Shown: piece after piece, positions 1 to 64,000 of the stretch
Numbering within the stretch: the first letter of the stretch is position 1
Layout of the letters: each line of letters starts with the position of its first letter
From: a bacterium
GTDB taxonomy: Bacteria > Campylobacterota > Campylobacteria > Campylobacterales > Sulfurimonadaceae
Assembly (NCBI GenBank): GCA_018824305.1
Contig: JAHJGM010000055.1
Coordinates: 1 to 64,000, forward strand
Reading direction: 5' to 3'
DNA length: 64,000 nucleotides
Notes under the pieces: model-generated
Told to the model about the DNA's origin: nothing
Database searches by the model: none
The model's input: the letters and a program-made list of their open reading frames with translations, nothing else
Program-made: the position numbers and the translations under genes

Positions 1-103
1 CATATCTATTCGCGACTTCACGGTCCACTAAGTTAATGCAGTCTTTAAAGGCTTGCATATCGATTTTTGCCGAAATATCAAAAGAGTGTTCTTTTGGTGC
101 CAT
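1..103 (-). CDS. yajQ: YajQ/DUF520 family nucleotide-binding protein (N-terminal part)
   Basis: Only the first 34 codons are in the window; the rest runs off the left edge. The start is the ATG at 103-101, preceded by a clear AGGGG ribosome binding site. The translation opens MAPKEHSFDISAKID and continues to a REVANRY segment, the characteristic N-terminus of YajQ/DUF520 proteins. E. coli and Xanthomonas members bind nucleotides, and some bind cyclic di-GMP. The gene follows the PAS-domain gene on the same strand with a 45-base gap. Assignment rests on N-terminal similarity only. Confidence 0.8.
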   Translation of the reverse strand, partial: MAPKEHSFDISAKIDMQAFKDCINLVDREVANRY

Positions 104-148
104 AACATCCCCTCACAACTTGTTTTAGTTATTATAACAGATGTCAGC

Positions 149-601
149 TTATCCGCCGATTATGATATTTTTTATCAGTCCCGTCGTGTCTTGACCTTTT
201 TTCTCCAAAGCATATATCTCTTCATATTTCGAAGCGACAGTTTTAATCGCTGCTTTTTCCGCGGCTCTGTACATTACCGTATAACCCTCCGTGTTATCCT
301 CTTTTGGACTGACATACGCTATTGCCCAGTAGTGATCGCCGTTATGTAAAAGATTTTTTGAGTATCCTTTCCACGTTTCGCCTTTTCTTGTCGAGTTTTG
401 CATACAGTAAAAAAGGGTGCGAGGCATATGCGGATCGACTATTTCGCTGTAGTGGACACCGATGAGATCACTTTTATTGTATCCGGTAAAGTTTACAAAC
501 GTTCTGTTTGCATAAGTTATGTGTCCGTTTTGGTCAATTTCATATATGAAGTTTCCATCTATAAAGTCAACTTCTTTTCCGCTAGGTGTTGGTCTTATCA
601 T
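149..601 (-). CDS. Single PAS-domain protein, CetB/Aer-like redox sensor
   Basis: This 150-residue soluble protein is almost entirely one PAS domain (about residues 15-115). It has the Aer-type pattern: NGHITYANRTF, TGY, LIG, a DPHMPRTLF segment and GETWKGYSKNLLHNGDHYW. In Campylobacter the short Aer-like PAS protein CetB carries FAD and signals through a membrane partner, CetA, in energy taxis; similar function is an inference here. No CetA-like methyl-accepting partner is in the window. A short helical tail (residues 116-150) follows the PAS fold. The gene lies 90 bases downstream of sdhB, so it may share that transcript and sense respiratory redox state. Confidence 0.75.
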   Translation of the reverse strand: MIRPTPSGKEVDFIDGNFIYEIDQNGHITYANRTFVNFTGYNKSDLIGVHYSEIVDPHMPRTLFYCMQNSTRKGETWKGYSKNLLHNGDHYWAIAYVSPKEDNTEGYTVMYRAAEKAAIKTVASKYEEIYALEKKGQDTTGLIKNIIIGG

Positions 602-691
602 AATATTTCCTTATAACTAAACTTCGGATATGATAGGACAATTTTTCTTCATATTTAATTAAATTCACTCATTAAAACACATAAAATAATA

Positions 692-1381
692 TCAAAATGT
701 GAGACCGCCGCCAAAACTTGATGCAAAACTCGGATCCATGTAGCCTAAGACTCCGCTTTTGTTTTTAAGCATCACGATATCCTGCTTGGGAGCGATACCT
801 TGCGGACAGACAGGCACACATTCACCACAAAGTGTACAGTCATAGATGCCGCTTGTCTGTACCGCTGCGATCGTAGAGCTAATGTCGCTTTGTCTGAGAT
901 CGCTTACATATTTCCAAGACCTTGTCAGTGCAAAAGGGCCTATAAACTCGCTGTTTACACTATAAACAGGACAAGCGCTGTAACAAGACCCACACAGGAT
1001 ACAATCACTTTGCAGTTCATTTTGCTTAGCATCTTGTGGGCTTACCGATATACTCTTAGAGGTTGGTAATCCCCAAGCTTTTGCGATCTTGTTAAATCCG
1101 TACGCTTTGTCCATATCTACAACGAGATCACGCAATACCGGAACATTTCTAAGGGGTTCAATAAGATCTCCTTCACTCGGCTTATATGCACAAGCGAGGA
1201 CTTCCCTGCCATTCACTCGCATAGCACAGCTTCCGCAGACACTGCTTCGGCATCCTGATGAAAATGAAAGTGAGCTGTCTACCTCTGTTTTGATCTGTGT
1301 CAGCACCTGCAACAGAGTAAGATTTTTCTCTTCAATCTCATAGCTGACAAGTTCCTCGCCTCTTTTGATATTAATTGTCAT
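692..1381 (-). CDS. sdhB: Succinate dehydrogenase/fumarate reductase iron-sulfur subunit
   Basis: The 229-residue protein carries electrons between the flavin of SdhA and the membrane side of the complex. An N-terminal [2Fe-2S] ferredoxin domain has Cys44, Cys49, Cys52 and Cys64. The C-terminal half has two cluster motifs, Cys127/130/133 with Cys137 and Cys182/185/188 with Cys192, matching the usual [4Fe-4S] and [3Fe-4S]/[4Fe-4S] sites. The second motif has Cys at every position. The start ATG at 1381-1379 shares one base with the stop codon of a 48-codon ORF, which suggests translational coupling. No cytochrome b or SdhE-like CCG subunit gene follows; the next gene encodes a PAS protein, so the membrane anchor must be elsewhere. 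Confidence 0.9.
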   Translation of the reverse strand: MTINIKRGEELVSYEIEEKNLTLLQVLTQIKTEVDSSLSFSSGCRSSVCGSCAMRVNGREVLACAYKPSEGDLIEPLRNVPVLRDLVVDMDKAYGFNKIAKAWGLPTSKSISVSPQDAKQNELQSDCILCGSCYSACPVYSVNSEFIGPFALTRSWKYVSDLRQSDISSTIAAVQTSGIYDCTLCGECVPVCPQGIAPKQDIVMLKNKSGVLGYMDPSFASSFGGGLTF

Positions 1382-1527
1382 TAGTCGCAGTACTCTCTTT
1401 CATAAAAATCATCATCCATCAATACATCTTCGCAACAACCCTCACCCCAGTTGTCATCCTCATCAAAGATCTCTTTTTTTTCCTCTTCACTCTCTTGTGA
1501 AAACTTTATTTCATCAAAGTCACGCAT
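1381..1527 (-). CDS. Small acidic 48-residue protein between sdhA and sdhB
   Basis: This ORF is too short for usual gene calls but looks real. It starts with an ATG at 1527-1525 inside the last codons of sdhA (22-base overlap). It ends in a TAA whose last A is the first base of the sdhB ATG. The product begins MRDFDEIKFSQESEEEKKEI and ends in a Cys/Asp/Glu-rich tail containing a CC pair, DDD and a C-terminal YCD. Acidic residues make up a large share of the protein. I do not recognise the family. Its place between the two subunits suggests an assembly or regulatory role, but that is only inferred. The alternative is that the frame is open by chance and only couples translation. Confidence 0.6.
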   Translation of the reverse strand: MRDFDEIKFSQESEEEKKEIFDEDDNWGEGCCEDVLMDDDFYEREYCD

Positions 1528-3104
1528 AGCTCATCTCCGTTTTTGTAATAGATCGTATTTGTCTGAAACTCTTGATTTTCATTTGGGTTGTCGTCTCTAT
1601 AATGGGCACCTCGGCTCTCTTCTCTTTTAATAGCGCCCAAAACAACTGCATTTGCGATCTCCGTCATATTTTTAAATTCCAAGAACTCTACTAACTCCGT
1701 GTTATAGATCAGGTTTGTATCTCTAACACCCATGAGAGGAAGATCATCTCTTAAGCGTTCCAAATATCCTAAAGCTTCTGTTAGCATCTTATGATTGCGT
1801 TTAATGCCGACATTTTCATAAAACTGTTCACAAAGCTCATCTCTTTTAGTATAAAAATCTATCTTACATGCAGGATCTTGCAGCTCCAATATGCACTTTT
1901 TCAGATCTCTACCAGCGTAGCCGTTTGTAGGAGATTCCATGTTTTCTATTGCTAGATTTGCGGCATTTGTTCCGGCTTCGCGTCCAAAGACTATGAGTTC
2001 CAGCAAGGAGTTTCCGCCGAGTCTGTTTGCACCGTGGACTTTATGGTTTGCACACTCGCCTGCTGCAAACAGACCTTTGATGCTTGTCTGAGACTCTGCA
2101 TCCACTTCGATACCGCCCATCGTATAGTGAGCGACAGGCTTTATGGGAATGAGTTCAAATGCCGGGTCTACATTCTCATAAAGTTTTGCCAGTTTTCTCT
2201 CTTGTGGAAGCTGATGATCGATAAACTCTTCGCCTAGATGACGGATATCTATATAGACTTCGCCGCCCTTTGCCATCTCATCGACAATGGCGCGGGAGAC
2301 CTCATCACGAGGAGCCAGTTCGTTTGTAAAGCGCTCTTTATCTTTGTTGAGAAGATATCCCCCCTCTCCTCTTGCACTCTCGCTTATCAAAATAGACGAG
2401 TTTTTAAGCGCTGTGGGATGAAACTGTACAAACTCCATATCGCTGAGTTTTGCTCCCGCTCTAAGCGCCACGGCGATCCCATCACCTGTCGTACCTACGG
2501 CATTTGTCGAGTTGTTGCCGTATATGCGGCTGTATCCGCCCGTTGCCAAGATCACGCTTTTTGCTTCGTGATTCTCGACTTCACCCGTTTTAAGATTTAA
2601 AACGACTGCACCGCCGACAGTGCCCTCATTTACGATAAGTTCAAGCAGAAATCTGTCACTCAGCATCTCGATCTCGTTTGCATTGCACTGATCGTAAAGC
2701 GTGTGAAGGATCTTGAGTCCCGTATAATCCTGTGCATAGCAGGCGCGAGCGGCACTTGCACCGCCAAGACGTCTTTGGGCGATACTGCCGTCTTCATTTC
2801 TGCTAAAAGGCACACCGATAGAATCCAGCCATTTCACGGCTTCGACTCCCTCGTTGCAGAGTTTCTCTATCATCTTCTCATCCGCGATGCCGTGAGCAGA
2901 TTTGAGAGTATTTTCATAATGAGACTTTATGCTGTCTTCGCCTGAGTTCGATAATGCCGCATTGATGCCGCCTTGCGCCATACAGGTCTGTGATCGGGTC
3001 GGATAGGTCTTTGTAAGCACCCTGACACTCGCACCTCTCTCTTTTGCACTCAAAGCTGCGACAAGTCCTGCCCCTCCGGCACCGACAACCAAAACATCTA
3101 TCAT
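1506..3104 (-). CDS. sdhA: Succinate dehydrogenase/fumarate reductase flavoprotein subunit
   Basis: The 532-residue protein catalyses succinate/fumarate interconversion in the cytoplasm. It opens with a Rossmann FAD-binding motif, VVGAGGAGLVAA. Catalytic landmarks follow: the QFHPTAL segment, the RGEGGYL loop, HYTMGGIEVD, and NRLGGNSLLE near the FAD. No Tat signal is visible, unlike exported methylmenaquinol:fumarate reductases. The segment YPTRSQTCMAQGG aligns with the classical PTRSHT motif, but the His that binds FAD covalently is replaced by Gln39. The flavin may therefore be held non-covalently, as in NadB-type relatives. The ATG at 3104 has an AAGGA ribosome binding site formed by the edge of a TTACATGTAA palindrome. 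Confidence 0.9.
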   Translation of the reverse strand: MIDVLVVGAGGAGLVAALSAKERGASVRVLTKTYPTRSQTCMAQGGINAALSNSGEDSIKSHYENTLKSAHGIADEKMIEKLCNEGVEAVKWLDSIGVPFSRNEDGSIAQRRLGGASAARACYAQDYTGLKILHTLYDQCNANEIEMLSDRFLLELIVNEGTVGGAVVLNLKTGEVENHEAKSVILATGGYSRIYGNNSTNAVGTTGDGIAVALRAGAKLSDMEFVQFHPTALKNSSILISESARGEGGYLLNKDKERFTNELAPRDEVSRAIVDEMAKGGEVYIDIRHLGEEFIDHQLPQERKLAKLYENVDPAFELIPIKPVAHYTMGGIEVDAESQTSIKGLFAAGECANHKVHGANRLGGNSLLELIVFGREAGTNAANLAIENMESPTNGYAGRDLKKCILELQDPACKIDFYTKRDELCEQFYENVGIKRNHKMLTEALGYLERLRDDLPLMGVRDTNLIYNTELVEFLEFKNMTEIANAVVLGAIKREESRGAHYRDDNPNENQEFQTNTIYYKNGDELCVTLMK

Positions 3105-3113
3105 CTAAAATCC

Positions 3114-3123
3114 TTACATGTAA
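3114..3123. repeat. TTACATGTAA palindrome upstream of sdhA
   Basis: This is an exact copy of the over-represented 10-bp palindrome. Read on the minus strand it continues as TAAGGATTTTAG and then the sdhA ATG, so its right edge forms the AAGGA ribosome binding site at the proper distance. Exact copies inside genes are at 5275, 7472, 8575, 25501, 31110, 32358, 53101 and 61965. Confidence 0.85.
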
Positions 3124-3127
3124 GTGT

Positions 3128-3147
3128 AAAATATAGGTCTATATTTT
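3128..3147. promoter_or_regulatory. Perfect dyad upstream of sdhA
   Basis: The sequence AAAATATAGgtCTATATTTT is a perfect inverted repeat with 9-bp arms and a 2-base centre. It lies 24 bases upstream of the sdhA start, just behind the TTACATGTAA copy. It could be an operator for the sdh operon or a hairpin in the leader. The evidence is symmetry and position only. Confidence 0.45.
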
Positions 3148-3230
3148 CATTCGTTAAACCGATTTTACAAAACCCCGACTTTACAAAAGGTATTGTTTCC
3201 AAATTAGAGTAAATCTGCTAAGATTGCTAT

Positions 3231-3677
3231 ATGAAAAGTCACATTTTGGTAATCATCCAGTTTAGCACTATATTTTTGATGCTGCTGCCCCTTGGCGGCG
3301 ATATCACGCATCTATATGCAGGAACCGTTCTCATTGCTCTTGGGCTTGTCATCGGTATTGCAGCTTTATATAAAAACCGCCTCGGCAATTTTAACATAAG
3401 ACCCGATATAAAAGAGGGCGGTGTGTTTGTAAATGAGGGGATTTACCACTACATAAGACATCCCATGTACACATCCGTGCTAACGGGGATGTTTGGTGTT
3501 TTGGTCGCGTATGCGAACATCTATGCGGCTGTTTTGTATCTCATTCTCTTTATAAATCTGCTGGTAAAGATGTTTTATGAGGAGTCTTTATGGCACTGTA
3601 AAGATGAACGATACAAAGAGTATGTGCAAAACACCCACAGACTGATCCCATATATATATTTTAGAGGTTTTATTTGA
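3231..3677 (+). CDS. Isoprenylcysteine carboxyl methyltransferase-like membrane protein
   Basis: This 148-residue protein has about four hydrophobic segments and the hallmark C-terminal pattern of the ICMT/PEMT-like family: GIYHYIRHPMYTS followed by EESLWHCKDERYKEYVQNTHRLIPYI. In that family the RHPMY and E...Y..Y elements bind S-adenosylmethionine and the substrate head group at the membrane face. The substrate here is unknown. The stop codon overlaps the TTG start of the next gene, so both are probably cotranscribed. The start is the ATG at 3231, with no strong Shine-Dalgarno sequence. Confidence 0.75.
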   Translation: MKSHILVIIQFSTIFLMLLPLGGDITHLYAGTVLIALGLVIGIAALYKNRLGNFNIRPDIKEGGVFVNEGIYHYIRHPMYTSVLTGMFGVLVAYANIYAAVLYLILFINLLVKMFYEESLWHCKDERYKEYVQNTHRLIPYIYFRGFI

Positions 3678-4582
3678 GCAGTATTATCTTTTCCATTCTT
3701 AGTATCTATATCTTCATCGCCATGGGCTTTGTGGCGAAAATGAGCTTTAAAGAGAAGATCGACGACAAGAGCATCACCATCATCAACGTTTATTTTTTAC
3801 AAGTCTTTCTTACATTTTGGGGCTTGCTGCTCAAACCTGTGGATATCACGCTTTTTTATGCTCCCTCGGCGTATCTTGTCATTGTCCTTATCGTCCTATT
3901 GCTTTCTGTCCTCATTGCGAGAAAACTCTTTAAAGAGCAAAAAGAGCGCTCCATCGCCACGGTTGCAGCCATCATCGGCAACACGGGCAATCTGGGCATT
4001 CCGCTCAATATCGCCATCTTTGGTGAGGCGTCTATCCCCTACACAACCATCGTCAACCTCGTAAACGTATTTGTGGTCTACAGTTTTGGAGTCTACTACT
4101 ATTCACGCGGGAACTTTGACGTCAAGACATCCATACAAAACATCGTAAAAATCCCGATCCTCTGGGCGGCGATAATCGCGATCCTACTCAGTATGAACGG
4201 ATACAAACCCTCGGCTACCATCGAAAATATGCTGATGATGGGAGCGTACGCGTCTATGACAATGCAGCTGTTTTTGTTTGGAATCTACCTTTACGGCACA
4301 AAGGTCAAAGAGATCAGCAAAACACTTCTTGCTCTTGTAGCCTCGGTCAAATTCATTCTCTTGCCTGTGGTGGCTTTTTTGGTGCTTCTACCGCTTGGGC
4401 TTTCGCCAATGATAAAAGGGATAGTCTTCATAGAACTGATGATGCCCCTCGCAATCGCAAACGTCAATCTCGCCTCGCTTTACGACTGCTCACCAAAAGT
4501 AGTAACGGCGTTAGTGTTTATAACCTCAGTTATGTTCCTCGGAGTGATATTTATAGCGACGAAGATAATCGGGTATTTTTAA
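3674..4582 (+). CDS. AEC-family transporter (auxin efflux carrier-like)
   Basis: The 302-residue protein is almost wholly hydrophobic, with about ten predicted membrane segments. It shows the family pattern: an internal NTGNLGIPLNIAIFGE segment in the middle and an N-rich PLAIANVNLASLY segment near the C-terminus. AEC members export or import small carboxylates such as malate in bacteria; the substrate cannot be read here. Translation probably starts at the TTG at 3674, overlapping the preceding stop (TTGA), with an AGAGG ribosome binding site eight bases upstream. The first ATG is at 3723 and would remove the first membrane segment. Confidence 0.8.
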   Translation: MSSIIFSILSIYIFIAMGFVAKMSFKEKIDDKSITIINVYFLQVFLTFWGLLLKPVDITLFYAPSAYLVIVLIVLLLSVLIARKLFKEQKERSIATVAAIIGNTGNLGIPLNIAIFGEASIPYTTIVNLVNVFVVYSFGVYYYSRGNFDVKTSIQNIVKIPILWAAIIAILLSMNGYKPSATIENMLMMGAYASMTMQLFLFGIYLYGTKVKEISKTLLALVASVKFILLPVVAFLVLLPLGLSPMIKGIVFIELMMPLAIANVNLASLYDCSPKVVTALVFITSVMFLGVIFIATKIIGYF

Positions 4583-4583
4583 G

Positions 4584-4940
4584 ATGGCTAAAAAAAGAGC
4601 AAAACAAAATCAAAATGAAAAAGAGCTCAAAAACAGTGCAAAAGACTCAGATGCTTTTTGCTGGTTTGAGGGCGACATCTTGGTACTCAATGTTTTGGGA
4701 ACTCCCAGTGCAAAAAGAGATGTCATAGGAAAGCCAAAAGCCAACCAGCTCAAGATAAGCGTAACGGCAGAACCCGTCGCAGGAAAAGCGACAGACCATA
4801 TGGTGAAGTTTCTCTGCCGTGAGTTTGGAGTAACAAAGTCCGACATAGAAGTCGTCTTCGGGCGGATGAACGTCAACAAACAGCTTCGCATAAAAACTCC
4901 TAAGACACTGCCCGCTGTCATAAAAAAAGCGTTGTCTTAG
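4584..4940 (+). CDS. DUF167 (YggU-like) protein
   Basis: The first 30 or so residues are a charged, Lys-rich leader. The DUF167 fold follows, with the typical run of AKRDVIGKPKANQLKISVTA, PVAGKATDHMVKFLCREFGV and a final strand ending in KQLRIKTP. The family is widespread and its function is unknown. The gene starts two bases after the AEC stop codon, so it is the third gene of that operon. It converges on the HNH nuclease gene with only a 5-base gap. Confidence 0.85.
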   Translation: MAKKRAKQNQNEKELKNSAKDSDAFCWFEGDILVLNVLGTPSAKRDVIGKPKANQLKISVTAEPVAGKATDHMVKFLCREFGVTKSDIEVVFGRMNVNKQLRIKTPKTLPAVIKKALS

Positions 4941-4945
4941 AGTTG

Positions 4946-5785
4946 TTATATGAGATCCAACTCTTCTGAGATATCTTTGATGAGTTTGCTTAACGGGCGT
5001 TTGTGGAGATCTTCATCGCTTACATATCCGCATGTAACAAGACGAAGCAAGTCTTCACGGTTTTTAAAGAGCGTTCCTTCGTAACGGTCAAACAATTCAT
5101 CAATGTAACTTTCGTTGTAAATCTCTGCTTTTTGGATGAGTTCTAAGACTATGTCTTTGTGTTTTTCATACAGTTTATCAAGTCCGAAATCTTCGATGTT
5201 TTTCTGAACTCGTGCATCTTGTGTATTCAAGCTTGTATCAAACCCTTTTTCATCATAATAAAACGAACTGTCTTTTACATGTAAAGAAAAATGAGCTATT
5301 TTCTCAAAACCTTCTTCATAAGGATGAACATGTGTTATCAGAGAAAACTGCTTTGTGCCTTTCATAGTGCTGTTACATGTAGGACAACTTGGGATAAGAT
5401 TGTAAAAAGAAAGCGCCAAAATAGGATATGTCGCTTTGTCGTAAAAGTGGTCGAACTGCGGGCGTGTTGAAGCATTGTTGGACTTGACCGTAAAAGTATA
5501 GTTTCGATTACAATATGGGCAGACATCAACTTTTAATTTTTCGGCTAATTCATATGCATCGTATTCTTCTTTTTGATTTGTAAAGTTTCCATAAAGCTTT
5601 ATCATAAAATCAAAGCTTGTGTCATTTTTATATTGCAGTGCAATCTCATGAAGTTTTTCTGGTTTGGCGGTCATGACCTCTTCAAGAGAATATTTACATG
5701 TAGGGAAGTGTTTGATTTTACCTTTTAGCTTTTCATAGTGTTCTTGTGCCAGTTTAGGCAAATCTGGATGTGAGATTTTTATCAT
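4946..5785 (-). CDS. HNH endonuclease, PtuB-like (Septu-type defence)
   Basis: The 279-residue protein has a zinc-bound HNH core. A CPYCNRNYTF knuckle lies at about residue 92, FDHFYDKATYP at about 112 and a second CPTCN knuckle at about 133. This arrangement is typical of the HNH proteins partnered with ATPases in Septu and retron-Ec78 systems, where the nuclease is the effector. Its ATG overlaps the stop of the upstream ATPase gene (ATGA), so the two form one unit. The C-terminal half is helical and not recognised. I call the family by motif pattern and gene pairing; no profile search was run. Confidence 0.75.
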   Translation of the reverse strand: MIKISHPDLPKLAQEHYEKLKGKIKHFPTCKYSLEEVMTAKPEKLHEIALQYKNDTSFDFMIKLYGNFTNQKEEYDAYELAEKLKVDVCPYCNRNYTFTVKSNNASTRPQFDHFYDKATYPILALSFYNLIPSCPTCNSTMKGTKQFSLITHVHPYEEGFEKIAHFSLHVKDSSFYYDEKGFDTSLNTQDARVQKNIEDFGLDKLYEKHKDIVLELIQKAEIYNESYIDELFDRYEGTLFKNREDLLRLVTCGYVSDEDLHKRPLSKLIKDISEELDLI

Positions 5786-7554
5786 GAATTATCTTCCAAA
5801 ACATCCAAACGATTTTTTAAATTTTCTATTTGGTTTTTAAGCTCATCTATCTCATGAATCTTATCGAGTTTTTTGCTATCCAGCATCTTTTGAAGTTGTC
5901 GTTTTAAAATCGGCTCACCGATAATTGAGATGATATTTTCACAATACTCTATCTCATCTTTTGAGAGCTCTTTTTTGTTCAGATATTTGATCGCATCATT
6001 AATCTTCTCTTTCGCAAACTCCCCCATAAGCCCATCTTTCATAAAAAAACCGTGAGAAAGGAGAGTGTGGATATTTGCTCCGAAGGTTTGTTTATTTTCA
6101 AATGGATAAACCTGTTTTCCTTTTTCTAAAAATATTACATTTTCTTTTGGTAAGTCTGAGAGAATATATGGGGAATGAGTTGCCACAATAAGATGAATAT
6201 TGATTTTATAGATTTTTATAAAAGAAATCAAAGCGTGTATGAGTTTTTTTTGCCATTCTGGGTGCAGAGAGTTTTCAATCTCATCTAGTAAAATAAATAT
6301 GTTTTTAGATGATTCATTTTTTTCTCTTAAATTTACAATATCTCTAACAGAATATAGAAGTTCTAAAAATATTTTTTCGCCAGAACTAAGATTATAGTAA
6401 CCACCTATCCTTGGAACAGAAAAATCTATTTTCAAAAATCTTGGAAGATTTTGTAACAATTTTATATTTTCATCATTTTTTAACTTATCTATTAAAACCC
6501 AATTTGTATAAGTTCCATCTTTCCCTTTTTGCAGTAAATCAAAAAATTTATCAATACTTTTAAATAGATTCAACGATTTTTTTAACTCATTAAATATCAT
6601 AAATTTATCGTTAAATGCCTCAGAACTAGAATGCTTAACCAACTCTTTTTCTTGATTTTCTATTTGCTCTAAAAATGATTGTGTATTTATCTGCTCATAA
6701 AACCTTAAAATTTCTTCTCTTATTTCTTCTCTATTTGTTGAAGATGAAATATCTATATTAAATTTTTTAAATGTTATATCAGAAATGAGTTCAACATCTC
6801 CGTATCCACTAAACAATGAATGAAAATAGCAAATATTTTGTAACAGAAGCAACTCTTTTTTTCCTAATTGATTGTTGTATATTTGTTTGTATTTACTTAA
6901 ATAATCACCTTCCATTTTTTTAATAGATTCTTCTAACCTTTTTTCTTCTACTTTAAGAGATATTACTTTTGGTACGAAAAATTCATTTACATCTACATTT
7001 TTATAAAAATCATCATGAACTAAATTTATTAGTTTTTTGAGAGTTTTTTCTTCTTCTATTTTTATATCCAATCTATTGTTATTTTTATTAGGTTCTGTAA
7101 ATATAAAACTCTCTTCATTATAAATCGCATGTGAGTTATCAAGGATAGGAAGACTTAGATCATTCTTATAATGATAAAAAAAAGAGCTTTTATAGTTTAA
7201 TTCAAGGTTTGTAGTTAAATTTTTACTTAGCTTTGAATTCTTATCTATGGGTACATTTGAAAATAACTGATTTGTCTTTTTATCGTAAAGACATAAAGGT
7301 TTGGTACCATTTTTTGAAACATTATTTAGTATTGCTTCTAGTACACCACTTTTCCCACTTCCATTCTCTCCGACAATCGCAGTGACATTAATATTATCTC
7401 CAAAAAAGTTTTTTAAATAAGGCTCTTTTGTTTCTTCTTTATCAATAATTGTTAGTTCATCATTTTCATACTTACATGTAAACCTCGGAGAAAAATTAAA
7501 ACCTTGTTTCTTTATATTTTTATACTCTTCCACCCACAAATAGACAAGTTCCAC
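5782..7554 (-). CDS. ABC/AAA-type ATPase, PtuA-like (Septu-type defence)
   Basis: The 590-residue protein has a split ATPase like SMC, OLD and PtuA proteins. Walker A GENGSGKS is at residues 62-69. An ABC signature NLSSGEK is near 389, Walker B ILLDEIENSLHPEWQ near 424 and the switch histidine in VATHSPYILSDLP near 458. About 300 residues of charged, coiled-coil-like sequence lie between Walker A and the signature, and a leucine-rich coiled coil ends the protein. The likely role is to sense infection or DNA and gate the HNH partner. Base composition is more AT-rich than the flanking genes, which suggests horizontal transfer. Other AAA-HNH defence families are possible. Confidence 0.75.
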   Translation of the reverse strand: MELVYLWVEEYKNIKKQGFNFSPRFTCKYENDELTIIDKEETKEPYLKNFFGDNINVTAIVGENGSGKSGVLEAILNNVSKNGTKPLCLYDKKTNQLFSNVPIDKNSKLSKNLTTNLELNYKSSFFYHYKNDLSLPILDNSHAIYNEESFIFTEPNKNNNRLDIKIEEEKTLKKLINLVHDDFYKNVDVNEFFVPKVISLKVEEKRLEESIKKMEGDYLSKYKQIYNNQLGKKELLLLQNICYFHSLFSGYGDVELISDITFKKFNIDISSSTNREEIREEILRFYEQINTQSFLEQIENQEKELVKHSSSEAFNDKFMIFNELKKSLNLFKSIDKFFDLLQKGKDGTYTNWVLIDKLKNDENIKLLQNLPRFLKIDFSVPRIGGYYNLSSGEKIFLELLYSVRDIVNLREKNESSKNIFILLDEIENSLHPEWQKKLIHALISFIKIYKINIHLIVATHSPYILSDLPKENVIFLEKGKQVYPFENKQTFGANIHTLLSHGFFMKDGLMGEFAKEKINDAIKYLNKKELSKDEIEYCENIISIIGEPILKRQLQKMLDSKKLDKIHEIDELKNQIENLKNRLDVLEDNS

Positions 7555-7910
7555 TTTTACGCTCCGACAATAGTTTTTAGATATTTTTTTATGTGGATTT
7601 ATTATACACTTTAAAGCTGTGACTTCATAGAAAATGCTCTATTTTCACTCTTACATGTAAGATGTTTTCGTCTCAATTTCTACGTCAGTTGCAACCCCTG
7701 CAGAGCCGAGACATAGTAAAGAAATGACGTAAAGAAAATGCAACTGTTTGAACGAAGTGAGTTTTGCATTTTTAGGAATGGAGTTACTATTTCTCGGGAA
7801 CTTGACAAAGTCAAGCTCGAAGCCGTTGCAAGAGTTTTTCAGGAAACATCCCTGCGGGAGCGCTTCGCTTGTTTTGCCATACTTTTTGCGGTCAAAAAGT
7901 ATGAGAGAAG
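7555..7910. other. Gene-free stretch with a hairpin-rich element
   Basis: This 356-base stretch holds no convincing gene. It contains a TTACATGTAA copy at 7651-7660 and a chain of hairpins between 7735 and 7903. Two weak open frames read through the hairpins on opposite strands and look accidental. Confidence 0.7.
7735..7903. repeat. Hairpin-rich intergenic element, likely a dispersed repeat
   Basis: Four perfect stem-loops follow each other. AAAATGCAA at 7735-7743 pairs with TTGCATTTT at 7764-7772. CTTGAC-AAA-GTCAAG is at 7801-7815. TCCC-TGC-GGGA is at 7849-7859. CATACTTTTTG at 7878-7888 pairs with CAAAAAGTATG at 7893-7903. The last could serve as a terminator for either flank. The element resembles small dispersed intergenic repeats I associate with this group of bacteria, but only one copy is in the window. 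Confidence 0.5.
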
Positions 7911-8315
7911 TCAACTAAAGTACAATACTACGACATACCTAGCCACTCTTAAACTAGCCGCGATAAGCAAAAAATAAAAGAAGTTCAACCTCACCATCCC
8001 AGCCACCAAAGTCAGCGGATCGCCGATGATGGGGAGCCATGAGAGCAAAAGTGCGTAGTAGCCGTAGTGATGTCCTACATGTAAGGCTTTTTTGCCACTT
8101 TTGCTTTTGAGAAGTTTATCTTTTGTCTTCTCATATAAAAAGTATCCGAGATAGTAGTTTAGTATGATGGCAAGGATGTTGCCACACGATGCGACAAGCA
8201 GTGCGGTATGTTTGTCGAGTCCGCTTTGAACTGCGGTAAAAAGGGCTACTTCAGAGGAAAACGGCAGGATCGTCGCAGCCAGAAAGGCTGAGACAAAAAG
8301 AGAGAATGCTATCAA
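7911..8315 (-). CDS. YqaA/DedA-type small membrane protein
   Basis: The 134-residue protein has about four membrane segments and the VTT/SNARE-associated pattern of YqaA proteins. It opens with FLAATILPFSSEVALF, then GNILAIILNYYLGYF, a short charged loop, and SWLPIIGDPLTLVAGMVRLNFFYFLL. DedA-family proteins act in membrane lipid transport and integrity; YqaA itself is poorly studied. Its start overlaps the stop of the dehydrogenase gene by four bases, making it the third gene of the purT operon. Confidence 0.8.
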   Translation of the reverse strand: MIAFSLFVSAFLAATILPFSSEVALFTAVQSGLDKHTALLVASCGNILAIILNYYLGYFLYEKTKDKLLKSKSGKKALHVGHHYGYYALLLSWLPIIGDPLTLVAGMVRLNFFYFLLIAASLRVARYVVVLYFS

Positions 8316-9232
8316 AGTGAACGGATGTTCTCTATGGTCGTAGCAATGAGAGTATCACGCGCTTCTTTGGATGTCCACGCTATGTGAGGAGTGATGAAAA
8401 GCTTGTTCCTGTTTCTCACGCCAAGAAGCGGATGATCCTTTTCTATCGGTTCTTTCATCAGCACATCCAGACCGAATGAGATATCTTTTTCATCTATGAT
8501 CTTAGCAACTGCATACTCATCGATAATACCGCCGCGCCCAAGATTTAAGACAATCGCTCCATCCTTACATGTAAGCAGTCTCTCATAATCAAGCAGGTTG
8601 TTTGTCGCATCATTGAGAGGTGCGTGGATCGTGATGATATCGCTCTCTTTTAAAAGTTCGTCCAGTGTCACACTGTTAAAGTCAGAGTCCAGATTTTTTC
8701 CGCTTGTGGAGAAATAGCTGACATCACAACCAAAAGCTTTTGCCAAAACGGCTACTTTCTTGCCGATGGTTCCAAGACCGATGATGCCCCACTTCTTGCC
8801 GCTTATCTCAAAAAAAGGATTGCTGATGTCGGTGAAGATCCCGCTTCTGCTCCAAAATCCGTCTTTGACCGCACCGTCATAATATTTGAGATGTTCTACA
8901 AGATAAAACAGCATCGCAAAAGTATGCTGTACTACGGACTCCGTCGAGTAACCGACAACATTTTTCACTTCTATGCCACGCTCTTTTGCAGCAACGAGAT
9001 CGACATTGTTCATACCCGTAGCCGCGATGCAGATAAGCTTCAGCTTTTTTGCTTTATCCATCGAGTCGGATGTTATAACAACCTTGTTTGTCACAATAAC
9101 ATCCGCGTTAGCGATGCGTTCATCAAGCTCCTCGGGCAAAGTCTTCTGGTACACACTGACGTTACCCAGTGCATCAAACCCGCCGAGATCAGTATCTCCA
9201 AATGTAAGGGTGTCAAGTAAAACGATATTCAT
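8312..9232 (-). CDS. D-2-hydroxyacid dehydrogenase (NAD-dependent)
   Basis: The 306-residue enzyme has the standard two-domain fold. The nucleotide-binding motif GLGTIGKKVA lies near the middle. Catalytic residues are visible as Arg in NLGRGGIIDE, Glu in DVLMKEP and His in ITPHIAWTS. It interconverts a 2-hydroxyacid and its 2-keto acid; glycerate/hydroxypyruvate or lactate/pyruvate are plausible but not decidable from sequence. It lies three bases downstream of purT and overlaps the YqaA-like gene, so all three are probably cotranscribed. Confidence 0.88.
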   Translation of the reverse strand: MNIVLLDTLTFGDTDLGGFDALGNVSVYQKTLPEELDERIANADVIVTNKVVITSDSMDKAKKLKLICIAATGMNNVDLVAAKERGIEVKNVVGYSTESVVQHTFAMLFYLVEHLKYYDGAVKDGFWSRSGIFTDISNPFFEISGKKWGIIGLGTIGKKVAVLAKAFGCDVSYFSTSGKNLDSDFNSVTLDELLKESDIITIHAPLNDATNNLLDYERLLTCKDGAIVLNLGRGGIIDEYAVAKIIDEKDISFGLDVLMKEPIEKDHPLLGVRNRNKLFITPHIAWTSKEARDTLIATTIENIRSL

Positions 9233-9235
9233 ATT

Positions 9236-10399
9236 TTATGCGTCTTTGATATCATCTATGATAAAACGCGCTTTTTTCAACGCCGCATCTACTTTGTCAA
9301 ACACTAAAGCGACCGCCATGCGGCGTCCTTTATGAGATTCCGGTTTAGAGAACACTCTTACAAAAGAGTTTTGACTAAAGAGGCTTTCACTAACATCTAC
9401 AACAGGAGCGTGTGAGTCTTTTGTCGATTTAAACGCCGCAGAAGCACCCTCTCCGTAAAAAGTAAATCCAAGAGGAAGACCCAAGACTGCACGAAGATGA
9501 AGGGCAAACTCGCTTTGGCTTTGAGTGATGAGCGTTACCATCCCCGTATCGTGCGGACGAGGACTGACTTCGCTGAAGTAGACTTCATCGCCCTTTACAA
9601 ACATCTCGACACCGAAAAGTCCGCGACCGCCAAGACCGTCGGTTATCTTTTTGGAGATCTCCTGAGCATTTTTCTTTGCCGTTTCGCTCATATGCATCGG
9701 CTGCCATGAAAATACATAGTCGCCATCACGCTGTTCATGACCTATCGGTTCACAAAAAACGGTCTCTTTGCCGTTACGCGCTGTTAGCATCGTGATCTCA
9801 TAATCAAAATCAATGAACGCTTCGACGATAAGCTCGCTTGCATCGCCTCTCGCTTCTTTTGCCATCTCCCAAGATTTTTCGATGTCGTCTGCGCTTCTTG
9901 CAACGCTTTGTCCGTGTCCGGAACTACTCATAACAGGTTTGATAACACAAGGAAAACCAAGTCTGTTTGCTGCCTCTTTCAAGCCTTCTAAAGTACTAAC
10001 GAATTCATAAGGACCTGTTTTAAGACCAAGTTTCTCTGCCGCAAAACGACGAATATTCTTACGGTTCATCGTTTTACTTACCGCGTCCGCATTTGGAATG
10101 ACATTGAAACCCTCACCCTGCGCGTCATAAAGAGCATCTATACTGATTGCTTCTATCTCCGGTAAGATATAATCAGGTTTTTCACGTCTTATGATCTCTA
10201 AAACAGCCTCACGATCTTGCATATTTACCACATAGCTTCTGTGTGCCACGTGATGAGCCGGTGCATCTTGGTATCTGTCTACGGCGATGACCTCAAGCCC
10301 TAAACGCTGAGCTTCTATGGCCACCTCTTTACCGAGTTCGCCAGAACCAAGAAGCATGATACGCTTTGAATTGCTTTTTAAAGGAGCAGAAAATTGCAT
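9236..10399 (-). CDS. purT: Formate-dependent phosphoribosylglycinamide formyltransferase
   Basis: PurT uses formate and ATP to formylate glycinamide ribonucleotide in purine synthesis, replacing the folate-dependent PurN step. The 387-residue protein has the ATP-grasp layout. The N-terminal [20 protein letters not shown] segment and ID(R)[18 protein letters not shown] are strongly diagnostic. The central part has [16 protein letters not shown], and [13 protein letters not shown] binds metal and ATP. Length is normal for the family (about 390). The ATG at 10399 follows an AGGA ribosome binding site. It is the first gene of a three-gene unit. Confidence 0.95.
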
Positions 10400-10484
10400 T
10401 GAAAATCCTATATTAAAATTACCGTAATTGTAACATAAGTTACTTAGCAGAAAAGATTAATAAATCTTTCGATAAAATCACATT

Positions 10485-12758
10485 ATGTTGTATATTATTA
10501 GATTATTTTATATTGTATTAGTTTCCTCTTTTCTTCATGCAGATGATAAGCTCGAAGATGTATCTCTTCAGCTCCAATGGAAACACCAGTTCGAATATGC
10601 AGGTTTTTATGCCGCTCAGGAAAAAGGCTTTTATAAAGAGGTCGGTTTAAATGTCTCATTTAAAGAGTTTACCAATGAATCTAGTCCGGTTAATGATGTT
10701 TTGGAAAAAAGAGCGACCTATGGCATCACCTACTCGGACTTGATCGTAGACTACCTTAACGGTAAGCCGATCGTTTTTGTAGCGAACTTTTTTAAACACT
10801 CTCCTCTTGTGCTTGTCACTCAAAATAATTTAAAACTTCCTAGCGATCTTAAGGGAAAAAAGATCATGGGGATCGAAAATACGGTCAAAAGCACTGCATT
10901 TTTGATGATGTTCAAAGATTTCGGCATGGATCTTGGCAGCTATATAAGTGTTCCTCCGACTTTTAACATCGATGATTTTAAAAATAAAAAAGTCGATGCG
11001 ATGGTTATATTTTCCACAAATGAGCTTTTTTATTTAGACCAAGACGGAATCAAATACAATGTTTTAAATCCCTCTAGCTATGGGACTGAATTTTATGACG
11101 TCAATCTTTTTACATCCAAAGATGAACTTATAAATCATCCTCAAAGAGTAGAAAACTTTAAAAATGCAAGTATCAAAGGGTGGCAATACGCCCTTACTCA
11201 CAAAGATGAGATCATTGACCTTATCATGAAGAAATATAATACGCAGCATAAATCACGCGCTGCACTTGAGTTTGAAGCGACCCAGATCCAGCATATGGTT
11301 CTGCCCTCGATCTTTCCCGTGGGGAGCATAGACCAAAGACGCGTTAAGATGATGGCGGAAGATTTTAAAGAGATGGGACTTGTCCCTGAAGACACCCCTT
11401 TGGATTTCAGTGATTTTATATATGAGACAAAAAATGATGTAAACACCGATCTGACGCAGGGCGAAAGAAAGTTCCTTACATCAAAAGGGAGTTTAAAACT
11501 CTGTGTCGATCCTGACTGGATGCCTTTTGAAGGGATAAAAAACGGTAAACATATAGGTATCGCAGCAGATTTCTTCAACCTTATCAAACAAAAGTCTGCT
11601 GTTAATATGGAGCTTTATCCGACAAAAAGCTGGCAAGAGAGCATGGATGCGGCAAAGACAAGAAAATGCGATATTTTGACTTTGGCTTCTTCTACACCAA
11701 GCCGTTTGAAATATATGGATTTTACGGATTCCTATATAAAACTCCCTCTGGTTTTGGCTACGAAAATCGACAAGCCCTATACATACAACTTTTATGCCCT
11801 CAAGGATGAGAAGATCGGTGTAGTCGGCGGTTATGCGATCTCCGAGATACTGCGCAAGAAATATCCTACCATGAACGTTATAGATGTAAAAAACATCCAC
11901 GAGGGTCTTAAAATGGTGGAGAGAGGGGAAATATATGGCTATGTGGATAATCTCATGGTCATTGCATACACCATACAACATGATTTTACCGGACTTATAA
12001 AGATATCTGCGCGTGTCAATGAAAGTGTAGCTCTTGCCATAGGCACGAGAAACGATGAGCCGATCCTACATGCAATATTTGAAAAACTTGTTCACACTGT
12101 GTCTGAAAAAGAGAAACAGGAGATCTACAACAACTGGGTCTCGATCGAAGAGACCAAAGAGATGGACTACAGTTTTATACTTAAGCTTATTGCTATTATG
12201 CTATTGATCTCAAGTGCATATTTATATCACTATTTCAAACTTAAAAAATATAGCAAAGAGCTCCAAAGACTCTCTATTACAGATTCTCTTACCGGCATAT
12301 ACAACAGGATGAAAATCGATACTGTCTTGCAGTACCAGCATGATCTGTATGCAAGATATAAAGCTCCTTGCGGCGTAATTATGATCGATATCGATTACTT
12401 TAAAGAGGTCAATGATAGATTTGGTCATCAGACGGGTGATTATGTACTAAAACAATTCGCACACATTCTGCAAACGCATGTCCGTGTAACAGATATCATC
12501 GGCCGTTGGGGAGGAGAAGAGTTTTTGATCGTATGTCCCAATACAGAGATCGATCAGACAGAGAATATCGCCAATCACCTAAAAGAGAAAATAGCCGCTT
12601 ATATCTTCACAAACGGCGTCAAACACTTAACGGCCAGCTTCGGAGTCAGCTGTTTTGGTAATGGAAAGACTATCGACGATATCATCATAGAAGCGGACAG
12701 GGCTCTGTATTTGTCAAAAGACAGTGGCAGAAATCAGGTTACCCGAGCAAAGATTTAA
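10485..12758 (+). CDS. Diguanylate cyclase with two periplasmic binding-protein domains
   Basis: The 757-residue protein has a signal or anchor helix at residues 1-20, then an NMT1/THI5-like solute-binding domain (about 24-300) that opens with LQLQWKHQFEYAGFYAAQEKGFY. A second, SBP_bac_3-type domain spans about 325-555. A single membrane helix follows near 565-585, then a GGDEF domain whose active site reads GRWGGEEFLIVCP (about 672-684). The intact GGEEF indicates cyclic di-GMP synthesis controlled by periplasmic ligands, possibly pyrimidine-like or amino acid compounds. A GATAAAAT promoter element sits only seven bases before the ATG and no Shine-Dalgarno sequence is seen, so the mRNA may be leaderless. 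Confidence 0.88.
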   Translation: MLYIIRLFYIVLVSSFLHADDKLEDVSLQLQWKHQFEYAGFYAAQEKGFYKEVGLNVSFKEFTNESSPVNDVLEKRATYGITYSDLIVDYLNGKPIVFVANFFKHSPLVLVTQNNLKLPSDLKGKKIMGIENTVKSTAFLMMFKDFGMDLGSYISVPPTFNIDDFKNKKVDAMVIFSTNELFYLDQDGIKYNVLNPSSYGTEFYDVNLFTSKDELINHPQRVENFKNASIKGWQYALTHKDEIIDLIMKKYNTQHKSRAALEFEATQIQHMVLPSIFPVGSIDQRRVKMMAEDFKEMGLVPEDTPLDFSDFIYETKNDVNTDLTQGERKFLTSKGSLKLCVDPDWMPFEGIKNGKHIGIAADFFNLIKQKSAVNMELYPTKSWQESMDAAKTRKCDILTLASSTPSRLKYMDFTDSYIKLPLVLATKIDKPYTYNFYALKDEKIGVVGGYAISEILRKKYPTMNVIDVKNIHEGLKMVERGEIYGYVDNLMVIAYTIQHDFTGLIKISARVNESVALAIGTRNDEPILHAIFEKLVHTVSEKEKQEIYNNWVSIEETKEMDYSFILKLIAIMLLISSAYLYHYFKLKKYSKELQRLSITDSLTGIYNRMKIDTVLQYQHDLYARYKAPCGVIMIDIDYFKEVNDRFGHQTGDYVLKQFAHILQTHVRVTDIIGRWGGEEFLIVCPNTEIDQTENIANHLKEKIAAYIFTNGVKHLTASFGVSCFGNGKTIDDIIIEADRALYLSKDSGRNQVTRAKI

Positions 12759-13611
12759 AACTTTTAAGGGTAAAAAGTCTGACATTTTCACTCTTGAATG
12801 ATTTCAATTCGCTTGAGAAACCTCTTTTTGCTACGATCACGTAGATGTCTGCTTTGATCTTCGCTTTGTTTGCAAGTTCTTCGAGTCTTGCGAGTTCGCT
12901 CTTTTTCAGTTTTGCATTAGTATACCTGCATATACCGACGATCACCTTCTTAGATGCCGTCTTTGCAAAGATATCAAACTCCACTTCTCTGTCCCAGTAG
13001 CCGCCTGTCTCTGTGACTTTATCATCCTCAAAACTTTTCTTTACAAGCGCATTTGAAAGCTCTTTGAAAATCGCTTCTCTAAACTCTGCGTTCTTGTTTT
13101 CATATCTTTGGTTAAACTCGTCGTAGTTGCCCTCTTTGATCCCTTTGAAGATCGGCGCGACAAATGCAAACCAAAATCTTAAAAAAGGAGTCGTAAATAG
13201 AAGTTTGTCGCTGACTCGCTCGTCATCTACCCAGCTTATAAACTGTTTTCTTGATTTTTGCAGTCTTACTACATTCGTATCCATAAGTTTTTTTGCGATC
13301 TCACTTGCGTTTTCATCAGATATCCTCGCTCTTTTAAAAGCAGAATGAATGCGTCCGTCACCAAGAGCAAGACCGCTAAGTACCGCAGCAAACTCGACAT
13401 CGACAAGATGCGATACCTGTTTGTGCAAAAAATTATAGTTTGTAAGAATATGTTCGACGATAAGATCATGAAGAGGTCTTTTGACATCTATCTTGATATC
13501 TGTTCCGCCAAATACCGTAAAGTATTCGATGGCCGCTTCAAAGTCATCAAACTTGTTTTTTGTATAAAATGAGGAAAACTGCTCAGACAGCGGTATAGTA
13601 AGTGAAAAAAT
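12739..13611 (-). CDS. DUF234-domain protein with a probable non-canonical start
   Basis: The C-terminal part is a DUF234 domain, usually found at the end of archaeal/bacterial AAA ATPases but here without an ATPase domain. Typical segments are LGDGRIHSAFKRARIS, FTTPFLRFWFAFVAPIFKGI and EVEFDIFAKTASKKVIVGI. The first ordinary start codon in frame is the TTG at 13428. Family-like sequence (EAAIEYFTVFGGTDIKID, RPLHDLIVEHIL) continues in frame about 60 codons further upstream. The frame is open to a TAA near 13648 and has no ATG, GTG or TTG there. An ATT at 13611 sits seven bases after an AAAGG ribosome binding site and is my chosen start (290 residues). A 5' truncation is the alternative. The 3' end overlaps the cyclase gene by 20 bases. 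Confidence 0.65.
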   Translation of the reverse strand: MFSLTIPLSEQFSSFYTKNKFDDFEAAIEYFTVFGGTDIKIDVKRPLHDLIVEHILTNYNFLHKQVSHLVDVEFAAVLSGLALGDGRIHSAFKRARISDENASEIAKKLMDTNVVRLQKSRKQFISWVDDERVSDKLLFTTPFLRFWFAFVAPIFKGIKEGNYDEFNQRYENKNAEFREAIFKELSNALVKKSFEDDKVTETGGYWDREVEFDIFAKTASKKVIVGICRYTNAKLKKSELARLEELANKAKIKADIYVIVAKRGFSSELKSFKSENVRLFTLKSFKSLLG

Positions 13612-13696
13612 AGGATAGCCTTTAGCTGGTTTATGGTGTTGTTAAAATTATATCAGATTAAATGGTTAATGAAGAAGTTGACAGAGGTTGAGCAAA

Positions 13697-13714
13697 AGCT
13701 CCCTAAAGGGAGCT
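13697..13714 (-). terminator. Rho-independent terminator of rpsU
   Basis: AGCTCCC and GGGAGCT form a perfect 7-bp stem with a 4-base loop six bases after the rpsU stop codon. On the minus strand the stem is followed by a short T-run (TTTTGC). Confidence 0.8.
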
Positions 13715-13719
13715 AATTA

Positions 13720-13932
13720 CTACAGGCGTGATTCATAACGTCTCATCATATAAAGACGTTTAAGCATTTTCTTACGAGCGCTAATTTTGTCTTTCTTACG
13801 CTTTTCAGTTTCTGTTTCATGGAAACGGCGAGCACGCGCTTCAGTAACAATCAGATTTCTATCTGTTTGTTTCTTGAAACGGCGGTAAGAAGCATCAAAA
13901 TTATCGTCATGACGTAATACGATACCAGGCAT
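13720..13932 (-). CDS. rpsU: 30S ribosomal protein S21
   Basis: The 70-residue basic protein matches S21: [20 protein letters not shown] at the start, then a Lys/Arg-rich helix through [15 protein letters not shown] and [13 protein letters not shown]21 binds the platform of the 30S subunit near the anti-Shine-Dalgarno end of 16S rRNA. It is a single-gene unit with its own promoter (TATACT element about 45 bases upstream) and a hairpin terminator six bases after the stop. Confidence 0.95.
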
Positions 13933-14050
13933 TCACATCACCCACTTTCTTTAAAATTTTTGAAACGGAAGTATATCATAATAAAGTAGATTCTACAACA
14001 CGGCTCTTCATGCTATCTTCATAATCTCTTTATACCATTACATCATCAAA

Positions 14051-14060
14051 TTACATGTAA
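14051..14060. repeat. TTACATGTAA palindrome overlapping the tlpA-like ribosome binding site
   Basis: This exact copy continues into AGGTGTTGCA and then the ATG at 14071. The AAAGG ribosome binding site therefore starts inside the palindrome, seven bases from the start codon. Confidence 0.85.
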
Positions 14061-14070
14061 AGGTGTTGCA

Positions 14071-14571
14071 ATGAAAACATTTGTTATTGCTTTGTTATTA
14101 CAGTTGAGTCTTTTTGCGGATGTTTCTATCGGAGAGAAGGCTCCTGAGTTTATGCTTGGTTCTATGGATTCTCAAACTGCATATTCTTTAAACTCTCTCC
14201 AAGACAAGGTGGTCTTACTTAATATATGGGCAAGCTGGTGCAGCGGGTGCAAACAAGAGATGCCAAAACTTATCAAGCTTCAAAACGACTACCATTCAAA
14301 ATTCCAGATAGTTGCCGTAAACATAGACAAAAATCCGGATAACGGCTTGGAGTTTTTACAAGAAGTAGAAAACAAAATCGGGTATATGAGCCATTTTATC
14401 AACTTACATGATCCTAAAAAGTCTGTTCCTAAACTATATAGCTGTATGGGGATGCCCTCTTCATACCTTATCGATAAACATGGGATCATCAGGGATATCA
14501 TTATAGGCAGCGTCGATGAAAATGGGATACAAGAACTTAAAACAGAAATCGAAAAAATGGAGAAAGAATGA
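14071..14571 (+). CDS. TlpA/ResA-like periplasmic thioredoxin
   Basis: The 166-residue protein has an N-terminal signal peptide (about residues 1-16) and a thioredoxin fold. The active site reads NIWASWCSGCKQEMPKL with Cys57 and Cys60. The cis-Pro loop is visible at GMPSSYLID. TlpA/ResA proteins reduce disulfides in exported proteins or in cytochrome c apoproteins. Here the gene heads a cluster with DUF4266, DUF3570 and ApbE genes, so its client is likely a neighbour, for instance the Cys-containing DUF4266 lipoprotein; that is inference. Its stop overlaps the next start (ATGA). Confidence 0.88.
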   Translation: MKTFVIALLLQLSLFADVSIGEKAPEFMLGSMDSQTAYSLNSLQDKVVLLNIWASWCSGCKQEMPKLIKLQNDYHSKFQIVAVNIDKNPDNGLEFLQEVENKIGYMSHFINLHDPKKSVPKLYSCMGMPSSYLIDKHGIIRDIIIGSVDENGIQELKTEIEKMEKE

Positions 14572-14783
14572 AATATCTACTATTAATTGCTCTTCTCTTC
14601 TTTAGCGGCTGCGGCAACCATCTCGTACGCGTCCAGCCATATGAAAAAGAGTATTTTGCACAAGACAAAATGAAATTGAATCCTTTGGACGAAAGAGCCG
14701 AACAGGAGAGTCATATCTTTCTTATAAGAGAAGCTTCAGCCGGAGGCGACAGCGCGTTTCAAGGAGGATGCGGATGCAGATAA
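14568..14783 (+). CDS. DUF4266 small lipoprotein
   Basis: The 71-residue product has a short hydrophobic leader ending in the lipobox-like FFSGC (Cys15). A conserved mid-part includes VQPYEKEYFAQDKMKLNP, and the C-terminus is Gly/Cys-rich: EASAGGDSAFQGGCGCR. This matches DUF4266, a family of unknown function whose members end in GGCGC-like tails. The gene overlaps tlpA by four bases at the front and the DUF3570 gene at the back. The codons for its final GGCGCR also contain the AGGAGG ribosome binding site of the next gene. The paired C-terminal Cys residues are plausible targets for the TlpA-like thioredoxin. Confidence 0.82.
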   Translation: MKYLLLIALLFFSGCGNHLVRVQPYEKEYFAQDKMKLNPLDERAEQESHIFLIREASAGGDSAFQGGCGCR

Positions 14784-15889
14784 TAAAATCATTTCTTATA
14801 TCATTATTGCTTTTTGTCCCTTTTACAAAGAGCTATGCATCCAACCTCAAAGACAGTATGTCGGTAGGCTTTGACACATATTCCGACACTGGAGATGTTC
14901 AGGTATACTCTCCTACTTTTTCATTAATGAAAAAGCTCTCCAAAGAGTTTCTTGTAGGATTTAAACTAAGGATCGACACCATCACTGCAGCTAGCATCAA
15001 AAAGCTTACGACAGCAACGACTTCATCGGCTTCAACAGGCGAGGAGAAAGAGGGGCCAGATGATGTACGCTATGCGCCGAGCTTTTCACTCACCTATGAT
15101 AACGGTAAAGATAGTCTCACAGGCGGGTTTTACCTTTCAAGCGAAAAGGACTACCAAGGAAGATCGGTATTTGCGAACTACGTCAGACAATTGAATGAAG
15201 ACAACACCGCCATCGGTATAGGCGTTTCACAGTCTTTTGACAAATGGAACCCATCTATTCCAAGAGATCTACCAAGAACTGATAGAAAAGAGGGAAAGTT
15301 CGATCTTTCTATAAACCAACTTATCTCACCTACCTTTTCTATGCAGCTCGTTTACTCTTACCTTTACAGCGAAGGTTTTTTGGCATCGCCCTATAACTAT
15401 ACTGTCATCAACGGCGCTAATGTTTATGAAAGATATCCCGAGAAAAGAACCGGGAACGCTTATGCCCTCAAAGGAGTCCTTCTTCTAAACGATTCCAACA
15501 GCATGAACTTTTCTTACAGATACTATAATGATGATTGGGGCATACATTCACATACTGTCAATGTCGAATGGCTCAAAGATTTCTCTAAAAGTGTCACATC
15601 GGGACTAAGACTGCGTTACTATACACAAAGCCAAGCGAATTTTACAAAAAGTCTGGGAACAGCTCTCGCAAATGATACATATATCGTGTCTGATTATAGA
15701 ATGAGTACATTTGACTCTTATGATGTGGGTATACCTCTCATCTATAAACCCTCAAAAGGATCAAATTTCAAGTTGAGTGCAAGTATTGACTACTATCAGA
15801 CAACGAACAACGACTATATAAAAGCATGGTACAATACACCAAACCTCAGTGCTATCTACACGACACTGCGAATAGATTACGATTTTTAA
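14774..15889 (+). CDS. DUF3570 outer membrane beta-barrel-like protein
   Basis: A signal peptide (residues 1-19, ending near SYA) precedes about 350 residues of alternating polar/aromatic strands with repeated YSYLYSEG, FSYRYYNDDW and LRLRYYTQ-like patterns. The protein ends in an aromatic DYDF, as outer membrane barrels do. The overall pattern fits DUF3570, a family of unknown function commonly next to DUF4266 and ApbE genes. I place the start at the second ATG (14774), six bases after a perfect AGGAGG; the ATG at 14768 abuts that site and is less likely. It overlaps the end of the DUF4266 gene. Function is unknown; transport or display of a redox component is a guess. Confidence 0.8.
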   Translation: MQIIKSFLISLLLFVPFTKSYASNLKDSMSVGFDTYSDTGDVQVYSPTFSLMKKLSKEFLVGFKLRIDTITAASIKKLTTATTSSASTGEEKEGPDDVRYAPSFSLTYDNGKDSLTGGFYLSSEKDYQGRSVFANYVRQLNEDNTAIGIGVSQSFDKWNPSIPRDLPRTDRKEGKFDLSINQLISPTFSMQLVYSYLYSEGFLASPYNYTVINGANVYERYPEKRTGNAYALKGVLLLNDSNSMNFSYRYYNDDWGIHSHTVNVEWLKDFSKSVTSGLRLRYYTQSQANFTKSLGTALANDTYIVSDYRMSTFDSYDVGIPLIYKPSKGSNFKLSASIDYYQTTNNDYIKAWYNTPNLSAIYTTLRIDYDF

Positions 15890-15898
15890 GGAGAAGGA

Positions 15899-16837
15899 AT
15901 GGCGATATTTGAAAAGGCACTTGAGGCAGATATTATGAGTACTCATATGCTGATTCGCGCCGATGTCTCCAAACCCATATTGTACCAAGCATATAGTATC
16001 GCGACAGAGTTTGAAAAGCGTTATAGTGCATATAAAAAAGATTCCTTTTTAAACAAAATAAACGCTATGGCAGGCTTGGAACCAGTCATATGTTCAGATG
16101 AAGATATAGAGCTTTTCAAACGTGCCATAAGTGTTTCCAAGGAAACTAACGGCGCTTTTGACATTACCATAGGAGCTCTGAGTCACGGAGCTTACCATTT
16201 TGGCTTTCGTGATCAAAAGATAGCTTCCAAAGAGAATATAGAGAAGCAGATATGTCTGGTCGACTATAATAACATTTTCCTAGAGAATAACACCCTGTTT
16301 TTAAAAGAAAAAGGTATGCGACTTGACCTAGGTGGTATAGGCAAGGGATATGTGGCAAAGAAAATTGCTATTTTTTTAAAAGATAACGGAGCAAAAGAAG
16401 GGCTTATAAACGTAGGGGGAGAGATTGTCTCCTTTGGAAAATCTTACACGATAGCACTGCAAGATCCTTTTTCATCAGATAATTTTTTATACTTTAAAAC
16501 ATCTAAAGAACCTATATCTATCTCAACCAGCGGAGACTATGAGAGATTCATCGGTTCGAAAGAACATAACCATATACTCAACACAAAAAGTGGAATATCT
16601 AGCAATCTCTACTCTTCTATGAGTATCATCAAAAACGGTTTTGATATCGACATGCTTGATGCCTATGCGACTGCGATGTCAAACAATTCCATAGAGGATA
16701 TTAAAAGATCTGCAAATATACTTGATTTTAGTGCTATCTTGATCGATAAGGAGTCTGATTGTTCAATGATAAGAATACAAAAACTTGATTACAAGAACAT
16801 TTACTTGCAGCCTATCCATAATAAGTCAACTTATTGA
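15899..16837 (+). CDS. apbE: FAD:protein FMN transferase
   Basis: ApbE attaches FMN covalently to Ser/Thr of exported proteins, using FAD and Mg2+. The 312-residue protein shows the family signatures in order: an N-terminal strand with STHMLIRAD, GAFDITIGALS, RLDLGGIGKGYVAKKIA, GLINVGGEI, and DMLDAYATAMSNNS near the C-terminus. No clear signal peptide is visible, so the mature enzyme may be cytoplasmic or use an uncleaved signal. A GGAG site precedes the ATG. It is the fourth gene of the TlpA/DUF4266/DUF3570 unit. No protein with a classic FMN-binding domain is in this window. Confidence 0.9.
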   Translation: MAIFEKALEADIMSTHMLIRADVSKPILYQAYSIATEFEKRYSAYKKDSFLNKINAMAGLEPVICSDEDIELFKRAISVSKETNGAFDITIGALSHGAYHFGFRDQKIASKENIEKQICLVDYNNIFLENNTLFLKEKGMRLDLGGIGKGYVAKKIAIFLKDNGAKEGLINVGGEIVSFGKSYTIALQDPFSSDNFLYFKTSKEPISISTSGDYERFIGSKEHNHILNTKSGISSNLYSSMSIIKNGFDIDMLDAYATAMSNNSIEDIKRSANILDFSAILIDKESDCSMIRIQKLDYKNIYLQPIHNKSTY

Positions 16838-16898
16838 TATAATAACAGCAAAATACTTATGTTAGCAGAGAAAAAAAATAGAAATTCATGGTTTTAAT

Positions 16899-18923
16899 AT
16901 GCTGAAAAGATCGCTTAGACACAGACTAATCCTCGCTTTCATAATCGTAGGCATACTCCCATATATACTATTTATGACATATACATTTTTTTATAGTGAA
17001 AAAAAGATCCTCAACGAGATAATCACCACACAGTACAATAAAACAGACTATATATCACATCTTATAGACAATCATCTCAAGCTTCTTGTCAAAGACGTCA
17101 GATTTTTAAGTAATCTGGATGTTATGAACGATATCCTTTCCGAAGATATTGATAGAAGAATTTCAAATATACTCATCCAAAAAACAAAAGATTACAACTT
17201 AGATATGGATCTTATAGTGATCGACAGGCACTATATAATCCTATCATCTTCCAATAATGCACTATTACTAAAAAAGTTCCCAAAACAATATACGTTCACA
17301 TCCAAAAACGGTTATTTTATAGACGCTTCAAAGCTCTATATCTATTCCAAAATATTTGCGAGTTTTGACCTGCAGCAGGAGATAGGGACCCTTATTATGT
17401 CTTACGACCTGCAAAACCTCAACCAATACCTTATAAATCAAAAAGAGTATCACTCTTATCTTGTCAATCATGAACACTCCTACTTTATAGGCAAAGATGT
17501 GGGTATTACAATCGATAATTTCAAACAAAAAAACAGTATTATTACCGATAAAAACGTCATCGTCTATAAACAATTAAACGGTGTGCTGAAAGGATGGTAT
17601 ATTGTCTATGGCGTTAATAAAGAGATCGCTCTCTCTTTTTTATTCGAGCTAACGAACCTTATCGCTTTTTTACTTCCTTTAAGTCTTTTATTCATCATAT
17701 TCATAGCTTTGAAATACTCCAAACGGATCGTGCAGCCTGTTGAAAAACTCACATTCGTAACCGATGAGATAATAAAGACAAAAGACTATGCTACCACGGT
17801 AAATATTGAAGGAGAAGATGAAATAGCGAAACTCGGCAATTCCTTTAACAAAATGATAGAAACGACTAACAATGCACTCAAACAACTCGAGTATGAGAAC
17901 AGTCTGCGTCTGACCAGATTCATACAGCTCATAGAGATCTTTAATACCATTATTCAGACAAATAACGAAGAGGAGTGTCTTAAGATTTCTACAGACTATC
18001 TTAAGACATTAACGAAAATAGAGCATATATATTTTGTTAAACATGCCCGAAAAAATCCAGACTATACCCATCTCTATGTAAATGATTTTGAAAAATCGAA
18101 AAAGATCTATTTCGGATCGCTTACACTGAATATACAAGGCTTTCAAGATAAGAATGAACAAAGGTTTTACAGTTCGATCATTACGATGATAATACTTCAG
18201 CTCGACAGAGTAAGACTTATAAACAAGACCATATCTGTATCCAACGCCAAGTCGGCATTTATATCACTCATGTCTCATGAATTAAGGACTCCTCTTAGTG
18301 CCATCATAGGCTACACCGAGTATATGATAAGCTATGAAGAGCTTAATGACGACCAAATGGATATCATAAGCAACATTGAGTCTTCGGCACACTATCTTTT
18401 AAGTATGATAAACGAAATACTAGACATCACCAAGATAGAAGCGGGTAAGATGGAAGCCTATATCCAGGATGTAGATGTTTTAAAACTTACAAAAAGCGTC
18501 TATGATATGCTTCTTCCTCTTGCCCAGAGCAAAGAACTGCAACTGGATTTCGAGTATGAAGAATCTAAAAACAACATATATAAGACCGATGCAAAGATGT
18601 TTAAACAGATAGTTGTAAATCTTGTCTCAAACGCCATCAAGTTCACCTGTGAAGGTTCGATAAAGATCAAACTCTTACAGCAAAGCGATCGAGTCATCCT
18701 AAGTATCAAAGACACAGGAATAGGTATATCAAAAGATGATATAAAGAATCTTTTTAACGACTTTACACAGATAAAAAACAACCTGCAGGAAAAACACAAA
18801 GGTACAGGATTAGGTCTCTCTCTCAGCAAAAAAATGGCACAGATTCTGGAGGGGGACGTATATCTAAAAAGTGAAGGAATGGGTAAAGGAAGCACCGCAT
18901 ATTTTTATATTATGATAAAATAG
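16899..18923 (+). CDS. Membrane sensor histidine kinase
   Basis: The 674-residue protein has an N-terminal membrane helix (about 10-32), a periplasmic Cache-like sensor of about 200 residues, a second helix near 250-272 and a HAMP linker. After a helical region come HisKA (MSHELRTPLSAIIGYTEY, phospho-His near 459) and a HATPase domain with DTGIGIS and GTGLGLSLSKKMA. It lies 61 bases after apbE, with a GATATAATA promoter-like element at the end of apbE. The response regulator gene follows four bases after its stop. The pair probably controls the upstream redox cluster, an inference from position. Confidence 0.88.
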   Translation: MLKRSLRHRLILAFIIVGILPYILFMTYTFFYSEKKILNEIITTQYNKTDYISHLIDNHLKLLVKDVRFLSNLDVMNDILSEDIDRRISNILIQKTKDYNLDMDLIVIDRHYIILSSSNNALLLKKFPKQYTFTSKNGYFIDASKLYIYSKIFASFDLQQEIGTLIMSYDLQNLNQYLINQKEYHSYLVNHEHSYFIGKDVGITIDNFKQKNSIITDKNVIVYKQLNGVLKGWYIVYGVNKEIALSFLFELTNLIAFLLPLSLLFIIFIALKYSKRIVQPVEKLTFVTDEIIKTKDYATTVNIEGEDEIAKLGNSFNKMIETTNNALKQLEYENSLRLTRFIQLIEIFNTIIQTNNEEECLKISTDYLKTLTKIEHIYFVKHARKNPDYTHLYVNDFEKSKKIYFGSLTLNIQGFQDKNEQRFYSSIITMIILQLDRVRLINKTISVSNAKSAFISLMSHELRTPLSAIIGYTEYMISYEELNDDQMDIISNIESSAHYLLSMINEILDITKIEAGKMEAYIQDVDVLKLTKSVYDMLLPLAQSKELQLDFEYEESKNNIYKTDAKMFKQIVVNLVSNAIKFTCEGSIKIKLLQQSDRVILSIKDTGIGISKDDIKNLFNDFTQIKNNLQEKHKGTGLGLSLSKKMAQILEGDVYLKSEGMGKGSTAYFYIMIK

Positions 18924-18927
18924 TGTT

Positions 18928-19590
18928 ATGAATATATTAATAGTTGAAGATGATAATTTTAATGCCAATATTATTGAGAAACTCTTAAAAAAAGAGGGCT
19001 TTGAGGTGAATGTGGCAGAGAACTTCCAAGATGCCATTGCCTGTATAGACAAAAGCTTTTACAATCTTATCATACTTGATTGGAATCTTCCAGATAAAAG
19101 CGGATATGAGTTTTTAGAGGAGCTTCGCGATCTTTTGATAGACTCACAGGTATTAATGCTCTCTGCCAACGACGATGTGGAGTATAGAGTAAAAGCATTA
19201 AACGGCGGTGCGGATGACTATCTATGTAAACCCTACTCCCATGTAGAGCTTTTAGCCAGAGTTAACTCCCTGCTTCGAAGAACGAACTCAAATAAAAACC
19301 CTGTCATACAAATAGGAAACGTCTTTATTGACAAAAATGCCAAAGAAGTACGACTCGATGATGAGTGTATCAATCTTACACCGGCTGAATATGACATCTT
19401 AGAAGCACTTGCATCAAATCAAAAAAAGACTTTTACAAAGTTTGATCTGCTAAACATTATACACAACGATTACGCTTCTAGTGCAATAAGCAATGTGATA
19501 GAGGTACATATAAAAAATATAAGAAGGAAGCTTCAAGATAAAGAGATCATAAAGACAGTGCGGAGCGTAGGCTACAAGATCGTCGTATGA
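18928..19590 (+). CDS. OmpR/PhoB-type response regulator
   Basis: The 220-residue protein has a receiver domain with acidic pocket EDD (residues 7-9), phospho-acceptor Asp51 in IILDWNLPDKSGYEF and the conserved Lys in CKPYSHVELLARV. It is followed by a winged-helix DNA-binding domain (LTPAEYDILEALASNQ to IRRKLQDKEIIKTVRSVGYKIVV). It is the cognate partner of the kinase directly upstream. Its gene converges on the helicase gene with a 6-base gap. Confidence 0.92.
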   Translation: MNILIVEDDNFNANIIEKLLKKEGFEVNVAENFQDAIACIDKSFYNLIILDWNLPDKSGYEFLEELRDLLIDSQVLMLSANDDVEYRVKALNGGADDYLCKPYSHVELLARVNSLLRRTNSNKNPVIQIGNVFIDKNAKEVRLDDECINLTPAEYDILEALASNQKKTFTKFDLLNIIHNDYASSAISNVIEVHIKNIRRKLQDKEIIKTVRSVGYKIVV

Positions 19591-19596
19591 CAATCT

Positions 19597-22377
19597 TCAC
19601 TTTCTGCTCCTGTTTTTATAATTCTTTCTAAAACAGCTTTGACAGATACCATAGTTTGAGTTCAGCGGAAGCGGTTTGGTACAAAGTTTACATCTTGGCA
19701 CAAAATGGCTGTTTTTCAGAGAGTTTTCTATATATCTGTTTAAAACACCCCTAAAATGTCTAGCATTCTCCGCATCTACGAAGAACTCTTCAAATCTATA
19801 GCTCAGCCACAGATAAAGAGTGATCTCTTTTACTCTGTCTTCTATCTCCAAGAGTTCATCCATCGTACTTGCGAACTCGCTTTTGAGTTCAGGAGGAAGA
19901 TAGAAGATCGGCTCACGAAGTTCCAGTTTATGGACATACCTCTCAAAAGATGCCATGATAAACGGTGATTTTAATGTAAGCGGTGCAGAAGCCAGATGAT
20001 ACTTCTCTGCGATATCAAGATTATAGCCGTCCACTATTTTTGCGGCTTCTAGCATCGTCTCTATGTTTGCCGCGGTAAAAGGTCCGTCAAACTTCATGTT
20101 CTCCACAAAGAACTCCAATATCTTCGTAAGCGAATTCTCTTCAAGAATGGAACCCACAAGTCTGATGTGATCGAGATTTGCCATCACTTTAAAAGGGATA
20201 TCGACCTCTTTTGCAGGTTTGGACATGTTCTTCTCTATGAGATGCAGAGCATCGCTTTTGAGCGCACCTACATAACCTATCTCGTTTAATCCGTAACGTC
20301 CCGCACGTCCTGCGATCTGATGCACTTCAGAGGGTGTCAAAAACCTGTCTTTCTCGCCGTCGAACTTCACGACCTTTGAGAAAAGAATAGTTTTGATGGG
20401 AAGGTTCATCCCCATGGCGATCGCATCGGTGGCTATAAGGATATCGGTCTCTTTTTCACGAAATCTGCGTGCCTCTTCGCGTCTAACTTCTGGGGAGAGG
20501 TTTCCGTAGACAACGCTCACTTTAAAGTTGCGTGAAAAGTTCTGTTTGAGTCTGAGGACATCTTTTCTTGAAAAGGCGATGATCGCAGTTGAGGGTCTGA
20601 CATCGGCAATGGCAGTAGCCGTAGTAAGAAGCTTAAGAGGATTTTTTCTCTCGAATTCGATGATAGTCAGCTTTTCTCCCAGATATGCCGCTAGTTCTAC
20701 AATCGCTTCTTTTGCATTCACCGAACCCGTCATGATGATCTTCTTCGCGGGTGCCCCGATAATGGCATTCGCCCATGCCCAGCCTCGGTCACGGTCATCT
20801 ATCATCTGTACCTCATCGATGACACACACATCTACGTCCACATCGAAGTTAAGCATCTCGATAGTGGAACTGATATGTGTCGCTTCTTCATTTATCAGCT
20901 GTTCTTCACCCGTGATGAGCGAAGCGTCCACTCCGCTTGCATTTAAGTCTTCATACCCCTCTAATGCCAAAAGTCTAAGCGGTGCAAGGTAATAACCAGT
21001 ATCCGCTTTTTTCAGCGACTGCATCGCCTCGTATGTTTTACCGCTGTTAGTCGGCCCGATGTGAAGTATCAGTTCCCTTTTCATTGAACGAGCGAGGGGG
21101 AAAAGATTTTTAAAATCCCTGATCGTTCGCGCAAGAAGCATCTGGCGCTGTCTTTTTAAAAGCTGCTCTTGAATCGATTTATTAAAAGCGTAGATGATCT
21201 TTCTGTGTGTCTTTGCAGAGATGGTGAGTGTCTCGTCAAGATAAGGCAAGAGCTGCTCATAAAGCATCTCAAGAATCTCGTTTTTAGGAAGCTGCAATAA
21301 AGTTGAAGCCCTCTGGCACTCCTCTACCAAGAGATTAAAGTCTGATTTGAAATAGATCTCCTGCTCCTGTTTTGCATCATTGAGTATACTATCAATATCC
21401 AGATAACCCCCGTTCCAGATCGTCTTTAAAAGTTTAGTCAACTCTATGGTGCTTTGCACTTCATAGCGCACACTCTTGTCGATCTCCTCAAAGACAAACT
21501 CATCTTTTGCGACAAGAAGCACATTCTCATCATTGAGATAGATGTTACTAACATTCGTGTTTGCAGTTAAAACAGATTTTAAAACAAGTTTGTTGAGCGG
21601 AGGCAGTCTAAGATCGGCTGTGGGTTGTGCGGTTTTAAGCGCATTGAGGATCTGTTCGCTGCTGAGATATGGATGGGGTCGTTTCAGATTTCTTAAAAAG
21701 AGATCTACCTCTGTTTGTTTTTTTGATACTGCTTTCTCTTTGAGTGCACCGATCATCTCGGTCAAGGATTCTTCATCTTTTTCCATAAGATCGTCAAGAT
21801 CGATGATCTCCGTTTTAAGCACTGTTATCTTTTTAAAACTCAACTCGTTAAAGGTGATGGAGATAGAAGCGTTGAATTCCAATCTGTCATCTAGATCAAA
21901 TGTACCGTCCAACGCTTTTTGCAGTCTCTGTTTCTTCTTCTCAAATCTTAGATGCTGCAGTTTTGACTCGATCTTTGCATAGCTGATCTTCTTAGTTCTC
22001 ACATCCAAAAATATCCCGAACAGTTCCATACGCTCATCGGGAGTGATATCTTTAAACTCTTCCAAAAGAGTTTCTATCTTTTCCTCTTTTTCCAGAGTCG
22101 GTTCTGCGGGAGTAAGAGGAGGGTAAAGTCTCTTGTCAGATTGAAAGAACTCAAGGATATCTTCACGGACAAGCATATCGCCCGTCGACCAAAGCTGACG
22201 AAGCGCTCGAAGAAGCTCTTTTTTTGTAAATTCTACGTCATATAGACCTATGGTATGCGCGAGTTCTATAAGGGTCTTTTCCCCAACCCGCTCTATACCG
22301 ACATCAAAAGGATCACCGCCAAAAAAGTTTCGTATTTTTATATTTATCTTAGTCGATTTTTTGTTTTTCTTCGCCAT
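19597..22377 (-). CDS. SUV3-like superfamily 2 helicase with long N-terminal extension
   Basis: The 926-residue protein has an ATPase core from about residue 430. Walker A is LHIGPTNSGKTYEAM, motif II is VCVIDEVQM, and further motifs are MTGSVNAKE, ATDAIAMGMNLP and QIAGRAGRYG. This spacing fits the SUV3 group of RNA/DNA helicases, mitochondrial in eukaryotes and involved in RNA turnover. The first 430 residues are a helical extension I cannot assign. The C-terminus carries a four-Cys zinc site, CKLC and CQSCF. The start overlaps the end of the ABC permease gene by 34 bases, so it is probably expressed with the metal-uptake genes. Confidence 0.82.
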   Translation of the reverse strand: MAKKNKKSTKINIKIRNFFGGDPFDVGIERVGEKTLIELAHTIGLYDVEFTKKELLRALRQLWSTGDMLVREDILEFFQSDKRLYPPLTPAEPTLEKEEKIETLLEEFKDITPDERMELFGIFLDVRTKKISYAKIESKLQHLRFEKKKQRLQKALDGTFDLDDRLEFNASISITFNELSFKKITVLKTEIIDLDDLMEKDEESLTEMIGALKEKAVSKKQTEVDLFLRNLKRPHPYLSSEQILNALKTAQPTADLRLPPLNKLVLKSVLTANTNVSNIYLNDENVLLVAKDEFVFEEIDKSVRYEVQSTIELTKLLKTIWNGGYLDIDSILNDAKQEQEIYFKSDFNLLVEECQRASTLLQLPKNEILEMLYEQLLPYLDETLTISAKTHRKIIYAFNKSIQEQLLKRQRQMLLARTIRDFKNLFPLARSMKRELILHIGPTNSGKTYEAMQSLKKADTGYYLAPLRLLALEGYEDLNASGVDASLITGEEQLINEEATHISSTIEMLNFDVDVDVCVIDEVQMIDDRDRGWAWANAIIGAPAKKIIMTGSVNAKEAIVELAAYLGEKLTIIEFERKNPLKLLTTATAIADVRPSTAIIAFSRKDVLRLKQNFSRNFKVSVVYGNLSPEVRREEARRFREKETDILIATDAIAMGMNLPIKTILFSKVVKFDGEKDRFLTPSEVHQIAGRAGRYGLNEIGYVGALKSDALHLIEKNMSKPAKEVDIPFKVMANLDHIRLVGSILEENSLTKILEFFVENMKFDGPFTAANIETMLEAAKIVDGYNLDIAEKYHLASAPLTLKSPFIMASFERYVHKLELREPIFYLPPELKSEFASTMDELLEIEDRVKEITLYLWLSYRFEEFFVDAENARHFRGVLNRYIENSLKNSHFVPRCKLCTKPLPLNSNYGICQSCFRKNYKNRSRK

Positions 22378-23117
22378 ACGAAATTGTATCCTATTACCAA
22401 CATCATAGATGCCACTGAAAGTATAAATATTATACTATATCCTGTAGGTAAATCGAGGTGATAAGATGCAAATAGGGCAATAATTATCGATATGGAACCA
22501 AAAATCCACGCAAAAACTAATTTAGGAAATCCGGTTTGCACGACAGCGATATAAGCGGGAGCGATCAAAAGTGCAAAAACCACCAAAACTCCCGCTTCTT
22601 GAACCGAGGATGTGACCGTAATCGCCAGCATTACAAAAAAAAGAAGTTCTTTGAAGATACCCCTTACATGCGGATAGATATAAAACATCACTATAGCGAC
22701 GACACTGTAAATACCGACACTTTTGTATACGTCTCCCGATGACACAAACAGGATATCAGAAGCGCTGAGCTTGCTAAAGAGTTCCGTTCCCTCTGCGCTT
22801 TGAGATAAAATGAGCATAATGGCAGAGACGCCAAAAGCATACAAAAGACCGATAAAAGCCTCGATGTTTGCCAACTTTGCATTTGCCCATGTGATGATGC
22901 CTGCGCCAATAAGCGCAAACAGCAGTGTCATTTCGGTCTGATAATGTGTATGCATAAAAGCGATGCTTATTGCCATACCGATGGCAGCGATCTGACCGAT
23001 CGCCAAATCGGTAAATATGACCCCGCGCTTGATGATCTCGATGCCGAAGATCGCATGAACAAAGACAAGCGCTATGGCGAGCACGAATGCCGGCCATAAG
23101 ATCTCGATTATCGACAT
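22344..23117 (-). CDS. Metal ABC transporter permease (ABC-3/ZnuB family)
   Basis: The 257-residue protein has about eight membrane segments. The family features are the early GIEIIKRGVIFTDLAIGQIAAIGMA stretch and a later TVTSSVQEAGVLVVFALLIAPAYIA stretch, where the ABC-3 coupling region lies. Transport of zinc or manganese is likely, with zinc favoured by the binding protein and neighbours. Its start overlaps the end of the binding-protein gene by ten bases. No ATPase gene is present next to it, which is unusual for this operon type. Confidence 0.88.
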   Translation of the reverse strand: MSIIEILWPAFVLAIALVFVHAIFGIEIIKRGVIFTDLAIGQIAAIGMAISIAFMHTHYQTEMTLLFALIGAGIITWANAKLANIEAFIGLLYAFGVSAIMLILSQSAEGTELFSKLSASDILFVSSGDVYKSVGIYSVVAIVMFYIYPHVRGIFKELLFFVMLAITVTSSVQEAGVLVVFALLIAPAYIAVVQTGFPKLVFAWIFGSISIIIALFASYHLDLPTGYSIIFILSVASMMLVIGYNFVWRRKTKNRLR

Positions 23118-23986
23118 AGTCTTGTCGCTATCGTGTTATAAAACTCTTCAAGTGTATCGGCACTCTGTACTGCACCAAGATCATGAGGAATAAGCGCGAC
23201 CTTCGCTCCTGTTTTAGCAGCTATGAACTCAGCCGTCTTTTTCTCGTGATAGACATCCTGAAGTATCGTCTTGATCCCGTTTTTCTCTATGGTATCGATA
23301 ATCTCCAGTGTATGCTTAGAACTCGGGGAGATCCCCGGCAACGGCTCAAGGTCGCCGTAGTTTTTAAAACCGTACGCTCTTAAAAAGTAATTGAAAAGCT
23401 CATGGTACTGCACTACTTTTTTGTCCTTACATGTAGCCATCTTCGTGTCCAAAGTTTTAAGGTAAACATCCCACTCTTTTAAAAACTTATCAAGGTTTGC
23501 CGCGTATGAGTCCGCATTCGCCTCATCTATCATAGAAAGTTTTTTTGCGATCACTTTAGCGATGGTAGGCACCAAATGCGGATCCGTGATGTAATGAGGG
23601 TTGCCTTCTGCATGGATATCGCCAAATCCGCGCGAGACGAAAGTCGGCTTGTCCATAAGCGTCAAAAAGTGGGAAATATCCAAAAATCCTTTTGCACCCG
23701 CTTGGATATTAGCGTTGTTCGCACTTTTTATTAACGGCGGTAACCATCCAATCTCTAAACCTCCTCCGTTTATGACAAGCAGATCGGCGTTTCGTAACTT
23801 TGCCAGGAGTGAGGGCTTTGGGATGATAAAATGCGGATCGTATTTGCTGCTTGCCAGTACCACGACATCGACACTATCCCCACCCACTTTTTTTGTTATC
23901 TCGCCTAAAGCGGCATACGTCGTATCGACTTGGATGTTTGCAAACACCGAACCTGCAAACAGGACTGATAATAATATTTTTTTCAT
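23108..23986 (-). CDS. Metal-binding periplasmic protein (ZnuA/TroA family)
   Basis: I start the gene at the ATG giving MKKILLSVLFAGSVFA, a signal peptide with cleavage near residue 17; a longer open frame upstream (to 24028) reads into a repeat element and is unlikely to be translated. The mature protein has the TroA-type metal site: DPHF, a GNPHYITDPH loop and YHELFNYFLRAYGF, with an acidic residue in the late LQDVYHEKKTAEF region. The ligand is probably zinc, but manganese is possible. An AGGAAAATATT leader precedes the ATG. Confidence 0.88.
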   Translation of the reverse strand: MKKILLSVLFAGSVFANIQVDTTYAALGEITKKVGGDSVDVVVLASSKYDPHFIIPKPSLLAKLRNADLLVINGGGLEIGWLPPLIKSANNANIQAGAKGFLDISHFLTLMDKPTFVSRGFGDIHAEGNPHYITDPHLVPTIAKVIAKKLSMIDEANADSYAANLDKFLKEWDVYLKTLDTKMATCKDKKVVQYHELFNYFLRAYGFKNYGDLEPLPGISPSSKHTLEIIDTIEKNGIKTILQDVYHEKKTAEFIAAKTGAKVALIPHDLGAVQSADTLEEFYNTIATRLCR

Positions 23987-24015
23987 AATATTTTCCTTTT
24001 TATTACATTTAATAC

Positions 24016-24090
24016 GGCAATCGAACAAAGTCCGACTCCCTACACTTGGCGCTGTGCCACTAAAGCTAGCTCCTTAGGAGCAGAATTTAA
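24016..24090. repeat. Hairpin-rich spacer, likely a dispersed repeat
   Basis: The spacer between the barrel gene and the binding-protein gene holds several short stem-loops. TCGAAC-AAA-GTCCGA at 24021-24035 has one mismatch, TGGC-GCTGT-GCCA is at 24047-24059, and GCTCC-TTA-GGAGC at 24069-24081 is perfect. The first resembles the CTTGAC-AAA-GTCAAG hairpin of the element at 7735-7903. It may attenuate transcription between the two genes. Confidence 0.45.
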
Positions 24091-24105
24091 AGTTATGAGA
24101 ATGTA

Positions 24106-25329
24106 TCAATACGCATGAGCACCGTGTGAACCGGCCTCTATTGTCAAATTTAACATCACTTCGCTTACATCTTTTCTTGCATTGTCTATGATTTTTGAAC
24201 GGTCATACGAGTATTGCAGTCGAAGACGTGAAAACTCAAATGGTTTATACTGCAGCATCACCGTCGTTCTATCGAGGTTGCTTGTATCAACTCCTGCATA
24301 TGCGCTCATATCCGTATCATTTTGAACGATGGCATCATAACGTGCACCTGTTGCCCAGTTACTATCCATGTTATAGATAAGCTCACTATAAACTCCGGCT
24401 TGTTTGTCTTTTCCCGTTGTGCTATCCATGTTACGTTTTAGGTATTCACTCTGCCATATCAGGGAGCTGTAGCTTCCAAGTTGTGCATTGAGTGTCAGAT
24501 CGACTCCGTACACGTCACTGTCACCGCTTGTGTTTTTTCCGTGTGCACCGCTAACACCGGCTAACACTGAAATATCATCCGTTATATCTACGCTGCTTTT
24601 CAGATAGCCTACATATAGATTGTTACGCTCTGTATCTCCGAAGCTTTGCGTATTTGTTCCCTGCATAGCTTCCATACCAGCCATTACATAGATGTTTGTA
24701 GGAGCTATCCACTGAAGCTGAATACCTGGATCGCTTATGCCATCAGGTCCAAAAACTCCTTCGTAGATAAGTGGCTGCGAAGCAAAATTCCAAGAGTGCT
24801 GATGTTTTGCATTTAAACGGCCGAAATCACTTTTAAATTTCCCCGCTTTTACGCGAAGCGAGTAAGGAAGTGCACGCGTTCTTACATACGCTTCCTCTAT
24901 CTCAAATGCATCGGGATGCAGATGGAAAACGGCGAACACATCAAAGTAAGGGTCAACGACAGAGTGCATAGAGACCTCTGCATAGTTCAGATTAAACCCG
25001 CTGTCCGGATTAAATATCGGCTGGGCATCGCCGCTTGCGATAAATCCCGGCATCGCATAATCGGCATAAGAGGTATTGCTTACATTGCGGTTCAATGCAG
25101 ACATATCCAAAACCAATCCGATGTCCGGAAGATAAGCATTTTGTGAAAAACTGGACGATGAGTCATTTGCCATCTTCGCGTCCAGATTCTCCTGCTCTTT
25201 TTGAACATTGTCCGTTTCGATCTTTTGTACTTTTTCCTGTAACTTTTGTATATCCAGTTTTAATTGCTCCATGTCGCTATCGGCGAATAGCAAAACTGAC
25301 GTCATTAAAGACAATACTGTTTTTTTCAT
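24106..25329 (-). CDS. Outer membrane beta-barrel protein, probably zinc-related
   Basis: The 407-residue protein has a signal peptide (residues 1-16) and then a short coiled coil (MEQLKLDIQKLQEKVQKIE) like the periplasmic trimer region of some porins. A Ser-rich linker and a barrel follow, with patterns such as AYVRTRALPYSLRVKAGKFKS, LQWIAPTNIYVMAGMEAM and, near the end, LQYKPFEFSRLRLQYSYDRS. Several His residues (HLHPDAFE, KHQHSW) and a C-terminal GSHGAHAY could bind metal. Position upstream of a metal binding protein and permease suggests outer membrane entry of zinc. Substrate is inferred from context. Confidence 0.72.
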   Translation of the reverse strand: MKKTVLSLMTSVLLFADSDMEQLKLDIQKLQEKVQKIETDNVQKEQENLDAKMANDSSSSFSQNAYLPDIGLVLDMSALNRNVSNTSYADYAMPGFIASGDAQPIFNPDSGFNLNYAEVSMHSVVDPYFDVFAVFHLHPDAFEIEEAYVRTRALPYSLRVKAGKFKSDFGRLNAKHQHSWNFASQPLIYEGVFGPDGISDPGIQLQWIAPTNIYVMAGMEAMQGTNTQSFGDTERNNLYVGYLKSSVDITDDISVLAGVSGAHGKNTSGDSDVYGVDLTLNAQLGSYSSLIWQSEYLKRNMDSTTGKDKQAGVYSELIYNMDSNWATGARYDAIVQNDTDMSAYAGVDTSNLDRTTVMLQYKPFEFSRLRLQYSYDRSKIIDNARKDVSEVMLNLTIEAGSHGAHAY

Positions 25330-25410
25330 AGTTGTTCCTAAAATGTATAGTTTTTAAACATCAATAATCGATTCAAGTATGTTTACAGACATGAATATCC
25401 CCATTGACGG

Positions 25411-25440
25411 ATTATTATTGTTGATAATAGTAATGATTTT
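25411..25440 (-). promoter_or_regulatory. Possible Fur/Zur-type operator
   Basis: The A/T-rich stretch around TTGATAATAGTAATGATT resembles the GATAAT-rich repeats bound by Fur-family regulators. It lies about 85 bases before the barrel gene start. This is similarity by eye only. Confidence 0.25.
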
Positions 25441-25450
25441 TTATTTGATT

Positions 25451-25720
25451 TTAGGAGTTAAAAGGAGGTGCTCTCGCATTTACATTTGAGATGAGAAAGC
25501 TTACATGTAAGCTTTTGCCTTCAGTAATAATTTTCTCGGAATAGTTTGAAAGTTCTTGAAGGTAAATAGGTTCTGTAGGTATATCACCGCTTGAAAGATT
25601 GAGCTGAAGCGTACAAACCTGACAGTCGCTGTGTGATTTGAAATCGTCATGATGGTGCATCGCGCCAAGAAGCGTAGCGACAATGAAAAGTGCGCCAAGG
25701 AGATTTCTAAATCTGTTCAT
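25451..25720 (-). CDS. Small exported His/Cys-containing protein of unknown function
   Basis: The 89-residue protein has an N-terminal hydrophobic helix and then MHHHDDFKSHSDCQVCTLQ, a cluster of four His, two Asp and a CxxC. Similar short proteins occur next to zinc or copper transport genes, and this one is the first gene of the zinc-like cluster on the same strand. A metal-binding or metal-sensing role is inferred. An exact TTACATGTAA copy within the longer palindrome AAGCTTACATGTAAGCTT lies inside the gene at 25497-25514. Confidence 0.6.
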   Translation of the reverse strand: MNRFRNLLGALFIVATLLGAMHHHDDFKSHSDCQVCTLQLNLSSGDIPTEPIYLQELSNYSEKIITEGKSLHVSFLISNVNARAPPFNS

Positions 25721-25813
25721 CTTGAAATTGTATCAAATTTTCAATTAGCTTTCGCGCTTAAAGAGTAGGTAAAGCTAATAATATATAATTTGCTAAAAAG
25801 TATGGGAGTATGT

Positions 25814-26128
25814 ATGGATTTTCCGGACGAGTGGACACAAGAGGAGTATCTTATTAACAAGCAGAGACTCGAAAAAGAGGGCGTAAAAGTCCTGCTCATC
25901 GATACGATACTCTCTCCGATTGACAGAGCGGACAGCATCGTTTACAATCCTTATGAACTCAAAAAAGAGCCAAAAGGAAGCGTGTTCGTCTTTTACTGCG
26001 ACACGGGCAAATCGACTCTTAACAGACTCAAAGAGTTCAAAGAAAAGTTTCCCGATCACATCTGCATCTCTTTAAAAGGCGGCAGAGGGTATTGGAGGAA
26101 AAACATGACGGTCAAAGATGAGCAGTAG
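25814..26128 (+). CDS. Rhodanese-like domain protein
   Basis: The product of about 104 residues has the rhodanese pattern: VKVLLIDTILSP, a mid strand GSVFVFYCDTGKST with the active-site Cys, and SLKGGRGYW near the end. Rhodaneses carry persulfide sulfur between donors and acceptors. I choose the ATG at 25814 (MDFPDEW) because of the GGGAG five bases before it; an ATG at 25802 and a TTG at 25790 are also possible. The stop overlaps the following DUF309 gene by 11 bases. Confidence 0.7.
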   Translation: MDFPDEWTQEEYLINKQRLEKEGVKVLLIDTILSPIDRADSIVYNPYELKKEPKGSVFVFYCDTGKSTLNRLKEFKEKFPDHICISLKGGRGYWRKNMTVKDEQ

Positions 26129-26441
26129 CTATTTAGACGGATTTTTGCAGTGTCTGGACGAAGAGCGTTTCTATGAAGCACACGATCTCTTGGAGCATAT
26201 CTGGTTTCCCCGCCGTTTTGAAAAAAGCGATGAGATGAATCTTTTAAAAGGATACATCAATGCTGCGGTAAGCTTTGAACTTATAAAAAGAGGAAGAGAG
26301 GTTTCAGCACAAAAAGTTTACAATGTCTACCTAAAATACAAAGATCTGCGCTTACATGTAGACTCTCCCTATGCAAAAAAATATGAGGAGATAGAAAGCA
26401 AGATAGAAAGCATAAAGAAAAAAGAGGTATCTGGTGTTTGA
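26118..26441 (+). CDS. DUF309 protein
   Basis: The 107-residue helical protein shows the DUF309 signature: an RFYEAHDLLEHIW motif in the first third and GYINAAVSFELIKRG in the second, followed by a charged C-terminal helix. The EAHDLLE and paired helices are typical of this small family of unknown function. It overlaps the rhodanese gene upstream and the mscS gene downstream. Confidence 0.8.
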   Translation: MSSSYLDGFLQCLDEERFYEAHDLLEHIWFPRRFEKSDEMNLLKGYINAAVSFELIKRGREVSAQKVYNVYLKYKDLRLHVDSPYAKKYEEIESKIESIKKKEVSGV

Positions 26442-27261
26442 GTCCCATGAATTTATTAAATATATAGACACCGCATCTGTTTATGCAACTGAGTACAGCT
26501 TTAAAATAGTGGGTGCGATCCTCATATTTTTCGTCGGTAAATGGCTGGCACACAAATTGACCGTCATCACAAAAAAATTGATGGAGAGATCAAAACTGGA
26601 TAAGACCTTGGTCGAGTTTAGCCAAAGCATTATATACTTTGTTCTTATACTCGCCGTTATCGTAGCTGTTTTAAATACTTTGGGTGTTGCTACGACCTCT
26701 TTTATAGCGGTATTTGGTGCTATTGGTTTGGCTGTGGGGCTTGCCCTTCAAGGCTCTTTGGCAAATGTGGGTTCGGCGGTTTTGATCATGTTCTTTCGCC
26801 CCTTTAAGATAGGCGATACCATCGAAGCAGGCGGAGCTATGGGAACTGTCGAGGATATCAATCTTTTTTCCACGACTATAAGCCCGCTGGACAACAGAAG
26901 CATCATCATCCCAAACTCTAAAATAACAGGCGGAAATATTACTAATTTTTCAAGCAAACAGGAGCGCAGACTTGAGCTTATCATCGGTATCGGATATGAT
27001 GACGACCTCAAATATGCAAAGAGCGTTCTGCTTGATCTTTTAGCTCAGGACGAACATATCCTAAATGAGCCTGCTCCGTTTGTAGGGGTGGCAGAACTAG
27101 GCCAAAGCAGTGTCGATCTTGCCGTTCGCGCTTGGGTAAAAACAGAGGATTACGGCGATACGCGTTTTGCACTTTTAGAAAAGATAAAACTCTCTTTTGA
27201 TGAGGAAAAGATCTCTATCCCCTACCCGCAGATGGCTCTACATGTAAGGAGCAAAGTCTAG
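26434..27261 (+). CDS. MscS-family small-conductance mechanosensitive channel
   Basis: The 275-residue protein has three membrane segments; the third, pore-lining one is the Gly/Ala-rich FIAVFGAIGLAVGLALQGSLANVGSAVLIM. The beta domain follows with FRPFKIGDTIEAGG and IIIPNSKITGGNITNFS. Such channels release solutes on hypo-osmotic shock. Translation starts at a GTG (26434) preceded by AGAGG and overlaps the DUF309 gene by eight bases. The gene converges with the MFS gene, sharing four bases at the stop codons. Confidence 0.9.
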   Translation: MFESHEFIKYIDTASVYATEYSFKIVGAILIFFVGKWLAHKLTVITKKLMERSKLDKTLVEFSQSIIYFVLILAVIVAVLNTLGVATTSFIAVFGAIGLAVGLALQGSLANVGSAVLIMFFRPFKIGDTIEAGGAMGTVEDINLFSTTISPLDNRSIIIPNSKITGGNITNFSSKQERRLELIIGIGYDDDLKYAKSVLLDLLAQDEHILNEPAPFVGVAELGQSSVDLAVRAWVKTEDYGDTRFALLEKIKLSFDEEKISIPYPQMALHVRSKV

Positions 27262-28370
27262 TTTACATGTAAACTTTTTGCTGCCTCATACCTGATAAAT
27301 AAAAATGCCGCAAATGCCACTATGGCTGAACTTAAAAATAGATACGTAGTAAAATACTCATACACATATCCGCTGTAAAGCGCACCGACAAACCCGCCCA
27401 ATCCGTAGGTAATACCTAAAAAGAACTGCTGTGCCAATCTTCGTTTTTTATAAAGCGTGAACAGGTAGCTGATCGCAGCCGAATGAAACAGTGCAAATGA
27501 AAAAGCATGAATCGACTGAGTCAGGAACGATATCTCGAGACTTTGCGGAAACGAAAAGAGAAGCAGCCATCTGATTGCCGTTATGAAAGTAGTAAACTGC
27601 AGTATCAGCAAGATATTTTTTTGTAAAAGCTTCCCTTGGAAAAAGAGCATAAATATCTCCATGACAACACCAAAACTCCAAAGGTAGATGGTCATATCCA
27701 TGCCCATACCGTGATCTGTCTCATATATGGTAAAAAAATTGTAAAAAGGTCCAAAACCAACCTGCATCAAAGTCAATCCGACCCACAGACTCCAGTGTGA
27801 AAAAACATTGATCTTTCCGCCCTCATTTGTCACGACCTCATCAATCTCTTCAGGCTCCATCTTTGCAACAAAATACCCGATGATTGCAGTCATAATGCTC
27901 ATAAAAATAAGATAAAATATCGCTATGTCTACACCGCTTAAAAACTTCACCAAGACCAATGCGACTACGATAAAGCCGATAGAACCAAACAGCCGCACTC
28001 TACCGTAGCGCTCTTTTGTGATGACACTTAAAGCTATCACCTCCACATAGGGCAAGATCAGGCTCAGACCTATACCAAAAAGGATGTTTGTAAGAATGAG
28101 CGCATAAAAATCGTGCAGTGTGATATAAAAAAGAAGTGATGCACCGACAATGATAGCAAGAGCGGTATTAAATACCTTTTTATTGAGCTTTATCCCTTTG
28201 ATAAAAGCAAATGGAACAAAAAAACGCACAAGAGGAGCGGTTGCAAAAACGATACCGATCTCAACGCCGCTGTAACCGACTATGGCCAAAACTTTCGGCA
28301 AAAATATCACATAGATACCGACAATGGCAAAGTAAAAAAAATAAAAAGCGGAGAGTAAAAACTGCATCAA
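27258..28370 (-). CDS. MFS transporter of the MFS_1-like/HcaT type
   Basis: The 370-residue protein has about twelve membrane segments. The segment IGIVFATAPLVRFFVPFAF near residue 40 and the ERYGRVRLFGSIGFIVVALVLV stretch are typical of the MFS_1-like group that includes HcaT and LacY/NupG relatives. The substrate cannot be inferred. Its C-terminal residues SLHVN are encoded by the palindrome GTTTACATGTAAAC. It lies directly downstream of the RDD gene. Confidence 0.82.
   Translation of the reverse strand: MMQFLLSAFYFFYFAIVGIYVIFLPKVLAIVGYSGVEIGIVFATAPLVRFFVPFAFIKGIKLNKKVFNTALAIIVGASLLFYITLHDFYALILTNILFGIGLSLILPYVEVIALSVITKERYGRVRLFGSIGFIVVALVLVKFLSGVDIAIFYLIFMSIMTAIIGYFVAKMEPEEIDEVVTNEGGKINVFSHWSLWVGLTLMQVGFGPFYNFFTIYETDHGMGMDMTIYLWSFGVVMEIFMLFFQGKLLQKNILLILQFTTFITAIRWLLLFSFPQSLEISFLTQSIHAFSFALFHSAAISYLFTLYKKRRLAQQFFLGITYGLGGFVGALYSGYVYEYFTTYLFLSSAIVAFAAFLFIRYEAAKSLHVN
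27261..27279. terminator. Palindromic terminator-like site between mscS and the MFS gene
   Basis: GTTTACATGTAAAC, an extended copy of the TTACATGTAA palindrome, is followed on the plus strand by a T-run. It lies at the junction of two convergent genes and could end the mscS transcript. Confidence 0.4.
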
Positions 28371-28371
28371 G

Positions 28372-28836
28372 TTATGAGTTGATCTCTACCTCGACCGTAG
28401 AACTTAAAAGATCGTGCAGAGCACGTTTGTCTTTTCTGTAAAAAGGAAGTATCAATCCAATGAGGGTCGTAGCGGTAAACAAAAAAGCTATAAAACGCCA
28501 AAGAGCACGAAGAAACGATATCTTTTTCTGTGTCTTCACATCGACTACTTTCATGCTGTAGGCTTTTTTTCCGGGTGTCTGTCCCGAGATTGTGATAAAG
28601 GACGCATAGATGAGTGCATAAAGAGCCACTCCGCCAAACTGGGCAAGAGATGAAGCCTGAAACTCCTCTTTTCCGTTTAAAACGACATAAGCGATGATAT
28701 AAAGGATAGGAACATATATCATAAACATATCTGTTATAAAGGCTTTGATCTTATCGGTGTATTTCGCATACAACAAACCCTGCTTTTTGGGAGCATGTTT
28801 CTTACAATTTTGCTGTTTTAATTTTCGCCATTTCAT
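28372..28836 (-). CDS. RDD-family membrane protein
   Basis: I choose the ATG at 28836 (MKWRKLKQQNCKK), giving 154 residues; the longer frame to 28917 starts inside the promoter region. The RDD domain has three membrane segments with TDKIKAFITDMFMIYVPILY, GQTPGKKAYSMKVVDVKT and RALWRFIAFLFTATTLIG. Function of the family is unclear; some act in ion exchange or osmotic tolerance. A TATAAT box lies only six bases before the ATG, with no ribosome binding site, so a leaderless mRNA is likely. Confidence 0.78.
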   Translation of the reverse strand: MKWRKLKQQNCKKHAPKKQGLLYAKYTDKIKAFITDMFMIYVPILYIIAYVVLNGKEEFQASSLAQFGGVALYALIYASFITISGQTPGKKAYSMKVVDVKTQKKISFLRALWRFIAFLFTATTLIGLILPFYRKDKRALHDLLSSTVEVEINS

Positions 28837-28958
28837 AATGCAATTATAGCCTACTTTATAAATGAAAATATAACCGCGGGCTAAATAGTTATGTGATAAC
28901 TTTAATGTATAATACAAATAATAATTATAATAAGTTTAAGTTAAACGATTGGATAGTC

Positions 28959-30824
28959 ATGAAAGCAGAAAACTTCAAGCTGACCTTTACCCTGTATTTC
29001 ATTGTTTTTGGCATTTTGATAACGGCATTGAGCACTTTGATAAGTTATAACATACACACCATAGACGTAAAAGAGACCATCAAGCGGTATGCACAAGAGG
29101 TATCAAACAGCAATATAAACGATACGATCTTACCGAATATCGATAAAATGAACATCATCGCTATGGCACTTGCCGAGGACAAAGTACTTTTACAATATAT
29201 CAATGCTCACGATAAAACAAAGATCCAGGAACTGAACAATCTGTTCTTAACCCTTACAAATTCTGAAAAAAACATCATGCAGGCCAGATATATCGATGCT
29301 TCAGGAAAAGAGGTGATCCGTGTCAACAGAGACAATCTGCAATCTCTTCCCTACATCGTGCCAAAAGAAAAATTGCAAGATAAAAGTCTGCGTGACTATT
29401 TTGTAGCGACAAAAAAGATGTCGAAACAAAAGATCTGGCACTCTAATATCGATTTAAATGTCGAAAACGGAAAAATAGAAGTTCCCTACAGACCGACCAT
29501 GAGAATCGCCGTACCGCTTTTTGCAAAGAATGAGTTTGCAGGCATCGTCATTGTAAATATGCTTGTCGAAGAGCTTTTCTCGGCTATCAATGCTTCAGCG
29601 ATTTTCAATACTTTTATCATCGACAAATACGGCAATTATATTTTACACCCGGATAATCAATATTCATGGAACAGATATACCGGCGTAAAAAGAGGGCTGT
29701 ATGAAGATTTTCCTCTAAACGCATCGGAGATACTATCCGGTAAAAGCGAAGGAGAGAACTTTTTTGCCTATAAATTAAATGATATCATTCAAAACGATGA
29801 TAAGGCTATTTTAGTCCTGCAGCCAAAAAGTGAAACTGAAAACTCTATGAAAAGAAACAATATAGTCACCTCCATAATCGTGGCACTGCTTAGTATCCTG
29901 TTAAGTATACCGCTGGCGATCTATGCTGCGAGCACTCCTTCAAAACTCCAAAAGAAGCTTCATGAAACCAATGTTGAGCTTAAACGTTTTGCATATATTA
30001 TAGATCAGTATGTCATTACCGCTACAACAAACCTAAGCGGTGTTATCACAAATGTCAGTATGGCTTTTAACAAAACGAGCGGCTACACAAAAGAGGAGCT
30101 TCTAAATAAAAAGATGAATATCATCAAACATCCCGATACTCCAAACAATATCTTTCAAAATATGTGGAACACTATCTTGGAGGGAAAACGCTGGACCGGA
30201 GAGATCAAGAACAAAGCCAAAAACGGTGAAACTTACTGGCTGGATCAAACCATCATCCCTATAAAGAATGAAAAAAACGAGATACTTTCGTTTATGTCCG
30301 TAGGAACGGATATAACGGCTAAAAAAAGGTTAGAGGTACTTTCCGTGACTGACAAACTAACAAACGTTTTTAACAGACGCAAAATCGATGAGATCCTCTC
30401 TTTGGAGCTTGAAAAATCTGCCCGTTACAATCGAGATCTTTCTCTTATCCTTATCGATATCGACCATTTTAAAGCAGTCAATGATACGTTTGGTCATCAA
30501 GTAGGCGATGACGTTTTGATCAATGTAGCAAGTATTTTAAGGGATAATATCCGCAAAATAGACTTTCTTGGAAGATTCGGAGGAGAGGAGTTTATAATCA
30601 TCTGTCCCGAAACAGACAAAAGCGGTGCGTTCAGCCTTGCCGAAGAGCTTAGAAAAAGCATTGAAAAACATGATTTCCCTCTTGTAAAACACATGACCAT
30701 AAGCCTTGGTGTCACGATGTACGATCAAAGTTCAAACGATACCGAAACTTCATTATTTAAAAGATGCGATGCGGCTCTTTATTTGGCAAAAGACGATGGA
30801 CGCAATAAAGTCGTTTATCAATGA
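28959..30824 (+). CDS. Diguanylate cyclase with Cache sensor and PAS domain
   Basis: The protein starts at MKAENFKLTFTLYF (ATG 28959, GGA upstream) and has 621 residues. An N-terminal membrane helix (about 8-30) is followed by a double-Cache-like periplasmic sensor to about 300, a second helix, then a PAS domain with GVITNVSMAFNKTSGYTKEELL and GERWTGEIKNKAKNGETYW-like sequence. The GGDEF domain follows, with FGGEEFIIICPET near residue 541. The GGEEF active site is intact, so it should make cyclic di-GMP in response to an extracytoplasmic ligand. Confidence 0.88.
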   Translation: MKAENFKLTFTLYFIVFGILITALSTLISYNIHTIDVKETIKRYAQEVSNSNINDTILPNIDKMNIIAMALAEDKVLLQYINAHDKTKIQELNNLFLTLTNSEKNIMQARYIDASGKEVIRVNRDNLQSLPYIVPKEKLQDKSLRDYFVATKKMSKQKIWHSNIDLNVENGKIEVPYRPTMRIAVPLFAKNEFAGIVIVNMLVEELFSAINASAIFNTFIIDKYGNYILHPDNQYSWNRYTGVKRGLYEDFPLNASEILSGKSEGENFFAYKLNDIIQNDDKAILVLQPKSETENSMKRNNIVTSIIVALLSILLSIPLAIYAASTPSKLQKKLHETNVELKRFAYIIDQYVITATTNLSGVITNVSMAFNKTSGYTKEELLNKKMNIIKHPDTPNNIFQNMWNTILEGKRWTGEIKNKAKNGETYWLDQTIIPIKNEKNEILSFMSVGTDITAKKRLEVLSVTDKLTNVFNRRKIDEILSLELEKSARYNRDLSLILIDIDHFKAVNDTFGHQVGDDVLINVASILRDNIRKIDFLGRFGGEEFIIICPETDKSGAFSLAEELRKSIEKHDFPLVKHMTISLGVTMYDQSSNDTETSLFKRCDAALYLAKDDGRNKVVYQ

Positions 30825-30917
30825 TGGTAACATTTACAAATCATTAACTATATCATCATATACTTTTAAATCTCAAATATGTTCTCCCCTTAACATTTTT
30901 GAAGATTTTCATTTTAT

Positions 30918-30976
30918 ACACTCCTTAAAAATTTAAAGTGTGACTAAGTCGATTTAACCCCCTTTTTCGCTTAGTC
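30918..30976. other. Paired hairpins after the diguanylate cyclase gene
   Basis: ACACT at 30918-30922 pairs with AGTGT at 30937-30941, extended by TTAAA/TTTAA. GACTAAG at 30942-30948 pairs with CTTAGTC at 30970-30976. These could terminate the cyclase transcript or form a small RNA. No gene is visible between 30825 and 31024. Confidence 0.35.
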
Positions 30977-31024
30977 CCTTTAGTTTCGATCATCCTCTTA
31001 AATCCAAATTTGATATAATCCATT

Positions 31025-32533
31025 ATGAATATAATTTTAACCACTTTAAACTCACGTTTTACACACTCTGCACTTGGGCTTAGATATATCTATGCCAATA
31101 TGCAAGAGCTTACATGTAAGACAAAGATCCTAGAATTCAGCATCAACGACGCCTTGCAGTCGGTTGCCGAAAAGATCCTTGACCAGATGCCTCACATCAT
31201 AGGTATCGGCGTGTATATCTGGAATGCCGGCGAAGTCAAAGAGCTGATAGAGATCATCAAAAAAGTCTCACCGGACACCATCGTCGTTCTCGGCGGGCCA
31301 GAGGTCAGTTACGAACCTTTTCGTGTGGATTTCAGCCTAGCGGACTTTATTATTCAAGGAGAGGGCGACACCTCCTTTTATAATCTTGCAAAGAAGATAA
31401 TTAACTGTGAAAAAATAGACGAACGTATCATCAAGCCTGTCATCGAAAACCTCAAAAAAGTAAAACTCCCATATCGGTTCTACACCGATGAAGATATCAA
31501 AAACAGATATATCTACGTAGAAGCTTCGCGCGGATGTCCTTTTCTTTGCGAGTTTTGTCTCTCCTCCATCGATGAGAAGATACGCAGCTTCGATCTTGAC
31601 AAACTTATAAATGAGTTTGAAGCCCTTTGGCAAAGAGGAGCAAGGAACTTCAAGTTCGTAGACAGAACTTTTAACATCAATATGCGTCTGGCAAATAAAA
31701 TACTAGACTTTTTTCTCTCTAAAGATGAGAAGTATTTTGCCCACTTTGAAGTGATCCCAGACCATTTTCCAGACTCCATTAAAGAGAAGATCGCACATTT
31801 TCCTCACGGTGCACTCCAGCTTGAGATAGGGATTCAGACGCTCAACAACGAGATCGCAAACAATATCAACAGACCTCTCAAACTCGACAAGATAAAAGAA
31901 AACATCGAATTTCTAGAGACCCGTACAACTGCACACATCCACCTTGACCTCATAGTCGGACTTCCGGGTGAGGACTTAGAAAGCTTCGGTAGAAATCTTG
32001 ATGCTCTGGTGCAGATGAGTAGCTGCGAGATACAAATAGGCATACTTAAAAAACTCTCCGGTACGACCATATCAAGGCATGATGAGAACTTTAAAATGGT
32101 CTACTCCGACACTCCGCCTTATGACATCTTAAGTACGAGTGAACTTAGTTTCAAAGATATCCAAAATATGAAAAGATTTGCCAGGTTTTGGGATATCTTC
32201 TACAACAGCGGAAACTTTAAAAATGCAGTCCAGCTTTTGAAGACAGAGGGTGCCGTATATGAAAACTTTTATGCCTTTAGTCTGTGGATATATGAACAGA
32301 CCGATGCGACATTTCAGATCTCGCTAGAGAGACAGGTATCTTTACTTTTCACATACCTTACATGTAAACAAAACATCAAGGAAGAGACAGCGGCAAAAGC
32401 TATGCTCGATGATCTTTTAAAAGTAAAAGGCCGCGGCATTCCAAACTATCTAAAGCCGTTTTACACTGAAGAGAGAGATGAGATCGAATCAAAAGGCTCC
32501 CACTTCAACAAGCGTCAGGCAAAGCATCGATAA
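31025..32533 (+). CDS. B12-binding radical SAM protein with DUF4080-like C-terminus
   Basis: The 502-residue protein has a cobalamin-binding-like N-terminal domain (LRYIYANMQELTCKTKILEF to VLGGPEVSYEP). The radical SAM core has the cluster motif ASRGCPFLCEFC at about residues 166-177. A barrel with LDLIVGLPGEDLESFGRNLD and a C-terminal region of the DUF4080 type follow. Such proteins use S-adenosylmethionine and an iron-sulfur cluster for radical chemistry; the substrate is unknown. A TATAAT box lies five bases upstream of the ATG and no Shine-Dalgarno sequence is visible, so a leaderless transcript is likely. It contains two TTACATGTAA copies (31110 and 32358). Confidence 0.85.
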   Translation: MNIILTTLNSRFTHSALGLRYIYANMQELTCKTKILEFSINDALQSVAEKILDQMPHIIGIGVYIWNAGEVKELIEIIKKVSPDTIVVLGGPEVSYEPFRVDFSLADFIIQGEGDTSFYNLAKKIINCEKIDERIIKPVIENLKKVKLPYRFYTDEDIKNRYIYVEASRGCPFLCEFCLSSIDEKIRSFDLDKLINEFEALWQRGARNFKFVDRTFNINMRLANKILDFFLSKDEKYFAHFEVIPDHFPDSIKEKIAHFPHGALQLEIGIQTLNNEIANNINRPLKLDKIKENIEFLETRTTAHIHLDLIVGLPGEDLESFGRNLDALVQMSSCEIQIGILKKLSGTTISRHDENFKMVYSDTPPYDILSTSELSFKDIQNMKRFARFWDIFYNSGNFKNAVQLLKTEGAVYENFYAFSLWIYEQTDATFQISLERQVSLLFTYLTCKQNIKEETAAKAMLDDLLKVKGRGIPNYLKPFYTEERDEIESKGSHFNKRQAKHR

Positions 32534-32556
32534 GATTATATGATATAATCATTACT

Positions 32557-33174
32557 ATGTTTTTTAAGCACATTGTACTCTTATTATTAGCACTGACACT
32601 CGTAGATGCGCAGGCGTATGTATCGCAGACTCTCATCAAAAACGTGGAAAAAAAATACAATAGATTTGCAGAAAACAGATTTATTGATATGCAAGAAAAG
32701 CTTGACGAGCTAAAAAATAAGAGTACGATAATCAAGCTAAACAGCATAAACACTTTTTTTAATCAAGTAAAATACAAATCTGATCAAAAAAATTATAATA
32801 TGTCCGATTATTGGGCTACACCTTGGGAATTTTTAGCTCGTGATGCGGGAGATTGCGAAGATTATGTCATCGCAAAATATTTTGCACTCAGATATCTTGG
32901 TATCGACGCTAAAAAAATGTATTTCACTTATGTAAAATCCACCCAATTCAAGGAGGCACATATGGTACTGACATATTTTGAAACACCATCATCAGAACCG
33001 CTCATTTTGGATAGCAATAATCGCTTTGTCCTTCCCGCCAGTAAGCGAACCGATCTTATTCCTATCTATAACTTTAATGGTGATATACTATCAAATTCAG
33101 CAAAAAAAGAACATCAAAAAACAACAAAAAAGTGGGATGATCTGATCCAAAACACAAAAAAAGGAAAAATATGA
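32557..33174 (+). CDS. lapG: LapG-like periplasmic cysteine protease
   Basis: The 205-residue protein has a signal peptide (about 1-19) and the bacterial transglutaminase-like cysteine protease pattern: DYWATPWEFLARDAGDCEDY with the catalytic Cys near residue 101, His in KEAHMVLTY near 134 and Asp in LILDSNNR near 152. In Pseudomonas, LapG cuts the adhesin LapA to release biofilm cells and is held inactive by LapD at high cyclic di-GMP. Its stop overlaps the lapD start (ATGA). A TATAAT box seven bases before the ATG suggests a leaderless mRNA. No large adhesin gene is in the window. Confidence 0.87.
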   Translation: MFFKHIVLLLLALTLVDAQAYVSQTLIKNVEKKYNRFAENRFIDMQEKLDELKNKSTIIKLNSINTFFNQVKYKSDQKNYNMSDYWATPWEFLARDAGDCEDYVIAKYFALRYLGIDAKKMYFTYVKSTQFKEAHMVLTYFETPSSEPLILDSNNRFVLPASKRTDLIPIYNFNGDILSNSAKKEHQKTTKKWDDLIQNTKKGKI

Positions 33175-35090
33175 CTCTTTTTAAACAACTATCTCTTTTA
33201 GCTACCTTCCTGCTTATCAGTATATTTATAATTGTTTTAGGGGTAAACATCAAGAACTCTACAGATTCCGTACAGGCGCAACTGTATGCCGATGCAAAAA
33301 ATACCGCGACATCTTTAAGCCTCTCACTGGCAAGTGCAAATGGCAATATTTCCATGATGTCGACTATGATAAATGCAAATTTTGATAATGGCTCATACCA
33401 GAACATCACTCTTGTCGATATGCAAGGAGAACTTCTCTATGAACGCCATAGCGACAACAAAATAATCGAAGTCCCAAAATGGTTTATTAACGCTATCAAG
33501 ATCAAATCACCCATAGCATCTGCGAATGTTTCTGCTGGATGGAATCCTATAGGCATTTTAAATGTACAAAGCGATAGCTCTGAAGCATATAAGCAACTCT
33601 ATACAGTCCTATGTTCATTAAGCATATCTTTTTCAATAACATTTATCATATCTTTGATTCTTTTATATCTTTTGCTGGCTATTTTATTAAAACCTTTGAA
33701 AAATATACGCTCTCAAGCAGAGGCAATTATAAACAATAAATTTATTATCCAAGAAAATCTGCCACACACAAAAGATTTTCGCGAAGTCGTAAAAGCCATG
33801 AACACTATGGTCAAAAAAGTCGAAGAGATATTTAACAAAGCAAACGAAGCACTGAGCAAACAAGCAGAACTTCTTTATATAGATGAGGAAACAGGTCTTT
33901 ATAACAGAAAATATCTCACAAACAAACTGCCGGAATATCTAAAAATCGATGCCAGAGTACCTAGTGGAATCTGTATAATGATAGCGCTTAACGGTGTAGT
34001 AGAAGCAAATAAAGTCATAGGTCGTCAAAAAGTCGATAAGCTCTATCAAGATATCGCCCTCATGTTAAAACGCCAAGCAAAAGATTTTGAAGATTCTCTT
34101 ATTATCCGCATGAACGGTACAGAGTTTTTTATTCTGCTTCCTAGATGCAGTGAAGAGGACGGTCTTGCACTTGCAGGTTATATGGAACACGGAAGTGATA
34201 TTTTAATCAGCAAAGAACTAGATAGAACTGTGACATATTTAAGTTTTGGAGTCTATGAATACCGTCATACACAATCTGTGGGACAAGTGCTTAGCGCATC
34301 TGATTATGCACTCTCTCAGGCAAAACTGTTTACGGACAAAAATCATGTCTATCTACACAAGACTCAATCCGATAAAGAGATCATGGGCAAAGAGGAGTGG
34401 CGTAAAATTTTAGATTTTGCCATTGAACATAATACCGTACATTTTGATACATATAAAGTCTTAGATTCAAAAGAAAAAGCTCTTTTACATAACGTCCTTA
34501 GCATATCTATCGTATCACATGATGCACATAAATGCTCTTACGGCAGATTTATCGCTCCGGCAATCACCCTTGGTCTTGACATCGAGATATACAAAAAAGC
34601 TCTAACTAAGATTTTTAAGGAACCAGATGTAGAACTAAAAAACTCTACCTACTCACTTAGATTATCAAGCCAATATCTTGATGACCCGTTATCATTTACA
34701 CAATTAAAAAACCTTTGCAGCAAATACAGTAAAACCCTTCCGTTAAAATTGATCATAGAGCTTCCGGATAAGATCTTGAGAAATAATTCGGAAAGCCTGC
34801 AATCATATAAAGAACTTTTTGATCTGTACAATATACAGATCGGCGTATTTGAATTTATCGGGGAATCAAGTGATTATACATACTTAAAAGAGTGGCGTCC
34901 ATCATACATCAAAGCGGAATGTGACTATTTCTTGACTCTGTCCGCGCAAGATCTCTCCTCTCTTCAAGTTGCGACAAACTCGATCGGAGTCGATCTGATC
35001 GCAACAGGAGTTATGGACTTAGAGACTTTGCAAAAACTACAAGAGATAGATATCTATAAAGTTCAAGGACGGGCAACAGAGCTTATTTAG
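33171..35090 (+). CDS. lapD: LapD-like cyclic di-GMP receptor with degenerate GGDEF and EAL
   Basis: The 639-residue protein has a membrane helix at 8-28, a LapD_MoxY_N-type periplasmic output domain (residues 30-140), a second helix and a HAMP segment. A GGDEF-like domain follows with RMNGTEFFILLPR in place of GGDEF, then an EAL-like domain that lacks the catalytic EAL Glu (LHNVLSIS). Both catalytic sites are lost, as in LapD, which binds cyclic di-GMP through the EAL fold and sequesters LapG. Translational coupling to lapG supports the assignment. The 3' end overlaps the convergent gene by eight bases. Confidence 0.88.
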   Translation: MTLFKQLSLLATFLLISIFIIVLGVNIKNSTDSVQAQLYADAKNTATSLSLSLASANGNISMMSTMINANFDNGSYQNITLVDMQGELLYERHSDNKIIEVPKWFINAIKIKSPIASANVSAGWNPIGILNVQSDSSEAYKQLYTVLCSLSISFSITFIISLILLYLLLAILLKPLKNIRSQAEAIINNKFIIQENLPHTKDFREVVKAMNTMVKKVEEIFNKANEALSKQAELLYIDEETGLYNRKYLTNKLPEYLKIDARVPSGICIMIALNGVVEANKVIGRQKVDKLYQDIALMLKRQAKDFEDSLIIRMNGTEFFILLPRCSEEDGLALAGYMEHGSDILISKELDRTVTYLSFGVYEYRHTQSVGQVLSASDYALSQAKLFTDKNHVYLHKTQSDKEIMGKEEWRKILDFAIEHNTVHFDTYKVLDSKEKALLHNVLSISIVSHDAHKCSYGRFIAPAITLGLDIEIYKKALTKIFKEPDVELKNSTYSLRLSSQYLDDPLSFTQLKNLCSKYSKTLPLKLIIELPDKILRNNSESLQSYKELFDLYNIQIGVFEFIGESSDYTYLKEWRPSYIKAECDYFLTLSAQDLSSLQVATNSIGVDLIATGVMDLETLQKLQEIDIYKVQGRATELI

Positions 35091-35550
35091 TCGTAAACCC
35101 TCTAGAGTTCAACCCTCTGGTAATAGCGTCATTGATCTCTTTGAGATATTCAGGATTAAGTTGAGCCAGCTCTTTATCAAACTTTACGATGATCTTTGAA
35201 CTTGCATTTGGATGTCTACATATTGTAAATAAGATATCCATATACCTGTCAAAATCGGGATGTGCCCGAATACCGAGTCTCGGATGAATATTGCCGTGAT
35301 ATTTTATAATAAGATCCAAAGCTTCACCTAGATCTTCGGTACTGCTTCTTTTATTTTTTAAAATCTTTCTCAGTGACTCAAAATCGCGTTCTTTGCTTTG
35401 TATCTTTTTCTCTTCTACAATATCTTGCGATACTGTTGCCGTTTTGATTATTTTAGCCACCTCGTCAGTAGGTTTGACTATTAAAAATACCAAGACAATC
35501 AAGACGATCAGTAGCCCTAAAACGGCCATAATAAGGTTTAATGTAATCAT
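35083..35550 (-). CDS. Membrane-anchored protein of unknown function
   Basis: The 155-residue protein has one N-terminal membrane helix (about 5-27, LIMAVLGLLIVLIVLVFLIV) and a soluble helical domain. The domain includes LGEALDLIIKYHGNIHPRLG and RYMDILFTICRHPNASSKIIVKFDKELAQLNPEY. I do not recognise a named family. It converges on lapD and has its own promoter region to the right, so a link to the Lap system is possible but not shown. Confidence 0.75.
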   Translation of the reverse strand: MITLNLIMAVLGLLIVLIVLVFLIVKPTDEVAKIIKTATVSQDIVEEKKIQSKERDFESLRKILKNKRSSTEDLGEALDLIIKYHGNIHPRLGIRAHPDFDRYMDILFTICRHPNASSKIIVKFDKELAQLNPEYLKEINDAITRGLNSRGFTTK

Positions 35551-35826
35551 GGGCGAATTGTAACAAGTTTTTGCATATTTAATCTTTATATGTTCAAGCT
35601 AATCTATTATCGGGAAATATCGTTTTTTGTTTATAAGCGACAGGAAGAATCGGCTGCACCTATCGCTTAAATGAAGAATGAAATGAAATCGTGGTGACAA
35701 ACACGATAGCGAAATTCTATATAGTTATGATTACACCTTGATTACATGTAGAAAAAATACTTTGGTATAAATATTGCTTTATTTACAAAAAGCTCTCTTG
35801 AAATATAGAAATATAGAGGTAACGTT
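35551..35826. other. Intergenic region with structured segment and fliK promoter
   Basis: No gene is visible. Two hairpins lie at 35634-35669 (TAAGCGA/TCGCTTA plus AGG/CCT) and 35688-35707 (ATCGTG/CACGAT). A later AGCGA at 35708-35712 could compete for TCGCT at 35663-35667. A TTACATGTAG variant of the palindrome is at 35742-35751, and a sigma-54 promoter follows. Confidence 0.5.
35763..35778 (+). promoter_or_regulatory. Sigma-54 promoter of fliK
   Basis: The sequence TTGGTATAAATATTGCTT has GG at 35764-35765 and GC at 35776-35777 with exactly ten bases between, the -24/-12 layout recognised by RpoN. It lies about 50 bases before the fliK start, as expected for middle-class flagellar genes in Campylobacterota. 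Confidence 0.8.
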
Positions 35827-37389
35827 ATGATCATCGTAAAAGCAAAAAGTTCAGCTTCATCCTCACCGCTTAATATTGGAAGCAACTCGGCAAGCAGTAA
35901 TGATACAGACAGTTTTTCAAAGCTTTTAGAATCGATTGCATCTACACAAAAGAGCGGCAAGCACTCCATCAAAGATGGACCTTTACTACTGCATGTAAAA
36001 GATGAGAAAGAGATTCCCTCATCAAAACTTACCGCAAAAGATGTCAAAGATCTAAAAAACAGTAAAGATGTAAAAGAAAACAGCAAAAAAAATGAACTTT
36101 TGTCCCTTCTAAAAAACAGCGGGCAAAACGCATCGGATCAAGACACCAAATCCATCATGATCAACCCACAACTTGCAGCAGCATTAGATACAAAAGCACT
36201 AAAAACTGCCATCAAAGATGCAAAAAGCTATCTTAAAGATCAGATAAAAAATACTCCTGAGTATATAAAAGGCGATATCAAAGAGCTTCCAAAAACTACA
36301 AAAGGTCTCGTCGCACTTGCTAAAAAAAGCGGTGTCGACGTAGAAAAGATAACACTAGAGACCGTTCAACTAAAAAATAAAAAAGATACGGACCCAAAAG
36401 AGTCGCTTACTAAAAACATAAAATCCGTTAAACTGGAAGATAACGGCAAAATAAAAACAACGATTACTAAAGATACAAAAATAACTCTCGCTTCAAAAAA
36501 TGACGATGCTGCCCAAAAGCTGGAAATAAAAACGACCTCTGAATCTGTATTGAAACAGCCGCAATCACAACAACAACAGCAGCAACAACTGCAAGTGGAT
36601 GAAACTCTTACTAAAACTCCGCTGTTTAAACTCTTGCAAACAACCGTTCCTTCGCACTCAACGGCAGAGCTAGTCAATAAAAAACAGGTGAAAAATGAAA
36701 AAATTGCAGGTAAAAGTGAAAGTGCTTTAATAGCACTCCTTCATGGAGATAAAAATCTCTCTAAACAGGTTTCAAGTGCGGAGGCAAAAACCGATTCGAC
36801 ACTGGAAGCAAAACACAAAACACACTCATCGGTTTTAAGTCAGCTTTTACATGGCGATACACAAGAAAACAAACATATACAACAGGAATCTGCTGATATT
36901 CAAGGATTAAAATCTATCGAATCCAAAGGCGAGCATTCCGTACATGCAAAAGACTCCGAATCTGATCTTGGCGTCAAGATACATGAAGCAAAACAGATGC
37001 TTAAATATCTGGCACAAGACATTAAACAAGCTATAGAGGATTACAAACCGCCTTTTACAAGAATAAAAGTCAAACTGAACCCTGCAAAACTCGGTGAAGT
37101 CGATCTTACTGTTATCCAACGCGGTAAAAACGTGCATGTCAACATCTCCTCAAACTCGGCTGCCATAAATACACTGGCTCAAAATGCCAATGATCTTAAA
37201 GTCCAGCTTAACCAAAATGGAATGAATAATGCTACTTTAAACTTCAACAGCTCATCTGACCAGCAAGGTCAACAACAAAGCGGTCAACAAAGACAACATG
37301 CTAAAAAAGCGTATGAATTTTTTGATAATGATGAAGCAAATGAAGAGATATTAAGCTCTTTGGAGATCGTGGTTCCACGATATATATAA
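35827..37389 (+). CDS. fliK: Flagellar hook-length control protein
   Basis: The 520-residue protein has a long, low-complexity Lys/Ser-rich N-terminal part with a Gln run (QPQSQQQQQQQLQ, near residue 245). The conserved C-terminal Flg_hook domain has IKVKLNPAKLGEVDLTVIQR, VHVNISSNSAAINTLAQN and LKVQLNQNGM. FliK is exported during hook assembly and switches export to filament proteins at the right hook length. A sigma-54 promoter and AGAGG ribosome binding site precede it. It heads the fliK-flgD-hook gene unit. Confidence 0.9.
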   Translation: MIIVKAKSSASSSPLNIGSNSASSNDTDSFSKLLESIASTQKSGKHSIKDGPLLLHVKDEKEIPSSKLTAKDVKDLKNSKDVKENSKKNELLSLLKNSGQNASDQDTKSIMINPQLAAALDTKALKTAIKDAKSYLKDQIKNTPEYIKGDIKELPKTTKGLVALAKKSGVDVEKITLETVQLKNKKDTDPKESLTKNIKSVKLEDNGKIKTTITKDTKITLASKNDDAAQKLEIKTTSESVLKQPQSQQQQQQQLQVDETLTKTPLFKLLQTTVPSHSTAELVNKKQVKNEKIAGKSESALIALLHGDKNLSKQVSSAEAKTDSTLEAKHKTHSSVLSQLLHGDTQENKHIQQESADIQGLKSIESKGEHSVHAKDSESDLGVKIHEAKQMLKYLAQDIKQAIEDYKPPFTRIKVKLNPAKLGEVDLTVIQRGKNVHVNISSNSAAINTLAQNANDLKVQLNQNGMNNATLNFNSSSDQQGQQQSGQQRQHAKKAYEFFDNDEANEEILSSLEIVVPRYI

Positions 37390-37399
37390 AGGATAGAGT

Positions 37400-38266
37400 A
37401 TGACACCTATAAATACATCATTATCGACTTTGACACAGACACAAAAACCGGCAACACCAAAATCAGCACCAGCACCCCTATCAGCGCAAGAGCCAAAGCC
37501 GACACAAGAATCAAAAACAGAACCTGTACCGACATCACCGCTAGTAGCACCTACAACAGCAAAAGGTATTAAAATGCCTACGCCGGAAGATGCAGAAGAT
37601 AAAACAAAAGTATCATCTGCAGCTATGCCAAAAAAATCCTCAAAAGCAGACGGTGACGTAACAAATCCAAAGGGTGTTCTCGGTAAAGACGACTTTTTAA
37701 AACTGCTCTTAACAGAATTACAATACCAAGATCCGACCGAACCTATGGATACAGAAAAGATCTTGGCTCAAACATCACAACTAGCAACACTTGAATCTTC
37801 AAATAATACCAATAAAGCGTTATCAAATCTTGCTAAATCTTTCACAAACTCTCAACAGTTCTCGACTATCTCGGCTATAGGAAAAATCGCCGACTTGGGT
37901 GATGATACTATCATAGCAGAAGGAAAAGGCAAACCAGTAGATTTCGACATGTACATACCGTCTAATGCATTAAGCGGGACAGTTAGTATAAGTGACTCAA
38001 GCGGCAATATGGTCGATACGATAACAATAGGAGACAACCCTAAAGGCGTATACCAATTTACTTGGAACGGCAAAGATTCTTCAGGGAATATGGCTGATGC
38101 GGGTACTTACCATATAAGTGCGACCTACCTAGACAGTGACAATCAGACAAGATCTACAAAAGTTGGAACCTATCCTATCGATTCTGTGAAATTCGATGGG
38201 GAGACTACACTTTTAGGAGTCGGATCTAAATATGTCCCACTTTCTAAAGTCGTAGAGGTCTACTAG
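37400..38266 (+). CDS. flgD: Flagellar hook assembly scaffold FlgD
   Basis: The 288-residue protein has a Pro/Thr-rich N-terminal 70 residues and then the conserved VLGKDDFLKLLLTELQYQDPTEPMD segment that caps the growing hook. The C-terminal FlgD-Ig and tudor-like part has VSISDSSGNMVDTI and YQFTWNGKDSSGNMADAGTYHI. FlgD is a temporary cap for hook polymerisation. The ATG follows AAGGATAGAGT. It lies ten bases after fliK. Confidence 0.93.
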   Translation: MTPINTSLSTLTQTQKPATPKSAPAPLSAQEPKPTQESKTEPVPTSPLVAPTTAKGIKMPTPEDAEDKTKVSSAAMPKKSSKADGDVTNPKGVLGKDDFLKLLLTELQYQDPTEPMDTEKILAQTSQLATLESSNNTNKALSNLAKSFTNSQQFSTISAIGKIADLGDDTIIAEGKGKPVDFDMYIPSNALSGTVSISDSSGNMVDTITIGDNPKGVYQFTWNGKDSSGNMADAGTYHISATYLDSDNQTRSTKVGTYPIDSVKFDGETTLLGVGSKYVPLSKVVEVY

Positions 38267-38275
38267 GAACTTATT

Positions 38276-39544
38276 TTGAATCAAGCCTTTTATACCGGTA
38301 TTACCGGCCTTCAATCGCAACAAAGCGGGATAGATGTCACATCTAACAATATCGCGAATATCGATACGTATGGATACAAAGGCAATTCCGTAGAGTTTAA
38401 AACTCTCTTTGATAAAGCGATGGCAACAACTTCAAGCCGCTCTCCCGTAAACTCGACAACAGGTGTCGGCGCGACTCTGCAAGCAACTCCCACAATACAA
38501 AAAACAGGCTCTATCATAGTTACGGAAAAAAACACAGACTTGGCTATAGGTGGCAATGGATGGTTTGGCGTCAGAGGCAGAGGTACGACGATGTACACGA
38601 GGTCAGGCAACTTTTCATTCGATACCAATAGAAGCCTAGTAAATGCCGATGGCCAATATGTCCTCGGTACACTTGCGAGCCGTTTTGACAGCAATAATGT
38701 CCTTACCTCAAAAGAACCTATAACAAAACTAGGCAGTGCAAGTGAACAGACAAGTATCAAATTACCTCAGACACTTCACTACCCACCTACTGCGACAACA
38801 ATCGCATCCTTTAAAGGCAACATCGGAAGAGATGATAAAATCCAAAAGATGGGTGCGACACTGATCGATAAAGATGGAAATAAAAATGCGCTTACGCTTA
38901 TATTTAAAAAAACAGTCCCCCAGCCAAAACTTGGAGTATCTTGGGATCTAACAGCTACAACAAACTCCATAGGGACTGTAGAAAATCCTACTAAAGTTTA
39001 CGATAAAAAAACAGGTGTCATCACTTTTAACGAGTACGGCTCTCTCATCGGTTCGACAATCAACGAAATAGACAACAACGGAGCGAAAGTAAAATTAGAT
39101 TTTGGAAAAGGGTATACGGGTGTCGTATCCAATTCATCTGATTCAAGCGCTTCAAGCAGTTCAGACGGTTTAAACAGCGGTGAACTGGTCGGATATGATA
39201 TCAACAGAGACGGAGAGGTTGTCGCTACATTTACAAACGGTCAGCAGGTATCTATGGCTAAAATCGCCGTCTTCCACTTCCAAAATGATCAAGGTCTGAT
39301 CAATGTAGGCGGTGCAAATTATATAGAGTCTGCAAACAGCGGTGAACCTATGTTTTATAAAGATGCCGACGGAAATCCCATGTTAGGGGCTACCGTTATG
39401 AACAGCAAACTTGAGAGTTCAAATACAGATCCAGCTGCGGGTTTGACCGACCTTATCATCTATCAGCGTGCCTATGATGCCAACGCGAAACTTTTGACCA
39501 CAAGTGATCAAATGATACAAAAAGCATTACAGATGCATAGATAG
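38276..39544 (+). CDS. Flagellar hook/basal-body protein, FlgE-like
   Basis: The 422-residue protein has the axial-protein N-terminus AFYTGITGLQSQQSGIDVTSNNIANIDTYGYK split over its first 34 residues, and the matching C-terminal DLIIYQRAYDANAKLLTTSDQM helix. The central part has AIGGNGWFGVRG and TMYTRSGNFSFD, the flagellar basal-body rod/hook fold. It is shorter than the FlgE encoded next door, so it may be a minor hook or hook-rod junction protein. Translation begins at a TTG with AGGAA eight bases upstream. Confidence 0.85.
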   Translation: MNQAFYTGITGLQSQQSGIDVTSNNIANIDTYGYKGNSVEFKTLFDKAMATTSSRSPVNSTTGVGATLQATPTIQKTGSIIVTEKNTDLAIGGNGWFGVRGRGTTMYTRSGNFSFDTNRSLVNADGQYVLGTLASRFDSNNVLTSKEPITKLGSASEQTSIKLPQTLHYPPTATTIASFKGNIGRDDKIQKMGATLIDKDGNKNALTLIFKKTVPQPKLGVSWDLTATTNSIGTVENPTKVYDKKTGVITFNEYGSLIGSTINEIDNNGAKVKLDFGKGYTGVVSNSSDSSASSSSDGLNSGELVGYDINRDGEVVATFTNGQQVSMAKIAVFHFQNDQGLINVGGANYIESANSGEPMFYKDADGNPMLGATVMNSKLESSNTDPAAGLTDLIIYQRAYDANAKLLTTSDQMIQKALQMHR

Positions 39545-39555
39545 GAATAAATAAT

Positions 39556-39573
39556 ATGGAACATATATTGCTT
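39556..39573 (+). promoter_or_regulatory. Sigma-54 promoter of flgE
   Basis: ATGGAACATATATTGCTT has GG at 39558-39559 and GC at 39570-39571 with ten bases between, matching the RpoN -24/-12 pattern. It lies about 36 bases upstream of the flgE start. Confidence 0.8.
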
Positions 39574-39607
39574 TACAATCTCTACTTATTAGCAGGAAGG
39601 ATTTAAA

Positions 39608-41944
39608 ATGTTAAAATCACTATTTTCTGGTGTATCAGGTCTTCAAGCGCATCAAATTGCGATGGACGTTGAATCAAATAACATTGCGAATGTCAATACC
39701 GTCGGTTATAAATATTCTCGTGCAAACTTTTCTAATTTATTAGCTCAAGTAAATCAAATAGCAACAGCGCCTCAAGGCGAACTTGGCGGTAAAAATGCTA
39801 CCGGGATCGGTCTTGGTACGACAATTAACTCTATGACCCGTATCAACTCTCAGGGTTCTGTGCAAAATACGGACAAAAATACCGACTGTGCTATCCAGGG
39901 TGATGGTTATTTCATAGTAAGCCAAAACGGCGGAAAGACTCTGCAATACACCCGTTCCGGAGACTTTAAATTCGATGCTGCAGGTAATTTCGTCGATAAT
40001 AACGGTTTTATCGTGCAAGGATGGCTGCGTGATGATGAAACAGGAAAAGTCGATTCTACTGCACCTATTACTCAAATAAAAATACCGCCGGGACTAACAA
40101 CTCCGGCAAAAGCAAGTTCACAGATCGCTTTAAAAGCAAACTTGAACTCCGGTAATACCGTTGAGAGTTTCGGTGCGATCCGTTCACTGGACCAATTCCA
40201 TTCCGCAGCCGATTTAAATCGCGACGGTCTTTTGGATGTAAGCGATTCACTAAGTACACCTCCTGGCGCATATGACAATCTTCCATACGCTGACGGTGAT
40301 ACAAATCCACTGACTAACCCTGGCCGTATCAATGAAAACTCGCCTGTACATATCTTTACCGATAAAAAAGGTAATATCATCGAGCGCGGTGAGAACATGG
40401 GAGTCATGACAAATGATAAAGGTGAATCATTACTACTCCAAAGCGGTTCTGTTCCTAATCAAGGGCAAGGTGAATGGATCGGTTTTAGATCGGCTTCCGT
40501 TACTGCAAAAACAGGTGGTGCTTTAGCTAACGGTACGACAGATGCGGGTGCTTTAAACATAGCAGCCGGAGACATCAATATCAACGGTGTCGATATCGAA
40601 GGTATCACATCATCACCGACAAGCACTTCTGAGGAAAATGCTGCTGCAATCGCAGGAGCTATCAATGCTCAAAAACGTGCTACGGGTGTAACGGCAGTTG
40701 CAATCGATGCTACTGGTAACGGTTTAAAAGATCATATTCAACTTATCAATGACAACTCTACATCCGTTAAAAATATCAACGTCACAATAGGACTCAGCGG
40801 TGGATCGTCAGGTTTAACCAGTGCTGATGACGATAATCCTATGAAACAGTTCAGATTCACAGACGGAAGCGTCAATCAAGTCGGCTGGGATACAACTGGA
40901 AGCACATACTACTTCAAAACAAGTGAAGACTTACGTGAAGGTATGCAAGAACTTGCGCGCGACACAAATATGGATGGTCTCATAGACAATGTCAACGCTA
41001 CGGTAACGGTCGATGCAGCAGGTAAGTTCCAGATTAAAAATCCAGGCGGCGGTGGAGCTGAACAGGATATGAACGTCGGTATCTACTCTTTAATTGATGC
41101 AAATACCGTAGAAAATTCTAAATTAACGCGCGCTCTTCAAGCAATGAGCGGTGCACTACCGATAGGAAGTAACGGAACACGTGCTTCTCAAGCATTTAAC
41201 GTCCCGACTCACTCATCTAGTATCGATGTATTTGACTCACTGGGTTCAAAACATACGGTAAAAATAGATTTTAGAAAAGCAGAGTTCAATCCGACGACCG
41301 GAAGTACGTGGAAAGTCATGATTACTGTTCCTCAACCTGGTATCATCAACGTGGCTGGCGGATCGACAGGTATTCCGACAAACGTCATAGAGGGTGCTGT
41401 CACATTCGGACCAGACGGGTCACTTTCGACATTTACACCGCCAAGCGTAAACTTTACACCAAACAACGGTGCAGCTCCAAATCAGACTATCGCCTTGAAC
41501 GTCGGTACGTCAAATGCATTTGACGGACTTACAAGTTTTGACAGTAAATCAACGACTTCGGGTATCAGCCAAGATGGTTTCACGGGTGGCGATCTAGTCG
41601 GAATTCGTATTGATCAAAGCGGTAGCCTAGTGGGGTCATTTAGTAACGGTAGAAGTTTTGGCCTTGCTCAGATCGCTATGGCGAAGTTTTCAAACAATGA
41701 GGGTCTTTCTACAGAGGGCGGGAACGTGTACTCACAATCTGCGAACTCAGGGGATCCTATTATCGGTACTGCTGCAAACGGTGGACGCGGGTTTATCCAA
41801 AGTTCATCTTTAGAGGCGTCAAACGTCGACCTTTCACGTGCACTGACTCAGCTGATCATCATCCAAAGAGGTTTCCAAGCCAACGGTAAAACGATCACGA
41901 CCTCAGATCAACTTCTACAGACTCTTATCGGTCTAAAACAATAA
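39608..41944 (+). CDS. flgE: Flagellar hook protein FlgE
   Basis: The 778-residue protein is long, as Campylobacterota FlgE usually is. The N-terminus reads MLKSLFSGVSGLQAHQIAMD, then VESNNIANVNTVGYKYSR, and the C-terminus is LTQLIIIQRGFQANGKTITTSDQL. The extended middle contains several hook surface domains, including one with DLNRDGLLDVSD. It forms the universal joint between rod and filament. It has its own sigma-54 promoter and an AGGAAGGA ribosome binding site. Confidence 0.95.
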   Translation: MLKSLFSGVSGLQAHQIAMDVESNNIANVNTVGYKYSRANFSNLLAQVNQIATAPQGELGGKNATGIGLGTTINSMTRINSQGSVQNTDKNTDCAIQGDGYFIVSQNGGKTLQYTRSGDFKFDAAGNFVDNNGFIVQGWLRDDETGKVDSTAPITQIKIPPGLTTPAKASSQIALKANLNSGNTVESFGAIRSLDQFHSAADLNRDGLLDVSDSLSTPPGAYDNLPYADGDTNPLTNPGRINENSPVHIFTDKKGNIIERGENMGVMTNDKGESLLLQSGSVPNQGQGEWIGFRSASVTAKTGGALANGTTDAGALNIAAGDININGVDIEGITSSPTSTSEENAAAIAGAINAQKRATGVTAVAIDATGNGLKDHIQLINDNSTSVKNINVTIGLSGGSSGLTSADDDNPMKQFRFTDGSVNQVGWDTTGSTYYFKTSEDLREGMQELARDTNMDGLIDNVNATVTVDAAGKFQIKNPGGGGAEQDMNVGIYSLIDANTVENSKLTRALQAMSGALPIGSNGTRASQAFNVPTHSSSIDVFDSLGSKHTVKIDFRKAEFNPTTGSTWKVMITVPQPGIINVAGGSTGIPTNVIEGAVTFGPDGSLSTFTPPSVNFTPNNGAAPNQTIALNVGTSNAFDGLTSFDSKSTTSGISQDGFTGGDLVGIRIDQSGSLVGSFSNGRSFGLAQIAMAKFSNNEGLSTEGGNVYSQSANSGDPIIGTAANGGRGFIQSSSLEASNVDLSRALTQLIIIQRGFQANGKTITTSDQLLQTLIGLKQ

Positions 41945-41945
41945 T

Positions 41946-41967
41946 ATATAGGCTTTTTTGCCTATAT
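41946..41967. terminator. Bidirectional terminator between flgE and dgt
   Basis: ATATAGGC at 41946-41953 and GCCTATAT at 41960-41967 form a perfect 8-bp stem with a six-T loop. It lies between two convergent stop codons. Confidence 0.65.
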
Positions 41968-43062
41968 CCTTCCATATAACTCATTATAGAGCTTTATTGC
42001 ATATCTATCACTCATCGAAGCAATATAATCTGCTACGACTCTATGTTTTTTTCTACCGCGTAAAAGCTCTTTATAGTAATTTGGAAGCATATTCGGATCT
42101 TCCATTAATGCATTATAAAGTCCTTTAATAGCCTGTTTTCCAGCATACATCTTTCTTGTTATCTCTTTGCTTTGATAAAGTTTTTTAAAGAGTATCTTTT
42201 TAAGTATTTTTATCTGTGTTTCAAGCTCTTTGTCAAAACCTATGGGGATCTCTTTATCTGCATCGATCACAGCGCTTAAAACAGCTCTATTGTCAACCTT
42301 GTCTTTTGAATAGTCTAGCAGAGAATAGACAAGATGATTGATAAGATGAGAACTAAAACGATAACGGAACATCTCATCGTTTTGCTTATCTATTCCCTCA
42401 TCATGAACTTTTTTCAGTATCAAAGATACAAGCTCACTCCCTTTTAAATCATCAAAAGTGATAATACCGGAATTGATACCGTCATCTATATCATGGCTGA
42501 TATATGCTATCTCATCTGCACGGTCGACCACCATCGCTTCTATTGACGGATGAGTGGAGAGATTGAACTTCTCATCGATCACTTTTGGCAAAAAAGCTTT
42601 TTTGTATGGATATGAGTGTTTTAGTATCCCCTCTAGAGTCGCGAACGTAAGATTCAAGCCATCAAATGCCCTATATCTTTTTTCTAAAGAACTGACCACT
42701 CTGAAGCTTTGAAAATTATGCTCAAATCCATTCTTAAAACCATCCTTTTTCAAACATTCATCAAGGGTATCGCCGCCTATGTGACCAAAGGGCGTATGCC
42801 CTAGGTCATGTGCAAGCGCAATAGATTCAGCCAACGCCTCTTGTAATCCAAGATTATTTGCTATTGAACGGGCGATTTGAGAGACTTCGATGGAATGCGT
42901 AAGACGTGTGCGAAAAAAATCACCCTCATGGTTTAAAAAGACCTGCGTCTTGTACTCCAGCTTTCTAAAGCTTCCCGAATGAATAATGCGGTCACGGTCC
43001 CGTGAAAAAGCTGAGCGAAAATCATCATCTACTGTAAAAAAACGCTCTGTAGCTTGCATCAT
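41962..43062 (-). CDS. dgt: Deoxyguanosinetriphosphate triphosphohydrolase-like HD protein
   Basis: The 366-residue enzyme hydrolyses dNTPs to nucleosides and triphosphate. The HD metal-binding residues are visible in RTRLTHSIEVSQIARSI and LAHDLGHTPFGHIGG, with a further Asp in ADEIAYISHDIDDGI. The N-terminal RDRIIHSGSFRKLEYKTQVF is typical of type-2 dGTPases. It overlaps the small lipoprotein gene by four bases and is the last gene of the thyX unit, so dNTP degradation is linked to dTMP synthesis here. Confidence 0.9.
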   Translation of the reverse strand: MMQATERFFTVDDDFRSAFSRDRDRIIHSGSFRKLEYKTQVFLNHEGDFFRTRLTHSIEVSQIARSIANNLGLQEALAESIALAHDLGHTPFGHIGGDTLDECLKKDGFKNGFEHNFQSFRVVSSLEKRYRAFDGLNLTFATLEGILKHSYPYKKAFLPKVIDEKFNLSTHPSIEAMVVDRADEIAYISHDIDDGINSGIITFDDLKGSELVSLILKKVHDEGIDKQNDEMFRYRFSSHLINHLVYSLLDYSKDKVDNRAVLSAVIDADKEIPIGFDKELETQIKILKKILFKKLYQSKEITRKMYAGKQAIKGLYNALMEDPNMLPNYYKELLRGRKKHRVVADYIASMSDRYAIKLYNELYGRI

Positions 43063-43286
43063 TTCTCTTGTGAAGGTGTAAATTTTATGATCTCGCTATC
43101 ATTGTTCTCTAACTTCAAGCGAGATGATTTATCCGCATCTTTTTCATTATAGTTTCTGCACTCCTGAGGAACGAGTTGATGGGGGTCAGAACGGATCTGG
43201 TCACACATCGCGGCATTGACGCTAAAATAACATCCGCTAAATGCAAAAGGCAGTAAAAATATGCCTACATGTAAGAGTTTACGCAT
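43059..43286 (-). CDS. Small lipoprotein of unknown function
   Basis: The 75-residue protein has a lipoprotein signal with the lipobox FSGC (Cys19). A short Cys-containing segment (AAMCDQIRSDPHQLVPQECRN) follows, and the tail is charged. I recognise no family. Its start overlaps the thyX end by eight bases and its stop overlaps the dgt start, so it is embedded in the nucleotide operon despite its envelope location. Confidence 0.7.
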   Translation of the reverse strand: MRKLLHVGIFLLPFAFSGCYFSVNAAMCDQIRSDPHQLVPQECRNYNEKDADKSSRLKLENNDSEIIKFTPSQEK

Positions 43287-44118
43287 CTGATTTTCCTTTT
43301 TTTATTATCAAATCCAAATATTTTTTAGGAGTGACTCTCATCATCTCCTGTGCCAGCCACTTAATTTGAAAATAAGCGGCACCGCTGTCTCTAAGAGTAA
43401 AATAATTTTTCAGACTTCTAAGGTTAAATGTCACTACCATATCCACTTTTACATTATCGGTGATGATATGTTTAAAAGCATCTCCTACGTTGCGTTTCTT
43501 TTTTCCCGCCTGCAAAGCTTCAAATAAAGCTTGTGAATCCTCTTTAAAGGAATCAAGAAGCCCTAGAGAACTCTTTGCAACAGCCATCTCATAAAAATCT
43601 TCTACCATTTTGAACTGGTATGAAAGCTTGTCGAACATCCCGCCTATCTCTATGCGGTTGTATGCTTCATCCGTAGTGACGAACATATCAAATGCCAAGA
43701 CTTTTTGTGTAAAAAACTCTTTAGGATCACTGTCTTGCAAAGATGCGACATATGCGTTTATAACAGAGCTCATGGTGTATCTCGTACTTCTCACGGAGAT
43801 CGCTTGAATACGATGACGAGCATGTTCTTGTAGTACGCCGCGGCTAGTTCCACGAATAAGATAGCTCAGGTTCGCGTGTTCTAAGATCGAGTGGTGAAAG
43901 TATGTCCAAGCCAGATCATCAAGCAGAGAAGATTCTTCGATAGCATTTATATCACAGCACATCGCTTCATCAGGCATCGCATGTTCAATGCCTTTTATAA
44001 CCTCGTTTTCACTGTTTTCAAACGAGTCATAACAAGTCCTTGCAGCGGCTTCTGCTACACCTATGCCCGTATTTTGTAAAAGGACTACCTCTGGTTTAGA
44101 ATAATTGATCCCGTACAT
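43279..44118 (-). CDS. thyX: FAD-dependent thymidylate synthase ThyX
   Basis: ThyX makes dTMP from dUMP with FAD, NADPH and methylenetetrahydrofolate. The signature RHRIQAISVRS fits the RHR-N7-S motif, and the following STRYT segment is typical. I choose the ATG at 44118 (MYGINYS, 279 residues) because a TATAAT box at 44149-44144 places the transcript start downstream of the earlier ATG at 44142. No ThyA gene is seen in the window. The gene heads the thyX-lipoprotein-dgt operon. Confidence 0.9.
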   Translation of the reverse strand: MYGINYSKPEVVLLQNTGIGVAEAAARTCYDSFENSENEVIKGIEHAMPDEAMCCDINAIEESSLLDDLAWTYFHHSILEHANLSYLIRGTSRGVLQEHARHRIQAISVRSTRYTMSSVINAYVASLQDSDPKEFFTQKVLAFDMFVTTDEAYNRIEIGGMFDKLSYQFKMVEDFYEMAVAKSSLGLLDSFKEDSQALFEALQAGKKKRNVGDAFKHIITDNVKVDMVVTFNLRSLKNYFTLRDSGAAYFQIKWLAQEMMRVTPKKYLDLIIKKGKSDA

Positions 44119-44237
44119 ATTACCACTTTCTTTTTTTGACATTATTATATCCAAACCTAAGAAAATTAATCTTTTAGGATGTAATCATTTTGTAACTCCC
44201 CTATTCTAAACTTTATAAAATTTTCAAGGAGATACGT

Positions 44238-44945
44238 ATGAAACCTTTATTGTTTTCTCTGATCTTTATACTAAATCTGCAAGCTGCCAAGTTGGATTAC
44301 AACATCACTGAAAAAGCCTACTCAGATATTGAAAATAAAACGATCTACTATATATTTAATCTATGTTCAAGCGATATGAACGGCATCATAAAGCACGGGG
44401 ATTACGAGAAACATCTCAATTTTGATAAGAATATCGCATATGTGCAAAAACGTATTGAAACTGCCCAAATAGACAGCAAGGATAAGCAGAAACTTCAAAA
44501 CAATATCAATAAATATAAGACTATATGCCAAAGTTCGGTCAGTTCGATGAAAAAGAATGCACCGAGACTAAATACCCATTATGCAATAGTTACCAATTCT
44601 CTAGTCGACTTCGAAAAACGTATCTGCAGCACCGGCTTTTCCCCTTTGATAAAAAAATGGCATAAACTCAATCACATAAAAAACGAGTATTTAAAAGAGC
44701 CCTCGCAAGAGCTTGAACAGGAGTTTAAGCGGGAGTTGGACTTAGTGATGCAGAGTGTATCGGAGCTCTATCTTGAAGAGGAGCAGGAGAATGCGATATT
44801 CTCCTATCTTAAAAACTATCAATCCTATTTTTACGATCTAAGCAGATCATTTAAATATGCACAATATGAAAATATCAAAGAGATCAAGCCCCTTAGCTAC
44901 AAAATAAAGTCTCAGATACAATTTTTTGTTCCATATAATTTATAA
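44238..44945 (+). CDS. Exported protein of unknown function
   Basis: The 235-residue product has a signal peptide (about 1-16, ending QAA) and an otherwise helical, charged sequence. It has three or four scattered Cys residues (LCSSDMN, ICQSSV, RICSTGF), which could form disulfides in the periplasm. No known domain is recognised. It has an AAGGAG ribosome binding site and stands alone between divergent thyX and convergent pcm. Confidence 0.7.
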   Translation: MKPLLFSLIFILNLQAAKLDYNITEKAYSDIENKTIYYIFNLCSSDMNGIIKHGDYEKHLNFDKNIAYVQKRIETAQIDSKDKQKLQNNINKYKTICQSSVSSMKKNAPRLNTHYAIVTNSLVDFEKRICSTGFSPLIKKWHKLNHIKNEYLKEPSQELEQEFKRELDLVMQSVSELYLEEEQENAIFSYLKNYQSYFYDLSRSFKYAQYENIKEIKPLSYKIKSQIQFFVPYNL

Positions 44946-44950
44946 AAGCT

Positions 44951-45592
44951 TTAGTATTTTTGTACGCCGTCCAATATAGGCACAAAATCACACTCTTCAA
45001 GCTCTTCTTTTACGATGGAAGAGCCTTTTTTCGTAAAACGCATAATGATCTGTTTGTCATCTTTTTGAAGCGGTGCTACTAAAATCCCGCCGTCTGCTAA
45101 CTGAGAAAAAAGCTTTTGCGGTATCTCTTTGGCCGTAGCGGAAAAAAGTATCCTGTCATAAGGCGCATACTGTATCCAGCCGTTTTGCCCATCATCCGTT
45201 CTTGTATGGACATTATTGATCCCTAAGGTTCTAAAACGCTGCCTTGCTTCGGTCATTAATGATTCTATGCGCTCTATCGTGAATACACCGCGAAAGAGAT
45301 GAGAAAGAACAGCAGCCTGATATCCGCTGCCGCAACCGACCTCTAGTACCCTGTCAGCACCCTGAGGCTTCAGATATTCCGTCATCTTAGCGACTGTAAG
45401 CGGAGAACTGATCCATTGTGCCGAACCCATCGGAAGAGCATCTAATTTATACGCATTATGTGTAAAACCGCGCGGAACAAAAGCTTCACGGTTTGTTTTA
45501 GAGATGGCGTCATACACCTCTTTTGAGATAGAGAACTTTTTTTCTATCTCCTGCGCTAAACGCGCTGTTTTCATCGCTGTTATATTATCCAA
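44951..45592 (-). CDS. pcm: Protein-L-isoaspartate O-methyltransferase
   Basis: The 213-residue enzyme methylates isoaspartyl residues in damaged proteins, starting their repair. The SAM-binding motif I is VLEVGCGSGYQAAVLSHL. The upstream substrate-side segment contains AFVPRGFTHNAYKLDALPMG and QWISSPLTVAKMTEYL, which are typical of PCMT. Its start overlaps the end of the carbon-nitrogen hydrolase gene by eight bases. Confidence 0.9.
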   Translation of the reverse strand: MDNITAMKTARLAQEIEKKFSISKEVYDAISKTNREAFVPRGFTHNAYKLDALPMGSAQWISSPLTVAKMTEYLKPQGADRVLEVGCGSGYQAAVLSHLFRGVFTIERIESLMTEARQRFRTLGINNVHTRTDDGQNGWIQYAPYDRILFSATAKEIPQKLFSQLADGGILVAPLQKDDKQIIMRFTKKGSSIVKEELEECDFVPILDGVQKY

Positions 45593-46304
45593 TACCTACA
45601 TCCAAATACCGGCGCATCTTCTGCACCTCTTTTTTATCATAATCGACTCTTAAGCAAGCTCTATTCTCATTTCGCTTATCTTCACCAAAGGGTGTTATTA
45701 TTCCGCTGAGTTTTGTACACTCGTCGTTAGCACTGTCACTTGCCACCACATAACACTGGTTCATAACAGCTAACGATTGTGTTATGACCTTAAACTGTTC
45801 AGCACGAAGTATACCCCACCATGACGGCGTCACAATAACGTCTGCACCCTCTAACTTTTGCCATAACTGTTTAAAACGAAGCTCAAAACAGATCAAAACA
45901 CCCAGTTTTAATCCATCTACTTCAATGACTTTGATATCTTCATCATCGGATTCTGCAAAATAGTTATGCTCTCCGCCAAAACGAAAAAGACGGGCCTTCC
46001 CTCTCTCATAAACGATCTCGCCGTTATGAAAGATCTTTGCCATATTATAGATCTTATCATCTCTCTTTTCGATCAAGGTTAAGACCACGATCTTTTTATC
46101 TGAGACTTTTTTGATCTCATCGACCGCATAAGACGCGAACTCCACGACTTTGTCAAAATTAGCGTAATCAAAGCCCGTCAAGCACACTTCGGGAGCAACC
46201 ACTAAAGCATCTTGCGGAGTATCTTTTATAAGATTTAAAAGTGTCGTTAAATTTTCTTTATAATCTGAAGTCGTTTTAAAAGAGAGTGAACATAAAGGAC
46301 GCAT
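45585..46304 (-). CDS. Carbon-nitrogen hydrolase (nitrilase superfamily)
   Basis: The 239-residue protein has the Glu-Lys-Cys triad of the superfamily: Glu in VVAPEVCLTG, Lys in YERGKARLFRFGGE and Cys in LGVLICFELRF. Members hydrolyse amides such as omega-amides or carbamoyl compounds; the substrate is not determinable. The ribosome binding site AAGGA is formed by the edge of a TTACATGTAA copy (46315-46324). It lies 24 bases after nrdB and overlaps pcm. Confidence 0.87.
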   Translation of the reverse strand: MRPLCSLSFKTTSDYKENLTTLLNLIKDTPQDALVVAPEVCLTGFDYANFDKVVEFASYAVDEIKKVSDKKIVVLTLIEKRDDKIYNMAKIFHNGEIVYERGKARLFRFGGEHNYFAESDDEDIKVIEVDGLKLGVLICFELRFKQLWQKLEGADVIVTPSWWGILRAEQFKVITQSLAVMNQCYVVASDSANDECTKLSGIITPFGEDKRNENRACLRVDYDKKEVQKMRRYLDVGIG

Positions 46305-46314
46305 CAGCGCATCC

Positions 46315-46324
46315 TTACATGTAA
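46315..46324. repeat. TTACATGTAA palindrome between nrdB and the nitrilase-family gene
   Basis: Exact copy. On the minus strand it continues as TAAGGATGCGCTG and then the ATG at 46304, providing the AAGGA ribosome binding site seven bases upstream. Confidence 0.85.
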
Positions 46325-46328
46325 AGGT

Positions 46329-47351
46329 CTAAAAATCATCAAAATTCAAACTTCCTTTTGAGTAGTTCGTAACCGTCCCCTCAAAGAAGTTTGTTTTTTG
46401 ATCGTTAAATTTTGCAAAGTCTTCAACCCATTTGATCGGATTTGACACGTTATAGATCTTCTCAAATCCCACTGAGGTCAAACGGTCGTCTGCTAAGTAT
46501 TTTATATACTGATCGACTATCTCGTTTGTTAGACCTAAGATCTGACCTTGAGTTATATACTGTCCCCAGTTGCTTTCAAGCTCAACAGCTTTTTTAAACA
46601 TCTCTACAACTTCAGCTTTCAATTTTTCCGTAAAAAGATATGGCTTATCACGGCGAAGAGTATTGATAAGATTTTTGAAAAGCACCAAGTGGGTCACTTC
46701 ATCACGTTGTATAAAACGTATCATCTGAGCAGAACCGAGCATTTTGCCTGAGCGCGCCAGTGTATAGATATAAGTAAATCCGCTGTAAAAATAGATCCCC
46801 TCTAATATCTGATTCGCAAAACATGCTTTTAAAAAGTTGGTTTCAGTCGGCTCTTTTGAAAGCTGCTCATACACGGCAGCGATCGCATCATTTTTATGTT
46901 TTAACATCATATCTCTACGCCATAGGTCATAGATCTCTTCAGAGTTTTGTGAGATCGAGTCAACCATAACGGCATAACTTTGCGAGTGAAGTGCTTCCTC
47001 AAAAGATTGACGCACTAAAATAAGATTTACCTCTGAGGCTGTCACAAATGGATTGATGTTATCTATTATATTATTTGTTTGAAGAGAATCCATAAAGATA
47101 AGTTGTGAAAGTGCTTTATCATAAGCAGTTTTTTCAGCATCTGTAAGATTTTTGTAATCGTTCGCATCACGCGTTAAATCAACCTCTTTTGGAAACCATG
47201 TGTTATTTAGCATAACTTCCCAAAGATTGTAAGCCCATTGATATTTGATGTTATTTAACTCAAAAATCCCTGTCGGATTACCACCGAATATCTGACGGTC
47301 GTTTACGTGTTCTTTTGATTCTGGATTATATATCTTTTTTCTGTTAAGCAT
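46329..47351 (-). CDS. nrdB: Ribonucleoside-diphosphate reductase beta subunit
   Basis: The 340-residue class I subunit holds the di-metal/tyrosyl radical cofactor for making deoxynucleotides. Metal ligands are visible in [14 protein letters not shown] and [18 protein letters not shown], and the N-terminal [17 protein letters not shown] region is typical. It is separated from its partner nrdA (62680 onward) by 15 kb. The ATG is followed downstream by the nitrilase-family gene. Confidence 0.93.
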
Positions 47352-47442
47352 TTTCCACCCCTCTCATTGTATGTGATTATAGTACCAATCACATTAAGAA
47401 AAGTTTATTAACAAGGAGATGAAAAACATTTATTTTATATGA

Positions 47443-47859
47443 CTATTTTGTCAGCTTCCAATTTCCGTCGATAAGCTTTAATTTTGTCGGCTTTCCATCG
47501 ATCAAGGCGATGCTCTCTTCTTTATCGCCTCCATCTTTCATAACGATATTCTCACAATTGATAGTCGCCATTTTCTGCTTTACGACTGCCATCTGATTCT
47601 CATAGATCTTCTTAACGTTTTCACGCTGCTCCTCGGGAAGGGCCTCTATTTGGGATTTAGCCTCTTCGATCCTTTTTTGACCAAGCTCTATCTGTTTAGT
47701 CGATTCTTCATCAGTATATTTTTTCAGTTCTTCAAAATCCATATTTTTAAGAGCTTCACATACATGTTGTGCTACCTCTTTTGGATCACTCTTGTTTGAG
47801 CCACAGCCGCTAAGCAATAAAATTGATACACTGGCAATTAACAATATTGATTTTTTCAT
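47443..47859 (-). CDS. DUF4878-like lipoprotein
   Basis: The 138-residue protein has a lipoprotein signal ending in LLLSGCGS (Cys19). The mature part resembles DUF4878: a helical VAQHVCEALKNMDFEELKKY segment, then an SNTF2-like strand region ending in KPTKLKLIDGNWKL. A long Lys/Glu-rich helix is inserted in the middle. Two Cys residues (HVC, INC) may form a disulfide. Function is unknown. Confidence 0.75.
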   Translation of the reverse strand: MKKSILLIASVSILLLSGCGSNKSDPKEVAQHVCEALKNMDFEELKKYTDEESTKQIELGQKRIEEAKSQIEALPEEQRENVKKIYENQMAVVKQKMATINCENIVMKDGGDKEESIALIDGKPTKLKLIDGNWKLTK

Positions 47860-47956
47860 AACACCACCTTTTGCAATATAATATCATTAAAAGAGAGTAA
47901 TTAAAAAAAGTAATAGATGATTTGGGTTAAAAAGAGTTACAAGAGTGTGCAAAAGA

Positions 47957-47983
47957 GTTACATGTAAGAGATTTACATGTAAC
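47957..47983. terminator. Inverted pair of TTACATGTAA motifs, terminator-like
   Basis: GTTACATGTAA at 47957-47967 and TTACATGTAAC at 47973-47983 form a perfect 11-bp stem with a 5-base loop directly downstream of the typA stop. On the minus strand it is followed by TCTTTTGC. Each arm is itself an exact palindrome. Confidence 0.6.
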
Positions 47984-47991
47984 TATAGAGA

Positions 47992-49794
47992 TTATTTACG
48001 AGCGTAGCGTTTACGTTCGTTTTCTGTTAGGTAACGTTTGCGTATACGGATATTTAAAGGTGTGATCTCAAGAAGTTCATCATCTTCGATCCACTCCAGT
48101 GCACGCTCTAAACTGTTGTTACGAGGCGGAACAAGTTTGATAGCTTCATCAGCACCTGAAGAACGTACGTTTGACTGAGCTTTCCCTTTAATAGGGTTAA
48201 CTGCAAGGTCGTTTGAACGTGAATGTTCACCGACAACCATACCTTCGTAAACTTTTTCTTGAGGACCGACAAAAAGTACACCACGATCTTGTAGATTGAA
48301 CAGTGAGTATGCAAGTGTAACACCATCTTCCATAGAGATCAATGCACCATATTGGCGAGACTCAACAGTTCCGCTAAATGGTCTAAACTCTAAGAATGAG
48401 TGGTTCATAATACCCTCACCTTTGGTATCTGTCAAGAACTGTCCACGGAATCCGATCAATGAACGAGCAGGAATCTCAAACTCGATACGTTGGAAACCCT
48501 CACCCATAGGGATCATAGATTTCATCTCAGCTTTACGTTTACCAAGACGCTCGATAATCGTACCGCTGAACTCTTCAGGAACGTCAATTACAAGGTGCTC
48601 AAATGGTTCACATTTAACACCTTCGATCTCTCTTACGATAACTTCCGGACGGCTGATACCGAACTCGAAACCTTCACGACGCATATTTTCCGCAAGAATA
48701 GTGATTTGAAGTTCACCACGTCCTGCAACTTTAAATTTACCCTCGCCTACGGTTTCAAATCTCATAGCAACGTTTGTCTGCATCTCTGACTCTAAACGCT
48801 CTCTAATTTTATTTGAAGTAACGTGTTTGCCTTCAGTTCCCGCTAGTGGAGAATCATTTACCGAGAACACAACGCTAAGAGTAGGCTCTTCAATGTGCAA
48901 CGGATCTAGTGGCATAGGCTTAGTCGGATCACAAACAGTATCTCCAACATCAACAGTCTCTAAACCTGCGAATGCAACGATATCTCCGGCTTCAGCTTCT
49001 TCGATCTCCATACGGTTTAGACCGTGGAAACCGATAAGTTTCGTAATACGTCCTTTAACCATCTCGCCATCAGCTTTTGCAAGCAGGATGTTGCTTCCTT
49101 TTTTGATAACACCGTTGAAAATACGAGAAATACCGATTTTTCCGACATAGTTATCATAGTCAAGTGTGAAAACTTGCGCTTGGACAGGATTTTCTCTGTC
49201 ACCCTCAGGCTCAGGGATTTTATTCAAGATAGTTTCAAAAATACACTCGAATCCGCCATCCGGATCAGCCATATCAAGTTTAGCGATACCGTTACGTGCA
49301 GCAGCGTAGATGATAGGGAAGTCTAACTGATCTTCTGTTGCATCCATAGCAGCAAAAAGGTCGAACATCTCATCTACAACACGCTCAGGCTCTGCTGAAG
49401 GTTTATCTATCTTGTTAATAACAACGATTGGTTTTTTACCAAGTGCAAGCATTTTTTTAACAACGAATTTTGTTTGAGGCATAACACCCTCATATGCATC
49501 AACAAGAACTAAAACACCATCGACCATTTTTAAAACACGTTCAACTTCCCCACCGAAATCGGCGTGGCCCGGAGTGTCAATAATATTGATCTTATAGTCT
49601 TTATAGCGAATAGCAGTGTTTTTAGAAAGGATCGTGATCCCTCTTTCTTTCTCTAACGCATTGCTATCCATTGCTCTTTCATCGTGTTGCTCGTGAGCAC
49701 CATATGTTCCTGATTGCTCTAACAAACCATCAACTAATGTCGTTTTACCGTGGTCAACGTGCGCGATTACGGCGATATTTCTAATCTTTTGCAA
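47992..49794 (-). CDS. typA: Ribosome-associated GTPase TypA/BipA
   Basis: The 600-residue translational GTPase has G1 [16 protein letters not shown]3 [10 protein letters not shown] and G4 NKIDKP, followed by the EF-G-like domains and the BipA-specific C-terminus. The conserved [16 protein letters not shown] and [18 protein letters not shown] segments are diagnostic. TypA binds the ribosome under stress and helps 50S assembly. It stands alone with the inverted palindrome pair behind it. Confidence 0.96.
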
Positions 49795-49968
49795 GGTATT
49801 TTCCTCGTAGTTCTCTTACATGTATAAAATGTTAAAGAGATAAATTTTTGGAATTATACCCAAAATATACTGTTATTTTTGTTATAAAATTTTAGTATTT
49901 AAAATTTCAGATGTAATCAGATAGTAATCATGATTTTGGTATCATTAATAAAAAGTGGATTTTCAAAC

Positions 49969-50643
49969 ATGAAAAATTTAATCGTAATCGTAGAAGATGA
50001 GGAAGATATCTTAGAACTCATCGAATACTCTTTAAACAAAGAGGGTTTTGAGACCATAGGATTTTTAAATACAAAAAACGTCAAAGAGCTTCTTGAAGAG
50101 GAAAAGGTCGATATTATCATAATGGACAGGAACCTTCCCGGAGTCGAAGGCAGCGAGTTTGTTGCAACATTAAGAAAAGATGGCGTTGCAACTCCCGTTA
50201 TCTATCTGAGTGCAAAAAACAGTGACGAGAACATAGAAGAGGGGTTTAACAGCGGCGGCGACGACTACATCACCAAACCTTTCAACATGAAAGAGCTTAT
50301 CATGCGGATAAAAGCCGTACTAAAAAGAACAAAACCCATATCTGCACTAAAAGAGATAACATACAAAGACATCACTCTTCAACTTGAGTCGCGTGTCGTT
50401 TTGGTAGATGACAAAAAAATCGATCTAACCAAGCTGGAATTTGATCTTTTGCTTACACTCATACAAAATCAAAATGTCGTGCTTGACAGAGATTATCTCC
50501 TTGAACATGTCTGGGGAAATGATGAGATATACCAAGACAGAACGGTCAATGTGGCTATAAACCGTTTAAAAGAAAAAATAGATCCCTCAAAAGATAAAGA
50601 GTATATTAAGAGTGTCCGCGGTGTCGGTTACACGCTTTATTAA
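49969..50643 (+). CDS. OmpR/PhoB-type response regulator
   Basis: I choose the ATG at 49969 (MKNLIVIVEDEEDI, 224 residues) because this puts the receiver domain at the N-terminus. Phospho-acceptor Asp53 lies in IIIMDRNLPGVEG, and the conserved Lys in TKPFNMKELIMRI. The winged-helix output domain has LTKLEFDLLLTLIQNQ and VNVAINRLKEKIDPSK. The kinase gene follows after 12 bases. It resembles PhoB-type or Campylobacterota-specific essential regulators; the target genes are unknown. Confidence 0.9.
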   Translation: MKNLIVIVEDEEDILELIEYSLNKEGFETIGFLNTKNVKELLEEEKVDIIIMDRNLPGVEGSEFVATLRKDGVATPVIYLSAKNSDENIEEGFNSGGDDYITKPFNMKELIMRIKAVLKRTKPISALKEITYKDITLQLESRVVLVDDKKIDLTKLEFDLLLTLIQNQNVVLDRDYLLEHVWGNDEIYQDRTVNVAINRLKEKIDPSKDKEYIKSVRGVGYTLY

Positions 50644-50655
50644 AAAGGAAACTGC

Positions 50656-52047
50656 TTGTTAAGACTTCATAGATACTTTTTATATAACTTTTTAGGTTTA
50701 TATATTGCGACACTTCTTGTTTCATCGCTTGTGAGCTATTTTGCACTTAAATCCATTATTTTGGAGAATTCGAAAAAAGAGCTGATCGATATAATCAACA
50801 TCGTAGACCTCAATCTGCCAAACATTGAGAACATAACCCAGTTTATAAACAATATTCATTCTGTCTCAGACAGACGTATCACATTAGTAGATGAAAATGG
50901 GAATGTATTGGCTGAGACAAACTTTGATAAAAAGAAGATGGAAAATCATCTAAAAAGAGTTGAGATCCTTCAGGCAAAACAATCTACCTACGGTTCATCT
51001 ATACGTGAATCTGCTACACTGCATCATCAGTTTTTGTATGTAGCCAAATATGTCAAATACAAAGACACATACAGATACATAAGAGCCGCTCAAAACCTCA
51101 ATACTTTGGAAAAAGAGTTTTACGGAATATATGTCAAAATCATTCTTATCTATGCTGTCTTCATGTTGATCGCTTTTATTTTAACCAATAAAATAAGCAA
51201 GAAAGTCAATTACGATATTGATCAACTTGCATTTTATTTAAACGAGATATCAAATAAAAACTATAAAGCGATCGTAAAAACAAAATATTTCAATGAGTTT
51301 TTACATATCTCGTTACTTTTAAAAAATCTGGTAAAAAAACTCTCTAACCGTGAGAAGAAAAAACGAAAAAACGAAGCGAAGATGAGGCTTATCAATAAAC
51401 AGAGAAACGATATCCTCTCAGCCATCTCTCATGAGTTTAAAAACCCTATAGCTGCGATTATGGGTTATACGGAGACGATCAGAGACGATGAACAGATCAA
51501 TATAAATATACGCAATAAATTTTTGGATAAAATATTTTCAAACGCTAAAAAGATATCATCTATGATAGACAGACTTTCTCTTTCTATAAAACTTGAAAAT
51601 AACGATCTCTCAATCTCTGCAACGGAGTTCGATATATATGATATATGCATCGACACCGCAAACAATCTAAAAGCAAAATATAAAGATAGAGAGATCGATC
51701 TTGAACTCGAACACTGTAAAGTATATGCTGATAAAACTATGATAGAACTTGTTTTAGTTAATCTTGTTGATAATGCTCTAAAGTATTCAGAAGACAATGT
51801 ACAAATAAAGATTTCAGAATGTGTACTCTCCGTAAATGACCACGGAGTCGGTTTTGAAGCTTCTGAAATAGACAAGATCACATCGAAATTTTACAGAGTC
51901 AAAACAAACAGTTGGGATAACTCTATGGGGCTGGGACTTGCTATCGTCTCTTTTATCCTAAAACTCCACAATACGGAGCTTATTATCCATAGTGTGCCTA
52001 ATGAGGGTTCATCTTTTGGTTTTAATTTAAAACAGCTGGTAAAATGA
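50656..52047 (+). CDS. Sensor histidine kinase
   Basis: The 463-residue protein has a membrane helix at about 10-32, a small periplasmic region, a second helix near 165-188 and a HAMP-like linker. HisKA has SAISHEFKNPIAAIMGYTE with the phospho-His near residue 259. The HATPase part has NLVDNALKYS, VNDHGVGF and SMGLGLAIVSF. Translation starts at a TTG (50656) after AAAGGA. Its stop overlaps the tRNA nucleotidyltransferase start (ATGA), so all three genes may be cotranscribed. Confidence 0.88.
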   Translation: MLRLHRYFLYNFLGLYIATLLVSSLVSYFALKSIILENSKKELIDIINIVDLNLPNIENITQFINNIHSVSDRRITLVDENGNVLAETNFDKKKMENHLKRVEILQAKQSTYGSSIRESATLHHQFLYVAKYVKYKDTYRYIRAAQNLNTLEKEFYGIYVKIILIYAVFMLIAFILTNKISKKVNYDIDQLAFYLNEISNKNYKAIVKTKYFNEFLHISLLLKNLVKKLSNREKKKRKNEAKMRLINKQRNDILSAISHEFKNPIAAIMGYTETIRDDEQININIRNKFLDKIFSNAKKISSMIDRLSLSIKLENNDLSISATEFDIYDICIDTANNLKAKYKDREIDLELEHCKVYADKTMIELVLVNLVDNALKYSEDNVQIKISECVLSVNDHGVGFEASEIDKITSKFYRVKTNSWDNSMGLGLAIVSFILKLHNTELIIHSVPNEGSSFGFNLKQLVK

Positions 52048-53285
52048 TTAAAATTCCGGAATTGCTTATCCCGCTCATAGATGCACTGCACAGCAACGGA
52101 GCGACAGCCGTTATTGTAGGGGGATATATAAGGGACACTATACTTGGTGAAAATTCAAAAGACATAGATATAGAGGTTTATAATATATCAACCTATGAAG
52201 CGATGATCGGTATTTTGAAACCTTTTGGCAATTTAAATCTTGTTGGAAAAAGCTTTGGCGTTTTGAAAATGGATTTAGAGGGTTATGATATCGATTTCTC
52301 TCTTCCAAGAATTGAGACAAAAATATCGCCTGGACACAAAGGATTTGATGTCACTCTTGACTCAAAATTACCTTTTACCGAGGCAGCAAAACGCAGAGAT
52401 TTTACGATCAATTCCATCGGTTACGATATTCAAAGCGGCTCTATTTTAGATCCATATAATGGGATATTGGATCTAAAAAATAAAAAACTTACCTATGTGA
52501 ACAAAGACACGTTTGTGGAAGACCCGTTAAGAATATTTAGAGCCCTGCAGTTTAGTGCACGTTTTGAGCTTACATGTTCTCTTGAACTCATCGATCTATG
52601 CCGTTATATAGCCGATAATGATCTGATCACCGAACTTCCTAAAGAGCGTATTTATGAGGAGTTCTTAAAACTTCTTTTAAAAGCCCAAAAGCCCTCAATC
52701 GGTTTTATGCTTTTTAAAACTTTCAACCTGCTCAGATTCTTTCCTCAGTTATCAAATATAACCAATGATTTTAAATATTTGGACAATATGGCAAATCTCA
52801 AGACTAACGATCCAAAAACAGATGTTATTTTGATGTTAAGTGTTTTAGTCTTTGATTTTAAAACACTAGATGAAGCAGAGCTGTTTTTACATAAGTTTCT
52901 AGACGAAAAGTTTATAATCGAAGAGGTTTTAAACTTTTATACACATAAAGATATCTTAGATCAGATATCTTCTCCTATTACAAACTACACTATTAATCTT
53001 TTAAGCACTAAGATAAATATAAAAAATATGCTCCTCATACATGAAGCAAGAGAGATGAACTATGAGGATATTAAAAATAGAGCAATAAAGCTTGATGTCT
53101 TTACATGTAAGCCAAAACCTCTAATTATGGGGCGTGATCTTATCTTTATGGGACTAATGCCCTCTGAACTTTTCACAGACATACTAGACACGCTTTACGA
53201 CGCACAGCTTCAAGAGCTTTTTTTAGACCATGAAAATGCTATGATCTGGTTAAGCGAGTATCTTAAAGAGATCAAACATCATTAA
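52044..53285 (+). CDS. CCA tRNA nucleotidyltransferase/poly(A) polymerase family protein
   Basis: The 413-residue enzyme has the class II nucleotidyltransferase head: VIVGGYIRDTILG and KDIDIEVYN with the two metal-binding Asp residues, and RRDFTINSIGYDI. A tRNA-binding segment (EDPLRIFRALQFSARFELT) follows. It probably adds or repairs the CCA end of tRNAs. The C-terminal 150 residues are less conserved. It overlaps the next, convergent gene by 14 bases. Confidence 0.88.
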   Translation: MIKIPELLIPLIDALHSNGATAVIVGGYIRDTILGENSKDIDIEVYNISTYEAMIGILKPFGNLNLVGKSFGVLKMDLEGYDIDFSLPRIETKISPGHKGFDVTLDSKLPFTEAAKRRDFTINSIGYDIQSGSILDPYNGILDLKNKKLTYVNKDTFVEDPLRIFRALQFSARFELTCSLELIDLCRYIADNDLITELPKERIYEEFLKLLLKAQKPSIGFMLFKTFNLLRFFPQLSNITNDFKYLDNMANLKTNDPKTDVILMLSVLVFDFKTLDEAELFLHKFLDEKFIIEEVLNFYTHKDILDQISSPITNYTINLLSTKINIKNMLLIHEAREMNYEDIKNRAIKLDVFTCKPKPLIMGRDLIFMGLMPSELFTDILDTLYDAQLQELFLDHENAMIWLSEYLKEIKHH

Positions 53286-53736
53286 TAACAGCCATTTTGT
53301 TTATATAGCTTGATATCTGTTCGACCATCGCAATTGACAACTCGATCGCCTTTGTTAGCTTGTGCATATATATTTGTTTATTTCTTGTATCATAAGCTTC
53401 TATAAGATCTTTGTACATATTTATAAATTTTTCGATGAGTTCAACAGCTTCTACAGACATTTTTTTACTGTTTGCCGCAGTAATAACTACATCAAAAGCT
53501 TTTTTAAGTTTGATGTCATTATCGCTGCTTTCTAAAAATCTCTTATCTCCATCCTGATAAGTCAATCTTCTTAATATTTCTACTATTGTATTTTCATCTA
53601 CTTTAAACCTGTCTATCTGACCCAATAACAGAGATCTCATCTCTGTTATACCGATTTTTGATATATATTCTACAAGCTGATCGTTAACATTTTCTGCGCT
53701 TGCTGCTTTATCTTTTCCTAGAAGTTTAGTAAACAT
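53272..53736 (-). CDS. Helical protein of unknown function
   Basis: The 154-residue soluble protein is predicted to be almost all alpha-helix. Segments such as VEYISKIGITEMRSLLLGQI, AVELIEKFINMYKDLIEAY and KLTKAIELSIAMVEQISSYI suggest a bundle. It has no recognised domain. It follows queF on the same strand after 14 bases and probably belongs to the gyrB-GGDEF/EAL-queF transcription unit. Confidence 0.7.
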   Translation of the reverse strand: MFTKLLGKDKAASAENVNDQLVEYISKIGITEMRSLLLGQIDRFKVDENTIVEILRRLTYQDGDKRFLESSDNDIKLKKAFDVVITAANSKKMSVEAVELIEKFINMYKDLIEAYDTRNKQIYMHKLTKAIELSIAMVEQISSYINKMAVINDV

Positions 53737-53750
53737 GTTACCCTCTTTAT

Positions 53751-54143
53751 CTATATTTCTTTTCGTTCTACTTTTAAACTATCTATTTCTATTACAGTAT
53801 GAACATTTCCTCGCGGATTATAATCGGCAATAACTTTAAGATATTTCGGTTTTAGCTTTGTTTGTAAAAGTTCATATATCTCATTTGCACCGTTTTCATG
53901 TGAGATATATCTATTTCTAAACGAGTTGATATACAGTTTGATCGCTTTTAATTCTATGACCCATTCATTTGGCGTATATTCAAGATAGATTGTCGCATAG
54001 TCAGGATACCCGCTTCTTGGACACAAACAACTGAACTCCGGCAGTGTCATTTTTATAAGGTAATCCCGTTTATGCTCATTTGGCCATATCTCTATATCTT
54101 TTTCTATATCGAACTCAGTTACTATCTTTTCACCATACTTCAT
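53751..54143 (-). CDS. queF: NADPH-dependent 7-cyano-7-deazaguanine reductase
   Basis: QueF reduces preQ0 to preQ1 in queuosine biosynthesis. The 130-residue protein is the short, unimodular type. The nucleophilic Cys lies in EFSCLCPRSGYPDYA, and the NADPH-binding and substrate Glu region is WVIELKAIKLYINSFRNRYISHE, given here in part. It is adjacent to the degenerate GGDEF/EAL gene with no intergenic base, so they are probably coupled. Confidence 0.93.
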   Translation of the reverse strand: MKYGEKIVTEFDIEKDIEIWPNEHKRDYLIKMTLPEFSCLCPRSGYPDYATIYLEYTPNEWVIELKAIKLYINSFRNRYISHENGANEIYELLQTKLKPKYLKVIADYNPRGNVHTVIEIDSLKVERKEI

Positions 54144-55538
54144 CTATTTTTCCTTTAAATTATCTAAATATTTACCTTGGATTATATCGATACCTATCTC
54201 TTTGGCTATGCCATAAAGCTCTTCATCCTCTATCATCTTTATCCATGATTTTGAATTTAGAGAGTTCACACCCTCATGCAAACTTTTTAGTATCTTTTTG
54301 TATCTATCAGATTTTAAATTTTTTGTGTATCTGGAATCAAATCTAACCATATCGACTTCTATTTCTCTAAAATATAAGCTGCTTGAATGATACTCTCCGA
54401 ATCTGTCAATTGCTATATAGATACCCATATTTCTTAAACTCTGTATCGTTTGATTGTAACGAGTTATATTATTATAGTAGTCTATTTCTGAAATTAAAAA
54501 CACTATTTTATAATTAATGTTTATATATGTGTCAATTAACCCCTTTACATGCGATAAAAAATGGGGTTCTCTTATTGTTGTCGGAGATATTATAAAAGAG
54601 CACATTTTATTATCTTCGGATATTTTTTTAGCAACTACATTCAAAAGCATCAAATCATACTCTTTTGATAATCCCAATCTATTAACAACAGGAATAAAAA
54701 CTTTTTGATGAACAATCTTATCTTTTATTAAAAGTTTAACAGATAGATCTTCTAAAAAAATATTTCCATCTTTATCATATACATTTTGACTATATATCTT
54801 AAAACTGCTGTTTTTTATGGCATCTATGATGGATCTTTCCAAATCATTAGGATCGATCATATCTTCATCTTTTATCATATATTTAGAGGATTTATTTAAT
54901 GTTTGCTGTTCAAAAAGATAGTCTATAAGATAATCTAAACTTTTTGAAAAATGATTATCGACTACAGCTCCTATTATCTGCACTTCCATATTATTTATGT
55001 TAAAGTTAGCAAATTTTAGACACATCAACTCCATTACCGACAAAAAGTCCTCTTTACTTCCATCCAATCCAATAATAAAATCACCGCCTTTGATATGTCC
55101 CAACGGGAAATTATATATTCCCTTTGAATATAAAAAGTTTGTTATCTCTTTCACGGTGGATTGAAGAATGAAATCACCGTTTTTTATACCATATGTCTCA
55201 TTGATGGTATAAAGATTGTTTATAGTGATCATCATAATCGTGTAATTTTCTTTTAATATCTCTTTTTTCAAAAATTTATAAAGATATTCACGAGTAAAAG
55301 TATTTGTTATAGGATCTGTTATACGTTCATCAAACCCTCGATATATCATATACAAAAAGAAATATATCATGATCGCCAGTATAAGAATAGCACCGATGTA
55401 AAAAGATGTAGTTATATTTTCAGCGGACTGATTTATGAAAGAAAAAATGGACAAAAGACCTAAAAAAAAGATAGGAAGACCCATTCTCAGGGCCAATTTA
55501 AACCTATTTTCCCTCTCTTTTTTTTCAGGTAATATCAT
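54144..55538 (-). CDS. Degenerate GGDEF/EAL membrane protein
   Basis: The 464-residue protein has two N-terminal membrane helices (about 18-36 and 42-66), a GGDEF-like domain with GHIKGGDFIIGL in place of GGDEF, and an EAL-like domain. The EAL start reads SFKIYSQNVYD where active enzymes have a YQPI motif, and the catalytic Glu-Ala-Leu is not visible; the domain ends with IDIIQGKYLD. It is probably a cyclic di-GMP receptor or structural relic, not an enzyme. It lies eight bases after gyrB. Confidence 0.8.
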   Translation of the reverse strand: MILPEKKERENRFKLALRMGLPIFFLGLLSIFSFINQSAENITTSFYIGAILILAIMIYFFLYMIYRGFDERITDPITNTFTREYLYKFLKKEILKENYTIMMITINNLYTINETYGIKNGDFILQSTVKEITNFLYSKGIYNFPLGHIKGGDFIIGLDGSKEDFLSVMELMCLKFANFNINNMEVQIIGAVVDNHFSKSLDYLIDYLFEQQTLNKSSKYMIKDEDMIDPNDLERSIIDAIKNSSFKIYSQNVYDKDGNIFLEDLSVKLLIKDKIVHQKVFIPVVNRLGLSKEYDLMLLNVVAKKISEDNKMCSFIISPTTIREPHFLSHVKGLIDTYININYKIVFLISEIDYYNNITRYNQTIQSLRNMGIYIAIDRFGEYHSSSLYFREIEVDMVRFDSRYTKNLKSDRYKKILKSLHEGVNSLNSKSWIKMIEDEELYGIAKEIGIDIIQGKYLDNLKEK

Positions 55539-55546
55539 GGCAGGTG

Positions 55547-57886
<2,340 letters not shown>

Positions 57887-57971
57887 TTATTTTATCTAAA
57901 TATTATTAAGAAATCGATTTTTTATGACAAGTTGCAAGAAAAGAGTCACTTTATGGACTCTTTTGGAAAGA

Positions 57972-59039
57972 TTATATAACTATCGGCATGACAATTGTTT
58001 TAAAATTATCATCAGTTAGTATAAAAGGCAGATTAGAATCATTTAATCCTAATGTAAACTCTTGATTATCTATTTGTGCGAGAAAATCTAAGATATATCT
58101 GCTGTTTACTGCCAATATAAAAGGTTCATCAAATCCTGTCGTATGTGTTATTTCTGTTTTTGCTTCGATATTGTCGTTGCTTAAACTTTCAAACATGATC
58201 TTATTGTTGTGTAAAGTTACTTTCATATCGTTTGAAATAGTAGTTATCTGTTTTATCGAATCAATTATGATCGATTTTGGAAGTAGGATCGTTTTAGATA
58301 TCTCTTTAGGGATAATTCTTGAATAATCAGGAAATTTACCGTTGATAAGTTTTGTGTAGAATGTATATTGATTAGAATGGATAATCAGATAAGTATTATC
58401 GTAATAGATCTCTATATTATCAAAAAATAGTTTTTGAATTTCGATGATCGCTTTTTTAGGGATAATGATAGAGAGGGTGTTTTGTGTTGAGTTTTCTATG
58501 TTTACAAGAGCTAAACGTCTGGTATCCGTAGAAACAAATGCAATGTTATCGTTTTTGATATCTATTAGAGCACCGTTTAGTTCAAATTTAGGATTATTTG
58601 AATCGATAGCAGGTGTTATTTTTTTGAGTGATTCGATTAAAGTGTGTGAATCGATCGATATTTTTGGTTTACCTTCATAATTTGGGAATAATGGGAATTC
58701 ATTAGATAAAAATGTCGGTAGTTTGAAGTTTGAACTTGCTTGAGAGATATGAAGCATATCATTTTTAGTTTCTAAGGTAATATCAGAGTCTTTTAGTATT
58801 CTGATGATATCAAGAAGCTTTTTACCGTTAGCGGTCACTTCACCATCTTCAATAGAGTTTATTTGATCAATTGTTACATGTAGACCTATTTCATAATCTG
58901 TAGCTTTTAATGTTAAAACAGAGTTTTGAACTTTTATATATACATGTGATGTTATTTGAGAAGTATCTTTTTTTTCTAGAAAAGGTTGAGAAGATATAAG
59001 GATATTTTCGAGTATAGATTTAGCTATTGTTATTTTCAT
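57972..59039 (-). CDS. dnaN: DNA polymerase III sliding clamp
   Basis: The 355-residue beta clamp has three repeated clamp domains. It starts MKITIAKSILENILI and ends IVMPIVI, with LPKSIIIDSIKQITTIS in the third domain. It encircles DNA and tethers polymerase. Length is about the usual 360-370 residues. It lies 188 bases downstream of dnaA, with part of the origin between them. Confidence 0.95.
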   Translation of the reverse strand: MKITIAKSILENILISSQPFLEKKDTSQITSHVYIKVQNSVLTLKATDYEIGLHVTIDQINSIEDGEVTANGKKLLDIIRILKDSDITLETKNDMLHISQASSNFKLPTFLSNEFPLFPNYEGKPKISIDSHTLIESLKKITPAIDSNNPKFELNGALIDIKNDNIAFVSTDTRRLALVNIENSTQNTLSIIIPKKAIIEIQKLFFDNIEIYYDNTYLIIHSNQYTFYTKLINGKFPDYSRIIPKEISKTILLPKSIIIDSIKQITTISNDMKVTLHNNKIMFESLSNDNIEAKTEITHTTGFDEPFILAVNSRYILDFLAQIDNQEFTLGLNDSNLPFILTDDNFKTIVMPIVI

Positions 59040-59040
59040 C

Positions 59041-59227
59041 TAATTTTCCTATTTATTTTTAAATTTTTAGTACGTAGTAGTAGGTGTTGTGAGTAAGTGA
59101 ATAAACCAACAACAACCCAACACATGGCAATCTATCTATGTGAATTCAGATACAGGCATCTTTCACATCTTTTCACTATGCAAATTATATCTTTTTTTTC
59201 TCCAAGCTTACAAATAAATCTTTTCAA
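59041..59227. other. oriC2: dnaA-dnaN intergenic origin with DnaA-trio-like repeat
   Basis: DnaA boxes include TGTGAGTAA at 59088-59096, AGTGAATAA at 59096-59104, TGTGAATTC at 59139-59147 and TCTTTCACA at 59159-59167. To the left, TAG repeats at 59068-59083 (TAG TAC G TAG TAG TAG) read 3'-GAT-5' outward from the boxes and lead into an A/T-rich tract at 59041-59067. This is the layout of a DnaA-trio next to an unwinding element. Bipartite ruvC-dnaA-dnaN origins are established in Helicobacter and related bacteria. Confidence 0.75.
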
Positions 59228-60544
59228 TTAAGAAGTAGATTTTATTTTATTGTTTAATTCCTCTATTTTTGTTCTAAAATCTTCATCGTCTTTTATAAGT
59301 TCATTTATCTTTTTCATTGTATGGGATATTGCGGTGTGATCTTTCATGCCAAAGTATTGAGCAAGCTGAGGCATAGAGTTTGTAGTCAGGTCACGACACA
59401 GATAGATCGCGATTCGTCTTGCATAAACGATGTTTCTAGATCTGCTTTTTGATTTGATCTCACTCGGTTTTACATTGAGCTCTTTTGCAACGATATCCAT
59501 AATAAGATCGATAGTAATGTTTGCTCTGTTTTCACGCTGCTGTTCTTTTAAGACATTTTTTGCAAACTCTATATTGATATCGATGTTCATCAATTTTGCG
59601 TAAGCATGAAGTTTGGAAAGGATACCCTCTATCTCACGCGCATTGTTTTCAATAATGGTTGCAATGTAGTTGATCACATCGTTACTTAATTTTATACGAT
59701 TGATCTCACATTTTTTCTTGATAATATTGATCTTTGTCTCAAGTTCAGGAGGTTGGATATCTGCAATCAACCCCCATTCAAAACGACTTTTCAGTCTGGC
59801 TTCAAGTCCGCCTATCTGTTTAGGGTGTTTGTCAGAAGTGATGATGATCTGCTTTTTATCATTTTTTAAAGCTTCAAAAGTGTGAAAAAACTCCTCTTGT
59901 AAAGAATCTTTGTTACTTAAAAATTGAATATCGTCTATGAGCAGGACATCGCATTTTCTGTATTTGTCTTTGAATCTGTCCATATTACCGTTTCTAAGGT
60001 GGCGAAGAAAATCGTTTAAAAACTGCTCTACCGATGTATAGATGACATTTTTGCCCTGATTTTGAAGCACGTTTCCAACTGCCTGCATAAGGTGGGTCTT
60101 TCCGATCCCGACGCCTCCGTAGATAAAGAGCGGATTGTAGATGTCTCCGGGCTTTTCGCTTACGCTTTTTGCAGCTGCGTAGGCAAACTGGTTGGAGCCG
60201 CCTACAACGAAGTTGTCAAAGGTATGAGAAGGGTTGAGCAGTGAATGTTTTATCTTTTCTTTGTCCACGACGTTTTTTGTACTTTTTGATGATGTGTCAA
60301 CTTTGGATTTCAATGTTATAACGACGTTGACTCTGTTTGTACTATATACTTCAAAAAGATGAGAAATTTTTTCGGAAAATTTTGTTTTTATGTAATTTGC
60401 TATTAAATTGTTGGGTGCATAATAGATCGCATTGTCGCTGCTGGATTTTTTTTCATCGTATGAGAGTTGTTTTATATATCTGTTGTATTCTATTTCAGGT
60501 ATTTCATCTTTTAATTTTGTAAGAACTTTTTCGCCAATATTCAT
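59228..60544 (-). CDS. dnaA: Chromosomal replication initiator DnaA
   Basis: I choose the ATG at 60544 (MNIGEKVLTKLKDEIPE, 438 residues); the longer frame to 60601 runs through DnaA boxes and is unlikely. The AAA+ core has Walker A YGGVGIGKTHLMQAVG, Walker B VLLIDDIQFL and ARLKSRFEWGL. The DNA-binding domain IV has YFGMKDHTAISHTMKKI. DnaA binds the boxes in the two flanking intergenic regions and melts the origin. The gene is divergent from ruvC. Confidence 0.96.
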   Translation of the reverse strand: MNIGEKVLTKLKDEIPEIEYNRYIKQLSYDEKKSSSDNAIYYAPNNLIANYIKTKFSEKISHLFEVYSTNRVNVVITLKSKVDTSSKSTKNVVDKEKIKHSLLNPSHTFDNFVVGGSNQFAYAAAKSVSEKPGDIYNPLFIYGGVGIGKTHLMQAVGNVLQNQGKNVIYTSVEQFLNDFLRHLRNGNMDRFKDKYRKCDVLLIDDIQFLSNKDSLQEEFFHTFEALKNDKKQIIITSDKHPKQIGGLEARLKSRFEWGLIADIQPPELETKINIIKKKCEINRIKLSNDVINYIATIIENNAREIEGILSKLHAYAKLMNIDINIEFAKNVLKEQQRENRANITIDLIMDIVAKELNVKPSEIKSKSRSRNIVYARRIAIYLCRDLTTNSMPQLAQYFGMKDHTAISHTMKKINELIKDDEDFRTKIEELNNKIKSTS

Positions 60545-60765
60545 AAATTGCCTTATGTGAATGATGTGTGAATTAACTATGTGAATATTATCATTAATCA
60601 CTATAGAAGTACATTAAACAGGAGCTAAAAAATATGTGAATACTCTTTTTCACATAAGTGACGAATGGGTATAATTAAAATAAATATGAATATTTGTCAT
60701 ACTTTTTTAAATAGAGGTATTTTGAATATATAATATTTGAAAAGTTTTGTGAATTTAGGGAAGAA
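60545..60765. other. oriC1: DnaA-box cluster between dnaA and ruvC
   Basis: Six DnaA-box-like sites are visible: TGTGAATGA 60556-60564, TGTGAATTA 60567-60575, TGTGAATAT 60580-60588, TGTGAATAC 60635-60643, TTTTTCACA 60646-60654 and TGTGAATTT 60748-60756. Three are tandem right at the dnaA start and probably autoregulate dnaA. The stretch 60665-60745 is strongly A/T-rich. This matches the upstream half of the bipartite Campylobacterota origin. Confidence 0.8.
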
Positions 60766-61251
60766 ATGATAAATATTTTAGGAATAGATCCGGGAACAAG
60801 AAATATGGGATATGCGATCATCTCTTTGGACAAAGGGAAGATCGCTTTGGTTGAAGCCGGACTTGTGAAAATGAAAGCCGAGGACCTGCAGTTTCAAGTT
60901 CCCCAGATGGCAGAAGCGATAGAACAGTTGTTCACTGCACACAAAATCGATGAAGTGGCTGTTGAGAGTATGTTTTATGCTCACAATCCAAAAACGGTCA
61001 TAAAGCTTGCCCAGTTTCGCGGGGCGTTGATGATGAAACTGATTCAAGAGTTCGGCACATTTGCAGAGTACACGCCGCTTCAGATAAAAAAAGCACTTAC
61101 GGGAAAAGCAAAGGCAGACAAAGAGCAGGTCTCGTTTATGGTCAAACGTCTTTTAAATATCAAAAAAGAGATCAAGCCGCTTGATATCACAGATGCGATC
61201 GCCGTAGCCATAACACATTCGCAAAGAGTCAGACTTGCAGCACAAAATTAA
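60766..61251 (+). CDS. ruvC: Holliday junction resolvase RuvC
   Basis: The 161-residue endonuclease resolves Holliday junctions with RuvAB. Catalytic acidic residues are in [15 protein letters not shown] (Asp near 7), [14 protein letters not shown] (Glu) and [15 protein letters not shown] (the final Asp pair). A GAAGAA site precedes the ATG. Divergence from dnaA is a typical Campylobacterota arrangement. Confidence 0.95.
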
Positions 61252-61306
61252 GTTTTAATAGCAAAAGGTGTAAAATTGCAATCGAAATCAATATAAGGTA
61301 TCAAAT

Positions 61307-61861
61307 ATGAGCGTAGAGCAAGATCTAATCAATCGAAGTACAAACAGCTGTGAGTTATGTGGCAGTCAAGAGAGTTTATCTGTTTTTGAAGTTTCTCCTT
61401 CAGACGCAAGTGCAGAGCAGTCAATTTTAGTTTGTTCCACATGTAAAGGACAGATCGAGAGCGGAGAGTTAGACGAGACACATTTTAATTGTTTAAATGA
61501 CAGTATGTGGAGTGAAGTGCCTGCTGTTAAAGTGATGGCATATAGACTTTTAAATGCACTAGGGCGTCAAGATCTGTTAGATATGCTATATCTTGAAGAT
61601 GAGGAAAAATCTTGGGCAGAAGCCGGTATGAGCAGCGGCGGTGATGATGTAGTCGTCAAGGATGCTAACGGTGTTGTTTTAAAAGCGGGTGACAGTGTCG
61701 TTATATTAAAAGACCTGGATGTTAAAGGTGCAGGTTTTACTGCTAAGCGCGGAACGACTGTAAGAAACATTACGATTCCTGCAGATGTAGAGGGTCATAT
61801 AGAGGGTCGTGTAAACGGTGCTAAAATCTACTTAAAAACAGAGTTTTTGAAAAAAGCATAA
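61307..61861 (+). CDS. PhnA/YjdM-like zinc-ribbon protein
   Basis: The 184-residue protein has an N-terminal zinc ribbon (Cys15, Cys18 in SCELCGSQ and the pair in LVCSTCKGQ), a helical middle, and the C-terminal PhnA domain VVVKDANGVVLKAGDSVVIL to GHIEGRVNGAKIYLKTEFL. The name comes from linkage to phosphonate use, but the family's biochemical function is uncertain. It is followed 14 bases later by the tyrosine phosphatase gene. Confidence 0.87.
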   Translation: MSVEQDLINRSTNSCELCGSQESLSVFEVSPSDASAEQSILVCSTCKGQIESGELDETHFNCLNDSMWSEVPAVKVMAYRLLNALGRQDLLDMLYLEDEEKSWAEAGMSSGGDDVVVKDANGVVLKAGDSVVILKDLDVKGAGFTAKRGTTVRNITIPADVEGHIEGRVNGAKIYLKTEFLKKA

Positions 61862-61874
61862 AGTTATTAAAGTT

Positions 61875-62315
61875 ATGAATTCTGTTATCTTTGTTTGTCT
61901 TGGAAATATCTGCCGTTCTCCTATAGCCGAGGGAATCGCTAAAAAGACAGTGGAACAAAAAGCCTTACATGTAAGAGTAGCATCTGCAGGAACAGGCGGT
62001 TGGCATGTGGGAGAAAACCCATGTGTGAACTCCATAAAGGTAGCAGGTAAAAACGGGATCGATATTTCTTCTTTTGTGGCATCGCGGATAACAAAAAAAG
62101 AATTAGATGAATATGAATATATTATTGCTTTGGATGAGAGCAATTACGCCGATCTAAAACAGATGGGCGCAAAAAATCTGTATAAACTAGGATCTTTCGG
62201 TTATAACAACGAAGATGTCCCCGATCCATATTTTTTCAACGGCTTTGAAGGTTTTGACAGAGTCTATGAGATGATAGAGAGTTGTGTTAGCAGTATGTTT
62301 GAAGAGTTAGCCTGA
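61875..62315 (+). CDS. Low-molecular-weight protein-tyrosine phosphatase
   Basis: The 146-residue enzyme has the P-loop VCLGNICRSPIAEG with nucleophile Cys8 and Arg14 and the general-acid Asp in EDVPDPYFF. It dephosphorylates phosphotyrosine or phosphoarginine in proteins; the target is unknown. It contains an exact TTACATGTAA copy at 61965-61974, read as LHVR. Its 3' end overlaps the convergent gene by nine bases. Confidence 0.9.
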   Translation: MNSVIFVCLGNICRSPIAEGIAKKTVEQKALHVRVASAGTGGWHVGENPCVNSIKVAGKNGIDISSFVASRITKKELDEYEYIIALDESNYADLKQMGAKNLYKLGSFGYNNEDVPDPYFFNGFEGFDRVYEMIESCVSSMFEELA

Positions 62316-62696
62316 AAAAGGCAGCTCTTCATATTTTATGCTCTCACATATAACAAACAGCGAGGAGTCTTTGGCACTTCTTAGAGAACTGTATTCTCCA
62401 TAACAAAAAGCAAACTTGTTATCTTCAAAAATTATACTCATACCCTCACTCATATCAAGGAATGACAACTTAGAATCTTGCAAAAGATTTGCATCGCTAA
62501 CATTTGATAATTGCAGTGACAGATCTATCCAGTCAAATGCCAGTGCACTGTCTTGAACACCGATTTTTATCTCAATAACAGTCGGTGATACAAGTGTTAT
62601 GTTTTTTATCTCTGCACCGGTAAATCTTTCAAAGCGAGATAAAAACTTATCTATCTCACTTTTTCCTAGCGGCCTCAATTTATTGACAACCGACAC
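62307..62696 (-). CDS. Protein of unknown function following nrdA
   Basis: The product of about 130 residues begins near NKLRPLGKSEIDKFLSRFER and is soluble, with alternating strands (IKNITLVSPTVIEIKIGVQD, KLSFLDMSEGMSIIFEDNKF). No family is recognised. The start is uncertain: a GTG at 62696 lies inside the end of nrdA, and a TTG at 62681 would give a shorter protein; neither has a good ribosome binding site. The gene is probably coupled to nrdA translation. Confidence 0.6.
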   Translation of the reverse strand: MSVVNKLRPLGKSEIDKFLSRFERFTGAEIKNITLVSPTVIEIKIGVQDSALAFDWIDLSLQLSNVSDANLLQDSKLSFLDMSEGMSIIFEDNKFAFCYGEYSSLRSAKDSSLFVICESIKYEELPFSG

Positions 62697-64000
62697 ACTC
62701 CATAGAACGGTCCTCAACATCGTTTGCAGTCTCAGGTGATTGAGAGCGCAGATAGTATGTAGATTTCAGTCCCATTTTCCATGCCAGCATATAGATGTCG
62801 TTAAGGTACTTAGCACTTGCTTTATCGAGCGTTATAAAGATATTGAGGCTTTGCCCTTGGTCGATCCATTTTTGACGTATAGCGGCAGCTCTGATGAGTA
62901 TACGCTGGTCAAGCTCATAAGCCGATGTGTAATAGCTCCAAGTATCCGGTGAAAGTTTTGGAACAACGACCGGAATCAGTCCGCTTAAGTTCTCTTCAAA
63001 CCATTTGCGTTTAAATACAGGCTCGATAGCTTGAGTTGTACCTGTAAGAATAGAGATAGAACTCGTAGGTGCTACAGCCATCAGGTAACCGTTTCTGATA
63101 CCCTGTTTTTTTACTTTTTTGCGTAGTTCGTCCCATTCGTAAGCAGGTGCAAAAAGACCGCCGCGGTCAACAAGGTTTCTTACCTCTGCATTTGCATGGT
63201 CGTGAGGCATGATCCCTTTGCTCCATTTAGAACCTTCGAACTCCGCGTATGTACCTTTTTCTACTGCTAGATCAGATGATGCCGAGATAGCGTTGTAGCT
63301 TACCGCTTCCATGATCTCATCTATCTTGTCAAAATGTTCTTGGCTTCCCCATACGATTTTTTGTTCAGCCAGCATTTGTGCTTCACCCATAACGCCAAGA
63401 CCGATCGAACGGCTTCTCATATTCGTGCGTTTTACTTTTTCTATCGGGTAGAAGTTTAGATCGATCACGTTGTCTAACGCACGGATCGCAGTCGGGACGA
63501 TTCTGTCTATATCCTCTTTTGTATTGATACGTGAAAGATTCACAGATGCCAGGTTACAAACAGCAGTTGCACCGTCTACTTTTTCTTTCTCTACGATGTA
63601 GATTTTTTGTCCGTGAAGTGAATCTAAAGCAGTTATTTTCTTCGCTTCTTTTTCTATCCCGCTGTCAACTTTTACAAGTTCATCCTCTTCATAAGTTACA
63701 AAGTTTCCGTCTTCAAATATGACTTTTATCAGATAGCGGTTTGGCTCAGTATTTTGGAAGATCTCCGTACAAAGGTTTGAACTTCTGATAATTCCGTAAT
63801 GGTTGTTCGGATTGGCACGGTTTGCATTGTCTTTGAAACATAAAAAAGGTGAACCTGATTCAAAATAGCTAAGAAGAATTTTCTTCCATAAGTCTTTGGC
63901 TTTAACACGCTCTTTGATTATAGACTCATCCTGTTCAAGTTCCATATAACGTTTCTCAAACTCTTCACCGTACATGTTAGTAAGTTCTTTACAGTCGTAA
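62680..64000 (-). CDS. nrdA: Ribonucleoside-diphosphate reductase alpha subunit (C-terminal part)
   Basis: The gene runs off the right edge, so only about 440 C-terminal residues are present. Class I catalytic features are seen: SNLCTEIF and VCNLASVNLSRIN with active-site Cys/Asn residues, GLGVMGEAQMLAEQ, and APTSSISILTGTTQAIEP. The C-terminus ends SMECVGCQ with the redox Cys pair that passes electrons to the active site. A DNANRANPNNHYG region marks the metal-proximal part. The partner nrdB is 15 kb away at 46.3 kb. Confidence 0.93.
   Translation of the reverse strand, partial: YDCKELTNMYGEEFEKRYMELEQDESIIKERVKAKDLWKKILLSYFESGSPFLCFKDNANRANPNNHYGIIRSSNLCTEIFQNTEPNRYLIKVIFEDGNFVTYEEDELVKVDSGIEKEAKKITALDSLHGQKIYIVEKEKVDGATAVCNLASVNLSRINTKEDIDRIVPTAIRALDNVIDLNFYPIEKVKRTNMRSRSIGLGVMGEAQMLAEQKIVWGSQEHFDKIDEIMEAVSYNAISASSDLAVEKGTYAEFEGSKWSKGIMPHDHANAEVRNLVDRGGLFAPAYEWDELRKKVKKQGIRNGYLMAVAPTSSISILTGTTQAIEPVFKRKWFEENLSGLIPVVVPKLSPDTWSYYTSAYELDQRILIRAAAIRQKWIDQGQSLNIFITLDKASAKYLNDIYMLAWKMGLKSTYYLRSQSPETANDVEDRSMECVGCQ

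Follow-up and report, generated by a model that had tools for sequence, protein, structure and literature searches.

A selected small acidic protein gene between sdhA and sdhB in Sulfurimonadaceae, with a tentative role in SdhA assembly

The window, a 64,000-nucleotide stretch of contig JAHJGM010000055.1, carries on its minus strand the sdhA/frdA flavoprotein gene (1506..3104, 532 aa) and the sdhB/frdB iron-sulfur subunit gene (692..1381, 229 aa), whose products match TIGR01812 (succinate dehydrogenase/fumarate reductase flavoprotein, 3.1e-172) and TIGR00384 (iron-sulfur subunit, 7.7e-53), respectively. Between them, on the same strand, lies a small ORF kept in relatives (1381..1527, stop included), which starts with an ATG at 1527, ends with a TAA at 1381, and encodes the 48-aa acidic product MRDFDEIKFSQESEEEKKEIFDEDDNWGEGCCEDVLMDDDFYEREYCD. 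The two overlaps described in an earlier, sequence-only reading of this DNA were borne out: 22 bases (1506-1527) are common to sdhA and the small ORF, and base 1381 is shared by its TAA and the ATG of sdhB. A Shine-Dalgarno-like GGAG (1535..1538, minus strand) is located inside sdhA, 7 bases before the small-ORF start, with an anti-SD duplex of -6.6 kcal/mol. Elsewhere in the window (4946-7554), an ATPase and HNH-like pair matches the candidate defence system PDC-M62A/B (5.6e-114 and 2.6e-84) and separates genes that adjoin each other in relatives.

The product is strongly acidic and unlike a random translation, as the sequence-only reading had held. Asp and Glu make up 21 of its 48 residues (0.44); mononucleotide shuffles (n = 20,000), 0.9% of which left the ORF open, averaged 0.107 and never exceeded 0.29. 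The Cys pair that it had pointed out is present as C31-C32, at the head of a CCED stretch (C31-C32-E33-D34, codons at 1426..1437, minus strand); the Cys that it had placed at the C-terminus is penultimate, and the protein ends with Asp in E-R-E-Y-C-D (codons at 1384..1401, minus strand). Within these last codons, GAAAGAGAG doubles as a purine-rich stretch before sdhB.

The host enzyme was examined through its two subunits. The role of the His at the flavin-linking position of SdhA is well established; here this position is Gln39, and of 107 such SdhA, 106 have Gln and one has His, so that FAD is probably bound non-covalently. The third cluster motif of SdhB, CxxCxxCxxxCP, has four Cys in all 92 complete sequences (6 further rows being truncated or misread), where E. 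coli FrdB has a Val at one of the four positions, which suggests a [4Fe-4S] rather than a [3Fe-4S] third cluster. No membrane anchor gene adjoins sdhAB, and no third subunit gene was common to the 21 neighbourhoods compared after clustering the neighbours, most of them unannotated, by BLAST. The lack of an anchor, Gln39, and the four-Cys motif would fit a fumarate reductase that is soluble and binds its flavin non-covalently. Passages of PMC4674564 note a two-subunit copy in a related population genome and report the suggestion of Sievert et al. 2008 that the two-subunit enzyme is located in the cytoplasm and works in the reductive TCA cycle. In one relative (G403, locus L081), sdhA reads as two frames, with a stop before its 3′ part that may be real or a sequencing error, next to an intact small ORF and an intact sdhB.

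To follow the ORF through the family, the sdhA-sdhB junction was read in 55 genomes, namely G002 and 54 of another 55 in which SdhA had been found, G432 being left out as cut at a contig end. The ORF was intact in 23, broken in 1, and unreadable in 2 (G410 and G431, at contig ends), and the other 29 had no room for it, sdhA and sdhB being separated by at most 25 bases or overlapping. Therefore, the ORF is dispensable in many lineages. An intact sdhA-sdhB pair with a broken frame, which the sequence-only reading had named as the observation that would speak against a gene, was seen at one of the 24 readable junctions with room and not generally: in G419, an inserted repeat breaks the frame but leaves its start and its final codons (EWCD) in place. 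Within the genus, six of eight genomes carry the ORF; the other two, G002 and G003, have sdhA and sdhB 10-11 bases apart and a divergent SdhA (62-63%) that falls outside the group of the six ORF-bearing genomes.

The G419 insert belongs to a set of related palindromic repeats of roughly 75-110 bases found at the junction in G312, G451, G433, G439, G438, G419, and G410. They lie in frame within the ORF at L072 and L154, after it at L042, L155, and L164, and break it at L037; the remaining one is at L050. Two are read through in frame, and at three, the ORF end together with the sdhB start occurs a second time beside the insert. These inserts look like a mobile element family with a hotspot at the sdhA-sdhB junction in several genera.

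Profile searches gave a consistent location. Profile A2 matched in 33 of 228 family genomes (5 of 18 genera), always at the 3′ end of sdhA, hence linking the small-protein family to the sdhAB operon; it missed G312 and G342, both of which were read by eye at the junction. On the phylum, A2 matched in 13 of 397 genomes, all from the same family, and profile A1 in 3 of 397, a low yield explained by its derivation from a single genus. A one-genus profile run against 84,980 species genomes returned three loci, from Sulfurimonadaceae bacterium and uncultured Campylobacterales. Mapped on a quick tree of 106 SdhA rows, presence of the ORF changes five times, at least two of these changes being forced by starred branches; a single ancient gain followed by losses and repeated gains would account for this pattern equally well. 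The small protein had no match in Pfam, NCBIfam, or PDB, and no such protein was described in the largely open-access literature searched; a small protein encoded together with the soluble SDH/FRD thus seems undescribed.

Conservation was analyzed in 35 members, the 23 from the junction reading and 12 reached through profile matches (loci L153-L164). This set is biased by the choice of those 12 through profile matches, so the 55-genome count is preferable for frequencies. Members range from 26 to 78 aa, and Asp plus Glu account for 37-50% of the 33 measured. Sequence comparison shows a fast-evolving protein in which two modules are kept, W..(C)CED and a C-terminus of the form E-x-E-[W/Y/M]-C-D. 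The terminal Cys-Asp is present in 34 of 35 members, the exception being G007, which ends with Cys-Asp-Glu; Glu at position -6 is found in 34 of 35, and the residue before the penultimate Cys is Trp in 23 and Tyr in 10. The terminal codons vary (TGC/TGT 18/16, GAC/GAT 26/8). CCED occurs in 26 members and CED in 30, and CCED is written by 10 different 12-base strings, so it is kept as protein. Among the six members of the genus, the N-terminal half drifts, and W-x-EGCCED-x-LM-x-D-x-FYERE-x-CD is mostly invariant.

The two modules do not behave alike. CCED is lost from G342 (the shortest member, 26 aa) and from G312 (an insertion form), both of which keep the ending EREWCD, and G422, G428, G403, and G342 have a single Cys. 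The Cys-Asp ending is also kept where the stop is uncoupled from the sdhB ATG, as in G426, G416, G308, and G403, the distance reaching 19 bases in G426 and G416 and 135 in G308. Because the ending survives both the loss of CCED and uncoupled stops, the C-terminus looks like the essential module and CCED like a frequent second one.

Selection on the protein was measured past the overlap with sdhA. In 12 non-overlapping pairs, chosen by us and representing 24 of the 33 measured sequences, the 232 base differences were distributed 55/35/142 over codon positions 1/2/3, a third-position excess (142/232; binomial p 3.8e-18 versus one third) that the protein-guided alignment may slightly favour. A selected small-protein gene therefore stands in the operon, after sdhA and before sdhB. 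The proposal of the sequence-only reading, a real, translationally coupled, and undescribed small protein in the Campylobacterota sdhAB operon, is thus supported by same-junction relatives and the third-position bias, as well as by the conserved start overlap and the lack of Pfam, NCBIfam, and PDB matches. To call it an SDH subunit, a notion touched on in that reading, would claim more than these observations support.

As to function, we tentatively favour a disordered acidic assembly plug, or holdase, for SdhA that would resemble SDHAF4 by convergence. The small protein, made right after SdhA, would hold free SdhA, its acidic body covering the surface later used by SdhB and its C-terminal Cys-Asp entering the fumarate/succinate site. 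A C-terminal Asp has two carboxylates and is chemically a substituted succinate, which it could mimic. This would keep unassembled SdhA in solution, loaded with flavin and inert to oxygen until it is joined by SdhB, whose translation follows from the coupled ATG and which would displace the small protein. In the weakest step of this scheme, C31, C32, and C47 may make release depend on redox conditions or on whether SdhB has been loaded with Fe-S. The plug is preferred because the protein is acidic with a low-confidence fold, its terminal Asp is fixed, its gene lies between sdhA and sdhB, and the dicarboxylate-site His and Arg are kept in SdhA. AlphaFold, given four sequences only, predicted the window protein with a mean pLDDT of 62.5 and a pTM of 0.28, with two short strands (34-36 and 42-44) in the C-terminal part at a pLDDT of about 74-80. 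The dicarboxylate-site residues of SdhA are H326 and R361, by motif presumably the equivalents of human H407 and R451. That the extreme C-terminus is the most conserved part of a protein varying between 26 and 78 aa also fits a plug, as do its retention in the forms without CCED and at uncoupled stops, the precedent of SDHAF4 described below, and the lack of SdhE (PF03937) and SDHAF4/DUF1674 (PF07896) matches in the genome.

Several observations stand against an assembly plug. The terminal residues are C-D, not D-F as in SDHAF4; G007 extends the ending by a Glu, and the G419 frame is broken. The 29 family genomes with sdhAB and no ORF indicate that the enzyme can be built without the small protein. 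No SdhA column followed ORF presence convincingly, the best (275, 139, and 370) being conservative and confounded by descent, and the conserved Cys has no role in plugging as such. The fuller version of the plug, an independent bacterial one of the complex II type that combines an Asp succinate mimic, a thiol-tied release, and an operon order mirroring the assembly order, appears to us rather improbable.

The conserved Cys would be explained if the peptide served thiol or iron chemistry, its Cys, carried by an acidic disordered chain, binding iron or an Fe-S intermediate for SdhB, like acidic donors of the IscX/frataxin type, or acting as a redox switch of SdhAB, like CP12. We regard this as possible though doubtful. 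The frequencies of the penultimate Cys, CED, and CCED argue for it, as does the position of the gene next to that of the Fe-S subunit. Similar stretches also occur in other groups. In family f11 (18 genomes, 15 with SdhA; L165-L178), all 13 readable junctions hold another, unrelated-looking small ORF with a coiled-coil-like product, and in 5 of the 13 its tail reads PWEEE-x-E-x-GGNCCED followed by acidic residues, so that W-E-E..CCED recurs; the tail has NGRED instead in 1 and is absent in 7, as though detachable. In family f8, 1 of 20 SdhA, that of G064 (L183), has its own acidic C-terminal tail ending with NCCEDID, as if the small module had been fused to it. An hhalign match over 14 columns around CCED (E 4.8e-4, probability 32%) points in the same direction, and common descent of the CCED stretches between the families is possible. 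Outside f11, the f11 profile matched nine f3 genomes marginally (E 0.006-0.01), and these were treated as coiled-coil chance matches. Against a thiol or iron role, several members have a single Cys, 7 of the 13 f11 ORFs lack CCED and another has it in altered form, the protein has no known metal-site motif or Pfam match, and its likeness to CP12 and IscX is one of analogy.

The ORF could instead act mainly in cis, keeping ribosomes on the mRNA and providing with its last codons the sdhB initiation region, the peptide itself mattering little. The overlaps (22 bases with sdhA, and TAATG or TGATG with sdhB) would be explained by such a coupler, the purine-rich last codons give a mean anti-SD duplex of -4.8 kcal/mol in 33 members, and G439, G438, and G433 repeat the ORF end and the ATG after their insert, so the sdhB start context is kept. 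However, the CCED and C-D amino acids are kept while their codons change, the ending persists with the stop 19 (G426) or 135 (G308) bases from sdhB, and the direct joining of sdhA to sdhB in 29 of 55 relatives means that no coupler is needed. This makes a mainly cis-acting ORF rather unlikely.

The same direct joins weigh on the idea that the small protein is an additional subunit of the mature soluble enzyme, for instance an acidic dock for an electron donor that would replace the membrane anchor. Such a subunit would be in keeping with an operon-encoded acidic chain, with the absence of a third subunit gene common to the 21 neighbourhoods, and with a two-subunit enzyme that is thought to be cytoplasmic in the passages of PMC4674564 cited above, but length and sequence are too variable for a structural subunit (26-78 aa), and we consider this quite unlikely. 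A chance ORF without function, to which the patchy distribution and the one broken copy (G419) might point, is scarcely credible given the third-position bias, the two conserved modules, and the fact that, among the 1227 open frames of at least 26 codons in the window, no other than the small ORF contains CCED, and no other ends with E[W/Y]CD.

Three further candidates were rejected. A flavinylation factor was discarded since the genome has no PF03937 match and SdhA has no flavin-linking His. A replacement membrane anchor was ruled out on composition (21/48 residues Asp or Glu), and the protein, which has no Pfam match, does not qualify as a CCG subunit either. An electron-carrier partner of an adjacent CCG subunit was not retained, as the CCG matches of the genome are located away from the sdhAB of the window, on contigs C47 and C8, the latter match beside an sdhA paralog.

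SDH and FRD are textbook enzymes, yet the operon of a soluble form holds a selected small protein that seems undescribed. If the assembly plug is the right reading, the assembly trick of mitochondrial SDHAF4 would have been invented more than once, and there would be a small, operon-encoded bacterial model of it in an enzyme assigned to carbon fixation by the reductive TCA cycle.

Among known systems, CP12 and IscX are likewise small and acidic and serve redox linkage or iron handling; the comparison is an analogy only, neither family being among the Pfam matches of 22 members. The f11 junction ORF occupies the same place between sdhA and sdhB and has an acidic tail, with W-E-E..CCED in 5 of 13, but differs by its N-terminus, coiled-coil-like by sequence pattern, and by the lack of a C-D ending. 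SdhE/SDHAF2 (Sdh5, PF03937) is likewise a helper of the SdhA flavoprotein, a role that is proposed here for the small protein, and its function is covalent flavinylation according to the part of PMC10238741 consulted; in contrast, neither the small protein nor its genome has a PF03937 match, and SdhA has Gln at the linking position.

The closest comparison is with SDHAF4/Sdh8 (DUF1674, PF07896), although the small protein was rejected as a member of that family for want of a sequence match to PF07896 (0 of 22 members at E<=10, and none in its own genome at E<=1). According to excerpts of PMC10238741, SDHAF4 is pan-eukaryotic and has few homologs in alpha- and gamma-proteobacteria. As presented in portions of PMC10784507, SDHAF4 is disordered when isolated and binds SDHA by its C-terminal part before SDHB joins; its ordered part consists of two short strands only, and the SDHA active site is occupied by D107-F108, the final two residues, which mimic a dicarboxylate and face H407 and R451. 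On these accounts, the two proteins are alike in being small, in having an Asp among the last residues, and in having two short strands in the C-terminal part, predicted ones in our case. SDHAF4 acts between SDHA and SDHB, and the gene order here would be compatible with such a step. The acidic terminus is common to both, but it is Asp-Phe in SDHAF4 and Cys-Asp in 34 of our 35 members, and the gene of the small protein, unlike that of SDHAF4, sits inside the sdhAB operon.

Follow-up and report, generated by a model that had tools for sequence, protein, structure and literature searches.

A putative flavin-based outer-membrane electron-transfer cassette with a two-component system and a shared operator in Campylobacterota

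Clusters of ApbE, DUF3570, thioredoxin and DUF4266 genes were described by Meheust et al. (2021, eLife, PMC8238504), with 316 clusters lacking DsbD and 25 DUF3570 clusters holding the VIT1 iron transporter. In Chlorobium, DUF3570 is flavinylated by its cognate ApbE at two [S/T]GA[S/T] sites (PMC8238504), which settles the substrate question for the DUF3570 family, and an earlier note on this DNA, which held that neither DUF has a known function, was out of date on this point. The main text of that paper describes neither DUF3570 as a barrel nor histidine kinases. Beyond it, a search of open-access journal papers found no paper on DUF4266/DUF3570 and none calling DUF3570 a barrel. The core gene set is already known and DUF3570 has been shown by others to be an ApbE substrate; what goes beyond the published work is a predicted barrel topology, a divergent subtype, an ApbE without a signal peptide and the shared operator of a wider regulon.

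Gene content of the cassette

The window, the whole stretch of 64,000 nucleotides that was analysed, belongs to a 2.4 Mb Campylobacterota assembly that is 99.7% complete. Open reading frames and Pfam matches confirmed six near-contiguous genes, all on the + strand, with TlpA, DUF4266, DUF3570 and ApbE (14071-16837) followed by a kinase and a regulator (16899-19590), as the earlier note had proposed (Table 1). The successive junctions are a 4-base overlap, a 16-base overlap, a 9-base gap, a 61-base gap and a 4-base gap. DUF3570 starts within the codons for the CXC tail of DUF4266 (14768-14783), and nearly all relatives, distant ones included, retain an overlap of about 10–16 bases. The gene set and content, the operator, the subtype, the barrel model, the conservation of the sites and the missing signal peptide reported below are all computed from sequence.

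Table 1. Positions of the genes, motifs and promoter elements in the window
Feature	Position	Strand	Basis or remark
Predicted operator, direct repeat TCTTCAT-N4-TCTTCAT, 11-base period	14005-14022	+	Perfect match
Third, degenerate repeat copy TCTTTAT	14027-14033	+	
-10 element TACCAT, 10 bases past the operator	14033-14038	+	Column conserved as TAWAAT in 36 promoters
TlpA/ResA-like exported thioredoxin	14071-14571	+	Pfam AhpC-TSA/Redoxin
CSGC motif of the TlpA-like thioredoxin	14239-14250	+	
DUF4266 lipoprotein	14568-14783	+	Pfam 1.6e-14, lipobox, C-terminal GGCGCR (CXC)
DUF3570, predicted 16-strand outer-membrane barrel, expected ApbE substrate	14768-15889	+	Pfam 1.4e-48; flavinylation of family, PMC8238504
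Putative flavinylation site 1, DTITAAS	14975-14995	+	Gly to Ala; AA[ST] in every subtype-B relative
Position of flavinylation site 2, SASTGEE for D-A-V-T-G-A-S	15026-15046	+	Lost; overlapping SSAS remains
ApbE FMN transferase without signal peptide	15899-16837	+	Pfam 2.3e-54; sole ApbE of genome
Sensor histidine kinase	16899-18923	+	Weak dCache match, HAMP, HisKA, HATPase
OmpR/PhoB-type response regulator	18928-19590	+	Pfam

The four core genes were found together in most of an initial set of 33 Campylobacterota loci and in about 30 further loci, a co-occurrence far beyond chance; they are linked in related genomes, where unlinked neighbourhoods would have told against the earlier proposal of a common pathway. 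The genome encodes one DUF3570, one ApbE and, in its 99.7% complete assembly, no FMN_bind protein that we could find, and therefore the statement that no classic FMN-bound acceptor lies nearby holds genome-wide. A full-length DsbD is encoded on another contig, unlinked to the cassette, and a second, CcdA-like, protein is also present. Compared with the DsbD-type clusters of PMC8238504, the window shares ApbE, DUF3570, DUF4266 with a C-terminal CXC and a thioredoxin-like protein, and some relatives also carry DsbD; it differs in lacking a consensus [ST]GA[ST], a linked DsbD and a signal peptide on ApbE. The haem-c lipoproteins of the relatives, the two-component system and the conserved operator are likewise undescribed in the main text of that paper.

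Elsewhere in the window, positions 10485-12758 encode a 757-aa sensor diguanylate cyclase with NMT1/THI5-like, solute-binding family 3 and GGDEF domains. A plasmid origin of the cassette was rejected, as the single plasmid match was a distant one in Hymenobacter and no ApbE is annotated beside it.

DUF3570 sites, predicted barrel topology and the location of ApbE

DUF4266 is present in 27 of 150 related genomes and, within the genus of the window, in the window alone. The DUF3570 sequences split into subtypes A and B, and the window belongs to subtype B, which is found in Sulfurimonas-like, Aquificota and Nitrospirota (Manganitrophus, Magnetominusculus) genomes. Subtype A carries DxxSGASP and a second SSGAS, and most of its members add a third site within a later loop. 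This third [ST]GA[ST] lies near residue 182 in most subtype A barrels (L034-L054), in addition to the two sites of 2021, and would align after strand 7 of the model described below, on the same side as the flavin loop. In subtype B, site 1 reads D-x-x-x-A-A-[S/T] in 35/35 sequences, window included. At site 2 the 34 others share D-x-[VI]-x-[GS]-A-[ST], against SASTGEE in the window, which is alone in this loss among the sets compared. The window DUF3570 thus has no consensus [ST]GA[ST] where the Chlorobium protein has two sites, with TAAS at site 1 and STGEE/SSAS at site 2. Because a Gly-to-Ala change in the flavinylation motif leaves about 50% flavinylation and Asp to Ala has a minor effect (PMC12052999), site 1 of the window is still a plausible FMN acceptor; site 2 probably is not. 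The suggestion that one of the cassette proteins could be the flavinylated substrate stands for DUF3570, for which it had already been shown at the family level (PMC8238504), and not for DUF4266, an unlikely substrate since none of its aligned members carries a motif resembling [ST]GA[ST]. A deeper subtype B group (L055-L057, L063, L064) lies in a recurrent neighbourhood beside a DUF1588/DUF1592 protein with two CxxCH motifs and a DUF1501 protein with a Tat signal.

The AlphaFold2 model of DUF3570, built with 32 sequences, is a 16-strand barrel with a mean pLDDT of 86 and a pTM of 0.81. The protein also has a signal peptide and a C-terminal aromatic residue (F) which, with the even strand number, are the features of an outer-membrane β-barrel. 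A Foldseek comparison of the model with PDB folds gave outer-membrane barrels as the top listed matches, none of them close, and a sequence search against the PDB gave no match to solved proteins. The flavin region (residues 70-95) forms the loop between strands 3 and 4, where pLDDT falls below 50. By strand count, the long loops at 72-99, 160-172, 203-226, 287-315 and 345-361 are all on the same side, with the termini and short turns opposite. Under the topology rule that outer-membrane proteins usually follow, the flavin side would be extracellular, and the flavin loop probably faces out.

ApbE matches solved FMN transferases at 1.1e-29 over residues 45-258, with its HNHIL aligned with HHIL. 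Hydropathy and a start-site test, used in place of SignalP, revealed no signal peptide on ApbE in the window or nearly all relatives. A hydrophobic N-terminal stretch is present in 9% of the relatives' ApbEs versus 92-100% of their TlpA, DUF4266 and DUF3570 proteins, mostly 9-18 residues precede the MST/MGT-like start of the ApbE domain, and longer ApbE starts overlap DUF3570 in several loci. The window ApbE thus lacks the signal peptide expected of the extracytosolic enzyme in the DsbD/DUF3570 flavinylation system, and DUF3570 is probably modified with FMN before export. Cytosolic ApbEs are known in Klebsiella (PMC12052999). It would be unusual for a cytosolic ApbE to modify an exported barrel, which counts against a flavin cassette. 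The earlier note had missed the signal-less ApbE, as well as the absence of consensus flavinylation sites and the haem-c partners in relatives.

Haem partners, operator and regulon

The fuller operon of subtype B, seen in Sulfurimonas-like genomes and Aquificota and more loosely in Nitrospirota, runs from the regulator through multihaem lipoprotein, diheme lipoprotein, TlpA, DUF4266, DUF3570 and ApbE, and continues with sometimes DsbD, a porin, a small exported protein, sometimes a receiver protein, and the kinase. DsbD adjoins ApbE in several relatives. The diheme lipoprotein (family c6) adjoins the core in 30/32 subtype-B loci with upstream sequence, and occurs in 9/10 subtype-B genomes versus 1/140 others (p = 1.2e-12, Fisher test ignoring phylogeny); its structure model was set aside at a pLDDT of 58. 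No c6 gene was detected anywhere in the window's own genome, and the window cassette is a reduced version, without c6 and with a changed kinase–regulator order. The porin and small-protein families of the fuller operon occur in this genome on contig C19 only. There, a second operon (C19:103-3219, L201) encodes a porin, a small exported protein and a 578-aa sensor-like protein, and is kin to the kinase module.

With about 80% identity to regulators of the same-genus genomes G001 and G007, the window regulator groups with them at 100/99 support; in those two genomes the regulator adjoins a different ApbE cassette. Comparing the upstream regions of the window cassette and of this other type led to the operator. 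The resulting promoter, TCTTCAT-N4-TCTTCAT-N10-TAWAAT (14005-14038 in the window), precedes the cassette, its relatives, nine-haem MtrC-like cytochromes and the second ApbE cassette. Sites reaching 13/14 number 38 in 0.94 Mb of collected loci versus 2 in reversed sequence; 35 of the 38 lie just upstream of a cassette's first gene (TlpA, c6 lipoprotein, nine-haem MtrC-like lipoprotein, porin-kinase operon or cytochrome-porin cassette), and the box sits 29-146 bases upstream of related cassettes. The whole-genome count, 36 exact TCTTCAT-N3-A-TCTTCAT sites in 150 genomes versus 0 for the reversed control, carries more weight because the 0.94 Mb of loci had been picked for these genes. At a fixed spacing, the three key columns of the -10 hexamer, which were not used in the search, are T in 31/36, A in 35/36 and T in 35/36 promoters.

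PhoB and OmpR boxes are of the CTGTCAT-N4-CTGTCAT type. The operator is like them in its 7-base direct repeat, its 11-base period over the -35 region, as in an OmpR/PhoB-type regulon, and a -10 about 10 bases downstream; it is unlike them in reading TCTTCAT and in its targets, which are redox cassettes, not phosphate genes. The regulator would bind the TCTTCAT repeat. The operator occurs in 23/42 genomes with the kinase family versus 4/108 without (p = 5.7e-12, Fisher test ignoring phylogeny). A kinase exclusive to the cassette was rejected, as the family is present in 42/150 genomes, 22 of them without DUF4266. The claim that the cassette has its own two-component system is thus backed by the conserved operator, recurrent linkage and co-occurrence, and weakened by the kinase family also occurring without the cassette.

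In the window's own genome, a nine-haem MtrC-like lipoprotein is encoded on contig C16 (2-712; L162, L202), where the contig ends within the gene and leaves its N-terminal part. A perfect operator lies about 48 bases ahead of the start of this gene, and a related protein matches the MtrC/MtrF domain at 4.6e-14. A perfect operator and -10 at C25:19244 (L163) precede no frame over 80 aa and may mark a small RNA, a tiny protein or a gene remnant, while a box on C30 sits among coding frames and was taken as chance. In the same genus, three loci (L101 2475-5064, L102 1950-4426 and L118) encode a cytochrome-porin-like protein with one CxxCH, a 107-126 aa protein and a signal-less ApbE, under the same operator and regulator as the window type. 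The 107-126 aa protein has a conserved SGASGTWSQ, and its longer paralogues (L123, L125) also have HSQSGAS; from its sequence, it could be an undescribed ApbE substrate.

Proposed electron transfer at the outer membrane and alternative explanations

On balance, the data favour a flavin-based outer-membrane electron-transfer cassette controlled by a two-component system, in which thiols feed a barrel-bound flavin with, or instead of, haem proteins. The earlier proposal of an envelope redox pathway with thiol and covalent-flavin chemistry agrees with the gene set and the known flavinylation of DUF3570. We infer the surface exposure, the order and direction of electron flow, the binding of the regulator and the flavinylation of the window protein. 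The kinase and regulator would switch the cassette on via TCTTCAT-N4-TCTTCAT, and ApbE would attach FMN to DUF3570, probably before export, so that the barrel bears covalent FMN on an outward-facing loop at DTITAAS. The unlinked DsbD would then reduce TlpA, TlpA the CXC tail of the DUF4266 lipoprotein, and that tail the barrel flavin. The flavin would pass electrons on to an acceptor outside the cell or to haem-c lipoproteins that share the operator; in this genome that would be the nine-haem MtrC-like protein of contig C16. The missing consensus motif, the lost site 2, the absent diheme partner, a loop side assigned by rule from a model and the low pLDDT of the flavin loop count against this scheme.

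The missing parts might instead mean that the window holds a decaying copy, with a DUF3570 that is no longer flavinylated and a barrel reduced to a plain porin. Among the sets compared only the window lacks site 2, and the c6 lipoprotein is missing from its genome; however, all four frames are open, the FMN-transferase match of ApbE with its aligned HNHIL is retained, the operator and -10 are intact, and site 1 keeps its Asp, Thr, Ala and acceptor Ser, leaving decay improbable. Nor do we think it likely that the barrel flavin is a local reductase that reduces Fe(III) for uptake (or serves copper assimilation) and not respiration. The VIT1 clusters (PMC8238504) point that way, as does a 253-aa protein beside the same regulator module in L103 that looks by eye like a VIT family transporter, but no obvious iron transporter adjoins the window cassette, relatives pair the core with multihaem lipoproteins, and nine-haem MtrC-like proteins are also under the control of the operator.

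The same machine could also run inwards and let chemolithotrophs draw electrons, at their surface, from reduced minerals or sulfur. The groups in which subtype B is found, Sulfurimonas-like, Aquificota and Nitrospirota (Manganitrophus, Magnetominusculus), are rich in lithotrophs, and the same-genus regulator adjoins a cytochrome-porin. Against this, DsbD and TlpA systems deliver electrons outwards and DsbD lies within several of the operons, and we regard inward flow as an outside chance of about the same order as iron uptake.

The favoured outward, flavin-based cassette resembles MtrCAB-type porin–cytochrome conduits in pairing an outer-membrane barrel with a surface redox partner, and nine-haem MtrC-like lipoproteins stand under its operator. 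It is unlike them in that the carriers would be thiols and covalent FMN, and in that DUF3570 has no sequence match to solved proteins. No MtrA-like multihaem protein, the barrel-inserted periplasmic component of such conduits, was found in the window cassette, and it is therefore not classed as an MtrCAB conduit. Tentatively, and with more doubt than belief, we suggest a thiol-to-flavin counterpart of these conduits, leading from the DUF4266 CXC tail to or through the DUF3570 barrel to FMN on extracellular loops, where one conserved two-component system and its TCTTCAT operator would deploy the flavin device, nine-haem surface cytochromes or the cytochrome-porin/ApbE cassette as interchangeable modules.

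These data place a protein of a covalently flavinylated family in the outer membrane by prediction, with the flavin probably facing out. In Campylobacterota, flavin-based and haem-based redox modules of the outer membrane share a short operator, through which the regulon can be searched for and its inducing signal put to the test. An ApbE without a signal peptide leads one to ask in which compartment a barrel protein receives its flavin.
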